Assembly: GCF_004348345.1 (NCBI RefSeq)
Contig: NZ_SMJZ01000005.1
Coordinates: 1-64,000 of the forward strand
Origin: Nonomuraea longispora
GTDB taxonomy: Bacteria > Actinomycetota > Actinomycetes > Streptosporangiales > Streptosporangiaceae
Length of the DNA: 64,000 nucleotides
Direction: 5' to 3'
Shown one piece after another: positions 1 to 64,000 of the stretch. The notes below the pieces were generated by a model, which was not told the origin of the DNA, made no database searches, and saw only the letters and a list, made by a program, of their open reading frames with translations. The translations under genes were made by a program, and so were the position numbers. Numbering within the stretch: the stretch's first letter is position 1; each line of letters opens with the position of its first letter.

Positions 1-612
1 TCCCTCGACGAAGCCCCAGCGCAGCCCGCGCCTGAACCACAGGCGTCGCGGCAGGACCTTCTTGCTGAACTCCTGGAACCGGTTGAACAGCCCGACGAGG
101 AAGGTGCGTACCACCGAGCCCACGCCGGCGTTGCCGCTGCGCACGTCGGTGACGTACTGGCCGAGGTCGCGGAACGGCAGGCAGGTGGGCGCCGCCCTGA
201 GCAGTTCGGTGGCCTGGCAGGAGTAGTGGTCGGCGTCCTTGCGGGTGCGGGCCAGCAGCAGCGGCAGCAGCGCCGGCTCGGGCTCGGGAGCGGCCTGCGG
301 CTCGTCCGGGTCCACCCGTCTGAGCCAGGCCTCCTTCCAGTACAGCGAGCAGGCCGTCTGGCAGCCGCCGTGCGCCTCGCCGTCGCAGCGTGCCCCGGTC
401 AGGTGGACGGCCCGTTCCATCCGGCGCATGCCGCTGCGGCTGATCGTGTCGCACAGTTTGTGCGCGACCTTGTGCACGGTCATCCGCCGGCCGCAGAAGC
501 GCGCCATCTCCGGCATGAACGGCAGGCTCTCCAGCTCACCCCGCTCGTCCAGCGTGGCGAGGATCTCGGCCTCGCTGCGCACCTCGACGAGATCGCCCAC
601 CCGCAGGTTCAC
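1..612 (-). CDS. Uncharacterised conserved Cys-containing protein of a glycan cassette (3' end missing)
   Basis: The frame starts at GTG 612, sharing GTGA with the stop of the DUF4910 gene, and stays open to the window edge, so the C-terminus is missing. The protein begins VNLRVGDLVEVRS and contains RFCGRR and KLCDT. A cluster CDGEAHGGCQTAC followed by SLYWKEAWL has three Cys and one His spaced like a metal site. From memory, proteins with this signature sit beside DUF4910, PIG-L and SDR genes in polysaccharide loci of several phyla and are annotated only as hypothetical. It is the last visible gene of a coupled cassette. Function is unknown; a metal- or Fe-S-containing enzyme is only a guess. 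Confidence 0.75.
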   Translation of the reverse strand, partial: MNLRVGDLVEVRSEAEILATLDERGELESLPFMPEMARFCGRRMTVHKVAHKLCDTISRSGMRRMERAVHLTGARCDGEAHGGCQTACSLYWKEAWLRRVDPDEPQAAPEPEPALLPLLLARTRKDADHYSCQATELLRAAPTCLPFRDLGQYVTDVRSGNAGVGSVVRTFLVGLFNRFQEFSKKVLPRRLWFRRGLRWGFVEG

Positions 613-1874
613 GCGCCCTCCCTCTTCAGCAGCCCCGCCGCCTCCAGCGCCTGCGCCGCTTCCGCCACCGCGCGGAAGGGCAGGCCGGACCGGTCGGCGA
701 CGTCCAGCAGGCAGTGCGCGCCGTCCGACAGGTTCAGCACCCACAACATCGCCATCTGGGCCTGTTTCGTGTCACTCCGGCCGCCGATCGATCCGTACAG
801 GCCGCGCCGGCCCAGCTGCGGCTCGCCGTACGGGCTGAGGTTCAGGTAGCGGCCGTCGCCCTCCAGCACCTCCACCGCCGACCACAGCGCCTCCAGCGTG
901 TCGGCCATGGACTCCGGCGAGACGAGGTCCAGGTCGTCGCCCGAGGTGTGGTATTCGGGGTAGCCGGCGTACGGCGTCCTGGTGAGGCTGCCAACGGGCA
1001 GGTCGAAGCCGGGCGAGCAGTACTGGCGCTCGTCGTAGCCGTACGGTGAGAAGTCCGTGATCGTGTGCGGCCGTTCCCGCAGCACGTGCGCCATCACCCG
1101 GTCGATGCCGGCGTCCCCGCGCCTGCTGCGCTTGTAGGTCAGCGGGCCGCGGTCGCCGGCGCAGGCCAGTGTGAGGCCGTGCCTGATCCTGGAGACGCGC
1201 TCGCGGTTGCGCGCCAGCCACGTGATGGCCCCGATCGTGCCGGGCGCGAACACGAAGCGGTAGGTCAGGCGCGGCCGCTCCAGCCGGGAGGCCAGCGCGG
1301 TCGCCACGGCGAGCCCGGCGAGGTTGTCGTTGGCCAGCGACGGGTGGCACGTGTGGCACGAGATGAGCACCTCGTCCGTCGTCCGTCCGCGTACGACGTG
1401 CTCGGCGTACGTCAGGTGACCGTCGGCCAGCGTCGAGTCGATCACTACCTTGTACGGCCCCTCGCCGAGGCCGTCGAGCGTGCTCTGACTGAGGCAGAAC
1501 CCCCACGTCTCGGCGTAGTAGGCGGTCCGGTAGGGGACCAGGCCGGGCCGCTCGGGCAGCGTGTGCAGGTGGGGCCGCAGCTCCGCCAGCGTCATCGTGG
1601 CCGACACGGGGACGCTGTAGCCGACGACGTGCAGATTGGAGCGCCGGAAGTCGACGACCCTCGCGCCGTCCGCGTCCATGACGTAGGCGTCGCGGACGTT
1701 CCACTCCTTGGGGACCGCCCAGTCGAGCACCTGCGTGCCCGTCGGCACCTCGTGCACGTCCAGGTCGAGGTGTTCGGCGAGGATGCCGAGCGTGGCGCGC
1801 ACCCCGTCGCCCGTGATGGAGCGGCACAGCGGGTAGAGCCGCGCCACCAGGGCGTGCATCTCCTCTCCCGTCAC
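609..1874 (-). CDS. DUF4910 family M28-like zinc aminopeptidase/hydrolase
   Basis: About 421 aa. The start RLYPLCRSITGDGVR is typical of DUF4910 proteins, which combine an M28-like metallohydrolase fold with a C-terminal winged helix. Zinc-site residues are visible in SCHTCHPSLANDNLAG and in EYHTSGDDLD near the C-terminus. The tail (residues ~350-420) looks like the helix-turn-helix module. Start: GTG 1874 overlaps the upstream SDR stop as GTGA, matching the coupling seen across the cassette; ATG 1859 with GGGAG in front is an alternative. Family members are common in O-antigen and polysaccharide clusters, but the substrate is not known. It may act on an amide-linked sugar or a glycan precursor (inference). 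Confidence 0.85.
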   Translation of the reverse strand: MTGEEMHALVARLYPLCRSITGDGVRATLGILAEHLDLDVHEVPTGTQVLDWAVPKEWNVRDAYVMDADGARVVDFRRSNLHVVGYSVPVSATMTLAELRPHLHTLPERPGLVPYRTAYYAETWGFCLSQSTLDGLGEGPYKVVIDSTLADGHLTYAEHVVRGRTTDEVLISCHTCHPSLANDNLAGLAVATALASRLERPRLTYRFVFAPGTIGAITWLARNRERVSRIRHGLTLACAGDRGPLTYKRSRRGDAGIDRVMAHVLRERPHTITDFSPYGYDERQYCSPGFDLPVGSLTRTPYAGYPEYHTSGDDLDLVSPESMADTLEALWSAVEVLEGDGRYLNLSPYGEPQLGRRGLYGSIGGRSDTKQAQMAMLWVLNLSDGAHCLLDVADRSGLPFRAVAEAAQALEAAGLLKREGA

Positions 1875-2890
1875 GGCCTCAGCTCCGCGGTGACCGTGCC
1901 GCTCGACCGCCGCTCGGCCAGCCAGGCGAGCCTGGTGAACCGCTCGCGGAAGTCGGCCTGCGTCAGGCCGTAGGTCCGGTAGGCCTCGGCCAGTTCGACC
2001 GCGCCCGCCTTCACCGTCCAGCGGGCGTGGAAACCCGGCAGCGCCTGCCTGATCCGCGAGAAGTCCACCCGATACGAGCGCGGGTCGGCCCCGGTCTCGC
2101 CCGTGATGAGCAGCCGCGATCCCGGCACCGCCTCCACGACGTGCCCGGCGATGCCGGCGACGGTGAGGTTGTTCTGCTCGCCGCCGACGTTGAACGCCCT
2201 GGCGTGCACGGCCTCGCGTGGCGCGTCGAGCATGGCGGCGAAGGCGTCGGCGATGTCGGCCACGTGCACCAGCGGCCGCCACGGGGTGCCGTCGGACAAC
2301 ACGCGCACCTCGCCGGTCAGGTGGGCGTGGCCGACGAGGTTGTTGAGCACGATGTCGGCCCGCAGCCGCGGCGAGAACCCGAACGCGGTCGCGTTGCGCA
2401 GGAGCACGGGTGTGAAGTCGTCGTCGGCCAGCTCCAGCAGCTCGTCCTCGACCCGCACCTTCGACTCCGCGTACGGGGTCACGGGCCGCAGCGGGGCGTC
2501 CTCGCCGAGCAGGTCGTCCCCACCGGAGGCGCCGTACACCGAGCAGGTGGAGGCGTACAGGAAACGGCGCACGCCGACGTCGCGGGCGAGCCTGGCCAGG
2601 CGTACGGAGGCGTGGTGGTTGATGGAGTAGGTCAGCTCGGGCGAGAGCGCGCCGAGCGGGTCGTTGGAGAGCGCGGCCAGGTGGATGACCGCGTCGACGC
2701 CTTCGAGCAGTTCCGCGCGTACGTCTCGCAGGTCGGCGCGGTGGCCCGGCGGGTCGGCGGGCGGGGGACCGAGCACGCAGCCGGCGAACAACCCGGAGTC
2801 CAGGCCCGTCACGTCGTGACCGGCCGTGGCCAGCCGCCCGGCCATGACGGTGCCGAGGTAGCCCTGGTGCCCGGTGAGCAGGACACGCAT
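1871..2890 (-). CDS. NAD-dependent epimerase/dehydratase (extended SDR)
   Basis: 339 aa extended short-chain dehydrogenase. The Rossmann motif GHQGYLG lies at residues 7-13, with STCSVYG and the catalytic YAESK (Tyr-x3-Lys) in the expected order. It probably epimerises, dehydrates or reduces a nucleotide sugar in the cytoplasm. The PIG-L gene lies 6 bp upstream, and the stop overlaps the GTG of the DUF4910 gene. The substrate cannot be read from sequence. If the neighbouring cytidylyltransferase makes CDP-glucose, this SDR is the only candidate in view for a dehydratase or reductase of that branch. Confidence 0.9.
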   Translation of the reverse strand: MRVLLTGHQGYLGTVMAGRLATAGHDVTGLDSGLFAGCVLGPPPADPPGHRADLRDVRAELLEGVDAVIHLAALSNDPLGALSPELTYSINHHASVRLARLARDVGVRRFLYASTCSVYGASGGDDLLGEDAPLRPVTPYAESKVRVEDELLELADDDFTPVLLRNATAFGFSPRLRADIVLNNLVGHAHLTGEVRVLSDGTPWRPLVHVADIADAFAAMLDAPREAVHARAFNVGGEQNNLTVAGIAGHVVEAVPGSRLLITGETGADPRSYRVDFSRIRQALPGFHARWTVKAGAVELAEAYRTYGLTQADFRERFTRLAWLAERRSSGTVTAELRP

Positions 2891-2896
2891 GTCGTT

Positions 2897-3547
2897 TCAG
2901 CCTCCAGCTAGGTCGAGCGAGATCTTGTCGAGGTAGAAGGCCTCGGCGTAGCGTGCGTGACACTGAACGCCGCGGACCCTGGCGAGACCGAGGAACGCCT
3001 CCCTGTCGAACCAGGTGCGCCGGCGTTGTGACGGGTAGTGCTCCCACAGCAGGGCGACCTTGCGTTCGGCGAGCGCGAGGTCGAGCGGCTGGTACGCGTG
3101 GGCGCGGCCGAGATCGCCGTCCCATTTGAGGATCTCGTAGCCGAGCGTGAGGTGGTCTCGGAAGGCGGTGGGCACCAGCCGGGCCAGGCCCCTGTGGTCC
3201 TGGTGGGCGTCGCCGGCGTGGGGCGCGAGGATCAGGTCGGGTTCGGTGCGCAGACGCAGCTCCTCGACCGCCGTCTTGGCTTCGTCCCAGTGGGCGGGCA
3301 GCCGTCCGTCGGGCACCTTGGCCACCGTGATCCGCAGGTCGGCGCCGGGGCAGAAGGCGGCGAGCGCCCTGCGCTCCTCGCGCTCGCGATCGGTGCCGCC
3401 GCCCGACAACACCAGGACGTCGACCTGCACGCCGGGGTGGGAGGTGCAGACGGCGAGCAGGGTGCCGCCCGCGCCGATGGCGATGTCGTCGCAGTGGGCG
3501 GCGAGCGCGGCGATCCTGCGCAGTCCGGTGGGGATGAGCCGTTTCAT
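2897..3547 (-). CDS. PIG-L family deacetylase
   Basis: 216 aa. The N-terminal AHCDD (residues 17-21) is a variant of the canonical AHPDD motif, and APHAGDAHQDH supplies the second metal-binding cluster (H-x2-D-x-H-x-DH). These Zn-dependent enzymes remove N-acetyl groups from GlcNAc-type substrates (MshB, LmbE, teicoplanin deacetylases). Start ATG 3547 overlaps the cytidylyltransferase stop as ATGA, so the two are translationally coupled. The context suggests deacetylation of an amino sugar or of a sugar attached to a carrier. The Pro-to-Cys change beside the metal ligands is unusual, but all ligands are present. Confidence 0.88.
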   Translation of the reverse strand: MKRLIPTGLRRIAALAAHCDDIAIGAGGTLLAVCTSHPGVQVDVLVLSGGGTDREREERRALAAFCPGADLRITVAKVPDGRLPAHWDEAKTAVEELRLRTEPDLILAPHAGDAHQDHRGLARLVPTAFRDHLTLGYEILKWDGDLGRAHAYQPLDLALAERKVALLWEHYPSQRRRTWFDREAFLGLARVRGVQCHARYAEAFYLDKISLDLAGG

Positions 3548-4323
3548 GCTGTGCGCTCCCACAACGCCCACGGGCGGTCGCCACGCGAGTAGGCGCGGTC
3601 GAGCTCCAGCCGCTGGTTGACGGTGTCGGTGGGCCGCCAGTAGCCGCGGTACGGGTAGGCGAGCAGCCGTCCGCGTTTGGCCAGCTCCCTGCACCCGTCG
3701 ACGAGCAGGTCACCGTTCTCGGGGATGTGGTCGAAGACCTCCTGCCGTAACACGAAATATCCGCCGTTGACCCAGAGCGGCATTTCGGTGACCGCGGTGA
3801 TCTGGTCCACCAACCCGTCCGGCGTGATCCCGACGCAGTGGAAGGTGCCCGGCGGCGGCACGGCCATCAGCGAGCCGCCCGCGTCCGACCTGGCGAACCT
3901 GTCGATGATCTCCGGCAGCGGCGCATCCGTGAGCACGTCCGCGTAGTTCGCCAGGAACATCTCGTCGCCGTCGAGGTGGTCGCGCACCCGGCGCAGCCGC
4001 TCGCCGATCGACGACTCGATCCCGGTGTGCACGAAGGAGACCGTCCAGTCGGAGATGTCGTTGCCCAGCAGCACGATGTCGCCGCCGCGCAGCACGAAGT
4101 CGTTGGACGCGGTCTCCTCGTACGTCAGGAAGAAGCTCTTGATGTGCTCGGCGCCGTACCCCAGGCAGAGCACGAACTCCTTGTGACCGAAGTGCGCGTA
4201 GTAGCGCATGACGTGCCAGAGCAGCGGCCTCGGACCGACGAGCTGCATGGGCTTGGGCACGTCGCCCGGCGCCCCGGTGCGCATGCGGGTGCCGTATCCG
4301 CCGCAGAAGAGGACGACCTTCAC
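3544..4323 (-). CDS. Glucose-1-phosphate cytidylyltransferase-like nucleotidyltransferase
   Basis: 259 aa. FCGGYGTRMR at residues 7-16 is the nucleotide-binding loop of sugar-1-phosphate nucleotidyltransferases, followed by GDVPKPM. The sequence resembles RfbF-type cytidylyltransferases, which activate glucose-1-P with CTP to give CDP-glucose. The methyltransferase upstream ends at 4320, so stop and start overlap (ATGA). No CDP-glucose 4,6-dehydratase (RfbG) is visible, so the CDP-sugar route is either completed elsewhere or the enzyme uses another substrate. The family call is firm; the nucleotide preference is inferred. Confidence 0.85.
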   Translation of the reverse strand: MKVVLFCGGYGTRMRTGAPGDVPKPMQLVGPRPLLWHVMRYYAHFGHKEFVLCLGYGAEHIKSFFLTYEETASNDFVLRGGDIVLLGNDISDWTVSFVHTGIESSIGERLRRVRDHLDGDEMFLANYADVLTDAPLPEIIDRFARSDAGGSLMAVPPPGTFHCVGITPDGLVDQITAVTEMPLWVNGGYFVLRQEVFDHIPENGDLLVDGCRELAKRGRLLAYPYRGYWRPTDTVNQRLELDRAYSRGDRPWALWERTA

Positions 4324-5531
4324 ACGACCTCCAACGTGGGGATGGGGAAGACCAGCCGGCCACCCCAGTCATGGACGTACGACAGCTGCTCGACCAGCTC
4401 CTCGCGCAGGTTCCACGGCAGGACGAGCACATAGTCCGGCCGGTCCGCGGCGATCCGGCCGGTCGGGAGGATCGGGATGCGGGCGCCGGGCGTGAACCTG
4501 CCGTGCTTGTACGGGTTGCGGTCCACCGTGTACGCGAGCAGGTCCGGCCGTACGCCGCAGTGGTTGAGCAGCGTGTTGCCCTTGCCGGGAGCGCCGTACC
4601 CGACCACGGTCCGGCCCGATTCGGCGGCGTCTATGAGGAAGCGCAGCAGGTCACGCCGGACCCTGGCCACCCGCCCCGCGAACTCGGCGTAGCCGGAGAC
4701 CTCGTGCAGCCCGGCCGCCTTCTCCAGGGCCAGGACGTCGGCCACCCGCGGCGACGGCGCACTCCCGTACTCCGAGGGCCTGGCCCACAGGCGGATGGAG
4801 CCGCCGTGGGTCTCCAGCAGTTCGACGTCCACCACCGCCAGGCCGCCGCTCGCCAGCGCCCGCCGCGCCGACGCGACGGTGTAGTACTGGAAGTGCTCGT
4901 GGTAGATCGTGTCGTACTGGTTGCGCTCGATCAGCGTGAGCAGGTGCTGCACCTCGACGGAGACCATGCCGTCGTCGGCGACCAGCGTGCGCAGCCCCTC
5001 GGTGAAGCCGATCACGTCGGGGATGTGCGCGTAGACGTTGTTGGCCACGACGAGGTCCGCGCGCCCGTGCTCCCGCACGATCGCCCGCGCGCTCTCCGGC
5101 GTGAGGAACGCCGTCACCGTCGGCACGCCGCGCTCCCTGGCCGCCGCGCCGACGTTCACCGACGGCTCGACGCCGAGGCAGCGCACACCCCGCTCGACCA
5201 CGTGGCGGAGCAGGTAGCCGTCGTTGCTGGCCACCTCCACCACGAAGGAGCCCGGCTTCAGGTCGAGCCCCGCGACGAAGGCCCTGGCGTGCTCCACCCA
5301 CGAGGTGGAGTAGGAGGAGAAGTAGGCGTAGTCGGTGAAGGTCTCCTCGGGGGAGATCAGCGGCGGGATCTGCGCCAGCCAGCACGACGTGCACACGCGC
5401 AGCCGCAGCGGATAGGTGACCTCCGGCTCGTCGAGCTGACCGGCGGTGAGGACGCGTTCGCAGGGGGGCGTCGCCCCCAGGTCCACGACACCGGTCATGT
5501 CGGTGGAGCCGCATAAACGGCAAGGTGTCAT
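4320..5531 (-). CDS. Deoxysugar C-methyltransferase (NovU/TylCIII-type)
   Basis: 403 aa with the three-part layout of sugar C-methyltransferases: an N-terminal zinc-binding segment (CRLCGSTD and VCTSC), a central SAM-binding Rossmann domain (VEVASNDGYLLR), and a C-terminal domain with GYGAPGKGNTLL. The family (EvaC, NovU, TylCIII) methylates C-3 of dTDP-4-keto-deoxysugars, giving branched sugars. It is the first gene of the coupled cassette, divergent from rfbC across only 44 bp. Its presence suggests that the 4-keto intermediate made by RfbB is diverted in part to a C-methylated sugar (inference). Confidence 0.88.
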   Translation of the reverse strand: MTPCRLCGSTDMTGVVDLGATPPCERVLTAGQLDEPEVTYPLRLRVCTSCWLAQIPPLISPEETFTDYAYFSSYSTSWVEHARAFVAGLDLKPGSFVVEVASNDGYLLRHVVERGVRCLGVEPSVNVGAAARERGVPTVTAFLTPESARAIVREHGRADLVVANNVYAHIPDVIGFTEGLRTLVADDGMVSVEVQHLLTLIERNQYDTIYHEHFQYYTVASARRALASGGLAVVDVELLETHGGSIRLWARPSEYGSAPSPRVADVLALEKAAGLHEVSGYAEFAGRVARVRRDLLRFLIDAAESGRTVVGYGAPGKGNTLLNHCGVRPDLLAYTVDRNPYKHGRFTPGARIPILPTGRIAADRPDYVLVLPWNLREELVEQLSYVHDWGGRLVFPIPTLEVV

Positions 5532-5575
5532 TCGTACGCTCCGATGGCGGATTTCTCGTTGGTACTGTGCGGGCC
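5532..5575. promoter_or_regulatory. 44-bp divergent promoter region, rfbC / C-methyltransferase
   Basis: The two starts (5531 minus, 5576 plus) are separated by 44 bp, so their promoters must overlap. On the plus strand TACTGT (5563-5568) lies seven bases before the ATG of rfbC, the geometry of a -10 box for leaderless transcription. No good -35 was found on either side and the minus-strand promoter is not clear. Confidence 0.4.
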
Positions 5576-6154
5576 ATGGATCCCCTCGGCATCGACGGAG
5601 CGTGGGTGCACACGCCGCGCGTCCACACCGACTCCCGTGGATCGTTCCTCGAGGCGTTCCGCGCGTCCGGCCTGCCGCGGCGCTTCGACGTCGCCCAGGT
5701 CAACTGCTCGGTGTCCGGCCGCGGGGTGCTGCGGGGTGTGCACTTCGCCGACGTGCCGCCCGGCCAGGCGAAGTACGTGATGTGCGTGTCGGGCAGCGTC
5801 CTCGACGTGGTCGTCGACCTGCGGACCGGATCGCCCTCGTTCGGCCGCTGGGAGGCGCGCACGCTCGACGACCGCACACGCCGCGGCATGCTGATCGCCG
5901 AAGGGCTCGGGCACGCGTTCATGGCGCTGAGCGAGCAGGCCACGGTGGTCTACCTGTGCTCGCAGCCGTACGCGCCCGGCCGCGAGCACGGGGTTCACCC
6001 GCTCGACCCGGCCCTCGCCATCGCCTGGCCGGCCGGCGTCGAGCCCGTGCTGTCCGACAAGGACGCCAAGGCGCCCTCGCTCGACGAGGCACTCGCGGGC
6101 GGGCTGCTGCCGGATCACCGCGCGTGCCGGGAGTTCTACGCCACGCTGCATTGA
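5576..6154 (+). CDS. rfbC: dTDP-4-dehydrorhamnose 3,5-epimerase
   Basis: 192 aa cupin-fold epimerase of the RmlC family. LRGVHF carries the likely catalytic His56; the family segment around PYAPGREHG and LDPALAIAW follows near residues 131-151. It inverts C-3 and C-5 of dTDP-4-keto-6-deoxyglucose. The ATG at 5576 is preferred over an in-frame upstream extension because family proteins begin here and a -10-like TACTGT sits seven bases upstream. It is the only plus-strand gene of the sugar cluster, and its 3' end overlaps that of rfbD by 19 bp (convergent). Confidence 0.93.
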   Translation: MDPLGIDGAWVHTPRVHTDSRGSFLEAFRASGLPRRFDVAQVNCSVSGRGVLRGVHFADVPPGQAKYVMCVSGSVLDVVVDLRTGSPSFGRWEARTLDDRTRRGMLIAEGLGHAFMALSEQATVVYLCSQPYAPGREHGVHPLDPALAIAWPAGVEPVLSDKDAKAPSLDEALAGGLLPDHRACREFYATLH

Positions 6155-6993
6155 GGCCCCGCATTCGCGGCGATGACCGGCCAGGCCGCGTGCAGCGCCG
6201 CCCGCCAGTGGCGCAGCGGCTCGGCTTTCGTGCAGGCGAGCACGCTGCTGGCCGGGCGCCGAGCGGGCCGGGGCCAGGCGGTGCCGGCGACCGGCCGCAC
6301 CCTCCCGGGGTCCGCGCCGAGCAGCGTGAAGACCTCCTTGGCCAGGCCGTACCACGTCGTCTCGCCCGAGCAGACGCCGTGGTAGACGCCCGGCGGCAGG
6401 TCCGACCGGGCCAGCCGTACGAGGAAGTCGGCCAGGTCGGCGGCCCACGTCGGCTGCCCGCGCTGGTCGTCGACCACGTCCACGAACGGGCGCTCACCGG
6501 CCAGCCTGATCATGGTCCGGACGAAGTCGGCGCCGGTCGCGCCGTACAACCACGCGGTCCGTACGACGTAGTGGCCGTGCTCCAGCGCCGCGCGCTCCCC
6601 CGCCAGCTTCGTGCGCCCGTAGGCGTTGACCGGCCCGGTGGGCGCGTCCTCCCGGTACGCCGCCGCGCTCGCGCCGTCGAAGACGTAGTCGGTCGAGACG
6701 TGCACCAGCCGCGCCCCGATCAGGTCGCACGCCTCGGCCAGCCAGCGCACCGCGTGCCCGTTGATCGCCAGCGCCTCCGCCTCACGCGACTCGGCCTCGT
6801 CCACGGCGGTCCAGGCGGCGCAGTTGATCACCGCGTGGGGCCGGTAGGCGCACACGAAGTCGCGTACCGCGCGCCGGTCGCGCAGGTCGAGCTCGCTGCG
6901 GGCGAGCGCGAGCACCGGGTCGCCGGTCAGCGCCGTACGGTCGAGCACGTCGGTGGCGAGCATGCCGCCCGCGCCCGTGATGAGCCATCTCAT
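6136..6993 (-). CDS. rfbD: dTDP-4-dehydrorhamnose reductase
   Basis: 285 aa SDR of the RmlD family: GAGGMLA at residues 7-13, STDYVF at 100-105 and Tyr125-x3-Lys129 (YGRTK). It reduces the 4-keto group of the RmlC product to give dTDP-L-rhamnose or a related 6-deoxyhexose. It lies 11 bp downstream of rfbB in a minus-strand rfbA-rfbB-rfbD run. The last 19 bases overlap the 3' end of rfbC on the other strand. Confidence 0.93.
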   Translation of the reverse strand: MRWLITGAGGMLATDVLDRTALTGDPVLALARSELDLRDRRAVRDFVCAYRPHAVINCAAWTAVDEAESREAEALAINGHAVRWLAEACDLIGARLVHVSTDYVFDGASAAAYREDAPTGPVNAYGRTKLAGERAALEHGHYVVRTAWLYGATGADFVRTMIRLAGERPFVDVVDDQRGQPTWAADLADFLVRLARSDLPPGVYHGVCSGETTWYGLAKEVFTLLGADPGRVRPVAGTAWPRPARRPASSVLACTKAEPLRHWRAALHAAWPVIAANAGPQCSVA

Positions 6994-7004
6994 GGCGCCT
7001 CCCG

Positions 7005-7928
7005 TCAGGCCGTCCACCAGCCGCGGTGTTCGGCGTACCAGCGCACGGTGTCCTTCAGCCCTTGCTCGAACGTGATCTCCGGCCGGTAGCCCAGGGCGCG
7101 CAGCTTCGTGTCGTCGAGGGAGTACCGGCGATCGTGGCCCTTGCGGTCCTCGACGTACTCGACCAGGTCCCAGCCCCGGCCGCAGGCCTCCAGCAGGAGG
7201 CCGGTCAGCTCCAGGTTGCTCAGTTCGGCCGTGCCCGCGATGTGGTAGACCTCGCCGGGCCAGCCCTTCTCCATGACCAGCCGGATGCCGGCGCAGTGGT
7301 CCTGGACGTGGATCCAGTCGCGCACGTTGCCGCCGTCGCCGTAGAGCGGGACGGTCGCGCCGCGCAGCAGCCGCGTGACGAACAGCGGGATGATCTTCTC
7401 GGGATACTGGCGGGGGCCGTAGTTGTTGCCGCAGCGGGTGATGGAGACGTCCAGTCCGTACGTCGTCGCGTAGGAGAGGGCGATCAGGTCGGCGCTCGCC
7501 TTGGAGGCCGCGTACGGCGAACGCGGCGCCGGCGGTGCGTCCTCGGCCCAGGAGCCCGACTCGATCGTGCCGTACACCTCGTCGGTCGACACCTGCACCA
7601 CCTTCGCCACCCCGGCCTCCAGGCAGGCCTGCAGCAGCGTCTGCGTGCCCAGCACGTTGGTGCGCACGAACTCGGCCGCCTCCACGATCGACCGGTCCAC
7701 GTGGGACTCTGCGGCGAAGTTGACCACCACGTCGTGACCGGGCACGACCTCGGACAGCAGGCGGGCGTCGCACACGTCGCCGTGCACGAACGTGTGCCGC
7801 GCCCCGTCGAGGTTGGCTCGGCTTCCTGCGTAGGTGAGCTTGTCCAGCACCGTCACGTCCGCGGCGTCGAGGCCGTGCACGAAGTGGGAGCCGATGAACC
7901 CCGCGCCGCCCGTCACCAGAATTCTCAT
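7005..7928 (-). CDS. rfbB: dTDP-glucose 4,6-dehydratase
   Basis: 307 aa. GGAGFIG at residues 7-13, STDEVYG at 114-120 and YAASK (Tyr139/Lys143) are the signatures of RmlB, and the STDE motif carries the acid/base pair of the dehydratase. It converts dTDP-glucose to dTDP-4-keto-6-deoxyglucose, the branch point for rhamnose and for C-methylated or amino deoxysugars. ATG 7928 overlaps the rfbA stop (ATGA), so the two are translationally coupled. Confidence 0.95.
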   Translation of the reverse strand: MRILVTGGAGFIGSHFVHGLDAADVTVLDKLTYAGSRANLDGARHTFVHGDVCDARLLSEVVPGHDVVVNFAAESHVDRSIVEAAEFVRTNVLGTQTLLQACLEAGVAKVVQVSTDEVYGTIESGSWAEDAPPAPRSPYAASKASADLIALSYATTYGLDVSITRCGNNYGPRQYPEKIIPLFVTRLLRGATVPLYGDGGNVRDWIHVQDHCAGIRLVMEKGWPGEVYHIAGTAELSNLELTGLLLEACGRGWDLVEYVEDRKGHDRRYSLDDTKLRALGYRPEITFEQGLKDTVRWYAEHRGWWTA

Positions 7929-8992
7929 GAGTGGATCTGCACCTTGCTGTGATCGCCCAGCACGAGGCGGTGGGCTCGGGGGGTGTGGGGCGCGGGGGTG
8001 ACCTCGACGTCGTGGCCGATCAGCGACCACTCGATCCGGCCCACCCCGGCGATGGAGGCCCTGGGCAACACGATCGAGTATTCGATCTCGCTGCCGGTGA
8101 CCGTGCAGGACGCGCCGATGGAGGTGAACGGGCCGACGTAGCTGTCGCTGATACGTGCGCCGGCACCGATGATCACCGGGCCGACCAACCGCGAACGTTC
8201 GACGACCGCGCCCGGCTCGACCACGACCCGGCCCACGAGGTCGCTGGCCACGTCGACGTGCCCGCTCACGCGCGGCTCCACCGACTCCAGGACCAGCCGG
8301 TTGACCTCCAGCATGTCGGTCACGTCGCCGGTGTCCTTCCAGTAGCCGGTGATCATGGAGGACTCGACGCGCAGCCCCGCCTCGATCAGCCACTGGATGG
8401 CGTCGGTGATCTCCAGCTCGCCCCGCCACGACGGCTTCAACTCCGCCACCGCCGCGTGCACGGCCGGGCTGAACAGGTAGACGCCGACCAGCGCCAGGTC
8501 GCTCTTCGGCCGCGCCGGCTTCTCCTCCAGGCCGATGACCCGTCCCTCGGAGTCCAGCTCGGCCACGCCGAACTGGCGCGGGTCGGCGACCTCGGTGAGC
8601 ATGATCTGGGCGGCGGGCCGCTCCCGGGCGAACCGGGCCACCAGGTCGGTGATGCCGCCCACGATGAAGTTGTCGCCCAGGTACATGACGAAGTCGTCGT
8701 CGCCCAGGAAGTCGCGGGCGATGAGCACGCCGTGGGCGAGCCCGAGTGGCGCCTCCTGCCGCAGGTACGTCACCTGCAGCCCGAACGCCGAGCCGTCGCC
8801 CACGGCCGCCTCGATCTCGGCCTGGGTGTCGCCGACCACCATGCCGAGCTCGGTGACGCCCGCCGCCGCGATCGCCTCCAGGCCGTAGAACAGGACCGGT
8901 TTGCCGGCCACCGGCACGAGTTGCTTGGCCGAGGTGTGCGTGATGGGCCGCAGCCGTGTGCCCGACCCTCCGGCGAGCACGAGTGCTTTCAC
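7925..8992 (-). CDS. rfbA: Glucose-1-phosphate thymidylyltransferase, long form
   Basis: 355 aa, starting VKALVLAGGSGTRLRP at GTG 8992. The N-terminal nucleotidyltransferase domain carries GGSGTRLRPIT and the substrate loop SAKQLVPV. The C-terminal ~110 residues form a left-handed beta-helix-type tail, as in the longer StrD-like enzymes of antibiotic and glycan clusters rather than the ~290 aa RmlA form. It makes dTDP-glucose from dTTP and glucose-1-P. The stop of the upstream transferase is two bases before the GTG. Confidence 0.92.
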   Translation of the reverse strand: MKALVLAGGSGTRLRPITHTSAKQLVPVAGKPVLFYGLEAIAAAGVTELGMVVGDTQAEIEAAVGDGSAFGLQVTYLRQEAPLGLAHGVLIARDFLGDDDFVMYLGDNFIVGGITDLVARFARERPAAQIMLTEVADPRQFGVAELDSEGRVIGLEEKPARPKSDLALVGVYLFSPAVHAAVAELKPSWRGELEITDAIQWLIEAGLRVESSMITGYWKDTGDVTDMLEVNRLVLESVEPRVSGHVDVASDLVGRVVVEPGAVVERSRLVGPVIIGAGARISDSYVGPFTSIGASCTVTGSEIEYSIVLPRASIAGVGRIEWSLIGHDVEVTPAPHTPRAHRLVLGDHSKVQIHS

Positions 8993-8994
8993 TG

Positions 8995-10449
8995 CTAGTA
9001 AGCCCCTTCTCCACGGGTCACGACGGACCAGGTCTTCCAGAGAATCTGCAGGTCGAGGATGAGCGACCAATTCTCCACATAGCGCAGGTCGAGGCGTACG
9101 GACTCCTCCCACGTCAGGTCGGAGCGGCCGCTGACCTGCCAGAGCCCGGTCATGCCCGGTCTGACGACCAGGCGGCGGCGGACGTCGGCGCCGTACTTGC
9201 CCACCTCTTCGGGCAGCGGCGGGCGGGGGCCGACGAGGGACATCTCGCCGCGGATGACGTTGAGCAGCTGGGGCAGCTCGTCGAGCGAGTATTTGCGCAG
9301 GAAGGCGCCTACGCGGGTGATCCTTGGATCGTTCCTAATCTTGAAGAGCACCCCGTCGAACTCGTTCGCGTCGAGTAGGTCGCGCTTGCGCTGCTCCGCA
9401 TCAACCACCATCGTACGAAATTTCACGACGCGGAATTCTTTGCCGCCTTTGCCGACCCTGACCTGGAAGAACAGCGCCGGCCCCGGGCTCGTCAGCCGGA
9501 TCACCATCGCGATCCCCAGCAGCGGCAGGGCGAGCAGCAGCAGCGCGGTCCCCGCCACGAGCCGGTCGAACACGGTCTTGACGAGCTGCTTCGTGCCGTC
9601 GAACTCCGGATGCTCCACGTGCAGCAGCGGCATCCCCGCCACCGGCCTGATGCTGATGCGCGGCCCCGCCACGTCGAGCAGCGCGGGCGCGACGAACAGA
9701 TCGGTACGCGCGGTCTCCAGGCTCCAGGCCAGCCGGCGCAGCGCCGCTCCGTCCAGCTCCGGGCAGGCCAGCACGGCCACGGCGTCGGCCTTCTCCCGCT
9801 CCACCGCGTTCGCCACGTCGTCGAACGACCCCAGCACGGGGACACCGTCCAGGTCGACGTCCCTGCCGCCCTCGGGAAGGCAGGCTCCCACCACCCGCAT
9901 CCCGTGGTAGGGCTGGCGCCTGAACTGCATCACCAGGTCGAGAATCGACTCCCGGTGCCCGACCGCGACCACCTGGCGCATGTAGTCGCCCACCGCTCTT
10001 CTCCGGTGAAGACGTTTGCGCATGCGATAGCGGAAATAGAGGGTGGCGAGCAGCGCCAGCGGCAACATCGCCATGACGAAACTGCGGGCGATCGTGGTCT
10101 GCGTCGCGTAGGCCATGATGGCGACCGTGGCCATCAGCCCGGCGCCGCCGTTGAAGACCGCCTTGAACTCCTCGGTGCCCTCGCCGTTGGCGCGCTGGCG
10201 GTAGGCGCCGCCCATCATGAGCGCGATCGGCCAGGCGACCACGAGGCCGAATCCCAGCAGATATTCGGCCGGCGGTACGTACACGCCGGCGACGAGCCGG
10301 ACACCCAGCACGCAGACGCACGCGAGCAGCACGCACACCATGTCGCCGGACAACAGAAGCCGCAGGTACGCCCGCGTCCAGATGCTGGACGCACGGCGCG
10401 GCACGGCCTCGAGGAGCACGACAGCGGACTCCCCAGTCCCCACCCTCAT
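8995..10449 (-). CDS. Polyprenyl-phosphate glycosyl-1-phosphate transferase (exopolysaccharide priming enzyme)
   Basis: 484 aa membrane protein of the WbaP/CpsE type. The N-terminal half has several hydrophobic helices (RLLLSGDMVCVLL, YLLGFGLVVAWPI and others) and a CoA-binding-like middle domain. A further hydrophobic segment precedes the catalytic bacterial sugar transferase domain with KFRTM, DELPQLLNV, MSLVGPRPP and PGMTGLWQVSGR. It moves a sugar-1-phosphate onto undecaprenyl phosphate, starting glycan assembly at the inner leaflet. Start ATG 10449 has a GGGTGG-like ribosome site; an in-frame ATG at 10509 is possible. It heads the rfbA-B-D run, so the sugar nucleotides are probably made for this glycan. 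Confidence 0.92.
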   Translation of the reverse strand: MRVGTGESAVVLLEAVPRRASSIWTRAYLRLLLSGDMVCVLLACVCVLGVRLVAGVYVPPAEYLLGFGLVVAWPIALMMGGAYRQRANGEGTEEFKAVFNGGAGLMATVAIMAYATQTTIARSFVMAMLPLALLATLYFRYRMRKRLHRRRAVGDYMRQVVAVGHRESILDLVMQFRRQPYHGMRVVGACLPEGGRDVDLDGVPVLGSFDDVANAVEREKADAVAVLACPELDGAALRRLAWSLETARTDLFVAPALLDVAGPRISIRPVAGMPLLHVEHPEFDGTKQLVKTVFDRLVAGTALLLLALPLLGIAMVIRLTSPGPALFFQVRVGKGGKEFRVVKFRTMVVDAEQRKRDLLDANEFDGVLFKIRNDPRITRVGAFLRKYSLDELPQLLNVIRGEMSLVGPRPPLPEEVGKYGADVRRRLVVRPGMTGLWQVSGRSDLTWEESVRLDLRYVENWSLILDLQILWKTWSVVTRGEGAY

Positions 10450-10565
10450 AGCACCACCCGATACTCGATGCACCGTTCCCTTGCATGGGTTGGCAAGTCC
10501 CACGAACATTCAAGGGCGGCGGCCCCCACTAAAGATTAAAGATCAATTCGAGAAGGGGGAATAAC

Positions 10566-10595
10566 GGTATATGTCCACAACCGGACGATTGTCGA
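10566..10595 (-). promoter_or_regulatory. Candidate promoter of the priming transferase/rfb operon
   Basis: On the minus strand TCGACA (10595-10590) is followed after 18 bases by TATACC (10571-10566), a fair sigma-70-type pair about 115 bp upstream of the transferase start. No other good promoter is visible between the two genes. Confidence 0.4.
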
Positions 10596-10651
10596 GCAGG
10601 GCGAGGGCTTGACGGAACGGTCCAGGAGTGGCAGCGCCGATGAAGTGTGAA

Positions 10652-10671
10652 CGACATTTCGTGAAATGTCG
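10652..10671. promoter_or_regulatory. Perfect 20-bp palindrome upstream of the glycan operon
   Basis: CGACATTTC and GAAATGTCG flank a central GT, giving a perfect inverted repeat. It lies 15 bp after the stop of the gene at 10686-11036 and about 60 bp upstream of the candidate -35. It could be an operator for a dimeric regulator of the glycan operon or a hairpin ending the upstream transcript; no T-run follows, which mildly favours an operator. Confidence 0.5.
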
Positions 10672-10685
10672 GCGAGCCGTACGGG

Positions 10686-11036
10686 CTAGTCGTACTCCAG
10701 GTCCGGCAGCGCGGACGGCGGGTCCGGGCTGCGCCACACGACCACCACCCCGTCGCGCGTGGAGTCCGCGGCCAGGGTCAGCCGGTCGAGATCGAAGTCC
10801 GGCAGGTAGCGCAGGCGGGCGAGAAAGGAGGCGTCCGTGGCCGAACGCGGCACGACACAGCCCTCGCCATCGCGGTCGCGCAGGATGTAGAGGACGTCCT
10901 CGCCGGCTTCCGTGACGACACGGACCTCCACGACGTCCTCCCAGGCGAGGGCCTCGACACTACCGTCAGCGTAGTGACGGGTGACGCCCTCTTCCGTGAC
11001 GTACACGTAGGAGTCCGGCATCGCATTGCCGTGCAT
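10686..11036 (-). CDS. Hypothetical protein, ~116 aa, beta-rich
   Basis: Begins MHGNAMPDSYVYVTEEGV; ATG 11021 (MPDSYVYV) is an alternative start. The sequence alternates hydrophobic and polar residues as in a small beta-sheet domain (a PH-like fold is possible) and is strongly acidic. No catalytic motif, signal peptide or membrane segment is visible. I do not recognise the family. It stands alone between the GntR gene and the glycan operon. Confidence 0.6.
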   Translation of the reverse strand: MHGNAMPDSYVYVTEEGVTRHYADGSVEALAWEDVVEVRVVTEAGEDVLYILRDRDGEGCVVPRSATDASFLARLRYLPDFDLDRLTLAADSTRDGVVVVWRSPDPPSALPDLEYD

Positions 11037-11196
11037 GGGCGCGATTCTTGCGAGTTCAGGGGTGCTCCCGCAAGGGTTCGTACGCAATGGGGCCTTTGCC
11101 GACACGCTTTCGCCGCCACGGGTGGCGCTTCAGCGGCTTGTCGAAGGCGTCTCAGCGGCGTTACGACGACTTCTCAGCGGGCGTCGCAGTAGGTCG

Positions 11197-11250
11197 CGGT
11201 GGCTTCGCGGTGGCTTCGTGGTGGCTTCGTCGCAGTGGCTTCTCAGTGGT
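11197..11250. repeat. 11-bp tandem repeat (CGGTGGCTTCG) at the GntR gene 3' end
   Basis: Three head-to-tail copies of CGGTGGCTTCG or a one-base variant run from 11197 to 11229, then a decayed AGTGGCTTCT at 11234-11243 reaches the GntR stop codon. The array is outside any supported reading frame and looks like a slippage-derived microsatellite. Confidence 0.65.
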
Positions 11251-11872
11251 GACCGACGCCCCACGAGTGGCTGAGATGCGCCGCCGCCGCGGCACGCGCC
11301 GCGTCGGGCGGGCCCTCGGCGATCGCGTCGAGCAGCTCGCGGTGCTCGCGGACCAGCACCTCCCGGTCCTCGTAGACCTCGCGCAGCCGGACCAGGCCGA
11401 GCCTCGTCTCGGCGGCCAGGGCGCCGTAGAGGCGTTCGAGCCGCGGGCTCCCGACCGCCTCGATCAGCGCCTGGTGCAGCGCCATGTGCTCGGCCACGCT
11501 CTCCGACCACGGCGCGGCGGCCGGGAGGTCGGCCATCCGGCGCAGGGCCGCGTCGGCCTCCGGCACCCGCCGCCCGGCCACCGCCTGGGCCATCAGGTCC
11601 TCCAGCGGGCGCCGGACGTACATGAGGTCGTCGAGATCGGAGAGCGTCACTTCGGGAACGTAGGCGCTGCGGTTGCGCTCGCGCCTGAGCAGGCCCTCGT
11701 GCACCAGCGTCGCCAGCGCCTCACGCACGGTCGGCCTGGCCACGCCGTACGACGCGGCGAGCTCCTGCTCGGGCAGCGAGGTGCCGGGCGCGATCTCGCC
11801 GGAGAGCACCCTGCTGCGCAGGGCGTCGGCAAGCGCGCCCACGGTCGAGACGGGTCTGAGCGGCAACGTCAC
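11243..11872 (-). CDS. GntR family regulator, FadR/FCD subfamily
   Basis: 209 aa. The N-terminal winged helix runs over residues ~10-75 with PEQELAASYGVARPTVREAL as the recognition region, followed by an all-helical FCD ligand domain with His residues in EHMALHQALIEAV and REHRELLDAI. FCD members sense organic acids or amino-acid metabolites. GTG 11872 overlaps the EamA stop as GTGA, so regulator and transporter are coupled. A TGTCTGACA palindrome of the type bound by this subfamily lies just upstream of the transporter, so autoregulation of the pair is likely (inference). Confidence 0.88.
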   Translation of the reverse strand: MTLPLRPVSTVGALADALRSRVLSGEIAPGTSLPEQELAASYGVARPTVREALATLVHEGLLRRERNRSAYVPEVTLSDLDDLMYVRRPLEDLMAQAVAGRRVPEADAALRRMADLPAAAPWSESVAEHMALHQALIEAVGSPRLERLYGALAAETRLGLVRLREVYEDREVLVREHRELLDAIAEGPPDAARAAAAAHLSHSWGVGHH

Positions 11873-12750
11873 GGCTGCGACTCTAACGCCCTTTCCCGCG
11901 TTCGTTCCGGTACGGCCACCACGACGAGGCTCAGGGCCAGCAGGACCAGCCCCGCGACCGACACCGGGGCCAGCCGCTCGCCCAGCACGACCAGGCCGAG
12001 CAGCGCCGCGACGGCCGGCTCGGCCAGCGCCAGCGTGGCGGCGGTGGCCACGGGGGTGCTGCGCAGGCCCCGGCCGTACAGGAAGTAGGACAGCGCGGTG
12101 GTCCCGAGGCCGAGGTAGAGCACGGCGGCCAGCGCGCGCGGCTCCCCCAGCCAGGCGACCCCGTTCGCCAGCAGGATGGGCAGCATGACCACCGCCGACC
12201 CGCCGAACATCACCCCCATCACGGCGTCCGACCTGGCCCCCCGGCCGATCTCCCTGGCCGCCATGACGACGTAGAAGGCGTACAGCAGCCCGCCCAGCAG
12301 CGCGAGCAGCACCCCCGACACCACCTCCCCACCCGCCTGCGTCCCGCCTCCGACGATCAGTGCGGCCGACCCGCAGATGGCCGCCGTGGTCGCCGCGGTC
12401 CAGCGCCCGCTCGGCCGTCGGCCGTGCATGAGCCAGGAGAGCAGCCCGGTGAAGACGGGCCCGCTGCCGATCGCGACCACCGTGCCGATCGCCACTCCGG
12501 TGCGGGCGACCGCCGCGAAGTAGCAGAGCTGGTACGCGGCCACCGCGGCGGCGCCCAGCAGGAGGGCTGGCCTGATCGTGTTCCTGAGGCCGGCTCCGGC
12601 GTAGAGGGCGAGTGCCGTGCCCCCGATGACGAGCCGGGCGGCGGCCAGGGCCACGGAGTCGGCGGAGACGAGCAGGCCGGCCGTGCCCGCCGTGCCCCAC
12701 AGCACGGAGGCGCCCACGACGGCGAGCGGTCCATTCCTCATGACCGCCAT
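11869..12750 (-). CDS. EamA family (DMT superfamily) transporter
   Basis: 293 aa, about ten hydrophobic helices with the internal duplication of the EamA family, starting MRNGPLAVVGASVLWGTAGT. Such proteins export amino acids or other metabolites. An AAGG six bases upstream supports ATG 12750; ATG 12741 is an alternative. First gene of a two-gene operon with the GntR regulator, whose ligand may be the transported molecule. Confidence 0.88.
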   Translation of the reverse strand: MAVMRNGPLAVVGASVLWGTAGTAGLLVSADSVALAAARLVIGGTALALYAGAGLRNTIRPALLLGAAAVAAYQLCYFAAVARTGVAIGTVVAIGSGPVFTGLLSWLMHGRRPSGRWTAATTAAICGSAALIVGGGTQAGGEVVSGVLLALLGGLLYAFYVVMAAREIGRGARSDAVMGVMFGGSAVVMLPILLANGVAWLGEPRALAAVLYLGLGTTALSYFLYGRGLRSTPVATAATLALAEPAVAALLGLVVLGERLAPVSVAGLVLLALSLVVVAVPERTRERALESQP

Positions 12751-12760
12751 TGTGCCTTAC

Positions 12761-12777
12761 TGTCTGACAATCAGACA
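12761..12777. promoter_or_regulatory. GntR/FCD-type operator
   Basis: TGTCTGA-CAA-TCAGACA is a 17-bp inverted repeat whose left part, TGTCTGACA, is itself the classic FCD half-site pair. It begins 11 bp upstream of the EamA start and overlaps the 3' end of the preceding gene, an obvious place for the co-encoded GntR protein to repress its own operon. Confidence 0.65.
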
Positions 12778-13148
12778 ACGTCGTCGAGCAGCCGGTCGAT
12801 CAGCCGTCTTGCCGGGGCCGCCACCTCTCCCGCGTAGTCGTCGAGCACCGCAAGAGCGTCGCCGAGACCGGGCACGCTCTTGCGCGGCAGGTCGAGCAGG
12901 GACTCACCCTCCGCCGTGATCTCACCTGTCACGTGGAGGGCGCCGTCCGCGGCGGCGATGGACACCTCGAACCGCATCTCGCGGCCGTCGGGCAGGGTGA
13001 AGGTGGCGCCGGTCCTCGCGCCCGCGGGAGGAAAGAAGTAGGAGAAGCGCTCGCTCCTCACGAAAGGATGATGTAACTCCGCAAGGATCTCCGACGCCCG
13101 GCTGAGGGCCGCCAGCAGCCCGGCCGCCGCCAGACTCTCGCTGTCCAC
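12771..13148 (-). CDS. Hypothetical protein, 125 aa
   Basis: GTG 13148 start; TACCCT lies seven bases upstream in leaderless spacing. The protein starts VDSESLAAAGLLAALSRASEIL and contains a beta-rich middle (FTLPDGREMRFEVSI) and a C-terminal helix. No signal peptide, membrane segment or catalytic motif is visible. The family is not recognised. Confidence 0.65.
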   Translation of the reverse strand: MDSESLAAAGLLAALSRASEILAELHHPFVRSERFSYFFPPAGARTGATFTLPDGREMRFEVSIAAADGALHVTGEITAEGESLLDLPRKSVPGLGDALAVLDDYAGEVAAPARRLIDRLLDDVV

Positions 13149-13190
13149 CCTGCCCAGGGTAGATCAGCCCGCCCGTCACTGGCCAGGCAC

Positions 13191-13256
13191 GCCGGAGCCG
13201 GGCGGGCTCACCGGTCGGTGGCGGCCGGAGTGACGGGCGGGCTCAGCGGTCGGTCG
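13191..13256. repeat. Imperfect ~32-bp direct repeat duplicating the GNAT gene 3' end
   Basis: Segments 13191-13221 and 13224-13256 align with two inserted bases and a few mismatches; both contain GGGCGGGCTCA and CGGTCGGTSG. The right copy carries the stop and last codons of the GNAT gene. An inverted partner of AGTGACGGGCGGGCT is at 13164-13179, so the region can also form a long-loop hairpin. Confidence 0.55.
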
Positions 13257-13737
13257 CGAGCCGGGCGTGGCGTTCGACGTCGTAGCGCACGCCCTCGTAG
13301 CAGAGTTTGCCGCGCTCGATCCCCTCCGGGAGGAAGCCCGCCTTGGTGGCGACCCGGCACGAGGCCGGGTTGTTGGTGCGGTGCCCCAGCTCCAGCCGGT
13401 AGAGGCCGCGCTCGGCGAACGCCCACCGGGCCAGCTCGCCGGTGGCCGCCGTCGCGACGCCCAGCCCCCTGAACGCGGGCACCACCCAGTAGGACACCCA
13501 CCCGTTGTCGTGGGCGTCGATCCCGGCGACCGCGACATTGCCCGCGACCTGCTCGCCGACCGTGACGGCGAAGGCGTGGCCGACCCCCTTCCAGGAGGCG
13601 ATCCAGCCCACGGCGTCCTGGAGGGTGACGACGGGCCACGGCGACTGGTGCCGCAGATCGGGGGACTCGAAGGCCTGCAGCACGGCGGGAGCGTCGTCGT
13701 CGCACCATTCCCGCAGCCGGATGTTCACATGGGTCAC
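13243..13737 (-). CDS. GNAT family N-acetyltransferase
   Basis: 164 aa. RGLGVATAATGELARWA (residues ~90-106) is the acetyl-CoA-binding motif A (R/Q-x2-G-x-A-type), and LGHRTNNPASCRVATKAGF is the motif B region, as in RimJ/RimL-like acetyltransferases. The acceptor is unknown. Start GTG 13737 has TAATCT exactly six bases upstream, the signature of leaderless transcription. Confidence 0.88.
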   Translation of the reverse strand: MTHVNIRLREWCDDDAPAVLQAFESPDLRHQSPWPVVTLQDAVGWIASWKGVGHAFAVTVGEQVAGNVAVAGIDAHDNGWVSYWVVPAFRGLGVATAATGELARWAFAERGLYRLELGHRTNNPASCRVATKAGFLPEGIERGKLCYEGVRYDVERHARLATDR

Positions 13738-13746
13738 CGCCCGAGA

Positions 13747-14118
13747 TTACCCAGACTGCACCTGTTGCCCGATTTGGTGGGTGGCTTCGAACTCCGCCAC
13801 CAGTTGCTTCGGCGCGGTCAGGCACCAGGCCTCGGCCACCAGCTCGAACAGTTCGTCGCGGTCGATCCTGTCGAGGTGGACCACCACCCACCCGAACCGC
13901 CCGGCCGTGAACTGCACCTCGAACACCTCGGGCCGCTCGGCCACGAGGGCGATCTGCTCCTCGATCGTGGCCTTGAGCCCGACGGTCTCGGTCGCCTCCC
14001 ACAGGTAGCCGAAGCCTTTGTCACGGACCTTCAGCCCGATCCACTCGCCGCCATGGCTCATCCGGACCTCGGGCAACTCGTCAAGCAACGCGAGGAACTC
14101 ATCGACGCTCACACCCAT
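13747..14118 (-). CDS. MmcQ/YjbR family protein
   Basis: 123 aa, starting MGVSVDEFLALLDELPEV and containing WIGLKVRDKGFGYLW and a central VQFTAGRFGWVVVHLD. This matches the small MmcQ/YjbR double-wing fold, reported to bind DNA in some members; the physiological role is unknown. It is followed after 9 bp by the GNAT gene. TACACA lies six bases before the ATG, possibly a leaderless -10. Confidence 0.8.
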   Translation of the reverse strand: MGVSVDEFLALLDELPEVRMSHGGEWIGLKVRDKGFGYLWEATETVGLKATIEEQIALVAERPEVFEVQFTAGRFGWVVVHLDRIDRDELFELVAEAWCLTAPKQLVAEFEATHQIGQQVQSG

Positions 14119-14184
14119 GCCGACTGTGTACCAGACGCCGCCGACACTTCACGGCCCCACCGTGCCGCCGCCCCGCGGAAACGA

Positions 14185-14604
14185 TCAATCGTAATAGCGG
14201 ACTTCCAGCACGTTCCCATCGGGATCGGGAAAGTAAATCGCCTCGGGAGCGATGCCCTGGGCGCCGAAGATGTTGGTCGCGGTGCCGGAGATCTCCACCC
14301 CGTGCTGTTTCAAGCGGACCTGGAGGGCGTCGAAATCCTCCTTGCCCACCGACAGGCAGAAATGGTTGATCGGATGCCCGGAGCTGCCCTTCACACCGGT
14401 GTGCTCGTCCACCCCTTTTAAGGCGTCGTACGCGATCAGATCGAGGATCGTCTCGGCCGAGATCCGCACGCTGGGAAAAGCCGCCTTTCCATCGCGAAAC
14501 TCCTCCGTCCGCACCCCGGGCAGCCCGAGCACCTGCTCGTAGAAATGCAGGGACCTTCGCTGGTCGGCAACCCAGCAGACGAGATGGTCAAGGCGCACAT
14601 CCAT
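14185..14604 (-). CDS. VOC family (glyoxalase-fold) protein
   Basis: 139 aa. Start ATG 14604 is chosen because AGGAGG ends five bases upstream; an in-frame codon at 14622 would lie upstream of that site. The protein shows the paired beta-alpha-beta-beta-beta units of the VOC fold: LDHLVCWVAD and HFYEQVLGL in the first half, NHFCLSVGKEDFD and FPDPDGNVLEV in the second. His in the LDHL and NHFC motifs and the Glu of VLEV are likely metal ligands. Substrate unknown; could be a dioxygenase, a lyase or a resistance protein. Confidence 0.85.
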   Translation of the reverse strand: MDVRLDHLVCWVADQRRSLHFYEQVLGLPGVRTEEFRDGKAAFPSVRISAETILDLIAYDALKGVDEHTGVKGSSGHPINHFCLSVGKEDFDALQVRLKQHGVEISGTATNIFGAQGIAPEAIYFPDPDGNVLEVRYYD

Positions 14605-14895
14605 GAAAACCTCCTGCTCCAATATCTGCCGCCCGCCGCTCCTTGTCCACCTGTTGATCCACCTGTCCGCGACTTTGTGCCTGCGCGAAACACGTGGTTA
14701 ACGTCGAGTTAGCGGTGATGACCTGCGCGGTTGAGCCGGCTGCGGCATTCTCGCCCACAATGCGGATGTGATGGAGATCATCGCCACCGGGACCAATAAT
14801 AGTCGCAGGCTTTCCGAATGAGGATGGGCCCCCGTGCGGGCCTGCCCCGCGAAACGGCAGGAGGAGCCTCGCGGGACCGGCCGGGGGCAGCGGTC

Positions 14896-15654
14896 CTACG
14901 GCAGGCGGTAGACGGAGACGTGCGAACGTGACTCCGCGGTGAACTCGGCACCGGTCCAGTCGGCGTGCCTCGTCTCCAGCTCGAACCCGGCCAGCTGCGC
15001 CATGAGGTCGAGCTCGGCCGGCCAGATGTAGCGGTGCGGGCTGCGGAACAGCTCGGCCCGCTTGCCCCCGTCGAAGGTGAAGTGGTGCGAGACGACCAGC
15101 TGGCGCAGCACGTCGTAGGTGTCGAGGCCGATGTAGCCGGATTCGGCGGTGAAGACCGTCGCCGGCTGGCCCGGGGGCAGCTTGCGCAGCTCGGGCACCC
15201 ACAACTCGATCACGAACCGGCCGCCGGGCTCCAGGTGGCGGGCGGCATTGCGGAAGCACGCGACCTGTTCGGCCTGGGTGAGCAGGTTGGAGATGGTGTT
15301 GAAGACGAGGTAGACGAGGGAGTAGGACCCCGGGGCGGAGGCGGTCGCCATGTCGCCGGCGATCACCGGGATCGTCGCCTCGTCCACCTTGGTACGCAGC
15401 TGCTCGATCATCGGCCTCGACAGCTCGATGCCGGTGACCGGCACCCCACGCTCGGCGAGTGGCACGCCCACGCGGCCGGTCCCGATGGCGAACTCGAGCG
15501 CCCGCCCGCCGCCCGCGAGCTCGGCGAGGCGATCCACGGCCGGCCCCAGCACCTCGGGCGCGAACATGCCGGTGCCCGGCGTGTCGTAGCGCCGGGCCGC
15601 CTCGGCGTCCCAGATGCGCTCCTGCGTGAACTCCGGCTCCGCCGCTCCTGTCAT
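14896..15654 (-). CDS. Class I SAM-dependent methyltransferase
   Basis: 252 aa. FAIGTGRVGVPLAERG (residues ~53-69) is motif I and GDMAT the motif II region of a Rossmann methyltransferase; VYLVFNTISNLLTQ is typical of the actinobacterial small-molecule group. The acceptor is unknown. The 290 bp between this gene and the VOC gene contain no supported gene; a GC-rich hairpin-forming stretch near 14826-14880 may end transcription. Confidence 0.85.
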   Translation of the reverse strand: MTGAAEPEFTQERIWDAEAARRYDTPGTGMFAPEVLGPAVDRLAELAGGGRALEFAIGTGRVGVPLAERGVPVTGIELSRPMIEQLRTKVDEATIPVIAGDMATASAPGSYSLVYLVFNTISNLLTQAEQVACFRNAARHLEPGGRFVIELWVPELRKLPPGQPATVFTAESGYIGLDTYDVLRQLVVSHHFTFDGGKRAELFRSPHRYIWPAELDLMAQLAGFELETRHADWTGAEFTAESRSHVSVYRLP

Positions 15655-15775
15655 GCCGTACGTCCCATCTCACCTGCGGTTGATGATGTGCCCAGGTGAC
15701 CAACAGTAGGCAGCCCGCGAGCCCGGCGTCGAACAGATTTCCGCCGGGCCGCGGCGCCCTCCCGGCGGGGCGGTG

Positions 15776-16987
15776 TCAGGCGGGTTCGAAGGCCACCGGG
15801 AGCCGGTGCACTCCGTAGATGGCCATGTCGGTCCTCATCGCGAGCTCCTCCTCGGGTACGGCCAGGCGCAGGCCGGGAAAGCGGCGGAACAGCGCCGCGT
15901 ACGCGACCCGCATCTCGACCCTGGCCAGCTGCTGGCCGAGGCACTGGTGCACCCCGTGGCCGAAGCCCACGTGGCCGGTGGCCGACCTGGTCAGGTCGAG
16001 GGTGTCGGGGTCGTCGAACTGTCCGGGGTCGCGGTTGGCCATCGGGATGGAGATCACCACCGTCTGGCCCTTCCTGACGGTCACGCCCTCCAGCTCGACG
16101 TCCTCCAGCGCGGTGCGCTGAGCGCCGAACTGGATGATCGACAGGTACCGGAGCAGTTCCTCGACGGCGTTGTCGATCAGCGTGGGGTCGGCGCGCAGGG
16201 CGGCGAGCTGGTCCGGATGGCGCAGCAGGGCGTAGGTGCCGAGGGCGATCATGTTGGCGGTCGTCTCGTGCCCGGCGACGAGCAGCACCAGCCCTACGCC
16301 GGTGAGCTCCTCGTCGGTCAGGTCGCCGCCGGTAACGAGCGCGCTGAGCAGATCATCCCCGGGGTCGGCGCGCTTGGCCGCGACCAGCCGGCGGAAATAG
16401 CCGTAGAGGTGGTTCATGGCGGCCATGAACTCCTCCTTGGACGTGCCCAGGCGGACCATCGTCTCCGTGGTGCCCTGGAACTCCGACCGGTCGGCGTACG
16501 GCACGCCGAGCAGTTCGCAGATCACCAGGGAGGGGATCGGCAGGGCGAAGTGCTGGACCAGGTCGGCCGGGGAGCCTGCCCGCTCCATCGCGTCCAGGCA
16601 CTCGTCGGCGATCTGCTGGATCCGCGGGGTCAGCCCGTTGAGCCGGCGCACGGTGAAGTGGGCGGTCAGCAGCCTGCGGTAGCGGGTGTGGTCGGGCGGG
16701 TCGAGGCGCAGGAACATTCCGGGGAGCATCGGCGCGGCGGGGTCCTCGCCGAGTGAGTGTTCGAAGGGCAGGTGGCGCAGGTCCTGCCGGGCGCTGAAGC
16801 GCTGGTCGGCCAGCACGGCACGGGCGAGGTCGCGGCTGGTCGTCACCCAGCCGATGTGACCGTCGGGGAAGCCCAGCGGGTGCAGCGGTCCCTGGGCGGC
16901 GAGGTCGCGAAGCGGGACGGGCGGGTCGAAGGGGTGCTCACGCGCGGTGGGCAGTTGCATGGGGCGGACACCGGGGCCTGCGGTCAT
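15776..16987 (-). CDS. Cytochrome P450
   Basis: 403 aa bacterial class I P450. The I-helix oxygen-binding motif AGHET is at residues 238-242, the K-helix E-x-x-R within EELLR (276-280), and the haem loop FGHGVHQCLG gives the Cys349 ligand. Start ATG 16987 is supported by AGGAGG seven to eight bases upstream. It needs ferredoxin partners encoded elsewhere. It is divergent from a TetR gene with a palindrome in the intergenic region, so the substrate or a related compound probably induces it. Biosynthetic and detoxifying roles cannot be separated here. Confidence 0.95.
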   Translation of the reverse strand: MTAGPGVRPMQLPTAREHPFDPPVPLRDLAAQGPLHPLGFPDGHIGWVTTSRDLARAVLADQRFSARQDLRHLPFEHSLGEDPAAPMLPGMFLRLDPPDHTRYRRLLTAHFTVRRLNGLTPRIQQIADECLDAMERAGSPADLVQHFALPIPSLVICELLGVPYADRSEFQGTTETMVRLGTSKEEFMAAMNHLYGYFRRLVAAKRADPGDDLLSALVTGGDLTDEELTGVGLVLLVAGHETTANMIALGTYALLRHPDQLAALRADPTLIDNAVEELLRYLSIIQFGAQRTALEDVELEGVTVRKGQTVVISIPMANRDPGQFDDPDTLDLTRSATGHVGFGHGVHQCLGQQLARVEMRVAYAALFRRFPGLRLAVPEEELAMRTDMAIYGVHRLPVAFEPA

Positions 16988-17003
16988 GCGACGTCCTCCT
17001 AAG

Positions 17004-17016
17004 TAGAGAGTCTCTA
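17004..17016. promoter_or_regulatory. Palindromic operator between P450 and TetR genes
   Basis: TAGAGA-G-TCTCTA is a perfect 13-base inverted repeat, 17 bp upstream of the P450 start. On the minus strand a TAGACA / 17 bp / TTATCT promoter pair lies just upstream, placing the palindrome over the transcription start, a classical repressor position. The adjacent TetR protein is the obvious ligand. Confidence 0.65.
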
Positions 17017-17063
17017 TTTTTAGATAATACATACCTTCATACTCTGTCTACTATGCTGAGCGC

Positions 17064-17696
17064 ATGCCGGAGCAGATGGGCTTGCGGGAGCGCAAGAGAC
17101 GGCGCACACGGCAGACCCTGATCCACACAGGGCTGCGGTTGTTCGCGGAGCGGGGATACGACCAGACCACCGTGGCCGACGTCTGCGCGGCGGCCGAGTT
17201 GTCGCCCGCCACGTTCTACAAGCACTTCCCCGCGAAAGAGGACCTCGTCTTCGCCGACTATCCCGAGCGGGTCGACGCCATCCGCACGCTGACCTCGGCG
17301 CCCCACCCGGGAGAGTCACTGGAGAGCCTGCTGCGGCGGGCCTTCACCATGGTGCTCGAACCGGGGCGGTGGAGCATCGACGCCGACGAGGACGCGGCCG
17401 TGATCCGCACACGTCTCGCCCTCACCGTTCCGGCGCTGCGGGCGATCGCGCTGCGCTGGATGTTCGACCTCCAGCACGAGTGGGCGAAGGCACTGCGCGA
17501 GGTGTTCCCCGAACTGGACGACGTCACCGCGCACGCCATCGTCGGAGCCATGGTCGGAGCGCTCGCGAGCGCCGGCCGGGCCTCCATGGAGAACGGGCGG
17601 CACGGAGCCGCCCTGATCGAGGACATCACCCGGGCCCTCGACATCGCCGTCACCGGACTTCCCCGCCACCTCACGGCCGCGACGCAGGAACCCTGA
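17064..17696 (+). CDS. TetR/AcrR family transcriptional regulator
   Basis: 210 aa. The helix-turn-helix spans residues ~12-60 (RTRQTLIHTGLRLFAERGYD, TVADVCAAAELSPATFYKHF). A helical ligand-binding domain follows. It is divergently transcribed from the P450, with a 13-bp palindrome between the genes, so it probably represses the P450 and possibly itself. TACTAT at 17049-17054 could be its -10 element. Confidence 0.92.
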   Translation: MPEQMGLRERKRRRTRQTLIHTGLRLFAERGYDQTTVADVCAAAELSPATFYKHFPAKEDLVFADYPERVDAIRTLTSAPHPGESLESLLRRAFTMVLEPGRWSIDADEDAAVIRTRLALTVPALRAIALRWMFDLQHEWAKALREVFPELDDVTAHAIVGAMVGALASAGRASMENGRHGAALIEDITRALDIAVTGLPRHLTAATQEP

Positions 17697-17835
17697 CCGA
17701 CCCGACGGCGACACCGCGCTCCCCTCCGGCTACACCTGCGCCTGACCCCGTGAGACCAGGGTGAGGAGCCGATCGCGGCTGTCCGGAGTATCGTCCACTT
17801 CAGACACCCGACGTTCACGATCCGAGAGGTCAAGG

Positions 17836-19029
17836 TTGGCCCAGGAGGAGATCCGCCGGCACAACGCCGGCACCCTGCTCCGGCACGTACACCTGGGCGG
17901 CGCGGTCTCCCGCACGACGCTGGCCGAGCGGATGAGGCTGAACCGCAGCACCATCATGACGCTGACCACGGAGCTCGCCACCGCGGGCCTGGTCCGCGAG
18001 GAGCTGCCCGCCGACACCGGGCGGGCCGGCCGGCCGTCGCTGGTGGTCCGCCCCGACTCCGGCCAGGTCTACGTCCTGGCCTTCGACGTGGCCGTGGACC
18101 GCCTGGTCGCCGCCCGGGTCGCGCTCGGCGGGACCATGCTGGACCGCAGGGAGGCCGTGCGCCCACGCGCCGGAGCCGACCTCGACCGCGTGGTCGAGGT
18201 GCTCGCCCGGTTCGGCCGCCAGTTGCACCGGACGGCCCCTTCGTCCTCCGTGTGCGTCGGCGTCGGCGCGTCCTACTGCGGCATGATCCGGCCCGGCGAC
18301 GGCATGGTGCGCTTCGGGCCCGACATGGGCTGGGTGGACCAGGCGTTCGGCACCGAGCTGGGCCGCCGGCTGGGCCTCGGCCTGCCGGTGTCCGTGGGCA
18401 ACGAGGCGCACCTCGGGGCGCTGGCCGAGCAGTTGCGCGGAGCGGGCGCCGGCTTCCAGAACCTCATCTACCTCCACGGGGACGTCGGCGTGGGCGGCGG
18501 CATCATCGTGGGCGGAAAACTGCTGGACGGCGACGGCGGCTACGGGTGCGAGCTGGGGCACATGGTGGTGAACCCGTACAACGGGCGCCCCTGCGGGTGC
18601 GGCTCACACGGCTGCCTGGAGGCGGAGGTGGGCGAACGGGCCCTGCTCGACTCGGCGGGCCGGCCCGCCGAGTCGTTCGGGCGCGACTCCGTACGCGCCG
18701 TGGTGGACGACGCCGACCGCGGCGACCCCGCGGCCCAGGAGGCGCTGCGCCAGGTCGGCGACTGGCTCGGCATCGGCGTGGCCAACCTCATCAACCTGTT
18801 CAACCCCGGCATGGTCGTCTTCGGCGGCATGCTGCGCGACATGTATCCAGGCGCGGCGGCCCAGGTGCGCGCCCGCATCGCCGCCAACGTGCTGCCCGTC
18901 GCCCGGGAACGGGTGAGGTTGCGCACCTCGGCGCTGGGGGACGACGCCACCCTGGTCGGCGCCGCCGAACTCGGCTTCTCCGACCTGCTGGCCGACCCGC
19001 TGGGCGTGCTCACCCGTATGAGAGGGTGA
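17836..19029 (+). CDS. ROK family transcriptional regulator (NagC/XylR type)
   Basis: 397 aa. An N-terminal winged helix (GGAVSRTTLAERMRLNRSTI) precedes a ROK sugar-kinase-like domain with the zinc motif CGCGSHGCLE (C-x-C-x4-C). Such proteins repress sugar uptake or catabolism and respond to sugars. TTG 17836 is preferred because GAGAGG ends six bases upstream and family members begin here; an in-frame GTG at 17761 would add a 25-residue basic tail. No sugar operon is adjacent, so the target is unknown. Confidence 0.88.
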   Translation: MAQEEIRRHNAGTLLRHVHLGGAVSRTTLAERMRLNRSTIMTLTTELATAGLVREELPADTGRAGRPSLVVRPDSGQVYVLAFDVAVDRLVAARVALGGTMLDRREAVRPRAGADLDRVVEVLARFGRQLHRTAPSSSVCVGVGASYCGMIRPGDGMVRFGPDMGWVDQAFGTELGRRLGLGLPVSVGNEAHLGALAEQLRGAGAGFQNLIYLHGDVGVGGGIIVGGKLLDGDGGYGCELGHMVVNPYNGRPCGCGSHGCLEAEVGERALLDSAGRPAESFGRDSVRAVVDDADRGDPAAQEALRQVGDWLGIGVANLINLFNPGMVVFGGMLRDMYPGAAAQVRARIAANVLPVARERVRLRTSALGDDATLVGAAELGFSDLLADPLGVLTRMRG

Positions 19030-19119
19030 GCGCCCGGAGGCTCAGTCCGGCCCCGCATCGGGGTCACGAGTCGTGTCGTGGCAGGCGCGGAGCAGACGGG
19101 CCCGGTCGCGCCGGTCCTC

Positions 19120-19534
19120 GGCGGACATGCCGCTGAAGATCTCTTCGCTGATCCGGTGTTGCAGGTCGGCGATCCGGTCGATCGCCGCGCTTCGGCCGAT
19201 GCGCTGCTGTTCGCCGCCAGACGGTTGGCGACGGAACGGATCGCGATGTTGTTCGCGGTACGCGGGGACGCCGCGGTCAGGGGTGTGCCGCGCACGATGA
19301 CCGTGGAGGGCCTGTCCGAGTCCGCGGCGGCCCGGTTGCTGGAGTCCCGCTGCGGTGCGGCGGCCGCCCGGGTGGTACGCGAGCTCGTCATGTTGACCCG
19401 CGCGAACCCGCTGGCCCTGAGCGAGGTCGCCGCCCCGCTTGTCGAGCAAGCAGATCCCCGCCCAGCTCTTCCTGAGCCCGCGTACGGTCGAGTACCACCT
19501 GTACAAGCCCGCGACCGAAGACGACATGCTGTGA
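19120..19534 (+). pseudogene. Remnant of a LuxR-family AAA regulator
   Basis: One frame encodes SADALLFAARRLATERIAML, ending near NPLALSEVAAPL, typical of the AAA domain of large LuxR/MalT-like regulators. From about 19448, one base out of frame, the sequence reads AQLFLSPRTVEYHLYK, the recognition helix of a LuxR HTH, then stops at 19534. The N-terminus and the ~400-residue middle are gone, and no intact copy is in the window. The functional hydrolase gene starts three bases later. Confidence 0.8.
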
Positions 19535-19537
19535 GAC

Positions 19538-20419
19538 ATGCAGAACGTGAACATCTGGAGTGAAGAGTTCGGGGCGCGGACGGACCCGCCGATCCTGCTG
19601 ATCATGGGTTCGATGTCGCAGGGAATCCTGTGGCCGGACGAGCTCGTCGGCCGGCTGGCCGCCGCGGGCCGCAGGGTGATCCGCTACGACCACCGCGACA
19701 CCGGCATGTCGGACACCGTGGACTTCGACGCGGAACCGTACACCTGGGACGCCATCAAGAACGACGTCTACCGCGTGATGGATCAGCACGGCCTGGAGAG
19801 CGCCCACCTGGTCTGCCACTCGGCGGGCGGTCTGCTCGGCCAGTTCGCCGCCGTGGAGCGGCCGGAGCGGGTGCGCTCGCTGACCGTCATCGGCTCCTCC
19901 CCGCTCGGCGGCGGCGAGGGCCAGGTGATCATGCGGGCGCTGACGGGACAACCGCAGCTCAAGGGGAGCCTGCCGGAGCCCACACCGGAGTTCGTGGCCT
20001 TCTACCGTACGTTGATGGCCGCCCCGCCACCGGCGGACCGGCGCGCCCGGATCGACGGCATGATCGCCGAGCAGCGCCTGCTGCACGGCACCGGGCTGCC
20101 GTTCGACGAGGACTCGGCCCGGCGCCTGCAGGAACGCATCCACGACCGGGCCCGCGACCTGTCAGCGGTGGCCAACCACCGCCGGGCCGCCATGGCCAAA
20201 CCCGACTTCGAGCCGGTGGGAGTACTCCATCGGGTCAAGGCGCCCACACTCGTCATCGAGGGCAGCCACGAGCCTGCCAAACCGGGCCACAGCGCGATCA
20301 TCGCCGAGCAGATCCCAGGGGCGCGGCTGATGATCGTGTCGGGCATGGGCCACACCCTGCCACCCGAGGTACACGAGGAACTGGCCACCGCCGTCCTCGC
20401 GCACACCGAATCGGCGTGA
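19538..20419 (+). CDS. Alpha/beta hydrolase
   Basis: 293 aa, family of RdmC-like esterases. The nucleophile elbow is CHSAGG (Ser within residues ~95-100; the first residue is Cys instead of the usual Gly). An oxyanion-type LLIMGSMSQ occurs near residue 20, and the catalytic His is in GMGHTLPP near the C-terminus. No signal peptide, so cytoplasmic. Substrate unknown. It lies immediately after the LuxR remnant, which may once have regulated it. Confidence 0.88.
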   Translation: MQNVNIWSEEFGARTDPPILLIMGSMSQGILWPDELVGRLAAAGRRVIRYDHRDTGMSDTVDFDAEPYTWDAIKNDVYRVMDQHGLESAHLVCHSAGGLLGQFAAVERPERVRSLTVIGSSPLGGGEGQVIMRALTGQPQLKGSLPEPTPEFVAFYRTLMAAPPPADRRARIDGMIAEQRLLHGTGLPFDEDSARRLQERIHDRARDLSAVANHRRAAMAKPDFEPVGVLHRVKAPTLVIEGSHEPAKPGHSAIIAEQIPGARLMIVSGMGHTLPPEVHEELATAVLAHTESA

Positions 20420-20549
20420 GAACGCCGAAAGGTGAATGCCGTAATGCGCTGAACGCATCGAAAGCAAAGATAAATCGGCACGCTCTACCGTGGTCGCAGG
20501 AAGGCAGGGACATCAGTTCACGACGGCACCCACAGGGGGAATCAGCATC

Positions 20550-20978
20550 ATGAAACTACCGAGATCAACGGCTGTCGCGCTGGCGGCCATCGCGATGACC
20601 GCGCCGCTCCTGTCGACGGCATCGCCGGCGGCGGCCCAGTCGGCGAGTGCGTGGAACTGCACCAGCCTCAGCGGTTCCGGCCCATCGAGCAAGGACAAGG
20701 ACGGCAGGGATGTGTGGGCCGAATGCCATAAGGGCAATGGGTGGGTGAGGGCGTACTTCCGGGCGTACGACGAGAAGGTGGAGCTCGAAGACCACCACGG
20801 CAGTGACCCGAACAGCGTGGTGGCCTACCTGACCGTGGCAGGCTCGGGAACAGCGAGGTTCAAGGGCGCGGGCACCCGGGACCAGAGTTACGACGAGGGC
20901 AAGGCGGTTTCCATTGAAGTGTGCACCTCCGACTCGTCGACGAAGGTCTGCCACAAGCAGAGCGGGGGAAGAACCTGA
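20550..20978 (+). CDS. Small secreted protein, 142 aa
   Basis: Starts MKLPRSTAVALAAIAMTAPL, a Sec signal peptide with cleavage expected after ASPAAA (residue ~27). The mature part of ~115 residues has two likely disulfide pairs (WNC, ECHKG, EVCTS, KVCHK) and is rich in charged residues. Similar small extracellular proteins are common in actinomycetes; function unknown. The region 20420-20549 upstream has no other gene. Confidence 0.78.
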   Translation: MKLPRSTAVALAAIAMTAPLLSTASPAAAQSASAWNCTSLSGSGPSSKDKDGRDVWAECHKGNGWVRAYFRAYDEKVELEDHHGSDPNSVVAYLTVAGSGTARFKGAGTRDQSYDEGKAVSIEVCTSDSSTKVCHKQSGGRT

Positions 20979-21013
20979 CGGAAGCGATGAGTGTCTGGCC
21001 TTGGCGTGAATTC

Positions 21014-21035
21014 TCGGATAGTTAGACTTATCCGA
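21014..21035 (+). terminator. Hairpin downstream of the secreted-protein gene
   Basis: TCGGATA / TATCCGA arms with an 8-base loop, 35 bp after the stop. No T-run follows, as is usual in actinomycetes. Confidence 0.5.
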
Positions 21036-21152
21036 AAAGCACACCATGCTACCTGCCGACCTCGAAGGAAAGCATGGCAGCACGCTTACCGGAAGTCGCG
21101 GTAGCACGTGCGGAATTCACGCCGGGGCCGGTTCAGCCAATGAACGCGCCGC

Positions 21153-21350
21153 CTAATGGGGCGTGGATCGGTGATCAGCCCACAGGTCGACCGCCTGCTG
21201 AAGATCAGCGCTCAGTTCCCCGCCCAGCGGATAGCCGGCCGCAGGGTTGTCCGGCGAGAGGAAGTTTTTATTGAGCGCCCTGGGAACCGCGTCCGGGCCG
21301 GTGCGCCGGGGGTCGTCGACCGCCGGCGCTGTGATGACGACGTCGGACAC
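21153..21350 (-). pseudogene. Truncated RelE/ParE-type toxin
   Basis: GTG 21350 follows the antitoxin stop by three bases. The protein opens SDVVITAPAVDD, with GPDAVPRALNK and NPAAGYPLGGEL, matching the N-terminal half of RelE/ParE toxins found with Phd-type antitoxins. After GGEL the expected beta-strands and catalytic residues are replaced by an unrelated tail, and the frame ends at 65 aa instead of ~85-90. The toxin is probably inactive. Confidence 0.7.
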
Positions 21351-21353
21351 GAT

Positions 21354-21656
21354 TCACTCATCGTCCGGGATGGCGGACAGCGACTCGCGAGTATGCCCGA
21401 AAGCGGCAAGCACCTCATCGAGTGAGACCCGCTCCCCCGTATCCGTGACCGACCGGGCGAGCACCAGCGCCAAATCACGAAGATCAGCCGCCGCTTCCTC
21501 CAGCTCATTGAGCCGGCGAATGCTCACGACGGCCGCCACCGGCTGATGCCGCCGGGTGACCGCCAGAACGCTCCCCTGCTCCGCATCAGCCACCAGGCGG
21601 GCAACGCCTTGCTGGGTCGCCTCGGTGACGCTCAGCTCAGTAGCGTCGCGAAGAGA
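21354..21656 (-). pseudogene. Phd/YefM-type antitoxin lacking a start codon
   Basis: In one frame the sequence reads TELSVTEATQQGVARLVADA then VLAVTRRHQPVAAVVSI, the N-terminal DNA-binding half of Phd/YefM antitoxins, continuing to DDE and a stop at 21354. Upstream of the conserved N-terminus there is no ATG or GTG before an in-frame stop at 21660-21662; the first GTG is inside the domain (21593). The 5' end is fused to a truncated lipase gene, so a deletion seems to have removed promoter and start. Confidence 0.7.
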
Positions 21657-22090
21657 TAGTCAGGGGCGGACACCGCATGCCCGGCCCCCGCGAACAGCAG
21701 CGTCGCGGCACGGTCGGTGGATTTCTCGTTCACCGAGGCCACATCGCCCCGGTAGACGGTGGTGCCGTGCAACCAGGAGACCACCCGCAGGTTGCGCCGG
21801 CTGTTGCCAGGCAGGGCGACCAACTGGCTGGCCGTGGTGGACCGGCCCTTGGCGTCCACGGTGCGATAAATCACGCGATAGGCGTTGACTCCGTATTTCA
21901 CGTGGCCCGCGTCGATGCCGTTCGCCTTGAGCCGCTCGGCGACCTGGCTTCTGTCCAGCTTCTCCACAGGGGTGGAGGAGGCTACGGCGCCGCGTGCCAG
22001 GGTTTGCGCTACTGAGACTTCGGCGGGGAACACGGTGGCGAAGCAGCCCACGGCGAGCCCGCCGGCCACTGCTGCCCGAGAAAAGGTCAT
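21632..22090 (-). pseudogene. 5' part of a secreted lipase/hydrolase gene, cut after PDYL
   Basis: 152 codons. Starts MTFSRAAVAGGLAVGCFATV, a signal peptide, and continues as a secreted alpha/beta hydrolase of the actinobacterial lipase type (RVVSWLHGTTVY and AGHAVSAPDYL). At PDYL, where homologues continue for another ~230 residues including the nucleophile, the frame runs into antitoxin sequence and stops. The breakpoint is near 21645-21656. Confidence 0.72.
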
Positions 22091-22216
22091 GCCGAAACCC
22101 TAGATACAGCCGAGAAGAGCGGCATTGCTGGCGGAACCCTGGTTCTTGGTGGTGCCAGCCTTACCCGTGCAGTGTGACCGGCGTGTCTCGCGGCGCGCTG
22201 GCTGCGCAACAACCGT

Positions 22217-22569
22217 CTACTCGGTGTCCTTGGGGTGTTGGGGCGATGCGTAAATTATCCAGACCGTACGAGTGGTGTCATTGATGACGTAGCGCACCCG
22301 CCCGCCGCTCGTGACCTCGAACTCCCACTGCTCCAATTCCTCACCGTTGTGACGATGAGTCGAGAGCTCGCCGCGTAGACGATGCTGACGGTCGTGGCCG
22401 GCGCCCGTACGCGGGTCAGTTCGCAGTGTCTCGAAGCAACGGCGCGTATTGGCCAGAGCGTGACGGCAAAGCTCTTCCAGCCCCGGACGGCCTCGCTGGT
22501 ACCGAATCGAACGTCCCATTCGTCGACCGGAGGCGGGACCGTAACCCGATCTCCGCGTTTCGGGCTCAT
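22217..22569 (-). pseudogene. Frameshifted toxin-like gene
   Basis: Frame one reads MSPKRGDRVTVPPP and WDVRFGTSEAVRGW from ATG 22569, then at about 22477 the family sequence jumps to the next frame (EELCRHALANTRR, EVTSGGRVRYVIND, VWIIYAS) and ends at 22217. One lost G in the TGG-GAA junction would explain this. The rejoined ~117 aa protein resembles a small actinobacterial toxin-like family encoded after Phd-like antitoxins. The start overlaps the antitoxin stop as ATGA. Confidence 0.72.
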
Positions 22570-23036
22570 GCAGTGACCTGCACTGGCCCAAGATCACCGC
22601 TCGTAGGCTTGCGAGCCTGGGCGTAGTGTGCAGGATCCGCCTTGATTCTGGCAGTGGCCCGCCAGCCCACAATGACCTCGTGGGTGGTGGCATCGACATC
22701 CAGCTCGGCGGCGTCGGAGAGCGCCTCGACAAGTTCCAAGGTGAAAGCGCGAAGCTCCTCCGGAGAAAGGTGACGCACCCAAGGGAAGACGTCCGGCATG
22801 GCCAGGACCAGCGCGCGGGCAGTGGGGTCGTGCTTGAGCAGAGCGAGGAACAGCCGGGACGCCGTCGCCAGCGTCCGATCGCGCTCCTCCTCACGGTCCG
22901 CCGCGGTCAGATAGAAATCGACAGCGTCACGATGGGTCACACGCAGACGCCCCAGGCGCGCCGCACGCTCTGCGACGGCCCTGGGATTCCTGGACAGATC
23001 AGAGAACGTGACAGCGTCGGCGTGGCTCGTACTCAC
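22566..23036 (-). CDS. Phd-like antitoxin / hypothetical protein
   Basis: 156 aa from GTG 23036. The N-terminus AVTFSDLSRNPRAVAERA followed by LRVTHRD resembles the Phd/YefM DNA-binding half. The rest (LFLALLKHDPTARALVLAMP, SPEELRAFTLELVEAL) is a helical domain that might bind the toxin. The frame is intact while its coupled partner (22217-22569) is frameshifted, so this is now an orphan antitoxin-like gene. Confidence 0.7.
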   Translation of the reverse strand: MSTSHADAVTFSDLSRNPRAVAERAARLGRLRVTHRDAVDFYLTAADREEERDRTLATASRLFLALLKHDPTARALVLAMPDVFPWVRHLSPEELRAFTLELVEALSDAAELDVDATTHEVIVGWRATARIKADPAHYAQARKPTSGDLGPVQVTA

Positions 23037-23128
23037 TGCCTCAGTGTATGTCAGAAGACAATCTGATGTCACGAGACATCGAGACACGTTGTTGAGCGCT
23101 GCGGCCAACGAACCTGCGTCACGAACGA

Positions 23129-23281
23129 TCACAAGGAGTGATTGTCCTCCGACCGCGGAATCTCCTCGGCCCGTTCCGCGAAATCCGGCTCCTCGTCAGA
23201 GGTCAGGACGATGGCAGGGCGCAACGAGCGCAGTGCGGTGGCCGCCACCGCGGCGTCGATGGCGTACCGGCCCGCTCGCCG
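23129..23281 (-). pseudogene. C-terminal fragment of a VapC-like PIN toxin
   Basis: The minus-strand frame reads RYAIDAAVAATALRS, RPAIVLTSD and then an acidic tail to a stop at 23129. AIDAxxAATA followed by ILTSD is the C-terminal part of VapC-type PIN nucleases, including the last acidic active-site residues. The N-terminal two thirds is missing; the fragment is cut exactly where the orphan msrA end begins. Confidence 0.68.
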
Positions 23282-23288
23282 CCCAGGT

Positions 23289-23393
23289 CTACGCCTCGCC
23301 GGAGGTCAGGCCGACCGGGCAGGTGACGCCCGTGCCGCCGATGGCGCAGTAGCCGTTGGGCACTTTGTACAGGTATTGCTGGTGGTAGCGCTT
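23289..23393 (-). pseudogene. Orphan msrA 3' end, copy A (attachment-site scar)
   Basis: The minus strand encodes the last 34 residues of an MsrA protein: [14 protein letters not shown], then [12 protein letters not shown] and SGEA-stop. No upstream msrA body is attached. The same tail occurs at 25365-25469 and as the true end of msrA at 35626. It is best read as the outer att scar left by site-specific insertion into msrA. Confidence 0.8.
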
Positions 23394-23553
23394 CACTGCA
23401 GGTCATAGATGTGCTGCTCAGCTGGGCTTCGACCGGTACTCAGCACATGACGGCCTATTGGAGATCAAGAGCGGCGAACGTCAGGCCTCAGTGGCCTCGA
23501 ACATTCCTTGCCGTTGTGACGATGAGGCGCGAGATCGCCGCCCGGCTACCACA

Positions 23554-24099
23554 TCAGGCACAACCATTGCGACGAACGTACGGACCGAAAGTCGAGCCTG
23601 TACACGGCAAACGCATTCCTGTCGCGCTCAGAGCATCCACGATGCTTCCAGCAGCCACCTCAGTGAGCTTCCCATCTTGGGTCGCACGGGCAAGAAGCCA
23701 TACGGTGCCGTGCACCTCCAAGCCATGGGCCCTTCCTACAGCCACGGCATGTCGATCATCAGTGATGGCGATCCCACTGCACAGTTCGGCAGCGGAGAAC
23801 ACGCTAGCCTCCCCCAGATCACGCTCCGAAGATCCGATGCGCCGCACCCATTTGGCGAAGCACTTGATCTCTTCTAGAGAGTCGAGTCTTGCCAGCCCAA
23901 GCCAATCCGAATGGAGCACAGTCTCCAGGAGCGGATGCGCCTGCACTCCCGCCCGTATTTCTTCGCGCACTACGTGTGTTGTCAAGCACGTGGTGCCCGC
24001 GAGAACGTCACGCAACACGTCCAAGCGCTCCGCGCGCGCAAAATGGTTCAGACACATGGCGTCGAATACCAGAACGGAGTCTGACTCAGTGTCGCTCAC
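23554..24099 (-). CDS. PIN-like domain protein (putative toxin)
   Basis: 181 aa. VLVFDAMCLNHFARAERLDVL has the first PIN Asp; ERDLGEASVFSAAEL supplies the central acidic residues and GIAITDDRHA the last Asp pair, in the order expected for PIN ribonucleases. ATG 24099 shares ATGA with the stop of the upstream XRE-ImmA gene. Coupling of an XRE/ImmA-type gene to a PIN-like gene is a recognised candidate toxin-antitoxin arrangement. The C-terminal ~25 residues are not typical and may be specific to this group. Confidence 0.75.
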   Translation of the reverse strand: MSDTESDSVLVFDAMCLNHFARAERLDVLRDVLAGTTCLTTHVVREEIRAGVQAHPLLETVLHSDWLGLARLDSLEEIKCFAKWVRRIGSSERDLGEASVFSAAELCSGIAITDDRHAVAVGRAHGLEVHGTVWLLARATQDGKLTEVAAGSIVDALSATGMRLPCTGSTFGPYVRRNGCA

Positions 24100-25193
24100 A
24101 GCTCGAAACCCGCGTCATCACGCCCTGGCAGGTCGGCCGCCACGATCTGGCCACGCATGAGCTCCACCGCCCGGGATTGCGTGATGAGCGACCTCTTACA
24201 GGATTCCATCACCGCATGTGCGAAGCTCGGGGGGACTCGAACCGTCTCCAGATCAGGTTGAGGTGTCCACCCGACCGCTTCCATCAGCTCTGCGCGTGTC
24301 GGGTTTCTTCGGCGCATTTCTTTGGCGACACTTCTATCAATTGCCTCAGCTGCAACGGCTTGCCGCACCGTCAGCGACCAGGACGTCCTGAAACGTGCAG
24401 CCAAGACCACCAAGTCATCGCGCTTCGCTCTCTCTCCCGGAGGAATTACGCAACGAAATGCTGCGGCCGGGAGAAGGAGCTCCGCAGCGAACGCGTCGAT
24501 GATCGCTTCTCTTTCACCACGAGACGCATGGATGCCTATGTCCGACGAGTACTCGTCTCCGACTATCAGATGGCCCAGCTCATGAGCTGCAGTCGCGCGC
24601 CGGCGGCCGGGATCTCCGTGCCTGCTGACAACTGCCACAGCGAGATCGCCCTCCACCAACGAGGCGCCCTCACCTGGCACCTCGACCACCGCGACCAACT
24701 GCCCAAGCCGTTCGCACACACTCATGAGTGAATCGATAGGCTCAATGCCGTGGCTTAGACGCTCTCGCACCCATAGGGCGGCACGGCGGGCACTCGATAC
24801 ATCCTGCACCGCCTCGGCATAGCGATGAATCTCGGGAGGGTTGAGCACTCCCAACTCAACCAGCTGCCGGATGTCAGCCAACCACGTAGAGAGAGCCACC
24901 TCCAGGCGATGGGATTGCCGCGTCGCGTCAGTCACCGTATCGTCGGCCAACTCCATGCGGCGGGAGACGACCGATGGTGGCGGATCTAGAAGATAGCTCA
25001 GAGGCACCTGAAGAACCGTCGACAGCTTGGCGAGTTCGAGCGCGTCGACACGTCGAACACCTCGCTCGATCTTCGCGATCATCGTTCGGTCGAGCTTCAG
25101 AGCCGAGGCCAACTCCTCCTGCGACATGTCGGCTGCCATGCGGCACTCGCGCACCCGCTCACCTATGTCAAGCCACTCGCCGGGGTCCTTCAT
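24096..25193 (-). CDS. XRE-HTH / ImmA-IrrE metallopeptidase fusion (putative antitoxin or protease regulator)
   Basis: 365 aa from ATG 25193. The HTH covers residues ~10-65 (MSQEELASALKLDRTMIAKIERG). A peptidase domain with AAHELGHLIVG (H-E-x2-H at ~204-208) and a downstream FAAELLLP follows; the C-terminal ~120 residues are helical. ImmA/IrrE proteases cleave partner repressors in phages and radiation response. ATG 25193 has GATTAT six bases upstream (leaderless spacing); an in-frame ATG at 25211 is less likely. It is coupled to the PIN gene. Confidence 0.85.
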   Translation of the reverse strand: MKDPGEWLDIGERVRECRMAADMSQEELASALKLDRTMIAKIERGVRRVDALELAKLSTVLQVPLSYLLDPPPSVVSRRMELADDTVTDATRQSHRLEVALSTWLADIRQLVELGVLNPPEIHRYAEAVQDVSSARRAALWVRERLSHGIEPIDSLMSVCERLGQLVAVVEVPGEGASLVEGDLAVAVVSRHGDPGRRRATAAHELGHLIVGDEYSSDIGIHASRGEREAIIDAFAAELLLPAAAFRCVIPPGERAKRDDLVVLAARFRTSWSLTVRQAVAAEAIDRSVAKEMRRRNPTRAELMEAVGWTPQPDLETVRVPPSFAHAVMESCKRSLITQSRAVELMRGQIVAADLPGRDDAGFEL

Positions 25194-25364
25194 GTTGCGA
25201 TAATCGCACATGACCCGCGGGGACGCGAGGCCGGGATGCCAAATCGTGGGTACGTTCAGGCAATGAAGTTACATCCCTTACTGTGCTTACGCCCCGATTC
25301 GGGGGATAGACCTCGCCTCGGACCTGGCGAAACGACCTTCGAAGTCGAGGCAGCCTCGACCGCG

Positions 25365-25469
25365 TTACGCCTCTCCAGAGGCTAGGCCCACCGGACAGGC
25401 CACGCCCGTGCCGCCGATGCCGCAGTACCCATCGGGCACTTTGTACAAATATTGCTGGTGGTAGAACTT
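25365..25469 (-). pseudogene. Orphan msrA 3' end, copy B (attachment-site scar)
   Basis: Encodes [27 protein letters not shown] and SGEA-stop on the minus strand. It lies 35 bp before the serine recombinase gene, the usual place for an att site. The 20 bases at 25390-25409 (ACCGGACAGGCCACGCCCGT) are identical to 35651-35670 inside resident msrA, marking the likely crossover segment of the second insertion. Confidence 0.82.
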
Positions 25470-25503
25470 AACTCTCCGCAACAATCCATGTGAGGAGAGT
25501 TAC

Positions 25504-27014
25504 ATGACCAATGTCCCAGTCGTCTCTTACGCTCGCATATCCGCTGACATCAGGCGGGATGAGCACGGGGTGCAGGACCAGCACCGTCTCAACCGGGAGA
25601 CGGCGGAACGGCACGGGTGGACGGTCGTCCACGAGTACACGGACAACGACAAGTCAGCCGCGAAGGCCGACGTCGTACGCGATGACTTCGAGGCCATACT
25701 ACGGGCTCTGCGGGCCGGCGAACTTCCCAACGGTACGGCGGTGCAAGGCGTCGTGATCGTCGCCGAAGACCGTCTCGCCCGGCGTCCTGGTGACTACGAA
25801 CGCTTCGTTGAAGCGATCACGTCCCAGGACGGCCGCGTGTTCGCCGACGCTCGCGGCACGAAAGACCTGTACAGCGAGGACACCGAGAGCATGGGACTCT
25901 TCGGCGCGGTGATCTCCAAGATGGAGGTCCGCAAGATGCAACGGCGCATGCGCCGCTCGCACCGTACGCGCGCCGAACAAGGACTTCCTGTCGGCGGTAC
26001 GCGCCCCTTCGGCTGGAAGCCTGACCGTCTCACCCTCGACCCCGAGGAGGCACCTCTCGTACGACAGGCGGTGCTGGACCTCATCGCAGGCCGCTCGCTC
26101 CACTCCATCACGAACCAGTGGCGTCGGGAGGGCGCGAAGACCTCGCTGGGCAACGAGTGGACAACCCCCTCGCTCAAGCTCAACGTGCAGAACCCCCGCA
26201 TCTGCGGCTGGCGGGAGATCAACGGCGAACTCGTCCGTGACCCTGCGGGCAACCCCGTGGTCGGCCAGTGGGAGCCGATCGTGACGCCAGAGCAGTGGAT
26301 GGCCGTCAAGAACATCTTCGATGCCCGTAAGGGCCACTACATCCACCGTGACGGGCGCATCGGGCACATCCTCACACCGGACTTCCGCGAGCCGAACTAC
26401 CTGCTCACCGGCTTCCTCCGCTGCGGTCGCGCCAAGCCGGACGGTTCCCTATGCAACACCTCACTGCGCGTCACCCACAGCAAGGACTGCGTCCAACACA
26501 TCTACATCTGCCCAGGCAAGACCGTCGGCGGCTGCGGCGGACTGGGACGGCGCGGTGACATGGTCGATCTCTTCATCTCGGAAGCGGTGCTGGCCAAGCT
26601 GGAGCAGGTCCAACTCGCCGCGTCCGCAACTCCCGCCGAAAGTGGCCGGGCCAGGCGGAGTACGAGGGCGCAAAGACTCGCCTTGAAGAGCTGCGCGTCC
26701 AGTGGACGGCGGGCAACATCACCAACGAGCTCTTCTTCTCAACAGCGCCGGACCTTGAGAAGCGCATCGCCCGCCTTCGCACCGAGGCCCAAGGATTCAC
26801 CGCCGCCGCTCAGCGTCGCCAAGCCCGCTCCGACACCGACATCAACGACATCCGACGGCGCTGGTACCTGCCAGAGAAGGAAGACGGACTCCCCCTCACC
26901 ATCAAGCGCTCCTACATCCACGAAGCCCTCCTAGCCGTGATCATCTATCCCTCCGGCAAGGGACGCAGGAAGTTCAACCCCGACCTGCTTGAGCCGATCT
27001 GGCGAGAAGGCTGA
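25504..27014 (+). pseudogene. Large serine recombinase (integrase), frameshifted
   Basis: Resolvase domain at residues ~5-150 with YARIS (catalytic Ser13) and EDRLARRPGDY. A recombinase domain follows, then a zinc ribbon (CGRAKPDGSLC, YICPGKTVGGCGG). Near 26617-26625 (after VQLAA) the frame changes: the conserved continuation WPGQAEYEGAKTRLEELRVQ is two bases out of phase and runs to the true end LLEPIWREG-stop at 27014. As it stands the 476-residue product loses the coiled-coil/C-terminal part needed for synapsis control. A single base error in the assembly would give an intact ~502 aa enzyme. TGAGGAGAG six bases upstream supports ATG 25504. Confidence 0.85.
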
Positions 27015-27037
27015 GCCCAAGACGTTCAGGACGTCCG

Positions 27038-27075
27038 AGAAGGCTGTCTCCCTTACCTTTGGGCGACAGCCTTCT
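27038..27075 (+). terminator. Terminator after the integrase gene
   Basis: AGAAGGCTGTC and GACAGCCTTCT form a perfect 11-bp stem with a 16-base loop followed by TACTTT, 24 bp after the integrase stop. Confidence 0.75.
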
Positions 27076-27103
27076 TACTTTGCCCTCGAACCACCGGTGA
27101 CAA

Positions 27104-27157
27104 CCGGACGTCTACGGACCCAGCCGGACGTCTACGGTACGCACCGGACGTCTGCGC
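27104..27157. repeat. Three iteron-like direct repeats upstream of rep
   Basis: CCGGACGTCTACGG occurs at 27104 and 27124, with a partial third copy CCGGACGTCTGCG at 27144; spacing is exactly 20 bp, about two helical turns. Each unit contains GACGTC. The repeats sit between the integrase terminator and the rep operon, so Rep or a regulator may bind them. The rest of 27076-27518 holds no supported gene. Confidence 0.6.
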
Positions 27158-27518
27158 TCGGGTCGCCGCCGGAACTCCGACCTGCGTAAACACGTTCTCC
27201 GAGTGGTACAACGTACTCACACCAAGAGCCACCGTCCCTCTACAGCACGACCGCAGCGAACATCTCGGCGAATCACCTCAAGGCGCATAGACGATTCCGG
27301 GCAAGCACATCCACGACCACTGATGACCCGTCGGATTTCCCGGCCCGACGGCAGGTGTCCACACAGAGCGCGCCATTCACCTTCTCGCCGCACTCCATTC
27401 CTGTTCTCTCGCTGCCGGTACCACCGCCAACGGCTGTCTTGAGGCTGCCTTGGCGCTGACGTCTGGTCGTGCTCGTCAGGTACGGCGGTGGCTCCCGCCC
27501 ACGAGCTGAGGAGGCCAC

Positions 27519-27683
27519 CTGAACCAACCGAACGAGCTGTCTGCCCAGGAGTGGGGCAAGCAGCAAGCCGCAAGATCCCCCCGCTGGTCAGAAGAGAAAT
27601 GGCAGCGCATCGCCACCGTGCTCGGCGTATGCGTCGCCCACCAAAGCCCGCCCGACGGCTCCTCCGGGAGGGACGCCGTATGA
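27519..27683 (+). CDS. Small Rep-coupled protein with a CTG start
   Basis: 54 aa, reading LNQPNELSAQEWGKQQAA, RSPRWSEEKWQRIATVLGV to a TGA overlapping the rep ATG (ATGA). Small proteins of this look precede RepSA-type rep genes on actinomycete elements. The only plausible start is CTG 27519, with AGGAGG four bases upstream; no ATG or GTG lies in frame between the preceding stop and the conserved sequence. Probably needed for coupled translation or copy control of Rep (inference). Confidence 0.62.
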   Translation: MNQPNELSAQEWGKQQAARSPRWSEEKWQRIATVLGVCVAHQSPPDGSSGRDAV

Positions 27684-29080
27684 GCGAGGTTCCTCACCTG
27701 TCACCCGAGATGCTGGCCCTGATGCAGCGAGCGGCCATGCCCGACTTCGCCCGCTGGCAACAGATGGTCCACGCCACGGGCGGCTGCGCCCAACCGGTCC
27801 GGCTGCACGGCGAGAGGTACACGCTGGACAGCCGGACGGGTGAAATTCTCGACATGTACCGGACCGCCGACGAGCCGACCGGCTTCCTGCTCACAGCCTG
27901 CGGCAACCGGCGCGCGTCCAGATGCCCGGCCTGCTCGGCGGTCTACAAGGACGACACGTACCACCTGATCGTCACTGGCCTACGCGGCGGCAAGGGCGTT
28001 CCGGAGGAGGTCAGCCAGCACCCCCGAGCGTTCGTTACCTTCACCGCTCCATCCTTCGGTGCGGTCCACGCCCACCGCGAGCAGTCCGGCCGGACGCTCC
28101 CATGTCGTCCGCGCCGGGACCGTCCCGTTTGCGAGCACGGCCGGCCGAAGGGCTGCGGTTCGCGTCACGAGCGCGATGACGTCCAAGTCGGCCAGCCCTT
28201 GTGCGTGGACTGCTACGACTACATCGGGGCCGTCCTGTGGAACGCCCGCGCAGGCATGCTCTGGCGGGAGTTCACCAAGACCGTGCCGAGCGTCCTGGCC
28301 CGCCTGCTCGGCATCACCCGAACGGAGCTGCGCCGGGCGGTCCGCCTCTCGTACGCCAAGGTCGCCGAGTACCAAGCGCGCGGCCTGGTCCACGTCCATG
28401 CCATCGTCAGACTCGACGGACCGGACGGACCCGCCGACCGCCCTCCGGACCACATCACGATCGACCTGCTCGACCGAGCCATACGCCGGACCGCCAGTCA
28501 GGTCGCGGTCCGAATAGAGGACGGACCGCCCTCGCCTGTCCGGTGGGGCGATCAGCTCGACGTACGACCGGTCTACGTCTCAGCCGAGCTGGGCGGACTG
28601 AGCGATCAGCGAGTCGCCGCGTACGTGGCCAAGTACGCCACCAAGGGAGCCGAGTCCGCAGGCACCGTAGACCGTCCGATTCGACATGCTGGACAGATCG
28701 CCGATCTGAAGATCGCCGAGCACGCCCGCCGCATGATCTACACCTGTTTCAGCCTCGCCGAGCTCCAGCCCTACCGAACCCTGCTCCTGCGACAGTGGGC
28801 GCACATGCTCGGCTACCGGGGACACTTCTCCACCAAGTCCCGGCACTACTCGATCAGACTCGGGGACATTCGACAGGCCCGCGCCGACTTCCGTGCCGAG
28901 CAAGCCCGGCGGATCACGGGCACGCCGCCTCTCGATCCGGAGAAGACCGTGACGGTGAGCGAATGGCACTATGCCGGAAGCGGCCACCGCCACGGAGAGG
29001 CTTTCTGGGCCGAGGTAGCCCGGCTACAGATCGCCACCGCTCGTAAGATCGCACGACAACAAGCAGACGAGAACCGATAG
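27680..29080 (+). CDS. Replication initiator (RepSA-like, rolling-circle type)
   Basis: 466 aa. FVTFTAPSFG (residues ~118-127) fits motif 1, LVHVHAIVRLD (His238/His240) the H-x-H metal motif, and YVAKYATKG (Tyr315/Tyr319) the catalytic Tyr-x2-K motif of rolling-circle initiators. Paired Cys (CGNRRASRCPAC, CVDCYDY) suggest a zinc site. RepSA-type proteins excise-replicate actinomycete integrative elements. Start ATG 27680 (GGAGGG eight bases upstream) overlaps the small upstream ORF. The frame is intact, unlike the integrase. Confidence 0.88.
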   Translation: MSEVPHLSPEMLALMQRAAMPDFARWQQMVHATGGCAQPVRLHGERYTLDSRTGEILDMYRTADEPTGFLLTACGNRRASRCPACSAVYKDDTYHLIVTGLRGGKGVPEEVSQHPRAFVTFTAPSFGAVHAHREQSGRTLPCRPRRDRPVCEHGRPKGCGSRHERDDVQVGQPLCVDCYDYIGAVLWNARAGMLWREFTKTVPSVLARLLGITRTELRRAVRLSYAKVAEYQARGLVHVHAIVRLDGPDGPADRPPDHITIDLLDRAIRRTASQVAVRIEDGPPSPVRWGDQLDVRPVYVSAELGGLSDQRVAAYVAKYATKGAESAGTVDRPIRHAGQIADLKIAEHARRMIYTCFSLAELQPYRTLLLRQWAHMLGYRGHFSTKSRHYSIRLGDIRQARADFRAEQARRITGTPPLDPEKTVTVSEWHYAGSGHRHGEAFWAEVARLQIATARKIARQQADENR

Positions 29081-29089
29081 AGCCCTGTG

Positions 29090-29183
29090 CCTCTAGACCG
29101 AGAGAGATCACCTCTAGGTCTAGAGGCATACCTAGAGGCCCATTAGCCGCCTGACCAGGCACCTAGCGTCTAGAGGCTCCTAG
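29090..29183. repeat. Cluster of CTAGAGG/CCTCTAG repeats after rep
   Basis: CCTCTAG at 29090 and 29111, CTAGAGG at 29120, 29132 and 29170, plus CCTAG at 29179. The pair 29111-29126 is a perfect inverted repeat with a two-base centre. Five 7-mers within 90 bp between the 3' ends of two convergent genes could be a bidirectional terminator or a replication-associated site (nick site or second-strand origin). Confidence 0.65.
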
Positions 29184-29656
29184 TCTCGCCGGGCTCCATC
29201 GGGCCAGATCACTCGAACAGGCACCTCCCGCCGTCGCGCCTCGGCCACCACGTCAGCGGTGCCGCCATAGCCTCGGGCCGGCTGCCCGTCCCAGACGGCG
29301 AACAACACATCGGCGTCGTCCAGCATCCGCGCGCTGGCAGTCATGTGCGACTCCGCGGTGGACTCCACAAAGTCCAGCCTGTGAGTTCGGACCGCCCGGC
29401 CCAGCAACTCGTCGTACGCAGCCTGGTACTCGCCCGGCAGCCCGTCCCGATACTCCTTGGCCGGGATCACGGCTTCTAGCACGCCGCCGAGGTCGAGTAC
29501 CGCGCGAGCGAAGATCTGATCGGCCCCGTCCGCCAGGCAGGACAATCCGGCGACTTCAGGACCGTACTCCGCGAGCGCCTGCCGTACAGCCACGTCGATC
29601 AGTACGGCGGTCCCCTCCGGCAAGCCCCGATGGCCGGACACAGCGATGCGAACCAT
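29180..29656 (-). CDS. SLOG/LOG-like nucleotide-binding protein
   Basis: 158 aa Rossmannoid. RIAVSGHRG at residues 3-11, CLADGADQIFA at 40-50, DADVLFAVWDG at ~114-124 and the glycine turn GYGGTADVVAEAR at ~129-141 match the SLOG superfamily (YpsA, LOG, DprA relatives). Members bind or make nucleotide-derived ligands and recur in conflict systems with SLATT membrane effectors. It follows the XRE-TPR gene by 7 bp, in the same orientation. A generic nucleotide-metabolism role cannot be excluded. Confidence 0.75.
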   Translation of the reverse strand: MVRIAVSGHRGLPEGTAVLIDVAVRQALAEYGPEVAGLSCLADGADQIFARAVLDLGGVLEAVIPAKEYRDGLPGEYQAAYDELLGRAVRTHRLDFVESTAESHMTASARMLDDADVLFAVWDGQPARGYGGTADVVAEARRREVPVRVIWPDGARRD

Positions 29657-29663
29657 GATTCCC

Positions 29664-30906
29664 CTAGATCAGAGTGGCGTGAAGACGCTCGTCGAACGAG
29701 CGCAAAGCGCCGGACGACGGCCCGGCATACGATCGCCGGAAGTTCTTGACCCGGTGCAGGACACGCTCTGAGCCATACGTCGTCGCCACCGTAAGCGCAT
29801 TGGACGCCAGATACAGCGCCTCGTCATAGCGCCCCGACATGGCCTCAGCCGTCGCCACCTCCGTCATGAGCACACCCCGCTGCTTCGCACCAGGCTGAAC
29901 CGACGAAAGCGACTCGTTGAACGCGGCAACGGCTTCAACCGGCCGCTTGAGCCGTACCATCACCAGGGCCCGATACCCCGCCGACTTGGCGCGATCGAAC
30001 GGGAACGCCCACGGCCAAGGCGGCGCAACGGCCCGCTCACCAGCCCGTACCGCCGCCTCAGCCACGCTCAACGCCTGAAGCGCCGCCGCCTCGTCCCGCG
30101 CGGTCGCATGGCCGAGCGCTTCGAGACTCGACAACCACGCACGAGCGATTGCCGGTGGCCGCTCACCGATCTCCCGCCGCGCCCGCGCCAAGAGATTGAG
30201 CCCGATCAACGGATCGTCGGCGTCGATCTCGAACGCGGCCAGACTGCCGATCATGTACGCCGCCAGCAGCGCATGGTTGGCCTGTCGCGCGCTGTCGACG
30301 GCGCGCCGGTAGTAGAGACGCGCCGAACCGGTGTCCTGCATGTCGGCATGCACCCAGGCCGCGAAGCCCGCCGCCTCGCTCAGACCGGCCCGGACCTCGT
30401 CAGCATGCGGAGACCGCGACGCGCGGCACGAGAACGCGGCTCGCGAGATCGACCTGCGCTACAGCCGGCCTGGCGAGTTCCCGCGCAGGCGTGACGGACT
30501 CCAACCGACGCTGGGCGCCGGTGATGCTGGTCAGCGTGGCAGCCGTCGTCTCATCCACATCGGGACGCTTGGGCAGGGCCACCCCCGCCAGCGCGGTCAA
30601 CGCCACGGCCTTGCCGAAATCTCTGCGCTTCGTCGGATCGTCATCCCCTCGGGCTCCGAATCGGAGCAAGTGAAGCGGCACCCCGATCTGGATGGATATC
30701 TCCCGAACCTGGTCCACAGTGAGCGGCTGACGACCACGCAACACCTTGGACACCCAACTCTGGGAGTAGCCGACCGCCTCAGCGAGCTGGCCCTGCGTCC
30801 AACCGTGCGACCGCCGCACCTCTTCGAGGATGGTTGGTAGATCGCACTCGGCGAGAGCGGCGGCCACGACTGGCCCGGACCAGAACTGCGGCGGTATCTG
30901 GGTCAC
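29664..30906 (-). pseudogene. XRE-family regulator with TPR domain, frameshifted
   Basis: The N-terminal part from ATG 30906 carries the HTH (WTQGQLAEAVGYSQSWVSKVLRG) and runs in frame to VDLASRVLV, then stops at about 30400. One base out of frame the protein resumes as SRSPHADEVRAGLSEAAGFAAW and continues through TPR-like helices (RLYYRRAVDSARQANHALL) to 29664. The shift is near 30428. The rejoined protein would be ~413 aa, the normal size of these actinobacterial regulators. Co-directional with the SLOG gene. Confidence 0.82.
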
Positions 30907-31021
30907 AACGCTAGGTTAAGCCGCCGACCTTGGCCGTACCGATATTCGTGACGGGAATACCCCTACCACCAGCAGGACTAGGCCGTTCACCCTGCTGTTT
31001 CATAACAGCAACGCTCAGTAC

Positions 31022-31312
31022 ATGAACGAACTACCGCCTCACCCCTTGGCCGCCGCACAACAACTGGCCGCCGCCCTTGCGGACGAGGGAATCACTGCCG
31101 ACGTCCATCACGACTACGGCACGCCCATGGTGTCGGTCTGGGTCGGCCTGATCGTTTGGTGCGCGGACGGCACGTACTGGTGGCGCACCGGCTGGAACCC
31201 ACGCAGACACCGACCGATCTACGCAGGCCACCCCTTCACCCAGCCGGTCCGCGCCGCCCACCGAGTCGCCATTCGCTACACGCAACTACGTCGCATCCGC
31301 TCTCGTCACTGA
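31022..31312 (+). CDS. Hypothetical protein of actinomycete elements, 96 aa
   Basis: MNELPPHPLAAAQQLAAALA, then VSVWVGLIVWCADGTYWWRTG and a basic C-terminus. Trp-rich small proteins of this type are usual beside XRE-TPR regulators on actinomycete elements; their function is not known. Divergent from the XRE gene across 115 bp. No membrane segment or signal peptide. Confidence 0.65.
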   Translation: MNELPPHPLAAAQQLAAALADEGITADVHHDYGTPMVSVWVGLIVWCADGTYWWRTGWNPRRHRPIYAGHPFTQPVRAAHRVAIRYTQLRRIRSRH

Positions 31313-31328
31313 TCGCCGGAGCACAGCC

Positions 31329-31553
31329 GTGCCCCTGACCGTGCAGCAACTGCTCAGGAGATTCCCTGGCTGGCAGATAATCGACATGTCCGGAGGCTGG
31401 GTCGCCATGCGAATCAACTTCATGCCGATAGCCAGCGGTCTCTCCAACGTGCGTTGCGGAGAAAGCTTGGAGGAACTGGCCGGCAATCTACACGCCGAGA
31501 CCAGGCTCCAGAAGGCACGGGCATCGGCAGTAGGAACCTCGATGGCAAGCTGA
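31329..31553 (+). CDS. Hypothetical protein, 74 aa
   Basis: From GTG 31329: QQLLRRFPGWQIIDMSGGWVAM, then CGESLEELAGNLHAETRLQ. The pattern (RFPGW, then a C-terminal helix with LxELAxxLxAE) is typical of small proteins that accompany the gene at 31022. 16 bp separate the two, so they are probably co-transcribed. Confidence 0.62.
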   Translation: MPLTVQQLLRRFPGWQIIDMSGGWVAMRINFMPIASGLSNVRCGESLEELAGNLHAETRLQKARASAVGTSMAS

Positions 31554-32062
31554 CCAGAAGCGACGATCTCCATGTCCGGCTGGGGATACGCTGCGGCAGC
31601 CCGACCTTCCGCTTTTCAGGCGGAGCAACTACCCTGCTCGGCTGAGCGGGGCCGTGGTCAGGCGGATGTTGACAGCAGCGCGTATGCGCCAGCGTATGGG
31701 GCCGTTGCTGTCAGTGCTGCTGTCACCTCATCTAGGATCACCCGGCGCCAGGACCGACGAAGGAGGGGTCCAGCTTCGGCGGCGAGAGCCAAAACCTCGC
31801 CAGGCGCACCCGTCCTGGTTGGCAGCGCTGCACCAGGTAACACCTCTTTCTGCCTCTGCGATGAAGCAAGAACAGGTACAGCGCACATCTGATGCGCTTG
31901 ATAATGACGAGCTGGCGAGAAGGGCAGCCAATCAAGATGCAACTTGGACGGGTTTCGCTGCATTCTTTGACCGACGGCGAGGTGCACGTATCAGATAGGC
32001 CGATGACAGAGTCACCGCCTGTGCGTGAACGCCAATGGGGAGACTAATTCAAACCATCAGCA
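31554..32062. other. Intergenic region with a degenerate minus-strand coding remnant
   Basis: No plus-strand gene is supported. On the minus strand 31658-31987 is open; its end reads LLRRSWRRVILDEVTAALTA, resembling the remnant at 33408-33592 (LLRRVLPSVTMVGVTAVPAE). The DNA around CGACGAAGGAGGGG at 31749-31771 is repeated at 33499-33521. Confidence 0.45.
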
Positions 32063-33079
32063 GTGACCTATCCTGAGAACTGGCTATTAGATGTCAGCCT
32101 AAATCTCATGCTAAAGACTCATCTATGGGCATTTACGCAAGTAGCCCTTGGCGTGATCGTGACCTACGTTCTTATTCGCACAATAGTTGATCCTGTTCGC
32201 ACAACGCACCACACACAAGTAGAATCACCCGAGAATAGTGAGGATCCACCGATGGCGACGCCTGAGTATACAGGACCCGGCGAGCAGCTATTAGCAATCA
32301 ATCGGGAGATTCTTCTGAAAGAACTTGAGTTGCAGCGCACCAAACGGCAGCGATTGGCGTTTCGGGTTGGCCTTATACTCGCACCCACCATGTTCTTTAC
32401 AATCTATATCGCCACAGCGGCAACATGGGGGAAATTTGATATGAAGCTGATCAACGTCATTGCGATTCCGATAGATATTTTGCTCATTGTCGGCGCGATA
32501 ACCTACTACGCTAACCGCAGAAGCGGGCGCATCGGAGCCCTCAAATTAGTGGGAGACGTCGAGCTAGACCTAGCCGTTCTACGTGAGCGTAAAAGATTTA
32601 TGGCACTTAACCTCGCAATGACTATTTCGCAGCGCCGATCCATCTACAAGGATGACACGAGCCGAGATATCGAAATCTTTAGACGAGACAGTCGGCGTTA
32701 TAGAAGAATCAACAACGCGTTTCAATCTCTAGTCATTATTGGTTCCCTGTTCGCTGCTTCTATGAGTAGCCTCGCGGTTGAACAGGAGAATTTCCGATGG
32801 GCCACAGTAGTCGCGACATTTCTAGTTGGCATATCGGCAGGCTTCACTGGATACTTCAAGTTCAAAGACAGAGGATTCTATCTTCAGCAAACAGCCGATG
32901 CGTTAGAGCATGAATGGAGCATCTACGATCTAAGCATAGGTAGATATAAACGCCTTAAACCTGAGGATGCGCTCGCCGATTTTGTTGAGGAAGCCGAAAG
33001 GATCAAAGCCGAGCAAAGACAGAGAGAACAGAATCTGGACCAACCGTCGGACGGCCGAGATTCCACAAGCCCGCAATAG
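32063..33079 (+). CDS. SLATT/DUF4231-type membrane protein (putative pore-forming effector)
   Basis: 338 aa with an N-terminal hydrophobic segment (residues ~17-40) and two membrane-helix pairs (~100-155 and ~223-270). The second pair, followed by FKFKDRGFYLQQTADALEHEW, matches the SLATT/DUF4231 domain: two helices then a helical tail with a conserved Glu/Tyr pattern. SLATT proteins are predicted pores paired with nucleotide-sensing SLOG or nucleotidyltransferase genes. The gene is strikingly AT-rich and contains at least four TTA Leu codons, rare in high-GC actinomycetes. GTG 32063 lacks a ribosome site; ATG 32252 (MATPEYTG) has GAGG eight bases upstream and may be the true start. Confidence 0.75.
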   Translation: MTYPENWLLDVSLNLMLKTHLWAFTQVALGVIVTYVLIRTIVDPVRTTHHTQVESPENSEDPPMATPEYTGPGEQLLAINREILLKELELQRTKRQRLAFRVGLILAPTMFFTIYIATAATWGKFDMKLINVIAIPIDILLIVGAITYYANRRSGRIGALKLVGDVELDLAVLRERKRFMALNLAMTISQRRSIYKDDTSRDIEIFRRDSRRYRRINNAFQSLVIIGSLFAASMSSLAVEQENFRWATVVATFLVGISAGFTGYFKFKDRGFYLQQTADALEHEWSIYDLSIGRYKRLKPEDALADFVEEAERIKAEQRQREQNLDQPSDGRDSTSPQ

Positions 33080-33602
33080 CCTGATGTATTCTTCGTCTCC
33101 CGCCTCGGCCACCGACCCCGCTCTCACCCTCCGCAGGAACGCCCACGTCACCACAAGCAGGCCGCCACAGCCGCCGGTATCTTCGCCCGGGCGGTGACCT
33201 CCTGTTAGCGAGATCGCGAAATTGTCCTGACATCCACAGAGGCTTCTGAACCGGAAACGCTAGTTCGGAGGCCTCGTGATTGCAGAGCCGACGAGGGTTT
33301 TGTTTACAAGTGAGAACGTAATAGTCAACAGCTGCCCACGAGGGTCCTGACAGGTTGGTCATGGGCCTACACCGAACGATCCCAGTCCACCCACACCTGT
33401 GATTATCCAAGGTCGTTGCTAGCAACTGCGTTTGCAAGATCGGCCAGCGCCGATACTTCCGCCGGTACAGCTGTCACCCCAACCATGGTCACCGATGGCA
33501 GGACCCGACGAAGGAGGGGCCTGGCGGCGATCGCCCCGACCACGAACGGCGCGCACCGAAGTACGCGATCGTCACGACGGACCGCTTCAACGTTGATTGA
33601 AG
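33080..33602. other. Non-coding gap with a second copy of the degenerate remnant
   Basis: No complete gene is supported. The minus strand from 33592 to ~33408 encodes VRRDDRVLRCAPFVVGAIAA then RPLLRRVLPSVTMVGVT and a stop, without a start codon. This is the tail of an unrecognised protein, related to the remnant at 31658-31987. The two flank the SLATT gene. Confidence 0.45.
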
Positions 33603-35402
33603 TCAGTCAGAGGAGCGGGAGTCGATATATAGGATCTGGCTGGCAAGCTTCCAGATTTGATTCTTATCCTCTGGGCCGTCATATCGACTGGCCGCTGTTA
33701 GGTCGGGATATTGACGCCGAATTTCGGCGACGACGACGGACGTGGGGAACCAGGCGGGTAGGTCCTCGACGTGGACGTCGATTCCGAGCAATCGGCTCCA
33801 ATCATTACGGTCACGTTGTTCGGATTGTTGACTGATGCCGAGCAGTATCGATTCGAGAAGCTCTGGTCGTCCGCTGAGACTCATGGCGATGCGTTCCCGA
33901 ACCTCGTGGGCGGTGCTAATCGACGCCGTCCACCCCAGCAAGCGGCGCACGTGAAGCCTATTCACTACCCAAATCGTCTGGTCTGCCCAGTCGGCCTCGC
34001 GCAGCAGTCGAGTCGCGTGCTCTCTGGCCTTCTCTTCGTGGTCCGGTCGCTGCGTCTCCTTGGCAACGAACATCAGTTCACGGACAAGGCTGACCGCAAT
34101 GGCTAGCGGCCGTTGCGCCGCTGCGTCGTCGATGAGAACCGCCAAGGTGGCATCATCCGCGTTGCGGGCGACGTGTGCTGCCAGTCCGGTTGTTGCTGTC
34201 AGCCCTACGGGCAGATGCATGAGCAACTCGGGAAGGTCAAGAGCGAAGCGTGCTGCTCCTATTAGGTTCGTGTACAAGTTGGCATCGTAGGGCAGCCCGC
34301 CCACGCGGGCCCATGGACGGGCCCGCTCCAAGAGCTCTCGATGTTCACGTGTCAGTCGTTGTGCGTTGGTCTCGACTGGCTCAGACGGCGGCGGCGTTGG
34401 CTTGGGAGGCTGCTCGGTCGGCTGGCCTTGCCAGGCTGCGCTTAACGCCGTAGAGGCGCGTAGCAACTCCGTGAGCACTTCGGCTAGCACTTCGTCGTCA
34501 TCCTCGGGTGGACGTCCCGGCCACCGAGCGGACGCCTCCAGAACCATCCTTGCGGCGGCTTCCACCCAGTTACACCAAGGGCCGACGTGCGGCAATGCTG
34601 CGCGGACCGCGTAGAGCTCGGCTACAAGCGTCGCGACAAAGGGACGTAGGGCCTCCACGACCTGCTGGAGGGTTACGTCCAGTCTCTCCTGGAATGGCAT
34701 CGTTTCCACTAGCGACGGCTCAACCGGGGGTAGTAGTTCCCCAGTCGCAGCGTCCCAGGCACGAGGCAGACTCCGCTGCACTTGTGTACGCATCGCGTGC
34801 CATGCGAACGCCGCGTTGAAAGGCAACTGGCGCTGCTGGCGAGCTACCTCGGCTAGGTGCCCGGCCGCACGGGCCGCTGCAATGACACTGGATGCCGCCT
34901 CAACGGCGACGCCATAATCCCTTGCATCGAAGGACGCATTGATGATCTGCTGAGCTTCGTCGTCGGTTAGCGGCCACCCCTTCTGCACCTTGAAGTGTTC
35001 TTCTATCTGCGCGCGCTTCCATTCATGAAGCAGCTCTACCGGATAGTGTTCAGGTGTCCTGTCAATCTCAAGGGCGTGTTCCAAACACATTGGGATGAGG
35101 TTGGATTCGCTGCGGTTCTTGTCCTCGCTCATCTCCGGATCCCAGCGTGGACCACCCTCGCTACGTGCGCAGATGTGCGACACATGGCTGTTGAGAACGA
35201 TCTCGCCGGTGTCATTGTTCATCTTGTAGAGGGGCTTGCCGCAACCGGGCATGCCGCAGCGGAAGGCCGTCCCGTAGAGCTGACGAATGGTTGCCAGGAC
35301 CGGCTTCTTATGCACGATGGGCTTACGCTTCTTCGGCTCACTCTCCGTCACTTGGACATTATCCTCCGCTTCCTGCGCCTGTGGCACATCCGGCCCGACC
35401 AT
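33603..35402 (-). CDS. HNH-motif protein with long helical C-terminal domain (putative defence nuclease)
   Basis: 599 aa. An N-terminal HNH-type zinc nuclease module carries CGMPGC (Cys49/Cys54), NSHVSHICARSEGG (His73/His76) and NLIPMCLEHALEID (Asn101, Cys106, His109, Asp114). From ~150 onward the protein is helical and Arg/Glu-rich with a Pro-rich linker (PPKPTPPPSEP, ~330-342), perhaps a sensor or protein-interaction part. Similar HNH N-termini occur in defence-island proteins. It is the last cargo gene before msrA and faces the SLATT gene (convergent). Target unknown. Confidence 0.75.
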   Translation of the reverse strand: MVGPDVPQAQEAEDNVQVTESEPKKRKPIVHKKPVLATIRQLYGTAFRCGMPGCGKPLYKMNNDTGEIVLNSHVSHICARSEGGPRWDPEMSEDKNRSESNLIPMCLEHALEIDRTPEHYPVELLHEWKRAQIEEHFKVQKGWPLTDDEAQQIINASFDARDYGVAVEAASSVIAAARAAGHLAEVARQQRQLPFNAAFAWHAMRTQVQRSLPRAWDAATGELLPPVEPSLVETMPFQERLDVTLQQVVEALRPFVATLVAELYAVRAALPHVGPWCNWVEAAARMVLEASARWPGRPPEDDDEVLAEVLTELLRASTALSAAWQGQPTEQPPKPTPPPSEPVETNAQRLTREHRELLERARPWARVGGLPYDANLYTNLIGAARFALDLPELLMHLPVGLTATTGLAAHVARNADDATLAVLIDDAAAQRPLAIAVSLVRELMFVAKETQRPDHEEKAREHATRLLREADWADQTIWVVNRLHVRRLLGWTASISTAHEVRERIAMSLSGRPELLESILLGISQQSEQRDRNDWSRLLGIDVHVEDLPAWFPTSVVVAEIRRQYPDLTAASRYDGPEDKNQIWKLASQILYIDSRSSD

Positions 35403-35625
35403 CTTCTTGTTGGTCGTCTCAGTGGTTCAGCGCGTGGGCGGTGCTGGCCGCGACCGGCCGGAGAGCCGCAGCGCGGCCAGCAGACCGCCCGGACGCGCCG
35501 CCGGTCGCCGCAGGCGGACGGCCTTGACTCTGTAGTGAAGGTTGTCGCCGAAGACGGCTCTGGCCCATGATCGACACCGGGCGTGCCGGGCGACCATGGG
35601 CCAGAATCTAGCTATCTTCGCAGGT

Positions 35626-36288
35626 CTACGCCTCGCCGGACGTCAGGCCGACCGGACAGGCCACGCCCGTCCCGCCGATCCCGCAGTAGCCGTTTTTGTT
35701 GCGGTGGAGATACTGCTGGTGATATTCCTCGGCGAAGTAGAAAGGTCCGGCAGGGGCGAGTTCGGTCGTGATGTCGCCGTAGCCAGCCTGCTTGAGCACC
35801 TTCTGGTACGCGTCCCGCGACGTCTCGGCGGCCTTCCGCTGCTCCGGCGAGTGGTAGTAGATGGCCGAACGGTACTGCGTGCCGACGTCGTTGCCCTGGC
35901 GCATGCCCTGCGTCGGATCGTGGGCCTCCCAGAAGGTCTTCAGGAGCTCCTCGTACGACACCTTCGCCGGGTCGAAGACGACCCTGACGACTTCGGCGTG
36001 TCCGGTGAGGCCGCTGCAGACCTCGTCGTACGTCGGGTTGGGGGTGTGACCGCCCTGGTAGCCGGCGGCCGTCGTGACGACGCCCGGTGTCTGCCAGAAG
36101 ATGCGCTCGGCGCCCCAGAAGCAGCCGAGGCCGAAGTCGGCGACCTCCGACCCCGGCGCGTACGGCGGGGCGAGCGAGGCGTCGAGGACGGCGTGGCGGT
36201 CCGGCACGGGCATGGGCTCCGCGCGGCCCGGCAGGGCGTCCTCCGGTCGGACCATCGATGTCTTGTTGCCGCCGAACAGCCAGCCCAT
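35626..36288 (-). CDS. msrA: Peptide methionine sulfoxide reductase A
   Basis: 220 aa. GCFWGAER carries the catalytic Cys56; recycling Cys residues are in GYCGIGGTG and ACPVG near the C-terminus. It reduces Met-S-sulfoxide in proteins. ATG 36288 is chosen because GGAGG ends six bases upstream; a longer in-frame extension is not supported. Its last ~15 codons lie beyond the 20-base segment shared with 25390-25409, so the present 3' end was probably supplied by the integrated element and still encodes a complete protein. Confidence 0.95.
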
Positions 36289-36393
36289 AACGCACCTCCA
36301 GAGGTCTTCCCTCAGCCTACATACCCCCCAACATTTAAGGGCTTCTGAATAATTCCCTTCAGGGAACCTGTTTGTGTTTAAGGGTTGTAATGC

Positions 36394-37356
36394 ATGAAAC
36401 TGAGGTACATGCCTGACCTTCGGCGCGGTGTCCTGTTCGGGGTGGCCGCCTACACCATGTGGGGTCTGTTCCCGCTCTACTGGCCGCTGCTCAAGCCCTC
36501 GGGAGCCGTGGAGATCCTGGCTCACCGGATGGTCTGGTCGCTGGTCGCCGTCGCCGCAGCGCTGGCCGTACGCCGGCACTGGTCGTGGATCCGGGAGCTG
36601 GCCCGCCGGCCGGGAACCTTAGGTCTGCTGAGCCTGGCCGCCGTCACGATCACGATCAACTGGGGCACCTACATCTACGCGGTCAACACCGGGCACGTGG
36701 TGGAGAGTGCCCTGGGGTACTTCATCAGCCCTCTCGTCAACGTGTTGTTCGGGGTGGTGCTGCTGCGGGAGCGGCTGCGGCCCTTGCAGTGGGCGGCGGT
36801 CGGGTTCGGGGCGCTGGCCGTGCTGGTGCTGACGGTCGACTACGGGCGTCCGCCGTGGATCGCCCTCACGCTGGGGATGAGTTTCGGCGCGTACGGCCTG
36901 GTCAAGAAGCGGGCCAACGTGGCGGCCACCGAGAGCCTGGCCGTGGAGACCCTGGTGCTGCTGCTGCCCGCCCTCGGTTATCTGCTCTTCCTGCAGGGCA
37001 CCGGCGCCTCGACGTTCGGGACCGAAGGCGTCGGGCACGCGGTGCTGCTGGCGAGCGCGGGTCTCGTCACGGCCGTGCCGCTGCTCTGCTTCGGGGCGGC
37101 GGCCATCCGGGTGCCGTTGAGCACCATCGGGCTGTTGCAGTACATCGCGCCGATCCTGCAGTTCGCGTGCGGCGTGCTGATCGTGCGGGAGGTCATGCCG
37201 CCGAGCCGGTGGATCGGGTTCGCGATCGTCTGGGTGGCGCTGGCGGTCTTCACGTACGACAGCCTCCGGACGGCGCGGGCGGCCGCTCGGGTCAGGAGAT
37301 CGGCTGCCCAGTCGGACGATCCGGCGGGCGATCAGCCGCTGCGCTCCACCACGTAG
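36394..37356 (+). CDS. rarD: EamA/RarD family transporter
   Basis: 320 aa. [20 protein letters not shown] at the N-terminus, AHRMVWSL and the later [15 protein letters not shown] are hallmarks of RarD-type DMT transporters with ten helices. Substrate unclear (chloramphenicol-sensitivity protein family). Divergent from msrA across 105 bp; its last 25 bp overlap the 3' end of the polyprenyl synthase gene on the other strand. ATG 36394 or 36409 could start it. Confidence 0.9.
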
Positions 37357-38321
37357 TCACAAAGCGCCAAAAATGCGTTCTTGGCGGGGATGTCGGGAAG
37401 GCCGAAAATGTCGGCACGGGCCCGGTCCACCCACGACTCCAGCTCCGCCCGCGCCCGCGCCATCCCCGGGTGCGCCCGCAGCAGCGTCAGCGCCTCCTCG
37501 ACCTCCTCCTCGGCGACCGGCCCCGACAGCAGCGAGGTCAGCCGGGACGTCTCCCCCGTGGCCAGCGCGTACAGCACAGGAAGGGTCTTGACGCCCTCCC
37601 GCAGGTCGGTGCCCGGCGTCTTGCCCGACTGCGCCCCGCTGGAGGCGACGTCGAGCAGGTCGTCGCCGAGCTGCCAGGCCACGCCGATGGCCTCGCACGC
37701 GCGGCTCAGCCGCTCCTCCACGTCGGCGGGCGCCCCGGACAGCAGCGCGCCGAAGCGGCCGGAGGCGGCGATCAGCGAACCCGTCTTGTCGGACAGCACG
37801 CTGAGGTAGTGGTCGACGGGGTCCTCGTCGTCGCGCGGCCCGATGGTCTCGCGGATCTGCCCCTGCACGAGGCGGGAGAACGTCTGAGCCTGGATGCGGA
37901 TCAGCTCGGGACCCAGGTCGGCCAGGATGTCGGAGGCCTGCGCGAACAGGTAGTCGCCGGTGAGGATCGCCACGGTGTTGTCCCACCGGGCGTTGGCGGA
38001 GGGAGAGCCCCGGCGCACCGGGGCCTCGTCCATGACGTCGTCGTGATAGAGCGAGCCGAGGTGGGTCAGCTCGATCACGACCGCGCCGGGCACCACACCC
38101 GGCGCGGACGGGTCGCCGAACTGCGCGGCCAGCAGCACCATCAGCGTCCTGAACCGCTTGCCACCGGCCTCGATGAGGTGCCTGGACGCCTCCGTGACGA
38201 AGGCGTCCTCGCTCTCCACCGACCGGCGCAGCAGCTTCTCGACCGCGGCCAGTCCGTTGGCCACGTCCAGCGCCAACCGCTCGTCCTCAATGGGAAGGTC
38301 AACCACGGGAGGCGCGGACAT
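37332..38321 (-). CDS. Polyprenyl diphosphate synthase (menaquinone side chain)
   Basis: 329 aa. The first Asp-rich motif is DDVMD (LGSLYHDDVMDEA) and the second is GDDLLD. GGKRFRTLMVLLAAQ is the typical N-terminal region. It elongates IPP/DMAPP-derived units to a long polyprenyl diphosphate. It begins 11 bp after nuoN in the same orientation, so it is the last gene of the menJ-nuo operon and very probably supplies the menaquinone side chain. In mycobacteria a synthase of this type (GrcC1) also neighbours menJ. Confidence 0.92.
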   Translation of the reverse strand: MSAPPVVDLPIEDERLALDVANGLAAVEKLLRRSVESEDAFVTEASRHLIEAGGKRFRTLMVLLAAQFGDPSAPGVVPGAVVIELTHLGSLYHDDVMDEAPVRRGSPSANARWDNTVAILTGDYLFAQASDILADLGPELIRIQAQTFSRLVQGQIRETIGPRDDEDPVDHYLSVLSDKTGSLIAASGRFGALLSGAPADVEERLSRACEAIGVAWQLGDDLLDVASSGAQSGKTPGTDLREGVKTLPVLYALATGETSRLTSLLSGPVAEEEVEEALTLLRAHPGMARARAELESWVDRARADIFGLPDIPAKNAFLALCDYVVERSG

Positions 38322-38332
38322 ACGGGATCCCC

Positions 38333-39916
38333 TTATCTAATGAACAGGCTGCGAGCAGCGTCGTCAGCAACACCGAGCATGGACTCCGGATAGAGCCCCA
38401 CCCCTACGGTAACCAGCAGGGAGACGGCGATGACGGCTACGGTTCCCATACTGGGCACCGCGATCGCCGGACCCTCGGCCGAGGGCTCGCTGAAGAACAT
38501 CAGCACGATCACGCGGACGTAGAAGAAGGCGGCGATCGCCGAGGCCACGACGCCCACGACCACCAGCGCCGCCATCCAGCCGCCCATCGAGTCGCCGGGC
38601 TGCGTGCCGCTTTCCAGAGCGGCCGCGAACACGGCGTATTTGCCGAAGAAACCACTGGTCAGCGGGATGCCGGCGAAGGCCAGCAGGAAGAAGGCGAACA
38701 CCCCGGCCAGCATCGGGGCACGCTTGCCGAGCCCGGCCCAGCGCGACAGGTGCCCCGCCTCGCCGCCAGGGTCGCGTACCAGCGTGACCACCGCGAACGC
38801 GCCGACCGTGGTGATGCCGTAGACCGCCAGGTAGAACAGCACGGCCTTCAGTGAGCCGGCGTTCTGCTCGGCGGTGCCGAACGTGGCCATCACGCCGACG
38901 AGCAGGAAACCCGCGTGCGCGACGGACGAGTACGCCAGCATGCGCTTGATGTCGGTCTGCGTGATCGCCAGGATCGAGCCGACGATCATCGTGAGCGCGG
39001 CGACGCCCCAGATGGCCGGCCGCCAGTTCCAGTCGAGGTTGCCCAGCCCCACCCAGAACACCCGCATTACGGCGCCCACGGCGGCGACGAGCGTCCCGGA
39101 GGCCATCAGCGCCGTGATCGGCGTGGGGGCGCCCTGGTAGACGTCGGGCTTCCAGGCCTGGAACGGAGCCGCGCCGATCTTGAACATGAGGCCGACGCCG
39201 AGCAGCGCCAGCCCGATCATCAGCAGCGGGTCGAGCGCGGCGCCGCGGGCCAGGGCCTCGTTGACGCCCGGCAGCGAGACGGTGCCCGCGTAGCCGTAGA
39301 CCATCGCGATGCCGTACAGGAAGAACGCCGAGGAGAACGCGCCCAGCAGGAAGTACTTCATGGACGCCTCCTGCGAGAGCAGGCGGCGCCGGCGGGCCAG
39401 GCCGCACAGCAGGTAGAGCGGCAGCGACATGACCTCGAGGGCCACGAACATCATCAGCAGGTCGTGCGAGGCCGGGAACAGCAGCATGCCGCCCACGGCG
39501 AACAGAACCAGCGGGTAGACCTCGGTGTGGCCACCGCCCGCGGACTCGGCCTGCTCCTCGTCGGCGCTGCCCGGCACGGCCGCGGCCGAGGCGACGAAGT
39601 GACCCTCGTCGTTGATGAGCAGCACGCAGACGAACGACAGGACGAGGATGACGCCCCAGATGAACAGCGAGGGCCCGTCGACCGCGAGCGCGCCCATAGC
39701 GGAGGCCGTGGTGGACACCTGGCCGCGCAGGACCTGCACGAGGACCAGCGCGAACGCGCCGGCCAGGCTGAGCAGGGTCAGCGGCATGTGGATCGCCTTG
39801 CGCAGGTAACGCGGCGCCAGGGCCTCGACGAGCACGCCGATGATGGCCGCGCCGAAGACCACCAGCAGCGGCGCGAGCGTGCCGTACTCGATCGTCGGCG
39901 CTGGGATGGTGTTCAC
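38333..39916 (-). CDS. nuoN: NADH-quinone oxidoreductase subunit N
   Basis: 527 aa antiporter-like membrane subunit with about 14 helices. PLYLLCGLARRRRLLSQEAS and YSSVAHAGFLL are typical; conserved Lys/Glu of the proton path sit in MKYFLLGAF and FVALEVMSLPLY. One of three Mrp-antiporter-type pumps of complex I (with L and M). ATG 39916 overlaps the nuoM stop (ATGA). Confidence 0.95.
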   Translation of the reverse strand: MNTIPAPTIEYGTLAPLLVVFGAAIIGVLVEALAPRYLRKAIHMPLTLLSLAGAFALVLVQVLRGQVSTTASAMGALAVDGPSLFIWGVILVLSFVCVLLINDEGHFVASAAAVPGSADEEQAESAGGGHTEVYPLVLFAVGGMLLFPASHDLLMMFVALEVMSLPLYLLCGLARRRRLLSQEASMKYFLLGAFSSAFFLYGIAMVYGYAGTVSLPGVNEALARGAALDPLLMIGLALLGVGLMFKIGAAPFQAWKPDVYQGAPTPITALMASGTLVAAVGAVMRVFWVGLGNLDWNWRPAIWGVAALTMIVGSILAITQTDIKRMLAYSSVAHAGFLLVGVMATFGTAEQNAGSLKAVLFYLAVYGITTVGAFAVVTLVRDPGGEAGHLSRWAGLGKRAPMLAGVFAFFLLAFAGIPLTSGFFGKYAVFAAALESGTQPGDSMGGWMAALVVVGVVASAIAAFFYVRVIVLMFFSEPSAEGPAIAVPSMGTVAVIAVSLLVTVGVGLYPESMLGVADDAARSLFIR

Positions 39917-41472
39917 TGACCTGTCCCCTTCTCAGCGATGGTGGAGGTGGGTACGCCCACGTTGGTCAGCGTCTGTTGCACTGACGGGTTGATCACATCG
40001 AGCAGCGGCTTGGGGAAGAGACCGAACCCGATGATCAGGGCGACCAGCGGAGCCAGCACCCAGATTTCGCGGGCGTTGACGTCCTTGAACGGCTTGACCG
40101 GCTCGGCGGTCGGGCCGTTCAGGGTCCGCTGCACCATCCACAGGATGTAGACGGCCGCCAGAATCACGGCCACCGCGGAGACGACCGCGGCCGCCGTCAG
40201 CGCTCCCGACCCGTGGGCCTGGCTCGAGTACGTGCCGATCATGACCATGAACTCGCTCACGAAGGACGACAGGCCCGGCAGCGAGAGCCCGGCCAGACCG
40301 GCGACGAGGAAGAAGCCCGCGAGCACCGGCGCGACCTTCTGCACGCCTCCGTAGTCGCCGATGAACGGCGAGCCGCGCCTGGCGATGAGGAACCCGGCGG
40401 CCAGGAACAGCGCGCCGGTGGCGAAGCCGTGGTTGACCATGTAGAGGGCCGCGCCGGACTGGGCGACCGACGACATGGCGAACACGCCCATGACGATGAA
40501 CCCGAAGTGCGAGATCGACGTGTACGCGATGAGCCGCTTCATGTCGGTCTGCCCGATCGCCACGATGGCGCCGTAGATGATGCTGATGACCGCCAGCACG
40601 ACGATCGGCACCGTGAACGCCTTGGCGGCGTCGGGGAACAGCTCCAGGCAGAAGCGGAGCATGCCGAACGTGCCGACCTTGTCCAGCACGCCGACCAGCA
40701 GCACGGCGGCCCCCGCGGGTGCCTGGGCGGCCGCGTCGGGCAGCCACGTGTGCACCGGCCACAGCGGCGCCTTGATCGCGAACGCGATGAAGAACCCGCC
40801 GAAGAGCCACTTCTGCATCGCCGGGTCCTGGATGGCGCCGACCAGTTCGGGGAACATGAACGTCTTGCTGCCCGCGACCACGTAGAGACCGATGACCGCG
40901 ACCAGCATGAGCAGGCCGCCGAACAGCGAGTACAGCAGGAACTTCACGGCCGCGTAGGACCGCTGGGCGCCGCCGTACGAGCCGATCATGAAGTACATCG
41001 GGATCAGCATGGCTTCGAAGAAGACGTAGAAGAGGAAGATGTCGGTCGCCGCGAAGACGCCGATCATCATCGTCTCCAGCACCAGCAGCAGCGAGAAGTA
41101 CGTCTTCACCGACCGCTTGGGCGTGATGAGCGTGCCGTCGGCGGTCTTGACGCCGTCGGCGTCGTGCCAGGAGGCCAGTACCACGATCGGCACCAGCACC
41201 ACCGACAGCGCGACCAGCACGAGCGCCACTCCGTCGACGCCGACCCCGAACTTCACGCCGAAACTCGGGATCCAGTCGTACTCGGCGACGAACTGGAAAC
41301 GGTCGCCGTCGGGCTTGAACCCGGCGGCCATGACGCCCGTCAGGACCAGCACCGCCAGCGAGACCAGCAACGTGACCTGCTTGGCCAGCTTGTCACTGCC
41401 CTTGGGAAGCAGGGCCACCACGATGGCGCCCAGCACGGGCACCGCCATGAGTATCGGAAGCCAGGGTGACAT
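39913..41472 (-). CDS. nuoM: NADH-quinone oxidoreductase subunit M
   Basis: 519 aa, starting [20 protein letters not shown]. Antiporter-like membrane subunit; FYVFFEAMLIPMYFMIG carries the conserved Glu of helix 5 and FAIKAPLWPVHTWLPDA the proton-channel Lys. ATG 41472 shares its A with the nuoL stop (TGATG). It forms the middle of the proton-pumping arm. Confidence 0.96.
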   Translation of the reverse strand: MSPWLPILMAVPVLGAIVVALLPKGSDKLAKQVTLLVSLAVLVLTGVMAAGFKPDGDRFQFVAEYDWIPSFGVKFGVGVDGVALVLVALSVVLVPIVVLASWHDADGVKTADGTLITPKRSVKTYFSLLLVLETMMIGVFAATDIFLFYVFFEAMLIPMYFMIGSYGGAQRSYAAVKFLLYSLFGGLLMLVAVIGLYVVAGSKTFMFPELVGAIQDPAMQKWLFGGFFIAFAIKAPLWPVHTWLPDAAAQAPAGAAVLLVGVLDKVGTFGMLRFCLELFPDAAKAFTVPIVVLAVISIIYGAIVAIGQTDMKRLIAYTSISHFGFIVMGVFAMSSVAQSGAALYMVNHGFATGALFLAAGFLIARRGSPFIGDYGGVQKVAPVLAGFFLVAGLAGLSLPGLSSFVSEFMVMIGTYSSQAHGSGALTAAAVVSAVAVILAAVYILWMVQRTLNGPTAEPVKPFKDVNAREIWVLAPLVALIIGFGLFPKPLLDVINPSVQQTLTNVGVPTSTIAEKGTGQ

Positions 41473-43373
41473 CAGATGTTCCCAACGAGGAGCAGGGCGC
41501 CGGTCAGCAGGGCGGCACCGATCAGGATGGACAGCGCGTACGTTCTGGCGAAGCCCGTCTGGATCCGCCGCAGGCGCCCGGAGCTGCCGCCGATGCCCGC
41601 CGCCAGACCGTTGACGATCCCGTCGATGCCGCGGTTGTCGAAGTACACCGCGAGGCGGGTCAGCCACTGGCCGGGACGCATGAAGAGCGACTCGTTGAGC
41701 GCGTCACCGTACAGGTCGCGCCGGGCGAACGTGGTGAGGAAGGAGCCGCGCGGCTGCACGGACGGAACCTCGGCCCGGCCGTACCTCATCCACGCGAAGG
41801 CCGCGCCGACCGCGACGAGCGCCAGGGTCGCCAGGCCGGGGGTGCTGGTGAAGTGGAAGGCGGGCAGCTCTTCCGGCCGGCCGACCGCCGGGGCGAGGAA
41901 CAGCAGCAGCCGGTTGCTCAGGACGAGGTAGGCGCCCAGGCCGAGCGCGCCGAGCGACAGGATCATCAGCGGGATGGTCATGACGGACGGCGACTCGTGC
42001 GGGTGGGCGTCGTCGGCCCAGCGCTTCTGGCCGAAGAAGGTCATGAAGACCATCCGCGACATGTAGAAGCCGGTGATGCCCGCGCCGAGCACGGCCAGCC
42101 AGCCGAGGATCGGCTGGTGGTGCACCGCGGTCTCGATGATGCCGTCCTTGGTGAAGTAGCCGGACAGCAGCGGGAACCCGATGATCGCCAGGTAGCCGAT
42201 GAAGAACGTGGCGAAGGTGATGGGCATAAGCTTGCGCAGCCCACCGTACTTGCGCATGTCGACTTCGTCGTTCATGCCGTGCATGACCGAGCCGGCGCCG
42301 AGGAACAGGTCGGCCTTGAAGAAGCCGTGCGTGATCAGGTGGCCGATCGCGAAGGCGTAACCCGCCGGACCGAGGCCCGCGCCGAGCATCATGTAGCCGA
42401 TCTGCGACATCGTCGAGCCGGCCAGGCCCTTCTTGATGTCGTCCTTCGCGCAACCGATGATCGCGCCGGCGAGCAGCGTGGCCGCGCCGACGATGGCCAC
42501 GGCGAGCGCGGCCCCCGAGCCCTCGGGGAAGAAGAACGCCCCCGAACGCACCACGAGGTAGACCCCGGCGGTGACCATGGTCGCGGCGTGGATCAGGGCC
42601 GACACGGGAGTCGGGCCCTCCATGGCGTCGAGCAGCCAGGACTGCAGCGGCAGCTGCGCCGACTTGCCGCACGCGCCGAGGAGCAGCAGCAGCCCGATGG
42701 CGAGCGTGGTCGGGTTCTCGGACGTGATCGGCTGCAGCTCGCCGAAGGCGAGCGTGCCGAACGTGGTCCAGATGAGGAACATGCCGACCAGCAGGCCGAA
42801 GTCGCCGACGCGGTTGACGACGAACGCCTTCTTCGCCGCGACCGCCGCCGACGGCTTGAACTGCCAGAACCCGATCAGCAGGTACGAGGCCAGGCCCACG
42901 CCCTCCCAGCCGATGAACAGGCCCACGTAGTTGTCGGCCAGCACCAGCAGGAGCATCGCGGCCACGAACAGGTTCAGGTAGGCGAAGAACCTGCGCCGGT
43001 GCTCGTCATGCGACATGTAGCCGATCGAGTAGATGTGGATCAGCGAGCCCACACCGGTGATCAGGAGGGCGAAGCTGATCGACAGCGGGTCGATCAGCAG
43101 CCCCATGTCGACCATGCCCGGGATGAACTCGTAGAGGTGCACGGCCCGCCGGCGCTGCTCCTCCCCGAACCCGACCAGCTCGAAGAAGGCCAGCACCGCC
43201 ACGGCGAACGAGGCGAGGGACATGGCCACGCCCAGCAGATGGCCCCAGCGGTTCGTGAACCGGCCGAACACCAGCAGGACGAACGCCCCGACGAGCGGGA
43301 AGGCGATCATCAGCCAGGACAGTCCGATCACGCCGCCGGTGTGCTGGGCGATCTCAGCGATATGAGATTCCAC
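41472..43373 (-). CDS. nuoL: NADH-quinone oxidoreductase subunit L
   Basis: 633 aa, the distal antiporter-like subunit. [23 protein letters not shown] holds the conserved Glu and [15 protein letters not shown] the channel His/Lys region. The C-terminal extension forms the lateral helix that links the pumping subunits. It follows nuoK by 10 bp. Confidence 0.96.
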
Positions 43374-43383
43374 CAGTCACCTC

Positions 43384-43680
43384 TTAGTACTTCAGCAGGT
43401 TGGCGTCGTCGACGGACGCGGACCTGCGGGTTCGGAAGATCGTCACGATGATGGCCAGGCCGACGACGACCTCGGCCGCGGCCACCACCATCACGAAGAA
43501 CGCGATGATCTGGCCTTCCAGGTTGCCGACCTGCCTGGAGAAGGTGACGAAGGCGAGGTTGCAGGCGTTGAGCATGAGCTCCACGCACATGAACACCACG
43601 ATCGCGTTGCGCCGGATGAGCACGCCCATCGCGCCGATGGCGAACAACAACCCCGAAAGGATCAGGTAGTGCGTGGTCAC
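43384..43680 (-). CDS. nuoK: NADH-quinone oxidoreductase subunit K
   Basis: 98 aa, three helices. [17 protein letters not shown] has the conserved Glu of the E-channel. GTG 43680 overlaps the nuoJ stop as GTGA, a coupling used repeatedly in this operon. Confidence 0.96.
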
Positions 43681-44471
43681 TTGGTCACCCCGTTGCTCTC
43701 TTCGGCGTCGCTGTCCGCGCCGTCGTCGTCGGCCCGGTGCCTGATGGCCGCGGCGAGCTTGGGGTCCTCGGGCATGCGGCCGTGCTCGACGTCGTAGCGC
43801 GCGATGTAGCGGTTGACCGAGGACTCCGCGACCGACCCGTCCGGCAGCAGCGCCGGCATGTCGATGGCGTTGTTCCTGGCGTACGTGCCGGGACCGGGCA
43901 GCGGCGACGGGTGGTCGCCGAGGAACCGGGCGCGGGACAGGTCCTTCTGCGTGGGCCTGTCGGTGAGTCGTTCGCGGTGCGCCAGCACCATCGCGCCGAG
44001 CGCGGCGGTGATCAGCAGCGCCGAGGTGATCTCGAACGCGAAGACGTACTTCGTGAACAGCAGCAGCGCGATGGAGCGGATGTAGCCGCCCTGCGCGGTG
44101 GCCTGCGCGAGCCCCGCCTCGTCGGCGAAGACCGCGTTGCCGATGGCGAGCGCGATCAGCGACACGAAGCCGAGCGCCGCGATGACGGCCCAGAACCGCT
44201 GGCCCTTGAGCGTCTCGACGAAGGAGTCCGACGAGTCCACGCCGACGAGCATGAGCACGAACAGGAACAGCATCATGATCGCGCCGGTGTAGACGATGAT
44301 CTGCACCACGGCCAGGAAGGGCGCGTCCTGCACGGCGTACAGGACGGCCAGGCTGAGCATCACGGTGCCGAGCATCAGCGCGGAGTACACGGCCTTCCTG
44401 TTGAAGACCATGCCGAGCGCGGCGCCGACGGAGACGACGGCGAGCACCCAGAAAGTGATGGTCTCACCCAT
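43677..44471 (-). CDS. nuoJ: NADH-quinone oxidoreductase subunit J
   Basis: 264 aa. Five helices in the N-terminal ~180 residues, with [17 protein letters not shown] typical of the pi-bulge helix of NuoJ. The C-terminal ~85-residue hydrophilic tail ([20 protein letters not shown] onward, ending in an acidic run) is an actinobacterial extension. Overlaps the nuoI stop by 8 bp. Confidence 0.95.
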
Positions 44472-44979
44472 TGGTCCGTCCCAGGCGGTAGTAGTCCTCT
44501 TCGGTCTCGCCGAGCCGCATCGGGTGCGGAGGCTGCTCCATGCCCTGGGTCAGCGGCGCGAGCAGCATCTCCTTGGTGTAGATGAGGCTTTCGCGGTCGC
44601 TGTCGGCGAGCTCGTACTCGTTCGTCATGGTGAGCGCGCGGGTCGGGCAGGCCTCGATGCACAGCCCGCACAGGATGCACCGCAGATAGTTGATCTGGTA
44701 CGTGCGCCCGTAACGCTCGCCCGGCGAGTAGCGCTCCTCCTCGGTGTTGTCCGCGCCCTCGACGTAGATCGCGTCGGCCGGGCACGCCCAGGCGCACAAC
44801 TCGCACCCGACGCACTTCTCCAGCCCGTCAGGCCAGCGGTTGAGCTGGTGACGCCCGTGGAAGCGCGGGGCCGTGGGCCTCTTCTCCTCCGGGTAGTTCG
44901 TAGTGACGGGCTTTTTGAACATCGTATGGAAGGTGACCCCGAAGCCCTTGACGGGGTTCAGCCAGTCAGTTAGTCCCAC
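44464..44979 (-). CDS. nuoI: NADH-quinone oxidoreductase subunit I
   Basis: 171 aa ferredoxin-type subunit. [12 protein letters not shown] and [12 protein letters not shown] bind the two [4Fe-4S] clusters N6a and N6b, which pass electrons to NuoB. GTG 44979 is chosen because AAGGAG lies seven bases upstream; it overlaps the nuoH stop by 14 bp. Confidence 0.96.
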
Positions 44980-46267
44980 TGGGAATCTCCTTGTGCTGCA
45001 CCCCGTGGTAGTGCGGCAGATCAAGCGGCGGCACCGGGAAGCCGCCCGCCACCGGCTCCTTGGACAGTTCCTCGAACTCGGCCTCCACCTGCGCCTTCCT
45101 GGCCTCCTTGCGCCGCTGGTTGACGGTGTCGAACCGCATCCAGATGGCCAGCGCCCCGACCACGATCACCGCGCCCAGGCCGATGCCGATCATCCTGTCG
45201 CCCTCGTTGATCACGACGTTGCGCACCGCCGCCACCAGCAGGATCCACGCCAGGTTGACCGGGATCAGCACCTTCCAGCCCAACGCCATCAGCTGGTCGT
45301 AACGCACCCGAGGCAACGAGGCGCGCACCCACACGATGAAGCAGAAGGTCAGCACGAACTTGATGAAGAACCAGAGCACCGGCAGCCAGCCGACGTTCGC
45401 GCCGTCCCACAACGAGATCGGCCACGGCGCCCGCCAGCCGCCCAGGAACAACGTCACCGCGATGGCCGAGGCGGTGAACGTGTGCAGGTATTCGCCCATC
45501 ATGATCAGGGCGAACTTCAGCGACGAGGAATACTCGGTCTGGAACCCGCCGACCAGCTCGCCCTCACCCTCGGGCAGGTCGAACGGGATGCGCGCCGCCT
45601 CGCCGAACATGCACACCACGTAGATCAGGAACGACGGGATGAGCAGCACGGCGAACCACGTGTCCCCCTGCGCCTTGACGATCTCGGAGGTGGACAGCGT
45701 GCCCGCGAACAGGAAGATCGCCACGAACGACAACCCCATCGCGATCTCGTACGAAACCACCTGGGCCGCCGACCGCAGCCCGCCCAGCAGCGCGTACGGC
45801 GAGCGCGACGACCATCCCGCCAGCACCACGCCGTAGACCGAGACCGCGCCCATGGCCAGCATGAACAGCACCGCCACCGGCAGGTCGACCAGCTGCAGCG
45901 GCGTCTGCACACCGAACAGGTTGACCATCGGCGCGAACGGCACGATCGAGAAGGCCAGGAACGCCGGCACCACCATGATGACCGGCGCCAGCAGGTAGAG
46001 GACCTTGTCCACGGTCCGCGGGAAGATGTCCTCCTTCAGACCCATCTTCAGGCCGTCGGCCACGGACTGCAGCAGACCGAACTTGCCGGCCCGGTTGGGG
46101 CCGTAGCGGTGCTGCATCCGCGAGATCAGCTTGCGCTCGAACCAGACGCCGAACAGGATGCCCAGCATCAGGAAGAGGAAGAGCATCACGGCCTTGATGA
46201 TGGTGATCCACAGCGGGTCCTTGCCGAAGTCGGCAAGGGTGGGATCGGCCGCGAGAAGGTGCATCAT
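44966..46267 (-). CDS. nuoH: NADH-quinone oxidoreductase subunit H
   Basis: 433 aa, eight-helix quinone-site subunit. [18 protein letters not shown] and [20 protein letters not shown] are diagnostic; the latter holds the conserved Glu cluster of the E-channel. The C-terminus has an extra ~45-residue tail after the last helix. ATG 46267 overlaps the nuoG stop (ATGA). Confidence 0.96.
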
Positions 46268-48651
46268 GAGGCGCTCCCGATCGTGACGATGTCGCCGGCC
46301 ACCGCGCGCAGGTCACGTGTGACCGAGCAGCCGCCGGAGTTGGCCGGCACCCAGACCACGCGGTCCGGCAGGTCGGCGACGCGCACCGGCAGCGTGACGG
46401 TGTCGGCCTCCGGGCCGCCGACGACGAGCTTGTCGCCGTCGACGACGCCGATCTCGGCGGCGGTGACCGCGGAGACCAGCGCCTCGGCCTCGCGGGCGGT
46501 GCCCGCCAGGTAGGGCTCGCCGTCCTGCAGCCTGCCGTCGTCGAGCAGCAGGTGCCAGGTGGCCAGCAGGGCCTCGCCGGCCGCCGGGGCGACCTGGGCG
46601 CGGGTGGCGGTGTGCGGGGCGGTGACGCGGCTGCCGCGCCAGGCGCCCATGCCCGACAGCTCCCGCCGCACGGCCTTGGCGTCGGGCAGGCCGAGGTGCA
46701 CGTCCATCCGGTCGGCCAGGTTGCCGATCACCGCGATGTCGGACTGCAGGCCGGGCACCTTGAGCGGCGCCTCGAACGAGCGGCCCCTGCCCTCCCAGTC
46801 GACGAACGTGCCGCCCTTCTCCTGGACGGCGGCGACGGGCAGCACCACGTCGGCGCGGTCGGTGACGGCGCTCGCGCGGATCTCCAGGCTGACGATGAAC
46901 GGCGTACGTTCGAGCGCGTCGAGCGCCGCCGCCGGGTCGGCCAGGTCGTAGGGGTCGACGCCGCCGACGACCAGCGCGTCCAGTTCGCCGTCGCGGGCGG
47001 CGGCGAGGATGCCGGCGGTGTCGCGGCCCGGCGTGGCGGGCACCGAGGCCACGTTCCACGCCCTGGCCACCTCGGCCCTCGCGGTCTCGTCGTCGACCGG
47101 GCGGCCGATCGGCAGCAGGTTGGGCAGCGCGCCGGCCTCGACCGCGCCGCGCTCACCGGCCCTGCGCGGCACCCAGGCCAGCCGGGCGTCGGAGACGTTG
47201 GCGAGCCTGATCAGGGCGGAGAACGCGCCCGGCACGGTGGCCAGGCGCTCGCCAGCGAGCACGATCGTGCCCTCGGCCAGCGTGCCGAGCAGGTCCCCGA
47301 CGGCGTCGGCCTCGGCGCCCGGAGCGGTGCGGATCAGCGTGCCGCCCATCTTGGCCAGGCCGGGCGTCGCGAACGGCGCGATGGCGGTGACCTTGAGCCC
47401 CTTCTTCATCCACGCCTTGCGCAGGCGCAGGAAGACGATCGGCGACTCCTCCTCGGGCTCGAACCCGACGAGCAGCACGTGCGGGGCGCTCTCGAGGTCG
47501 GCGTAGCTGATGTCGATGCCCTTGCCGGCCACCGCGTGCGCCAGGAACTGCGCCTCCTCGGCGGAGTGCGGCCTGGCGCGGAAGTCGACGTCGTTGCTGT
47601 TCAGGGCGATCCTGGCGAACTTGGCGTAGGCGTAGGCGTCCTCGACCGTGGCCCGGCCGCCGACGAGCACGCCGGCCTTGCCTCGGGCCTTCGCCAGGCC
47701 CTCCGCGGCCACCGACAGCGCCTCAGGCCACGAGGCGGGCACGAGCACGCCCTCCTCGTTGCGGACCAGCGGCGTCTTCAGCCGGTCGGGCTGCTGCGCG
47801 TACGCGAACGCCCAGCGGCCCTTGTCGCAGTTCCACTCCTCGTTCACCTGCGGGTCGTTGCCCGCCAGGCGGCGGGTGACCCGGCCGCGCCGGTGGTCGG
47901 TGCGCATGCCGCAGCCGGAGGCGCAGTGCTCGCACGCGCTCGGCGTGGACACCAGGTCGAACGGGCGGGCCCTGAACCGGTAGGCGGCACCGGTCAGCGC
48001 GCCCACCGGGCAGATCTGCACCGTGTTGCCGGAGAAGTAGGAGTTGAACGGCTTACCGTCGGCCGTACGCACCTGCTCCTTGGCGCCGCGCTCGAAGAAC
48101 TCGATGAGCGGGTCTCCGGCGATCTGGTCGGAGAAGCGGATGCAGCGCGCGCACTGCACGCAGCGCTCGCGGTCGAGCAGCACCTGCGTCGACAGCGGCA
48201 GCGGCTTGGGGAAGGTACGCTTCTGCTCCTGGAACCGGGACTCGCCGCGGCCGTTGGACATGGCCTGGTTCTGCAGCGGACACTCGCCGCCCTTGTCACA
48301 GACCGGGCAGTCGAGCGGGTGGTTCAGCAGCAGGAACTCCATGGCCGCGCGCTGCGCCTTCTCGGCGACCGGCGAGGTGAGCTGCGTCTGCACCACCATG
48401 CCCTCGGCGACCTCGATCGCGCACGACGGCTGCGGCTTGGGAAAACCGCGGCCGTTGCCAGCGTCGGGGATGTCGACCAGGCACTGCCGGCAGTTGGCCG
48501 CCGGGTCGAGCAGCGGATGGTCGCAGAACCGCGGGATCTGGATGCCCAGCAGCTCGGCGGCCCTGATGATCAGAGTGCCCTTGGGGACACTGACCTGGAA
48601 CCCGTCGATGGTCAGGGTCACCAGGTTCGTTTCGGTCTCTACGACGGTCAC
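46264..48651 (-). CDS. nuoG: NADH-quinone oxidoreductase subunit G
   Basis: 795 aa. The N-terminal [2Fe-2S] site is [15 protein letters not shown], then [13 protein letters not shown] with an upstream His, [10 protein letters not shown] and the molybdopterin-oxidoreductase-like domain. [10 protein letters not shown] with a later Cys ([11 protein letters not shown]) indicates that the optional N7 cluster is present. GTG 48651 overlaps the nuoF stop as GTGA. Confidence 0.96.
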
Positions 48652-49937
48652 TGCTCACCCCAGAGAGTGGACTTCTTCGGGTCGAACGGGCAGCCGCCGA
48701 TCTCGAAGTGCTTGAGGTACTCATCGCGGAAGTACTTCACCGAGGAGTGGATCGGGCTGGTGGCGCCGTCGCCCAGCGCGCAGAACGACCGGCCCAGGAT
48801 GTTGTCCGCGATGTCGGTGATCGTGGCCAGGTCGTCCTCGGTGCCCTGCCCCGCCTCCAGGCGCTTGAGCACCTGCTTGAGCCAGTAGGTGCCCTCGCGG
48901 CACGGCGTGCACTTGCCGCACGACTCGTGGGCGTAGAACTCCGTCCAGCGCAGCACCGTACGGACCACGCAGGTGGTCTCGTCGAAGATCTGCAGGGCGC
49001 GGGTGCCGAGCATCGAGCCCTTGGCACCGACCGCCTCGAAGTCGAGCGGCACGTCGAGGTGCTCGTCGGTGAAGATCGGCGTGGAGGAGCCGCCCGGGGT
49101 CCAGAACTTGATCCGGTGCCCGGCGCGGATGCCGCCCGCCATGCTGAGGAGCTCGCGCAGCGTGATGCCGAGCGGCGCTTCGTACTGGCCGGGCCGGGTG
49201 ACGTGGCCGCTCAGCGAGAAGATGCCGAAGCCCTTGGACTTCTCGGTGCCCATCCCGGCGAACCAGTCGGCGCCGTTGCCGATGATCGAGGGAACACTGG
49301 CGATGGACTCCACGTTGTTCACCACAGTGGGCGAGGCGTACAGGCCCGCCACGGCCGGGAACGGAGGCTTGAGCCGCGGTTGACCCCTGTAGCCTTCGAG
49401 CGAGTCGAGCAGCGCCGTCTCCTCGCCGCAGATGTAGGCGCCCGCGCCGCTGTGCACGACCAGCTCCAGGTCATAGCCGGAGCCGAGGATGTCGGCGCCG
49501 AGATAGCCCTTCTCGTACGCCTCCCGCACGGCCGCCTGCACCCGCCTGATCACGTGCAGCACCTCGCCGCGCACATAGATGAAGGCGTGGTTGGCCCGGA
49601 TCGCGTACGACGTGATGATGACGCCCTCGATCAGCGCGTGCGGGTTGGCCATCATCAGCGGGATGTCCTTGCAGGTGCCCGGCTCCGACTCGTCGGCGTT
49701 GACGACGAGATAGTGCGGCTTGCCGTCGCCCTGCGGGATGAACCCCCACTTCATGCCGGTCGGGAAGCCGGCGCCGCCGCGGCCGCGCAACCCGGAGTCC
49801 TTGACGGCCTGGATGACGGCGTCGGGCTCCATGCCCAGCGCCTTCCTGGCCGCCTCATACTCGCCGTAGCCGTCGAGGGTGAAGGAGTCGGGCCTGTCCC
49901 ACTTCGCTGTGAGGACCGGGGTGAGAGTGACGCTCAT
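48648..49937 (-). CDS. nuoF: NADH-quinone oxidoreductase subunit F
   Basis: 429 aa NADH- and FMN-binding subunit. [16 protein letters not shown] is the nucleotide/FMN loop, [15 protein letters not shown] the second, and [13 protein letters not shown] with a following Cys binds the N3 [4Fe-4S] cluster. It oxidises NADH and passes electrons via NuoE/NuoG. ATG 49937 overlaps the nuoE stop. Confidence 0.97.
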
Positions 49938-50590
49938 GCCTCAGGGGCCTTCCATCCGTTGGCCTTGGCGACCTTCAGTCCCTCCAGTGAGGGTCCCGCG
50001 GCCGAGGGGCCGTCGCCGGCCAGGCCGTCGGGCAGGCCCGCGAGCACGCGCGAGGCCTCCTTGAAGGTGCACAGCCTCTTCGGGCCGCGGGTCGGGCGCA
50101 CGTCCTTGCCGTCGCGCAGGTCGTCGACGAGCTGCTTGGCCGACTCGGGCGTCTGGTTGTCGAAGAACTCCCAGTTGACCATCATGACGGGGGCGAAGTC
50201 GCAGGCCGCGTTGCACTCCAGGCGCTCCAGCGAGACCCTGCCGTCGGGGGTCGCCTCGTCGTGGCCGACGCCGACGTGCTCCGACAGCTCCTCCCAGATC
50301 TGGTCGCCGCCCATGACCGCGCACAGCGCGTTGATGCAGACCCCGACGTGATAGTCGCCGACCGGCCCGCGCTTGTACATGGTGTAGAAGGTGGCGACGC
50401 CGGTGACCTCGGCCTTGCTGATGCCGAGCATCTCGGCACAGAACTCCTGCCCGTGGTCGGAGACGTAGCCGTCCTCCGACTGCACGAGGTGGAGCAGCGG
50501 CAGCAGCGCCGACCGGGTCTTCGGGTAGCGCCCGATGATCTCCTTGGCGTCCCGTTCGAGACGCTCCCGGACATCCGGTGCATAAGTCAC
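49934..50590 (-). CDS. nuoE: NADH-quinone oxidoreductase subunit E
   Basis: 218 aa thioredoxin-like subunit. The [2Fe-2S] N1a ligands are in VCINALC and [25 protein letters not shown] is the family signature. GTG 50590 overlaps the nuoD stop as GTGA. The C-terminal ~40 residues, rich in Gly/Ala, are longer than in many homologues. Confidence 0.96.
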
Positions 50591-51912
50591 CGGTCCACAC
50601 CTCCCATGACGGGGTCGATAGATGCCACCGCGGCGATCACGTCGGCGACCTGGCCGCCCTCGGCCATCGCGGGGAAACTCTGCAGGTTGCAGAAGGACGG
50701 CTCGCGGAAGTGCACGCGGTAGGGGCGGGTGCCGCCGTCGCTGACCACGTGCGCGCCGAGCTCGCCCTTGGGCGACTCGATGCTCACGTACGCCTGCCCC
50801 GCCGGCACCCTGAAGCCCTCGGTCACCAGCTTGAAGTGGTGGATGAGGGCCTCCATCGAGGAGCCCATGATGTGGGCGATGTGGTCGGGCGAGTTGCCGA
50901 ACCCGTCGGGGCCGAGCGCGAGCTGCGCGGGCCAGCCGATCTTCTTGTCCTCGATCATCACCGGGTCGCCCTTGAGCGGCCCCGCGATGCGGTCGAGCGC
51001 CTGCTCGACGAGCTTGAGGGACTCTTCCATCTCGCTCATCCTGACGAGGTAGCGCGAGTAGACGTCGCAACCCCGCTCGGTGGGGACGTCGAACTCGTAC
51101 GTCTCGTAGCCGCAGTAGGGCTGCGACTTGCGCAGGTCCCACGGCAGGCCCGCGGCGCGCAGGATCGGGCCGGTGATGCCCAGCGCCATGCAGCCGGTCA
51201 GGTCGAGGTAGGCGACGTCCTGGGTGCGGCGCAGGTAGACCGGGTTCTCGTCGAGGAGCTTGCGGATGCCCTTGATCCGCTTGGGCATCTCCTTGAGGAA
51301 CTCGCCGACCTTGTCGACAGCGCCCGCCGGCAGGTCGACGCTCACGCCGCCCGGCCTGATGTAGGCGTGGTTCATGCGCAGGCCGGTGATGTACTCGAAC
51401 AGGTCCATGACCATCTCGCGGTCACGGTAGCCGAACAGGAACGGCGTGGTCGCGCCCAGTTCCATCCCGAACGTGCCCATGGCCACCAGGTGCGAGGCGA
51501 TGCGGTTGAGCTCCATCATCATCACGCGGATGGCCTGCGCCCGGTCAGGGATGCGGTCCTCGACGCCGAGCAGCCTCTCCACGCCCATGCTGTAGGCGGT
51601 CTCGTTGAAGATCGGCGAGAGGTAGTCCATGCGGGTCACGAACGTGGTGCCCTGCGTCCACGTCCGGTATTCCATGTTCTTCTCGATGCCGGTGTGCAGG
51701 TAGCCGATGACGCCGCGCGCCTCGGTGACCGTCTCACCGTCGAGGGTCAGCACCAGCCGCAGCACGCCGTGCGTGGACGGGTGCTGCGGGCCCATGTTGA
51801 CGACCAGGCGCTCGTCCTGCGACTCGCGCACGCCGGACACGACCTGGTCCCAGTCGGCCCCGGTGACCGAGTAGACCTTGCCCTCGGTCGCCTCGTCATA
51901 AGCCGTGCTCAC
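50587..51912 (-). CDS. nuoD: NADH-quinone oxidoreductase subunit D
   Basis: 441 aa, 49-kDa subunit lining the quinone cavity. [15 protein letters not shown] and [11 protein letters not shown] are diagnostic; the Tyr and His of the quinone site are in these motifs. GTG 51912 is preferred over an in-frame start 15 bp upstream because GGAGGA lies six bases before it. About 43 bp separate it from nuoC. Confidence 0.96.
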
Positions 51913-51955
51913 GAGTGTTCCTCCCACCGGTCGTCGCTCAGCTCGACACGCTCGC

Positions 51956-52660
51956 TCACGCGTACGACCTCCTCTGATCGGGCGAGGGGATGGTGGCGCC
52001 CCGGTATTCGACCGGGATGCCGCCCAGCGGGTAGTCCTTGCGCTGGGGGTGGCCGTCCCAGTCGTCCGGCATCATGATCCGGGTCAGGCCCGGATGGCCG
52101 TCGAAGACGATCCCGAAGAAGTCGTACGCCTCCCGCTCATGCCAGTCATGACCAGGGTAGATGCCCACCGTGGATGGAACGTGCGGGTCATCGTCGGGGC
52201 AGGCGGCCTCGAGGCGCACGCGCCTGTTGTAGGTGATCGAGCACAGGTGGATGACCGCGTGCAGCTCCTCACCCTTCAGGTGCGGGTAGTGCACGCCGGA
52301 CACGCCGAGCGACAGCTCGAACCGCAGCGCCGGGTCGTCGCGCAGCTTCCGGCACACCTCGACCAGGCGCTCGCGCTTGACGTGCAGGGTGAGCTCGCCG
52401 CGGTCGACGACGACCCGATCGATCGCGTCGTCGAGCGCGAGCGCGTCGACGATCTCGTCGAAGTAGCCGCCGTACGGGCGGGGCGTCGAGATCTGGGGCT
52501 GCCGGCGTACGACGAGGCCGCCGTAACCGGAGGTGTCGCCGGAGTCCTCGGCCCCGAACATGCCGTGCCTGGCGACAGGCGCCTCGGGCACCGCGGGAAC
52601 CGGCGCCTCGGGTGTCTGCCCGCTGTCCGGGCTTCCAGGGAGGTTGTCGGGCGAGGTCAC
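51956..52660 (-). CDS. nuoC: NADH-quinone oxidoreductase subunit C
   Basis: 234 aa, 30-kDa subunit. [19 protein letters not shown] followed by [21 protein letters not shown] is the family signature. An N-terminal Pro/Ala/Gly-rich tail of ~45 residues ([17 protein letters not shown]) is an actinobacterial extension. GTG 52660 overlaps the nuoB stop as GTGA. Confidence 0.96.
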
Positions 52661-53208
52661 TTCGATGCCCCCTGGTCGATCAGCGGCAGCGTACGCAGCG
52701 CCCGCAGTTCGAGTTCGTCGATCTGCTTGGCGCGGTGCGCGCCGAACTTCGTGTTCTGGATCTTGTCGTGCAGCTTCACGATCGAGTCGATCAGCATCTC
52801 GGGCCGCGGCGGGCAGCCGGGCAGGTAGATGTCGACCGGCACGATGTGGTCGACGCCCTGCACGATGGCGTAGTTGTTGAACATGCCGCCGCTGGAGGCG
52901 CACACCCCCATGGAGATGACCCACTTCGGCTCGGCCATCTGGTCGTAGATCTGGCGCAGCACGGGCGCCATCTTCTGCGACACCCGCCCGGCGACGATCA
53001 TGAGGTCGGCCTGGCGGGGAGACGCCGAAGCGCGCTCCATGCCGAAGCGCGCCAGGTCGTAGTGGGGGCCACCGGTGGCCATCAGTTCGATGGCGCAACA
53101 GGCGAGGCCGAACGTGGCCGGCCACACGGAGTTCTTGCGCGCCCACCCGGCGGCCGCCTCGACGGTGCTGAGGATGAACCCGCTGGGGAGTTTCTCTTCA
53201 AGTCCCAT
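52657..53208 (-). CDS. nuoB: NADH-quinone oxidoreductase subunit B
   Basis: 183 aa. [10 protein letters not shown] carries the adjacent Cys pair of cluster N2; later Cys in [10 protein letters not shown] and LPGCPPRPE complete the ligand set. It delivers electrons to menaquinone. Starts 2 bp after nuoA; ATG 53208. Confidence 0.97.
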
Positions 53209-53210
53209 TT

Positions 53211-53606
53211 TCAGTCCCAGTCCAGACCCTTGCGGCGCCACACGTACGCGTAGGCGACGAGCACGGTGACGATGAACAGCAGCATCTCCACCAGGGCGAA
53301 CAGCCCCAGCCCCGGAGAGATCGTCTGGCCCGCGTCGTTCAGCTGAGGCGCGAACGAGACCGCCCACGGATAGAGGAAGATGATCTCGATGTCGAACACG
53401 ATGAAAAGCATCGCGGTGACCATGTACTTGAGCGGGAACCGTCCGCCACCGACCGGCTGGGGCGTCGGCTCGATGCCGCATTCGTAGGCGTCGAGCTTCG
53501 CGCGGTTCCAGCGCTTAGGGCCGGTGAAGGGAGCGATGGCGACCGAGAAGATCGCGAAGCCCCCCGCGAGAACGGCGAGCACCAGGATGGGCACGTAAAG
53601 GTCCAT
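53211..53606 (-). CDS. nuoA: NADH-quinone oxidoreductase subunit A
   Basis: 131 aa, three helices; [21 protein letters not shown] carries the conserved loop Cys/Glu. First nuo gene in the operon, 64 bp downstream of menJ, with no convincing separate promoter or terminator in the gap, so it is probably co-transcribed with menJ. Confidence 0.96.
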
Positions 53607-53670
53607 CGCTACGCCTCCTCTGGAGTCGCCGCGCGCGCGGGCGCGCAGCCGGATCTGTCAGTTCTGAGAT

Positions 53671-54990
53671 TCATGCTGGTGGCGCGACCTTCGAGAGTGC
53701 GTTTATGATCTTGTCCGACGCATCGCCTCGCCGGTCGGTGAGATTACCAAGGAGTTTGAGCGCGAAGCGCATCAGCCTCGGGTGAGGAAGCCCGTGCCTG
53801 GTGCCGAAGCGCATCACGCCCGGCTTCCCGATCGCCTCGACGAACCATCTGCCGAGAGTGAAGTAACCACCGTATGCGTCTTTCAGCACGCGGGGGTAAG
53901 TCCGCAGGGTCCGCTCGCGCTGCGCGGGAGTGGTGCCCCTGAGTGCCTTTGCGATGATCTCCGCGGCGATCTCGCCGGTCTCCATGGCGTACGCGATGCC
54001 CTCGCCGTTGAACGGGTTGATCGAGCCGCCGGAGTCGCCCACGAGCACCAGGCCGCGCGTGTAGTGCGGCTGCCTGTTGAAGGCCATCGGGAGCGCGGCG
54101 CCGCGGATGGGCGCCGTCATGTTCTCCTCGGTGAAGCCCCAGTCGGCCGGCATCGACCGGCACCAGCGCCTGAGCAGGTCGCGGTAGTCGATGTTCTTGA
54201 ACTGCGCGCTGGTGTTGAGCAGGCCGAGCCCCACGTTGGCGGTGCCGTCGCCGACGCCGAACACCCAGCCGTAGCCGGGCAGCAGCGTGTCGCCGTCCCA
54301 CAGCTCCAGCCACGTCTCCAGATAGTCGTCGTCGTGGCGGGGGCTTTCGAAGTAGGTGCGCACGGCCACACCCATCGGGCGGTCCTCACGCTTGTGCAGC
54401 CCCATCCCGAGGGCGAGGCGGGTGCTGTTGCCGTCGGCCGCCACGACCACGCGGGCGCGGAACGTACGGCCGTCCTTGGTGGTGACCCCGACGATGTGGC
54501 CGCTGCGGTCGTCGAGCACGGGACCGGTGACGGTGACGCCCTCCATGAGGCGCGCGCCCGTCTTCACCGCCGTCGCCGCGACGATCTGGTCGAAGTCCTG
54601 CCGGGTGCGTACGAGCCCGAAGTCGGGGAAGCGCTCCAGCTGGGGCCAGTCCAGCTCGAACCGCAGGCCGCCGCCCACGACCCGCAGGCCCTTGTTCCTG
54701 ACCCAGCCGGGGGCGTCGATGTCGACCCCCATGTTCAGCAGTTGCTTGACCGCCCGCGGCGTCAGTCCGTCGCCGCAGACCTTCTCCCGGGGGAACCTGG
54801 TCTTCTCAAGGACCAGCACGTCGAGGCCGGCCTGAGCGAGGTAGAAGGCGGCGGCGGAGCCGGCCGGACCGGCACCGACGACGATGACATCAGCGTCAGC
54901 TGTGCCCCCGGTCGCGTCAGCGCCACTTCGTCGGCCCAGCTCTTGAAGTAGGAGCTCCTGCGCTTGAGGTCGGGCTGCTGGCACGGTCAC
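53671..54990 (-). CDS. menJ: Geranylgeranyl reductase-family FAD protein, probable menaquinone reductase
   Basis: 439 aa. ADVIVVGAGPAGSAAAFYLA is the FAD Rossmann motif (residues ~33-52); GDGLTPRAVKQL and LVGDSGGSINPFNGEGIAYAM are typical of geranylgeranyl reductase/MenJ proteins. MenJ saturates the beta-isoprene unit of menaquinone in mycobacteria. It is upstream of nuoA in the same orientation and shares the operon with a polyprenyl synthase; menG is 1 kb away, so the menaquinone role is well supported by context. A GTG at 54990 is used; N-terminal length is uncertain. Confidence 0.88.
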   Translation of the reverse strand: MTVPAARPQAQELLLQELGRRSGADATGGTADADVIVVGAGPAGSAAAFYLAQAGLDVLVLEKTRFPREKVCGDGLTPRAVKQLLNMGVDIDAPGWVRNKGLRVVGGGLRFELDWPQLERFPDFGLVRTRQDFDQIVAATAVKTGARLMEGVTVTGPVLDDRSGHIVGVTTKDGRTFRARVVVAADGNSTRLALGMGLHKREDRPMGVAVRTYFESPRHDDDYLETWLELWDGDTLLPGYGWVFGVGDGTANVGLGLLNTSAQFKNIDYRDLLRRWCRSMPADWGFTEENMTAPIRGAALPMAFNRQPHYTRGLVLVGDSGGSINPFNGEGIAYAMETGEIAAEIIAKALRGTTPAQRERTLRTYPRVLKDAYGGYFTLGRWFVEAIGKPGVMRFGTRHGLPHPRLMRFALKLLGNLTDRRGDASDKIINALSKVAPPA

Positions 54991-55044
54991 TGGACTGTCC
55001 TGTCCTACACGCTCGAAGGCCTTGGGGTGTGGCGCCTTCGTTCC

Positions 55045-55064
55045 TTTGTGAACCCCTTCACAAA
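55045..55064. promoter_or_regulatory. Rex operator upstream of menJ-nuo
   Basis: TTTGTGAA-CCCC-TTCACAAA is a perfect palindrome matching the Rex consensus TTGTGAAnnnnTTCACAA. It begins 55 bp upstream of menJ and just downstream of a possible minus-strand -10 (TAGACT, 55083-55078). Rex is the NADH/NAD+-sensing repressor of nuo and other respiratory genes in Streptomyces, so redox control of the whole operon is expected. Confidence 0.85.
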
Positions 55065-55137
55065 CTTGTCGGCCCGAAGTCTACTGCTTTTCGTGCACAA
55101 AGTGGCAGTCGGGGGGCACTTCACGGACACGACAAGA

Positions 55138-55157
55138 CCCTTCGTCCTGACGAAGGG
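55138..55157 (-). terminator. Hairpin between DUF397 and the menJ-nuo promoter
   Basis: CCCTTCGT-CCTG-ACGAAGGG forms an 8-bp stem with a tetraloop, 25 bp after the DUF397 stop, isolating it from the menJ-nuo promoter. Confidence 0.65.
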
Positions 55158-55181
55158 CCTTTACCTGCGTGCCGGCTACCG

Positions 55182-55385
55182 TCAAACGTCGAACTCGTCG
55201 TGCCGGACCCCCCTGACGAAGGCCCGCCACTCGCCGGGGGTGAACGCCAGAGCCGGGCCGGAGGGGTCCTTGGAGTCGCGGATCAGGATCTCCCCGCCGG
55301 TGCCCCTGGCGAACTCGACACACTCGCCTGCCGCTCCGCTGAAGGAGCTCTTGCGCCAGCCATCCGACAGGACACGATCGTTCAT
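55182..55385 (-). CDS. DUF397 domain protein
   Basis: 67 aa. WRKSSFSGAAGECVEFAR and IRDSKDPSGPALAF with EWRAFVRGV match DUF397. These small proteins are usually paired with an upstream XRE/Scr1-type regulator (DUF5753), forming a developmental or toxin-antitoxin-like pair. Here the upstream partner is a fragment (55500-55670). ATG 55385 has GGAGGA upstream. Confidence 0.85.
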   Translation of the reverse strand: MNDRVLSDGWRKSSFSGAAGECVEFARGTGGEILIRDSKDPSGPALAFTPGEWRAFVRGVRHDEFDV

Positions 55386-55499
55386 CGGACGGCGTCCTCC
55401 AGCCTCAACGGTCACTCTGGCAACAATAATGAGCACGGTGCGCGGACGCAGCCGGAACGAGTCCGCGCAGCGAACCATTGCGGTCACAAAACGATCACT

Positions 55500-55670
55500 T
55501 TAGGGACCGGCGAGCGAGGCGATGAAGGCCCGCGACTCCTCCTCGCTCAGCGCCTGGCTCAGGAGCCCGCCGAGCACCAGAGAGTACCGAAGGACCGTCT
55601 CCTCGTCTTCCGACAGTGTGAAAACGGGATGGTTCTCGAAGTAGACGGCCTCGCGGGAGATATGCCCGTT
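55500..55670 (-). pseudogene. C-terminal fragment of an XRE/DUF5753 regulator
   Basis: The minus strand reads SREAVYFENHPVFTL, DEETVLRYSLVLGGLL, ALSEEESRAFIASL and stops at 55500, the tail of an Scr1-type DUF5753 regulator. An in-frame stop at 55671-55673 closes the frame after about 56 codons; the HTH and most of the sensor domain are absent. It explains the otherwise orphan DUF397 gene. Confidence 0.7.
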
Positions 55671-55673
55671 TCA

Positions 55674-56006
55674 ACTACCGGGCCATCCTCGCCGGGAAGG
55701 TCTGCCTTCGTCCCGGAGAGTCCCTGCCATCATCCCCGCGGGAATTGCACGGGAACGCCCTCCGGCACACCGCAGAGTAGCCCGCCACGACGGAATGCGG
55801 GGGGAAGAAGGGAGAGGCAAATCCGGGAATTGCGGGTGCGCGAATGGGCGCATGGTCGGAACCCATCCGCCCCGTAGCCGCGCAGCACCGACCCTGACCT
55901 GGAGCCGACAATCGGAGCCGCTGGGATGTCAGACAGTAACGCGAGAGCGCGAAGGAGGCGGACGTCTACCGGCGCCACCGCTGGGCCCAGCTGATCACCA
56001 TCGAGC
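55674..56006. other. Non-coding stretch upstream of the DUF5753 remnant
   Basis: No gene is supported. The plus strand near 55940-56020 reads RESAKEADVYRRHRWAQLIT and stops, possibly the tail of a lost protein; the deletion that removed the DUF5753 N-terminus may lie here. Confidence 0.35.
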
Positions 56007-56723
56007 TCAGGCGGGCTTGAATCCCCGGTGCATGGCGACGATCCCCATCGTGAGGTCGCGCCAGGCCACCCGTTCCCAGCCGGCGTACTGGATCATCCGC
56101 GCCAGCGTCGGCTGGTCGGGCCATTCGCGGATCGACTCCGCCAGATATTCGTAGGAGTCGTCGTTGGACCCGAACACCTTGGCCACCTTGGGCAGCAGCT
56201 TCATCAGATATTCGCGGTAGACCACGTCGAACGGCGCGAACGTGACGTGCGAGAACTCCAAAATCACCAGGCGCCCGCCAGGTCTCGTCACCCGCAGCAT
56301 CTCCTCAAGCGCCCGCGTGGTGTCGTGCACATTGCGCAGCGCCACCGAGATCGTCACCGCGTCGAAAGAGTCGTCGGCGAACGGCAAGCGCGTCGCGTCA
56401 CCCGCGACGAACGGCACCCCCTGCCCCGAAAGCGCGTTGCCACCATGGCGGCGTACGCCGGTGCTGAGCATGCCGAGGGAGAAGTCGGAGGCGATCGCCC
56501 GCGCGCCCAGCGAGGTGAACGCGTCGGTGGAGGTGCCCGTGCCGGCTCCCAGGTCAAGAACGATCTCCCCGGGCCCCGCGTCGACCGTGGCCGCCACCGC
56601 CTTGCGCCAGAGCCTGACCTGCCCGAGGGAGATCACGTCGTTGACCAGATCGTAACGCCGGGCGGTGCGATCGAACATCGCGGCGACCTCGTCCGGCTGT
56701 TTGTCCAACTGAGCGCGCGTCAT
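56007..56723 (-). CDS. menG: Demethylmenaquinone methyltransferase
   Basis: 238 aa, UbiE/COQ5 family. [18 protein letters not shown] is the SAM motif; [23 protein letters not shown] and [15 protein letters not shown] are the family signatures. It methylates demethylmenaquinone to menaquinone. ATG 56723 ([13 protein letters not shown]) is used; a GTG two codons upstream is possible. Separated from menJ by the DUF397 region but functionally linked. Confidence 0.94.
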
Positions 56724-56800
56724 GCCCACACCATATGGCTATCGGGACAACCAACGGAAAGTATCCACTCCATTACGCAACGTCTGCTAGGAATTGGCAA

Positions 56801-58006
56801 ATGCTTGCCCGTCTCGCCCTTGCGGCGATCATCGCCTCGGCCCCCACCGCGCATCCCCGCGTCGTGCTGGCCGACCCGATCGACAGCACCCCTCACGTGC
56901 TCGACGGCATCGTCAACGCCATCGCCGTCGTGGGCCGTACCGTCGTGGTCGGCGGCGCCTTCAGCGAGGTCGCCGACGCCGCCCGCACCACCACCTATCC
57001 GCGCGCCAACCTGTTCGCCTACGACCTGGCCACCGGCCGCGTCCTTGAGGACTTCGCGCCCGTCGTCCCGGGCGCGGTCCACGGCCTGGCCGCGGGCGAG
57101 CGCGGCACCGTCTACGTCGGCGGCCAGTTCCACGGCGTCAACAACGAGCCGGCCAGGGCCCTGGCGCGGCTCCGTCTCTCCGACGGCGCGCTGGTGCCGG
57201 GCTTCGCGCCGCGCATCGGCGGCGGCACGGTGACCACGCTGGCCCGCCAGGGCTCCCAGCTGTACGTCGGCGGCGACTTCGTCAGCCCGCGCACCGCGCT
57301 GGCCAGGCTCGACGCGGTCACCGGCGCGACCGACCCCGGCTTCGCCGTCACGCCGGGCAAGCCGCTGACCAGGCGGGTGAAGGTCTACGCGCTGGCCCTC
57401 TCCCGCGACAGGCTCGCCGTCGACGGCACGTTCACCACGCTCGACGGCGCATCCAGGCCTCAGCTCGGGCTGATCGACGTCAGCGGGCGCGCGGCGAAGG
57501 TGGCGCCGTGGCGGACCGACGTGTACGCGCGCAGGTGCATGGCCGCGTTCCCGTCGTACGTGCGCGGTCTCGACTTCGCGCCCGACGGCCGCTATTTCGC
57601 GGTGGTCACCACGGGCGGCCCGCGGGCCGGCATGTGCGACACGACCGCGAGATTCGAGACCTACGCCAAGGGCTCGCGCATCAAGCCGACCTGGGTGAAC
57701 AGCACAGGAGGCGATTCGCTCTACGCCGTCTCGGTGACGGGGGCGGCGGTCTATGTGGGCGGCCACCAGCGCTGGCTCGACAATCCGCGGGGCCACGACT
57801 CCGCCGGTCCAGGAGCGGTGTCACGGCCAGGCATCGGCGCCATTCATCCGCGCACAGGAAAGGCGCTCAGTTGGAATCCCACGCGCGAGCGCGGGATCGG
57901 CGTGAAGGCGTTTTACGCGCACCCCACCGGACTACTTGTCGGTAGCGACACGACGAGACTCGGACGGGAGTACCATGCCCGGATTGGCATGTTCCCCCTG
58001 CCCTAG
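56801..58006 (+). CDS. Secreted beta-propeller-like protein (delta-60-repeat type)
   Basis: 401 aa. Signal peptide LARLALAAIIASAP, then repeated units such as VVGGAFSEV, VYVGGQFHGV, LYVGGDFVS, VDGTFTTLDG and VYVGGHQRW, i.e. about six blades with the G-G-x-F pattern of delta-60 repeats. Extracellular, function unknown. ATG 56801 begins the signal peptide; a longer in-frame start at 56735 is not preferred. It converges with DUF4229 (4-bp overlap). Confidence 0.82.
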   Translation: MLARLALAAIIASAPTAHPRVVLADPIDSTPHVLDGIVNAIAVVGRTVVVGGAFSEVADAARTTTYPRANLFAYDLATGRVLEDFAPVVPGAVHGLAAGERGTVYVGGQFHGVNNEPARALARLRLSDGALVPGFAPRIGGGTVTTLARQGSQLYVGGDFVSPRTALARLDAVTGATDPGFAVTPGKPLTRRVKVYALALSRDRLAVDGTFTTLDGASRPQLGLIDVSGRAAKVAPWRTDVYARRCMAAFPSYVRGLDFAPDGRYFAVVTTGGPRAGMCDTTARFETYAKGSRIKPTWVNSTGGDSLYAVSVTGAAVYVGGHQRWLDNPRGHDSAGPGAVSRPGIGAIHPRTGKALSWNPTRERGIGVKAFYAHPTGLLVGSDTTRLGREYHARIGMFPLP

Positions 58007-58221
58007 TCGTCCTGCGGCTTCGGCCGGTCGACCCTGTCGCTGATGCGTGCGCTCATGGCGTCACGCTGCCTGGACAGCAGGACGTAGCTCGCTATGCCGC
58101 TGATCAAGAATGAGCAGATGATCAGCACCAGCGGGTTACTCAGCCCGAGCAGCCACAGCACACCCAGGGTCACCAGAAACAGGCCGATCCGCGACGCGGT
58201 GTAAACGAGAACGGGACGCAC
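58003..58221 (-). CDS. DUF4229 membrane protein
   Basis: 72 aa from GTG 58221. Two hydrophobic helices (IGLFLVTLGVLWLLGL and PLVLIICSFLISGIASYVLL) and a basic/acidic tail with RQRDAMSARI fit DUF4229, a small actinobacterial membrane protein of unknown role often found near menaquinone and respiratory genes. An upstream in-frame extension to 58320 is poorly supported. Confidence 0.8.
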   Translation of the reverse strand: MRPVLVYTASRIGLFLVTLGVLWLLGLSNPLVLIICSFLISGIASYVLLSRQRDAMSARISDRVDRPKPQDD

Positions 58222-58477
58222 GGGTTCGAGGTTACTCGGACCTGTGGCGCGGTCGCTCTTCGCATCAGACGCGAGCGCTGCTACTGTCCCAGTCAGGGAG
58301 TTTCGTAAAGAAACACCCACGAGAGCCCCAAAGAGGCTCTATCATATAACAATCGGGCAGTCAGCTGATAACAACCCGTGATCTTTGTAGAAAACCACGG
58401 ATAAATCAGGCTTCGCTCGACACACTGGTTACCTGTCCGCCCGCTGGCAGGAAGCGGGATGCGAGGGGGAGAGATTG

Positions 58478-58699
58478 GTGGAGAGTAGCAGCGAGCGTCT
58501 GCTGACCCCAGGAGAGGTTGCCGCCCTCTTCCGGGTAGACCCAAAGACGGTTACGCGCTGGGCTGCGGCAGGCCGCATCAGCAGTATCCGCACCCCCGGA
58601 GGGCACCGGCGCTTCCGCGAGTCGGAAGTCCACGCCCTTCTCCGAGGCGAGGACGTTCTCACGGCCGACAGGCCTGCAGGTGAGTCCCCGCGCGTCTGA
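58478..58699 (+). CDS. bldC: BldC-like MerR-type developmental regulator
   Basis: 73 aa. LLTPGEVAALFRVDPKTVTR and GGHRRFRESEVHALL are the BldC signatures: a single winged HTH without an effector domain. In Streptomyces BldC represses premature sporulation genes. GTG 58478 has GGGGGAG seven bases upstream and is chosen over TTG 58475. The region before it (58322-58477) is AT-rich and holds a 6-bp AGAGCC/GGCTCT hairpin at 58322-58340. Orthology with the master BldC is not certain; the genome may hold paralogues. Confidence 0.85.
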   Translation: MESSSERLLTPGEVAALFRVDPKTVTRWAAAGRISSIRTPGGHRRFRESEVHALLRGEDVLTADRPAGESPRV

Positions 58700-58713
58700 C
58701 ATTCCGTCCAGTC

Positions 58714-58738
58714 GGTGATCCTGTCCGCCAGGATCACC
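58714..58738 (+). terminator. Terminator after the BldC-like gene
   Basis: GGTGATCCTG and CAGGATCACC form a perfect 10-bp stem with a TCCGC loop, starting 14 bp after the stop. Confidence 0.8.
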
Positions 58739-58848
58739 GCGGGCGGGATCACACTGTTGCGTGCTTCCCGGCCACACTTCCGTACGGTGAGCACGGGGCG
58801 GCGCCATCCGCCGACCGTGGCTGGCGCCTGTCCGTCCGTTCCCCCCCC

Positions 58849-59091
58849 TCAGGCGCCTTCCTGCTCCGCCTTGAAGGCCAGGAACTCCCGCTCCAGGTCG
58901 TCGTTCTCCTCTTCCCAGCGCCGGCGGCGCTCGGCCGCCTCCTCCTCCGTCAGCGCCTCGGGCAGGAACGTCTCATAATCGGGGTCACCGGGTTGGAGCT
59001 CCACGTACGCGTTTCCGATCAGCCGACCGTCCTCGCTGGTCAGGCTCTGCGGTACGCGTAGCGTCCCGTCCGCGAGCCGGATGACGTACAT
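58849..59091 (-). CDS. Small hypothetical protein, 80 aa
   Basis: MYVIRLADGTLRVPQSLTSE then a strongly acidic, Glu/Arg-rich helix EEEAAERRRRWEEENDDLER. No motif. It starts 10 bp after the metallopeptidase stop in the same orientation, so it is likely co-transcribed and might be an inhibitor or chaperone of that protein (inference). Confidence 0.7.
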   Translation of the reverse strand: MYVIRLADGTLRVPQSLTSEDGRLIGNAYVELQPGDPDYETFLPEALTEEEAAERRRRWEEENDDLEREFLAFKAEQEGA

Positions 59092-59101
59092 GGTGGACCA
59101 C

Positions 59102-60259
59102 CTATATTCCGTAGCGCCGGTTGAAGAACAACATGACGTCGAGCGCCATCCGCGTGTCGCCCCCCAGCATGTCCACCAGGGCAGGACGCTGGCGGGAGGC
59201 GATCGCGGCGAAGGCGTCGGCGAAGAACTCCTTGCGTCCCAGCCCGCCTCCCTGGCGGTGGAACATCGAGGCCAGCACCGGCATGGCCGTCTCGTAGAGC
59301 TCCACGAACTCGGGCGAGTCCGAGACCCACTCGCCGTGCGCCGAGTCGACGTCGTCGATCGCGTGGCCGACCTCGTGCATCATCACGTCAGGAGTGGGCG
59401 AGGGGCGGTCGCCCACCACGATCTTGCGGTCTCCGTACGCCCCGGCGCAGATGTCCCAGGTCGCGCGGCCTGACGGCAGGGGGGCGCCGCGCAAGTAACC
59501 CATGTCGTCGAGGTCGGGCACGCCTCCCCCGCCGACGTAGACGCCTTCGAGCCCGGCCGCGAGCTTGTCCTTCAGCCCGTCGGGCAGCCGGGCCAGGCTC
59601 TCCACCGCGTGCACGACCTCGGGGGACGGCGGCCCCCTCCTGACGTCCCACTGACGGTGCAGGATCCGCTCCAGGCTGCCGCAGTGGCGTAAACCGTCGC
59701 CCATCGAGGGCTGGTCGGGCCGGTTCGGCTGCGCTCTGGGCGGCCCGTCGTTGAGCTCGAAGTCGTACCAGGTGTAGACGGGACGCTCGGCCACGGCGGC
59801 GGGCAGGCGTGCGCGGCGCTCGCGCACCGCGAAGGCGTCCCACGTCACCTGGCGCTCCCGGCGGCCCGGCGGCGTCCCTGCCTCACCAGTCGGCCAGGTC
59901 GTGCGCTCCGGCCGCTCCGCGCCCGGCCAGGACCTGCGCTCCGGCCGCTCGGACCCCGGCCATGGCCTGGTGTCCGGTTGGTCGGCCCCCGGCCACGTCC
60001 GGCGTTCCGGCTGCTCGGCACCAGGCCAGGACGGGCGCTCCTGGCGCCCGCCGAGCTTGCCGCTGCCCGCCGGGCGGCGGCGGTCCGTGACCTCACGTGC
60101 TTTGGCCGCCGCACGGGCCTCCCTGCGCCTCTCACGGGCGTTGCGCCAGAACGAGCGCTCGGAGTCGGGAGGCGCCTCGCCGCGCCGGGAGAAGAGATAG
60201 GAGCCGCGCCGCCACCAACGACCGCGTCGATGCCGGCCCTTGTCCTGAGAAAAGGCCAT
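59102..60259 (-). CDS. HExxH metallopeptidase with Pro-rich tandem repeats
   Basis: 385 aa. The C-terminal domain has MMHEVGHAIDD (H-E-x2-H, zinc site) and KEFFADAFAA (third ligand Glu), as in anthrax-lethal-factor-like metallopeptidases. Residues ~75-125 hold about five copies of a 10-13-residue unit WPGAEQPERR with variations (WPGADQPDTR, WPGSERPERR), a low-complexity linker. The N-terminus is very Arg-rich and lacks a signal peptide. ATG 60259 has GAGAGG four to five bases upstream. Target unknown; it may be cytoplasmic or secreted by a non-Sec route. Confidence 0.8.
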   Translation of the reverse strand: MAFSQDKGRHRRGRWWRRGSYLFSRRGEAPPDSERSFWRNARERRREARAAAKAREVTDRRRPAGSGKLGGRQERPSWPGAEQPERRTWPGADQPDTRPWPGSERPERRSWPGAERPERTTWPTGEAGTPPGRRERQVTWDAFAVRERRARLPAAVAERPVYTWYDFELNDGPPRAQPNRPDQPSMGDGLRHCGSLERILHRQWDVRRGPPSPEVVHAVESLARLPDGLKDKLAAGLEGVYVGGGGVPDLDDMGYLRGAPLPSGRATWDICAGAYGDRKIVVGDRPSPTPDVMMHEVGHAIDDVDSAHGEWVSDSPEFVELYETAMPVLASMFHRQGGGLGRKEFFADAFAAIASRQRPALVDMLGGDTRMALDVMLFFNRRYGI

Positions 60260-60393
60260 CGCACCTCTCAACGCCATGAAGTCCATGCAGACCGGCACAT
60301 CGAGTTCCACCGTACGACGTCGATCTTCCCCTAGTCACCCGAAATGGGACATCAAGCGGCACGATCACGCTGAGGATGGCTTACAGTTCGGGC

Positions 60394-60687
60394 ATGGCAG
60401 GTGTTCTAATCGGCCTGGGGCTGCTCGCCTTCTGGCTCTTCTCCCTCTTCGACGTGGTCACCACGCCGGAAGACGAAGTTAGGAACGTACCAAAAGCGCT
60501 CTGGATCCTGATTGTCGTGCTGATCCCGCTGCTCGGCGGGGTGGTGTGGATGGTCCGGGGCCGTCCGCGGGCCCCGCGCGCGGCATGGCCCGTCCCCCCG
60601 GGCCCCGGCACGCCGAAGGGACCGGACGACGACCCCGACTTCCTCCGCGACCTCGACCGCCGCATGCGCGGCGATGACGTCAGTTAA
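60394..60687 (+). CDS. Phospholipase D-nuclease N-terminal (PLDc_N) domain membrane protein
   Basis: 97 aa. Two helices (IGLGLLAFWLFSLFDVV and LWILIVVLIPLLGGVVWMVRG) separated by the short loop VTTPEDEVRNVPKA match PLDc_N. ATG 60394 is favoured because TACAGT lies exactly six bases upstream (leaderless spacing); an in-frame ATG at 60376 lies upstream of this box. The 3' end overlaps ccsB by 4 bp. Confidence 0.8.
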   Translation: MAGVLIGLGLLAFWLFSLFDVVTTPEDEVRNVPKALWILIVVLIPLLGGVVWMVRGRPRAPRAAWPVPPGPGTPKGPDDDPDFLRDLDRRMRGDDVS

Positions 60688-61745
60688 TCCACGTCGGCGT
60701 AGCTGTGCAGGCCGTCGAAGAAGATGTTGACCCCGATCAGGTTGAACAGGAGGCAACCGAAAGCCACCAACTGCACGATCGTCGCCGACCTCCCCCGCCA
60801 ACCGGCCGTCACCCTGGCATGCAGGTAGGCGGCGTAGGCGACCCACGTGATGAACGCCCACACCTCCTTGGGGTCCCAGCCCCAGTAGCGGCCCCACGCC
60901 CGGTCCGCCCAGAGGGCGCCCGCGATGACGGCGAACGTCCACACAGGAAACGCGAGCACGATCGCCCGGTGCGCCACCCGCTCCAGGTCGGCGCGGGCCG
61001 GCAGACGCGAGAGCCCGTCGCCGCGCAGCAGGTAGAGCACACCTGACACGCCCGCGATGATGAACAGGCCGCTGGCGACGATCGCGGCGGAGACGTGGAT
61101 GGCGATCCAGTACGAGTCGAGCGCCGGCACGACCGGCCCCGCGGTGGTGTAGAACGCCTTGACCGCGAGGCCAAGGCCGAGCGCCACGGTGACCATGACG
61201 AAGGAACCCAGGAAACGTACGTTCGCGCGCAACTGGGTGACCAGGAACGCGGTCACGGCGGCGAAGCAGATCGCCACCACGAACTCGTACATGTTGCCCC
61301 AGGGCCACCGGTCTGCGGCCAGGCCGCGCGTGGCGATGGCGCCGAGGTTGGCGGCCCAGCCGAGCCAGGCGAGCGCGAGGGCGGCCGTTCCCGCCCTGGC
61401 CACGGCCCTGGACGGCGGCGCGCCGCCGTCACCCTGGGAGGCCGCGACGCCACCGGCGGCCACGGCGCCGTCGTCGTCCTCGGACGCCGCGGCGCCGCCC
61501 GCGTCCACGTGGTCTGCCGGGAGCCCTGTGGCCGCGTCACGGCCCTGCTCCCCGTCTCCGGCCGCCGCGCCGACCGTGACCGGCTTCTTCGCGCCGAGCG
61601 GGCCGTCGGCGGACCGCTCGGCCACGCCGGGACGGGCCCGGCCGAAGGCGAGCTCGATCGCGAATCCGATCATGGCGACGAGATAGAGCAGGACGGCGGC
61701 GACGACGAAAAGGTCGCTCAGCTCTGCGAGTTGCTCAGCGGACAT
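60684..61745 (-). CDS. ccsB: c-type cytochrome biogenesis protein CcsB
   Basis: 353 aa polytopic protein with the WWD-type haem motif GRYWGWDPKEVWAFITW and the conserved His in AIHVSAAIV and HRAIVLAF regions. It carries haem across the membrane for covalent attachment to apocytochrome c (system II). An Ala/Gly-rich loop of ~80 residues (~35-110) separates the first helix from the rest. ATG 61745 overlaps the resB end by 11 bp; GGAG lies six bases upstream. Confidence 0.93.
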   Translation of the reverse strand: MSAEQLAELSDLFVVAAVLLYLVAMIGFAIELAFGRARPGVAERSADGPLGAKKPVTVGAAAGDGEQGRDAATGLPADHVDAGGAAASEDDDGAVAAGGVAASQGDGGAPPSRAVARAGTAALALAWLGWAANLGAIATRGLAADRWPWGNMYEFVVAICFAAVTAFLVTQLRANVRFLGSFVMVTVALGLGLAVKAFYTTAGPVVPALDSYWIAIHVSAAIVASGLFIIAGVSGVLYLLRGDGLSRLPARADLERVAHRAIVLAFPVWTFAVIAGALWADRAWGRYWGWDPKEVWAFITWVAYAAYLHARVTAGWRGRSATIVQLVAFGCLLFNLIGVNIFFDGLHSYADVD

Positions 61746-63294
61746 CCTTTTCTCCTGCTGCTAGAACCTTGACGATGTCGGTGAACTCCTCGGCGAAAGC
61801 CGCCGCGGAGCCTTCGGTGCGGGTCAGGCCGCCCACTTCGACCTTGCCGGCGTCGATCCGTACGAACACCCTGCGCCGCCTGATCATCAGCGACAGCGCG
61901 ATGGCGACGACGGCGGTGCCGCCGGCCGCCAGCGCGGGCACGCGGCCCGGGTCGTAGGCCGTCTGGAGCGTGATCCACTCCTTGACCCCGATGAACTCGA
62001 TCTTGCCCACCCCGCCCGGCAGGTCGACCGACTGGCCCACGGCCAGCGGCTTCGGCGTGTCGGAGGCCATGAGCAGCGGGTTGAGCTTCTTCATCACCTC
62101 GGGCGGCGCCAGCTCGTAGACCGACTGCGGCCGGCCTGAGCGCACGCCCAGATCGCCGGAGAACGCCCCGAGCACCTGCACCTCGGGGTTGAGCTCGCCG
62201 GGAAAGGCGGAGGCGTGGCTGCCGTCGGTCAGCGGCACGCTGGTGGGCAGGAACCGCAGCAGGAAGCCCAGCTGCTCCGGCTGCGCGTCGGGCGCTTTGA
62301 CCACGCATCCGGACGTCATCGTGTTCTTGTCCTCGATCAGGCACGGCACGGGCCCTTCGAAGGCCACCTGGCCTTTGCCGTCGGTCACCCTGAAGACGGG
62401 GGCGTAGCCGTTGCCGATCAGGTAACTCTGGGTGCCGTCCACGTCGAGAGGTTCGTTGACCTTGAGTTGGTAGTCGCGGGCCGGCGCCTCGGGCGAGTCG
62501 TTGACCTTCAGGTGGGCCGAGTAGTCGAGCACCTGGCCCTTCCTGTCGCCCGTCACCTGGTAGGAGACCTTGAGGTCGGCCAGTTGGAACGAGAACGGCT
62601 CCAGCGACTCCGCCGACACCTGGCTGCCGGGCGTGAACCGGTCGTAGGCGGCCACGGTGTTGGCGAACCCGTCGCCCTCGACGACGAGGACGTTGCCCCG
62701 GTAGCCGAAGAGCGAGCCGGCGCCGATCGCGACCAGGATGCCCAGCAGGGCGACGTGGAAGAACAGGTTGCCCGTCTCGCGCAGGTAACCTTTCTCCGCC
62801 GACACCCAGCCGTCGCCGGTGGCGACGCGGAAGCGCATCCTGCGCAGCCGCCGTGCGGCCTGCTCGACCGTGAGCTCGCCGTCGAACGTGGCCGAGTGGG
62901 GCAGCCTGGCGGGCCGCTTCGGCGCGGCGGGCGGCTTGCGTCGCAGCTCGCGCAGGTAGGTCGCGGTGCGCGGGACGATGCAGCCGACCAGCGAGGCGAA
63001 CAGCAGCAGATAGACGGCGGCGAACCAGGCCGAGCCGAACACCTCGAAGAGCTGGAACCTGTCGTACCACTCGGCCAGGGTCGGGTTCTGCTCGTAGAGG
63101 GCGGCCACCTTGTCGGGCTCGACGCCGCGCTGCGGCACCACCGAGCCGGGCACGCTGCCGAGCGCCAGCAGGAACAGCAGGATCAACGCCGTCCGCATCG
63201 AGGTGAGGGTGCGCCACCCCCAGCGCAGCCAGCCGACCGGGCCGAGCCCTGCGGGCCTGGGCGAACGCGGCTTCTCCAGCTCCTGGACGCTCAT
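61735..63294 (-). CDS. resB: Cytochrome c biogenesis protein ResB
   Basis: 519 aa, starting [20 protein letters not shown]. Helices at ~35-55 and ~95-115 and near the C-terminus flank a large extracytoplasmic domain; FGYRGNVLVVEGDGFANTV and VLGAFSGDLGVRSGRPQSVY are typical. ResB and CcsB form the system II haem-ligation complex. ATG 63294 shares its A with the ccdA stop (TGATG). Confidence 0.93.
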   Translation of the reverse strand: MSVQELEKPRSPRPAGLGPVGWLRWGWRTLTSMRTALILLFLLALGSVPGSVVPQRGVEPDKVAALYEQNPTLAEWYDRFQLFEVFGSAWFAAVYLLLFASLVGCIVPRTATYLRELRRKPPAAPKRPARLPHSATFDGELTVEQAARRLRRMRFRVATGDGWVSAEKGYLRETGNLFFHVALLGILVAIGAGSLFGYRGNVLVVEGDGFANTVAAYDRFTPGSQVSAESLEPFSFQLADLKVSYQVTGDRKGQVLDYSAHLKVNDSPEAPARDYQLKVNEPLDVDGTQSYLIGNGYAPVFRVTDGKGQVAFEGPVPCLIEDKNTMTSGCVVKAPDAQPEQLGFLLRFLPTSVPLTDGSHASAFPGELNPEVQVLGAFSGDLGVRSGRPQSVYELAPPEVMKKLNPLLMASDTPKPLAVGQSVDLPGGVGKIEFIGVKEWITLQTAYDPGRVPALAAGGTAVVAIALSLMIRRRRVFVRIDAGKVEVGGLTRTEGSAAAFAEEFTDIVKVLAAGEKDVR

Positions 63295-64000
63295 CAGATC
63301 ACCGGCTCGAAGGCGCCGATCAGGCCCTGTATGGCGGCGATCAGCTCTCCCCACAGCCCGGTCACGAGCAGCACGCCGACGGCCACCATCATGCCGCCGC
63401 CGAACCTGGTGATCAGGCGCGAGTGCCTGCGGACGGCCCGGAACGTACGCAGCGCCTTGCTGTAGGCGAGCGCCGCCCCCACGAACGGCAGCCCGAGCCC
63501 GAGCGCGTACGCGAACGCGAGCAGAGCCCCGCGCCCCGCGCTGCCCTCGTTGAGTCCGAGGGCCAGCACGACGGCCAGCGTGGGCCCGATGCACGGGGTC
63601 CACCCGAGCCCGAACACCACACCGAGCAGCGGCGCTCCCGCCAGCCCCGCGGACGGCAGCCGGTGGATGCGCACGTCGCGCATCAGGGCGGGCACGACGC
63701 CGAGGAACGCCAGCCCTAGCAGGATGGTGAGCACGCCGAGCACCCGCGTGATGATCTCGGCGTTGCCGAACATGACCTCTCGGAGCCCGCCGAACAGCGC
63801 CCCGCTGAGCACGAAGACCAGCCCGAAGCCGGTCACGAACAGGACCGTGCCGAACACCAGACGCCACCGCCTGGGGTCGGCGCTCATGCCGGTCACGTAC
63901 GACAGGTAGCCGGGCACCAGCGGCAGCACGCACGGCGACAGGAAGGACACCACCCCGGCGAGCACCGCGATCGGCACCGCGAGCAGCAGCGAGCCCGAGG
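63294..64000 (-). CDS. ccdA: Cytochrome c biogenesis protein CcdA (5' end missing)
   Basis: At least 235 residues visible; the frame stays open at the right edge. [20 protein letters not shown] and [15 protein letters not shown] contain the redox Cys of CcdA/DsbD-like transporters, which pass electrons from thioredoxin across the membrane to keep apocytochrome Cys reduced. Upstream in-frame [15 protein letters not shown] matches the usual CcdA N-terminus, so only ~10-15 residues are missing. First visible gene of the ccdA-resB-ccsB run. Confidence 0.93.

Follow-up and report, generated by a model that had tools for sequence, protein, structure and literature searches.

Among the closest described systems to the one treated here is that of CA_C2195 (3k9t), a member of the DUF4910 family (Das et al. 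2014, PMC4000134). That paper records replacement of the M28 catalytic residues in the family and ties the family to sugar-gene neighborhoods. The neighbors described there (epimerase/dehydratase, nucleotidyltransferase and methylase) are like those of the DUF4910 gene reported here, whereas the locus in its Table 2 is a nonulosonate-type cluster, unlike our cassette. The main text does not mention PIG-L, an altered cytidylyltransferase, the Cys protein that we call HGGC, or an exchange with the methyltransferase homolog MT2. A Brucella locus with the core gene set has also been annotated (PMC1413539). Literature searches on the cassette itself, on CDP-GlcNAc and on CDP sugars with a C-branch found nothing relevant beyond Das et al. 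and that Brucella gene table.

The window is the whole 64,000-nucleotide stretch of Nonomuraea longispora that was analyzed, and its position 1 is also position 1 of contig C421. The cassette consists of six co-directional genes, all on the minus strand, running from 5531 to beyond position 1. They are listed here with the divergent gene that lies at the MT end:

1..612, minus strand: HGGC, the N-terminal 204 of about 320 residues, predicted tandem Mind-bomb-type SH3-like repeats
609..1874, minus strand: DUF4910/DUF2172/HTH_47 protein with an M28-like fold and a single Zn site (PF16254, E 9e-110)
1871..2890, minus strand: SDR, an extended NAD-dependent sugar-nucleotide oxidoreductase/epimerase (PF01370, E 1e-46)
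2897..3547, minus strand: PIG-L family Zn N-deacetylase, BshB1-like (PF02585, E 4e-14)
3544..4323, minus strand: altered CT, an RfbF-like cytidylyltransferase of a PIG-L-coupled subfamily with a changed sugar-phosphate pocket (TIGR02623, 1tzf)
4320..5531, minus strand: MT, a C-methyltransferase (Pfam Methyltransf_13 (Zn)/23/14), TylC3/TcaB9-like
5525..6154, plus strand: RmlC-like gene, divergent from the cassette and beside rmlD/rmlB/rmlA

At four of the five junctions the neighboring genes overlap by 4 bp (GTGA, ATGA, GTGA and GTGA), and PIG-L and SDR are separated by a 6-bp gap. The first-pass annotation had described just such a set of six genes, mostly with 4-bp overlaps; the set, the shared direction and the overlaps stand, and the last gene has to be corrected to incomplete. 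It is truncated because the window starts where the contig does. Contig C440 of the same genome starts with the missing C-terminal part of HGGC, followed by Wzx and then a family-2 glycosyltransferase (GT2). Further along C440 (L032) are a Wzy_C protein and a cassette-type RfbC-like gene (L032:7454-8002). The RmlC-like gene of the window was considered as the cassette epimerase and rejected, as it lies with rmlD/B/A, where its role is probably in dTDP-rhamnose supply, and as the C440 copy is closer to the cassette-type RfbC.

In 19 of 20 loci of the organism's family, and in about 60 of the 72 loci from actinobacteria at large, the genes keep the order MT-CT-PIG-L-SDR-DUF4910-HGGC(-Wzx-GT2) together with the overlaps; therefore, the coupling exceeds chance. 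Among the wider loci, the MT/CT junction is -4 in 59 of 61 and the SDR/DUF4910 junction is -4 in 48 of 58. Across 151 genomes of the family, those with DUF4910 (37) are a strict subset of those with HGGC (39), for a Fisher p of 3e-33 that ignores relatedness. The core of MT, CT, PIG-L, SDR and DUF4910, with an RfbC-like epimerase, is also found in rhizobia, Roseateles, Ochrobactrum, Streptomyces and Bacteroidota. It had been suggested from the sequence of the window that the genes form one coupled unit recurring in distant phyla and serving one likely product. This is supported, since the order and overlaps are conserved and the core set is present in several phyla; rarely co-occurring genes or unconserved overlaps would have told against it, and the loci clearly show otherwise.

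A looser arrangement has to be weighed against this, in which one polysaccharide locus co-inherits genes for at least two separate sugars, for example one made by the MT-CT-PIG-L triad and another by the SDR-DUF4910 pair. The triad and the pair are indeed separate blocks in rhizobia, and the triad also exists without DUF4910. However, in Actinomycetota the two blocks lie side by side and are joined by an overlap, and several phyla have the full set, so we regard separate sugars as improbable. The product of the single unit may vary, because a class-III aminotransferase resembling GSA aminomutase is a member of many cassettes, yet no close homolog of it was found in this genome. An apparent mutual exclusion of HGGC and this aminotransferase, seen in 20-kb loci, was discarded: two HGGC genomes have the aminotransferase about 20 kb off in the same region. 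A third HGGC genome (G022) also has one (L197).

TylC3 and TcaB9 are sugar 3-C-methyltransferases that work on dTDP sugars. The window MT has their three-part architecture and the marks of the TylC3 type, namely the Zn cysteines, the SAM loop, the YHEH motif and the Methyltransf_14 domain; the YHEH motif and SAM loop are present in 110 of 111 homologs. Its closest PDB match is the D-mycarose 3-C-methyltransferase 4rv9 (E 5e-84). It would be expected to methylate a 4-keto nucleotide sugar, probably at C3, and its substrate, unlike those of TylC3 and TcaB9, is probably CDP-borne. The classical route from CDP-glucose to CDP-4-keto-6-deoxyglucose was rejected, since a search of this genome for CDP-glucose 4,6-dehydratase (TIGR02622) gave nothing above the cut-off. 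Therefore, the 4-keto intermediate for the MT would come from the SDR or by another route. The SDR has 6vo6 as its top PDB match and retains STCSxYG and YxxxK. PIG-L scores 53.5 bits against a PF02585 cut-off of 28.2 and matches the BshB structure 6p2t. It shares with the BshB1/MshB deacetylases the Zn/catalytic motifs AHxDD and HxDH (HQDH here), which are invariant in 107 of 107 homologs, but it reaches only about 52 bits against the BshB1 cut-off of 182.5 and is not an ortholog.

RfbF, the glucose-1-phosphate cytidylyltransferase (1tzf/1wvc), and the window CT have in common the fold family (1tzf, E 9e-41), the nucleotide-binding motifs GGxG[TM]R and PKP and the active-site Asp, which are mostly retained among the altered CTs. 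However, the 180 bits of the window CT to TIGR02623 fall under the equivalog cut-off of 300.25, so by that test it is not RfbF. It also lacks both EKP and RFG, which we take to be the sugar-1-phosphate pocket motifs of the RfbF family. The same is true of every PIG-L-coupled CT: EKP is absent, and [TS][FY]H replaces RFG. The only enzymes to retain EKP are those of L164, L170 and L176, where no PIG-L is coupled, and an unrelated NTP transferase (L175). As judged by these motifs, the PIG-L-coupled CTs are a new subfamily without the RfbF EKP and RFG, and their acceptor is therefore probably different. When DUF4910 proteins are arranged in a tree, loci with either CT type are interleaved as sister pairs; therefore, the supply module is exchangeable, whereas the MT-SDR-RfbC-DUF4910 core stays constant. 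At L164, a PIG-L gene is nearby despite the canonical CT, so the link between altered CT and PIG-L is imperfect.

The lost EKP could also indicate a non-sugar acceptor. The phosphoramidate pathway of Campylobacter capsules is an analog for the activation of a non-sugar phosphate, and the cassette might likewise add a CDP-derived non-sugar group to a polysaccharide. This would suit the loss of EKP and RFG from an enzyme that mostly keeps its nucleotide-binding motifs and active-site Asp, and there are two amide-hydrolase-like proteins close by. Against it, MT, SDR and RfbC-like proteins are typical partners of nucleotide sugars, and they also occur with canonical RfbF (L170 and L176). We judge it less probable still than separate sugars.

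The DUF4910 protein scores 366 bits over the full domain (PF16254 gathering cut-off 26.6) and is a full-length homolog of CA_C2195 (E 5e-140 to 3k9t). It shares with that protein the aligned Zn ligands His189, Asp195 and His324 (3k9t numbering) and the replaced catalytic residues. Both ligand His are present in 123 of 123 homologs and the Asp in 106 of 123. It does not have the residues of an active M28 metallopeptidase, with Ser and Pro in place of the catalytic Asp and Glu at the positions that PMC4000134 names. It falls in a separate tree group with MT, CT, SDR and RfbC partners. DUF4910 (101 loci) does not overlap with MT2 (10 loci); this degenerate methyltransferase homolog replaces DUF4910 in some loci, which is a new observation. 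The presence of DUF4910 and PIG-L had been taken as a hint of amide- or N-acyl-sugar processing. The two are found apart, DUF4910 without PIG-L at L170 and L176 and PIG-L without DUF4910 at 10 loci; therefore, they are not one amide-processing pair, and the replaced M28 residues also speak against it. The N-acyl sugar part of that suggestion is still plausible from PIG-L alone, with its invariant motifs.

HGGC in relatives is a single protein of about 320 residues, followed by Wzx and GT2. By sequence, the lead protein had no significant match in PDB or Pfam: against PF18346 (SH3_15), it scored 15.5 bits, below the gathering cut-off of 24, and 22 of 51 members have weak matches (best E 6e-5). 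The relatives were the best 80, with about 200 more beyond, and structure prediction did not include two HGGC sequences from plasmids. The predicted structure has two SH3-like repeats, and there are nine near-invariant Cys. The best PDB fold match of both repeats is to the REP repeats of Mind bomb (Mib; 4tse, 4xi6 and 4xi7), with Z of 7.3-7.6 (below 8) and Foldseek E of 0.03-0.09; therefore, the likeness is of fold only. HGGC differs from Mib REP in its extra Cys cluster and in being bacterial. Nitrile hydratase beta was the top Foldseek hit and was rejected, along with a metal-enzyme role, for its rmsd of 8-14 Å and low TM; Mib fits better. A metal or Fe-S site had been suggested as something to look for in the Cys protein, and its predicted fold gave no Fe-S enzyme likeness when searched for one. 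Nor does its distribution place it in the core pathway: among 10 cassette genomes checked from lineages other than its own, 9 lack it, and cassette-free HGGC genes sit beside GT2 and/or Wzx. On the predicted structure, HGGC appears to be two Mind-bomb-type SH3-like repeats, and it tracks Wzx and GT2. It looks like part of the export/assembly machinery and not of sugar synthesis.

The least probable reading is the original one, in which all six genes form one pathway, with DUF4910 and PIG-L processing an amide- or N-acyl-sugar and HGGC as its metal enzyme: it has in its favor that the six genes are strictly ordered and coupled throughout Actinomycetota, that the PIG-L motifs are intact and that HGGC has its nine Cys, and it has against it the separability of DUF4910 and PIG-L and the distribution and predicted fold of HGGC.

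We think it likely instead that the first five genes and the RfbC-like epimerase, which is encoded a few genes off, are a module for one unusual nucleotide-activated sugar of a Wzx/Wzy surface polysaccharide, with HGGC as an adaptor alongside Wzx and GT2. The product is most likely one CDP-linked, C-methylated (amino)sugar. The gene set with its order and coupling, the conserved catalytic motifs, the changed CT motifs, the exchanges and the predicted SH3-like fold of HGGC are what the analysis shows; from these we infer the substrates, the step order and the roles of DUF4910 and HGGC as follows. The altered CT would use CTP to attach CMP to an N-acylated hexosamine-1-phosphate, in the simplest case GlcNAc-1-P and not glucose-1-phosphate. 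PIG-L would then take off the N-acyl group. The SDR would oxidize or reduce C4, the RfbC-like protein would epimerize next to the keto group, and MT would add a C-methyl from SAM, probably at C3. DUF4910 may carry out a single-Zn, non-peptidase tailoring step, in the slot that other loci fill with a second MT-like protein. HGGC would be a cytosolic adaptor with two Cys-rich repeats, its presumed partners the adjacent Wzx flippase and GT2, and not a sugar enzyme. A more specific version, a CDP-amino-sugar pathway not described before, is possible, though we hold it tentatively: the altered CT and PIG-L would yield a CDP-linked amine (e.g., CDP-glucosamine from GlcNAc-1-P), MT, SDR, the RfbC-like epimerase and DUF4910 would turn it into a C-methyl-branched sugar, and DUF4910 would be a sugar-nucleotide enzyme of a new type, built on the fold of a peptidase.

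The cassette spans several phyla, with soil actinomycetes, rhizobia and Bacteroidota among its carriers and Brucella added by annotation. Starting from a "possible role in modified carbohydrate" in 2014, the altered CT subfamily and the exchanges (altered CT and PIG-L versus RfbF, and DUF4910 versus MT2) lead to predictions that are testable in vitro for each enzyme.

All six co-directional genes described by the first-pass annotation are present on the minus strand: a C-methyltransferase (MT), a cytidylyltransferase (CT), a PIG-L deacetylase, an SDR, a DUF4910 protein and a Cys protein (HGGC). The claimed 4-bp overlaps hold at four of the five junctions, the exception being PIG-L/SDR.

4320-4323, minus strand, MT/CT junction, GTGA overlap
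3544-3547, minus strand, CT/PIG-L junction, ATGA overlap
6-bp gap, minus strand, PIG-L/SDR junction
1871-1874, minus strand, SDR/DUF4910 junction, GTGA overlap
609-612, minus strand, DUF4910/HGGC junction, GTGA overlap

The HGGC gene is incomplete, stopping at 204 residues, because the window begins at base 1 of its contig (C421); in a close relative (G003) it encodes a single protein of ~322 aa. The C-terminal stretch that it lacks opens another contig of the same genome (C440), where it is followed by Wzx, overlapping by 4 bp, and by a GT2; comparison with G003 suggests that the assembly gap takes up about ten codons of the gene. Farther along C440 are a Wzy_C protein, an RfbC-like epimerase and additional glycosyltransferases. 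The genes surrounding the cassette on both contigs make up a Wzx/Wzy-type polysaccharide locus. On the right, the cassette is adjoined (6136-10509) by rmlD, rmlB and rmlA together with an initiating sugar transferase, all read from ORFs; a Pfam-supported rmlC-like gene is also found there. The locus includes a complete dTDP-rhamnose set.

The cassette is real and strongly conserved. Among 151 family genomes, HGGC occurs in 39, DUF4910 in 37 (all with HGGC) and a CT homologue (E at most 1e-60) in 46. The order MT-CT-PIGL-SDR-DUF4910-HGGC-Wzx-GT2 is kept in 19 of the 20 family loci fetched; the other (L052) has all eight genes, shuffled. A species-genome scan gave 283 HGGC relatives, and the best 80 of these, nearly all Actinomycetota (Nonomuraea, Streptosporangium, Kutzneria, Lentzea, Rhodococcus, Nocardia, Mycolicibacterium and others), supplied 72 loci of useful length for gene-order counts. 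The five sugar genes are found in 62-64 of the 72, and the 4-bp overlaps are mostly conserved (MT/CT 59/61, CT/PIG-L 52/63, SDR/DUF4910 48/58), although these locus counts are not independent events since the species are related. The supposition that the genes stay together across genomes is thereby borne out. An actinobacterial-type HGGC gene (L107, 66% identity) lies on a contig of 3.2 kb, probably mis-binned, in a MAG labelled Bacteroidetes SZAS-11. One genome (G313) has two HGGC genes, on contigs C4 and C5, both off the cassette's contig.

Recurrence in distant phyla, noted in the first reading, was found for the set lacking HGGC: MT-CT-PIGL, SDR-DUF4910 and an RfbC-like gene, in many cases accompanied by a GSA-aminomutase-like class-III aminotransferase. 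It is present in Streptomyces (L055, L156-158, L161), Shinella, Sinorhizobium NGR234, Agrobacterium, Neorhizobium, Ochrobactrum, Qingshengfaniella, Roseateles and genomes from the phylum of a MAG labelled Bacteroidetes, G151 (L166-L168). Most of these loci retain the MT-CT-PIGL overlaps. The same run is tabulated in Brucella as BMEII0827-0834 (cytidylyltransferase, methyltransferase, RfbC-like, conserved hypothetical, epimerase, aminomutase; PMC1413539), and a deletion of the region around it is described in B. abortus (PMC2453230).

The nearest relatives of MT are TylC3 and TcaB9, and its SAM loop and YHEH are intact. PIG-L has AHxDD and HQDH in 107/107, and the SDR, whose best solved relative is the sugar-nucleotide SDR 6vo6, retains STCSxYG and YxxxK. 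The PIG-L-coupled CTs form a subfamily. Against RfbF (the 1tzf sequence as printed in a structure-database alignment), all of them, across three phyla, lack EKP, and where RfbF has RFG they carry [TS][FY]H; EKP and RFG we take to be part of the sugar-1-phosphate pocket. EKP is retained only in three CTs with no coupled PIG-L (L164, L170, L176) and an unrelated NTP transferase (L175). On the tree, DUF4910 proteins accompanying the two CT types are strongly supported sister pairs (L168/L170, L143/L176); therefore, the pathway is constant apart from its exchangeable activation module. In the simplest reading, RfbF would feed CDP-glucose, whereas the PIG-L-linked CT and PIG-L would feed a CDP-linked hexosamine. 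A minimal run, rfbF-rfbC-DUF4910-MT, with canonical RfbF and no PIG-L, occurs in Paroceanicella (L176:8556-12614) and offers a compact system for testing DUF4910.

The DUF4910 protein can be aligned with 3k9t over its full length and shares its Zn ligands; as in 3k9t, Ser and Pro replace the M28 catalytic residues. Das et al. (PMC4000134) argued on these grounds against a peptidase function. The first-pass hint that a peptidase-like enzyme and PIG-L process an amide- or N-acyl-sugar is not supported as a joint role, given those replacements and the occurrence of PIG-L and DUF4910 apart; PIG-L by itself still makes an N-acyl sugar plausible. A Zn-ligand Asp (Asp183 in the window protein) is Asn in 12 and Glu in 5 of 123 homologues, and metal binding may not be alike in all. 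Outside the cassette set, DUF4910 proteins from nonulosonate-type loci of Tritonibacter, Agrobacterium salinitolerans, Maritalea and the archaeon Halorussus are a separate group on the tree. This second group (L146, L179, L142, L147), in loci for pseudaminic or other nonulosonic acids, has an AAC(3)-type acetyltransferase alongside twice and a haloarchaeon host once.

A second exchange involves DUF4910 itself. Among loci with MT-CT-PIG-L, 101 have DUF4910 without a second MT-like protein (MT2), and ten lack DUF4910, nine of these having MT2 (Fisher 2e-12, relatedness ignored). In the tenth (L192), the contig ends inside a fragment resembling the MT2 N-terminus. Four examples of MT2 are:

L195:6597-7673, MT2
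L196:12425-13516, MT2
L188:11788-12900, MT2
L102:5334-6404, MT2

MT2 is confined to the DUF4910-less loci. It has the same Pfam domains as MT, but its SAM loop is missing the SNDG part, and in nearly all copies it has RHGH instead of YHEH; it may act as a sugar enzyme that does not methylate. A genome-wide search for DUF4910 in nine of the ten DUF4910-less genomes, those of the searched family, found none; the tenth is a Rhodococcus (L102) outside that family. Each of DUF4910 and PIG-L can therefore occur without the other.

Structure prediction for HGGC (AlphaFold2 pLDDT 92 for the whole protein, 87 for repeat 1) gives tandem repeats joined by a helical linker. For each repeat, the Mind bomb REP SH3-like repeats are the top structural matches (Z 7.3-7.6), and a weak PF18346 match appears in 22 of 51 members. 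Nine Cys (40, 54, 76, 84, 88, 132, 254, 290, 298) are conserved in 50-51 of these 51, which take in two rhizobial proteins at 40-44% identity. Three lie at corresponding places of both repeats; the H of the HGGC motif is not fully conserved. Of ten cassette genomes outside its lineages, nine lack HGGC. Where HGGC occurs without the cassette, it adjoins GT2 and/or Wzx in most loci; in Bosea, it lies next to a lipopolysaccharide-biosynthesis protein only. We do not read the protein as a member of the core pathway that had been supposed. With low to moderate confidence, it would be an adaptor acting on the assembly side, with metal sites of a structural kind.

The cassette has been partly known since 2014, and all its pathway steps are putative. 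What is new is the CT subfamily linked to PIG-L, both patterns of exchange and the Cys protein as predicted tandem SH3-like repeats, which we tie, at the same low to moderate confidence, to export and assembly.

Follow-up and report, generated by a model that had tools for sequence, protein, structure and literature searches.

The SCC/SCCmec islands of staphylococci, which use serine recombinases (ccr), lie at rlmH (orfX); the 3′ end of this conserved gene is restored on insertion, and composite islands include recombinase-less units. In integrons, a single site gathers an array of small, shuffled cassettes, among which toxin-antitoxin genes are abundant. Accretion of integrase-less units (CIMEs) next to ICEs and IMEs, together with serine IMEs that disrupt genes and are bounded by very short repeats, is described in the accessible part of PMC5704250, while the corresponding part of PMC3218068 counts 19 of 144 actinomycete elements of the AICE type as using serine recombinases and does not name msrA as a target. 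Our literature search, which lay outside subscription papers and preprints, found no report tying msrA to a serine integrase site.

Here we describe a locus in which elements of this general kind appear to have accumulated at msrA, in a 64,000-nucleotide stretch of the Nonomuraea longispora genome (the window). An earlier note on this DNA had reported two orphan msrA ends, A and B, oriented like the resident msrA, and both were recovered by a repeat search of the window, as members of one family of three 108-nt copies (23290-23397, 25366-25473 and 35627-35734), the second and third of which match the first at 84% and 74%. All three lie on the minus strand, are in frame with msrA and run to a stop codon, and their profile E-values (1e-23 to 3e-27) rule out chance likeness. 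The objection that A and B might be fragments moved from a second full-length msrA falls, since the genome (9.16 Mb, 465 contigs) contains a single full-length match of this type, accompanied only by the two fragments. A and B, which lie downstream of the resident gene, mark site-specific insertions (Table 1).

Table 1 Features of the msrA-associated array, in coordinates of the window.
Feature	Position	Strand	Remarks
Orphan tail A, displaced msrA end (KVPNGYC)	23289..23387	-	core 23377-23387
Arm adjoining tail A, cassette-like, GAAGCGCTAC	23385..23414	-	without the TTGC of the consensus
Integrase-less cassette, 2.08 kb	23384..25459		between tails A and B
PIN-like DUF3368 protein	23554..24099	-	slightly below the Pfam cut-off
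HTH and IrrE-like protease domain protein	24096..25211	-	Pfam HTH_3, Peptidase_M78
Orphan tail B, displaced msrA end (KVPDGYC)	25365..25463	-	core 25453-25463; putative crossover 25460-25459
Integrase-type arm adjoining tail B, TTGTTGCGGAGAGTTAAGTTCTAC	25461..25490	-	
Integrase/RepSA element, 10.26 kb	25460..35720		between two putative crossover points
Large serine integrase	25504..26934	+	Pfam Resolvase, Recombinase; frameshift near 26640
RepSA, pSAM2-type replication initiator	27488..29080	+	Pfam RepSA 1.7e-154
HTH regulator and TPR ORFs (168 and 229 aa)	29664..30906	-	single 413-aa ORF in L063 and L071
Cargo, HNH effector-like protein	33603..35402	-	PADLOC call; no Pfam match
Resident msrA	35626..36294	-	body native; last ~31 codons (35626-35724) presumably element-donated, HRNKNGYC type
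Resident core TATCACCAGCA	35714..35724	-	putative crossover dinucleotide CA at 35721-35720, from symmetry

Taking these data together with the comparisons given below, we consider it probable that the three msrA ends reflect repeated site-specific insertion by elements of one clade of large serine integrases, with the cassettes most likely moved in trans. In the mechanism that we propose, the att site of an element would have three parts: an arm of ~30 nt, the core TACCACCAGCA and a copy of the last ~31 codons of msrA. An exchange placed within the YHQQ codons would fuse the incoming tail to the body of the host gene, giving back a complete enzyme whose C-terminal cysteines come from the element, while the old tail would be moved downstream and come to lie behind the arm of the element. 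Further insertions, presumably through circular intermediates, would build up an array whose orphan tails are each an older C-terminus that was displaced; here, the RepSA/integrase element adjoins msrA, ahead of the HTH-IrrE/PIN cassette. Of this picture, the anatomy, the polarity, the hotspot and the recurrence of cassettes come from comparison, whereas the crossover dinucleotide, the order of insertion, the circular intermediates and movement in trans belong to the proposal. Against the mechanism, a search for the contiguous att site gave no match in viral_contigs and, within the genus, matched eight genomes with two mismatches, in every case at a resident msrA gene; neither excision products nor circles were seen.

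Like AICEs such as pSAM2 (PMC3218068, accessible part), the element next to msrA carries both RepSA and an integrase; unlike them, it shows no FtsK/TraB-like translocase among the eight of its proteins scanned with Pfam, a set that left out three short ORFs. The integrase matches PF00239 (resolvase catalytic) and PF07508 (Recombinase) above cut-off. Its frameshift, which leaves it without an intact zinc-ribbon/C-terminal region, counts against the proposed mechanism; of seven near-full relatives, six have an open frame of 512-521 codons and the seventh one of 666. No close integrase was found in plasmid records, where the best match (68.5%) was to an entry from Nonomuraea gerenzanensis that is filed as a plasmid, or among phages, where all 255 records fell below 60%.

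The survey for elements flanked by msrA ends that the earlier note had proposed revealed orphan ends in 31 of 54 genus genomes (one genome per species), from which we mapped 59 units, 8 with an integrase and 51 without; as the genomes are related, these and similar counts are not independent. Such comparison identifies the msrA 3′ end as a genus-wide insertion hotspot. The proposal that the gene had undergone successive insertions at its 3′ end, each restoring it, is supported, but as part of this hotspot rather than as two isolated events. An msrA end directly adjoins the integrase in 24 of the 51 named integrase relatives, and an orphan end lies directly upstream of int in all eight of the genus relatives examined with at least 87% identity, which supports a serine integrase clade seated at msrA ends. 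The suggestion that serine recombinases target these ends is borne out to this extent, but the A-B unit has no integrase. A toxin-antitoxin-type gene was found in 36 of the 51 integrase-less units, on ORF calls that are rough (from codon GC only) and in clusters some of which rest on Pfam matches below the curated cut-off (DUF3368, Phd/YefM-DUF6247). This figure leaves out L083.2, L084.3 and L086.2 (39 of 51 with them), which were counted via cluster 0 alone, a cluster in which ORFs antisense to tails are lumped with the ParE cassette, and which have no ParE match.

In Nonomuraea and related soil actinomycetes, mobile elements accumulate in series at the end of msrA, a housekeeping repair gene, each apparently substituting its own copy for the enzyme's end. 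By analogy, this would be an SCC-like and integron-like accretion, in which integrase elements and, probably in trans, integrase-less cassettes enter msrA and exchange the cysteine-bearing segment at its C-terminus. As in SCC, there is a serine recombinase, a conserved gene with a restored 3′ end, and units that lack the recombinase; the target, however, is msrA rather than rlmH, a single integrase takes the place of the ccr genes, the exchanged coding segment is longer and the cargo is mostly toxin-antitoxin. The arrays of small, shuffled, toxin-antitoxin-rich cassettes at one site recall integrons, but the integrase is a serine recombinase and the common site the msrA end, unlike the tyrosine recombinase IntI and attC, and the site is part of a gene for a host enzyme, with the integrase usually absent from the array. 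More tentatively, the locus may represent a serine-integrase counterpart of the integron, in which ~1-kb toxin-antitoxin cassettes are mobilised in trans with the msrA 3′ end as common site, each carrying a functional C-terminal segment so that each capture re-engineers the enzyme. If true, cassette arrays would have a second chemistry (serine integrase) and a site of a new kind, within the gene of a housekeeping enzyme; the reading would also explain how many toxin-antitoxin modules come together at a single point on the chromosome of rare actinomycetes, and would make the displaced tails a readable record of successive insertions. Furthermore, integration tools for Nonomuraea, Microbispora and Streptosporangium, genera that include antibiotic producers, could be made from the att sites and integrases.

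How the integrase-less units arose bears on this reading. The A-B unit has att sites on both flanks and no integrase, as CIMEs do, and the msrA units likewise share one gene end with integrase elements, arranged in tandem; they differ from the CIMEs in the accessible part of PMC5704250 in being single-module cassettes of ~1 kb, of fixed size and in many genomes, and from its serine IMEs in an att segment of ~31 codons that swaps the enzyme end. By decayed-element accretion, a scenario established there for other elements, the integrase-less units would be former full elements that lost int and rep, and the small cassettes fossils that are not mobile in trans. A unit in G035, otherwise similar, retains only a 120-residue int fragment, and the sequence past several orphan stops resembles an element end, as such decay would leave. 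Cassettes of fixed size (916-938, 1012-1018 and 1560-1565 bp), however, recur at different ranks of the arrays. The ParE type is present in 18 of 68 genera, with an arm that begins shortly after the toxin gene; no msrA end was found nearby at 7 of 30 ParE loci, a point against the proposed mechanism. The identity of the ParE type does not track that of the host msrA: in 55 of 66 pairs the ParE DNA is more similar than the body of msrA (Spearman -0.11). Repeatedly identical end points are hardly expected from random decay; a single decay followed by joint transfer could produce them. On balance we regard decayed-element accretion as a serious but somewhat unlikely account.

Two observations speak against a simple cassette model. 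Identity among own tails exceeded that among next tails in five of nine unit types (ParE, HigB, c26c15c4, c27c28 and integrase), two of them represented by a single pair, and not in PIN_925, IrrE_PIN, HTH17_PIN3 or c13c16, leaving four of eight non-integrase types with the association. In addition, arm-tail symmetry was raised in integrase units alone.

The cassettes might instead be moved by a recombinase from outside this integrase clade, which we judge improbable. The consensus cassette arms differ from the Nonomuraea integrase arms, and arrays are present in four genomes (G030, G039, G044 and G045) that have no PF07508 recombinase, as this would predict; such absence could also mean that a helper element was lost. 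Both arm classes nevertheless carry TTGC and AA at equal distances from the core: of the 51 cassette arms, 21 have TTGC at a single constant offset, as do all eight integrase arms, against six occurrences over all 19 other offsets together in the 51 cassette arms. Moreover, the arms that adjoin integrases in Streptosporangium carneum and Microbispora amethystogenes are similar to those of cassettes. Movement in trans by integrases of the msrA-associated clade is, in our reading, the most likely account of these toxin-antitoxin cassettes with related arms; that arm A has no TTGC counts against the proposed mechanism.

The polarity of the exchange was read from three comparisons. HRN-type resident ends occur in nine of nine genomes with an integrase versus 4 of 39 without, the four being a point against the proposed mechanism. 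In all eight integrase units, the integrase-side arm shows palindromic symmetry with the resident tail (10-15 of 30) versus 4-8 with the orphan tail, in silico a pair of inverted-repeat att half-sites around a short crossover. Finally, in filled/empty pairs, the native gene of the unoccupied relative is matched by the orphan rather than the resident end: for L075 versus L119, the body matches at 95%, the resident tail at 67% and the orphan tail at 89%, with an unusual early stop common to both, and the values for L063 versus L121 are 84 (body), 62 (resident tail), 79 (orphan tail), 89 (orphan flank) and 5 (resident flank). Because of these results, we read the HRNKNGYC resident end as element-donated and the KVPxGYC orphan ends as displaced older C-termini. 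The earlier note had given the motifs correctly (KVP-x-GYC in A and B, RNKNGYC in the resident) but took the KVPxGYC side to be derived from attP, the reverse of this assignment. It had also placed the recombination point in 20 bases that B and the resident gene do share exactly (25390-25409 = 35651-35670), an identity that is not distinctive, since A and the resident gene have a different exact 20-mer in common and A and B an 18-mer; the crossover would instead fall, as we infer it, at the CA dinucleotide in the YHQQ codons, at about 35720, 25460 and 23384. In its original form, that reading retains almost no credibility.

An origin with no site-specific step, by simple tandem duplication of msrA ends or by homologous recombination between them, is equally hard to credit, as the tails start at one base position with foreign arms upstream and the flanks, by synteny in the filled/empty comparisons, behave as clean insertions. 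The tails are similar enough to recombine, and in L066 and L097 the resident tails are mosaics that have the look of such recombination.

Repeat and profile searches established that the two orphan msrA C-terminal ends (tails A and B) proposed in the earlier note are real and share the orientation of the full-length resident gene, and a search of the same genome revealed no further match to this msrA. The 20-base identity between tail B and the resident gene was exact, but it carries no special weight, since tail A and the resident gene have another exact 20-mer in common.

msrA copies in the window
Feature	Positions	Strand
Resident msrA	35626-36294	minus
Orphan msrA end A	23289-23393	minus, same as resident
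Orphan msrA end B	25365-25469	minus, same as resident

With msrA as the query, orphan tails turned up, one or more per genome, in 31 of the 54 genomes of the genus (counted by hand); the orphan of genome G002 was detected by nucleotide profile only, not by this query. In 26 of the 31, an orphan lies no more than 25 kb from msrA on the same contig and strand, on the downstream side; orphan tails were found on other contigs in four genomes (G006, G007, G038, G047) and far away in G020. The largest arrays hold five orphan tails (locus L086). For some arrays, the sequence past the outermost orphan matches what immediately follows msrA in an unoccupied genome (array/unoccupied loci L063/L121, L075/L119, L082/L122 and L082/L113), and several arrays have no flank match to sequence behind an unoccupied msrA. 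Between neighbouring tails we mapped 59 units, of which 8 (6.7-10.3 kb) carry this integrase and 51 (0.4-8.7 kb, median 1.57 kb) do not. Seven of the 8 integrase units directly adjoin resident msrA, and the eighth starts at a contig end. Comparison between genomes shows the anatomy and polarity of the elements, their repeated insertion at the msrA 3' end and the restoration of the gene; the last two bear out that part of the earlier note.

A nucleotide profile built on the tail matched at 108 places in 41 stretches, at a few of them weakly. Tails share the start TAYCACCAGCA (codons Y-H-Q-Q) and run for about 31 codons to the stop. This start is preceded by GAGGAYTAY in most resident genes and, in orphan tails, by an arm of about 30 nt instead, such as TTGCGGAGAGTTAAGTTCTAC beside integrases or TTGCCTGAAGCGAAGCGCTAC in integrase-less cassettes. 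TTGC occurs at a single fixed offset in 8/8 integrase-unit arms and 21/51 others, with 6 occurrences at the 19 remaining offsets combined in those 51; it is missing from the arm beside window tail A. By eye, GYC and CP are kept in all 48 listed resident tails, their cysteines being the recycling cysteines of MsrA; the best solved relative is 6agv.

The earlier note took the KVPxGYC side as derived from attP, with chromosomal tails on the other side. This polarity is reversed by integrase association, by symmetry between arm and resident tail, and by the native-like orphan tails of filled/empty pairs: the element (the 10.26-kb unit from tail B to the resident gene) would bring the resident tail, leaving native tails as orphans. 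HRN-type resident tails (those with HRNKNGYC) should then accompany the integrase, and were found in 9/9 integrase genomes versus 4/39 others (G006, G011, G047, G051; Fisher p 4e-7, genomes treated as independent). In G051, the stretch of about 1 kb that follows msrA is similar to the end of the element in an integrase genome (L125 vs L091). Although separated by 10 kb, the int-side arm and the resident tail would likewise be expected to make up a single att palindrome; in 8/8 integrase units the arm has 10-15 of 30 symmetric positions with the resident tail versus 4-8 with the orphan tail. Orphan tails, finally, should be native. Between L075 (G033) and unoccupied L119, identity is 95% in the body, 67% in the resident tail and 89% in the orphan tail, with flanks at 65% (orphan) and 4% (resident), and the L075 orphan tail and native L119 gene have an unusual early stop in common. 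Values for body, resident tail, orphan tail, orphan flank and resident flank are 84, 62, 79, 89 and 5% for L063 vs L121; 78, 69, 85, 59 and 1% for L063 vs L117; 87, 79, 84, 82 and 14% for L082 vs L113; and 79, 72, 76, 66 and 1% for L082 vs L122. The pair L077 vs L122 does not discriminate (tails 72 and 72%, flanks 8 and 13%). In L066 and in L097, which has no orphan tail, the resident tail joins an integrase-element-type head to a native end; these mosaics look like scars of homologous recombination between tails after past occupancy, a possible route of loss.

In the window, TTGTTGCGG and CCGCAACAA are equidistant from a central CA, a symmetry that would place the crossover points at 35721-35720, 25460-25459 and 23384-23383. 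We infer a mechanism in which circular intermediates would cross over at the dinucleotide CA, insertions would follow a last-in order, and integrase-less cassettes would be moved in trans. A contiguous att site was not found in viral contigs, only resident msrA genes matched in genus genomes, and no excision product was found. Sequence just past several orphan stops (TAGACCTGCGGAG or similar; e.g. L073 2923, L084 12459, L089 2035 and window tail A) is similar to the end of integrase elements that lies nearest msrA, a hint of older integrase elements at these places.

The B-to-resident unit encodes a serine integrase with a frameshift near 26640, a RepSA of pSAM2 type, an HNH effector-like cargo protein, and an HTH ORF and a TPR ORF whose counterpart in L063 and L071 is a single 413-aa ORF. 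Of 7 near-full-length relatives (at least 87% identity), 6 have an uninterrupted integrase frame of 512-521 codons and the seventh has one of 666; none of the 8 element proteins scanned was of FtsK/TraB type. PADLOC classed the cargo (33603-35402), which stands next to msrA, as HNH effector-like on its CBASS-type effector and PDC-M68A profiles. Between int and repSA (27101-27140) there is a pair of adjoining 20-nt repeats (85%), possibly iterons. The A-to-B unit, without an integrase, encodes an HTH-IrrE and a PIN-like protein, a gene pair that recurs, again flanked by msrA ends, in L067, L071 and L092. Just beyond tail A (22255-23132) lie a DUF6247-like gene and a 104-aa ORF; because similar DNA recurs behind msrA arrays of other genomes, this stretch may be a further cassette that lost its own tail. 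A 39-nt direct repeat (87%; 22336-22374 and 23503-23541) links the 104-aa ORF to the non-coding end of the A-to-B unit.

Among the integrase-less cassettes, unit sizes of 916-938, 1012-1018 and 1560-1565 bp recur, and a toxin-antitoxin-type gene is present in 36/51. Representative proteins match ParE, PIN, PIN_3, Gp49 and Fic, with Phd/YefM and DUF6247 below cut-off; others belong to GNAT, HNH, kinase, AAA-LuxR or unknown families. The cassette-arm pattern (at most one mismatch) occurs in 36/341 family genomes and 8/68 genera (reversed control, 1 occurrence), and the ParE cassette protein in 74/341 and 18/68. The ParE cassette, of about 1015 bp, holds rank 1, 2 or 3 depending on the genome. 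At 30 fetched ParE loci, a tail lies 542-547 bp past the gene start in 17 and at 523 in one; the others have an upstream tail only (3), a weak upstream match only (2) or no tail (7). Across 12 genomes, ParE DNA was more similar than the msrA body in 55/66 (non-independent) pairs and the two similarities were uncorrelated (Spearman -0.11), which fits horizontal movement of this cassette. G030, G039, G044 and G045 have arrays and no PF07508 match genome-wide.

SCC at rlmH and integron cassettes offer parallels to these arrays. We found no description of msrA as such an integration site in the open-access literature searched. Passages of earlier papers already describe accretion with CIMEs (PMC5704250) and AICEs with serine recombinases (PMC3218068); in its relevant passages, the latter leaves open the sharing of one site by two AICEs and tandem arrays in general, nonetheless describing tandem AICEs in tRNA genes.

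An msrA tail lies directly upstream of int in 24/51 named relatives (weakly in L162, L173 and L175), 20 of which have a full msrA within the fetched stretch. At 73% identity or more this holds for 14/15, the exception (L183) being a 52-residue fragment. The genera concerned are Nonomuraea, Planobispora, Streptosporangium, Herbidospora, Microbispora and Microtetraspora and, at 56-66%, Streptomyces, Streptantibioticus, Actinacidiphila, Actinomadura, Actinoplanes and Dactylosporangium. Sister integrases lie in an aldo/keto reductase gene (tested for L151 and L157, judged by motif for L146-L149 and others) and in a cobalamin-independent (metE-type) methionine synthase gene (L156 tested). The integrase tree (50 rows) needs three target changes, two forced by starred branches; targets have switched within one clade. 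The aldo/keto reductase and metE-type targets also lie at TTCTAC-type coding motifs.
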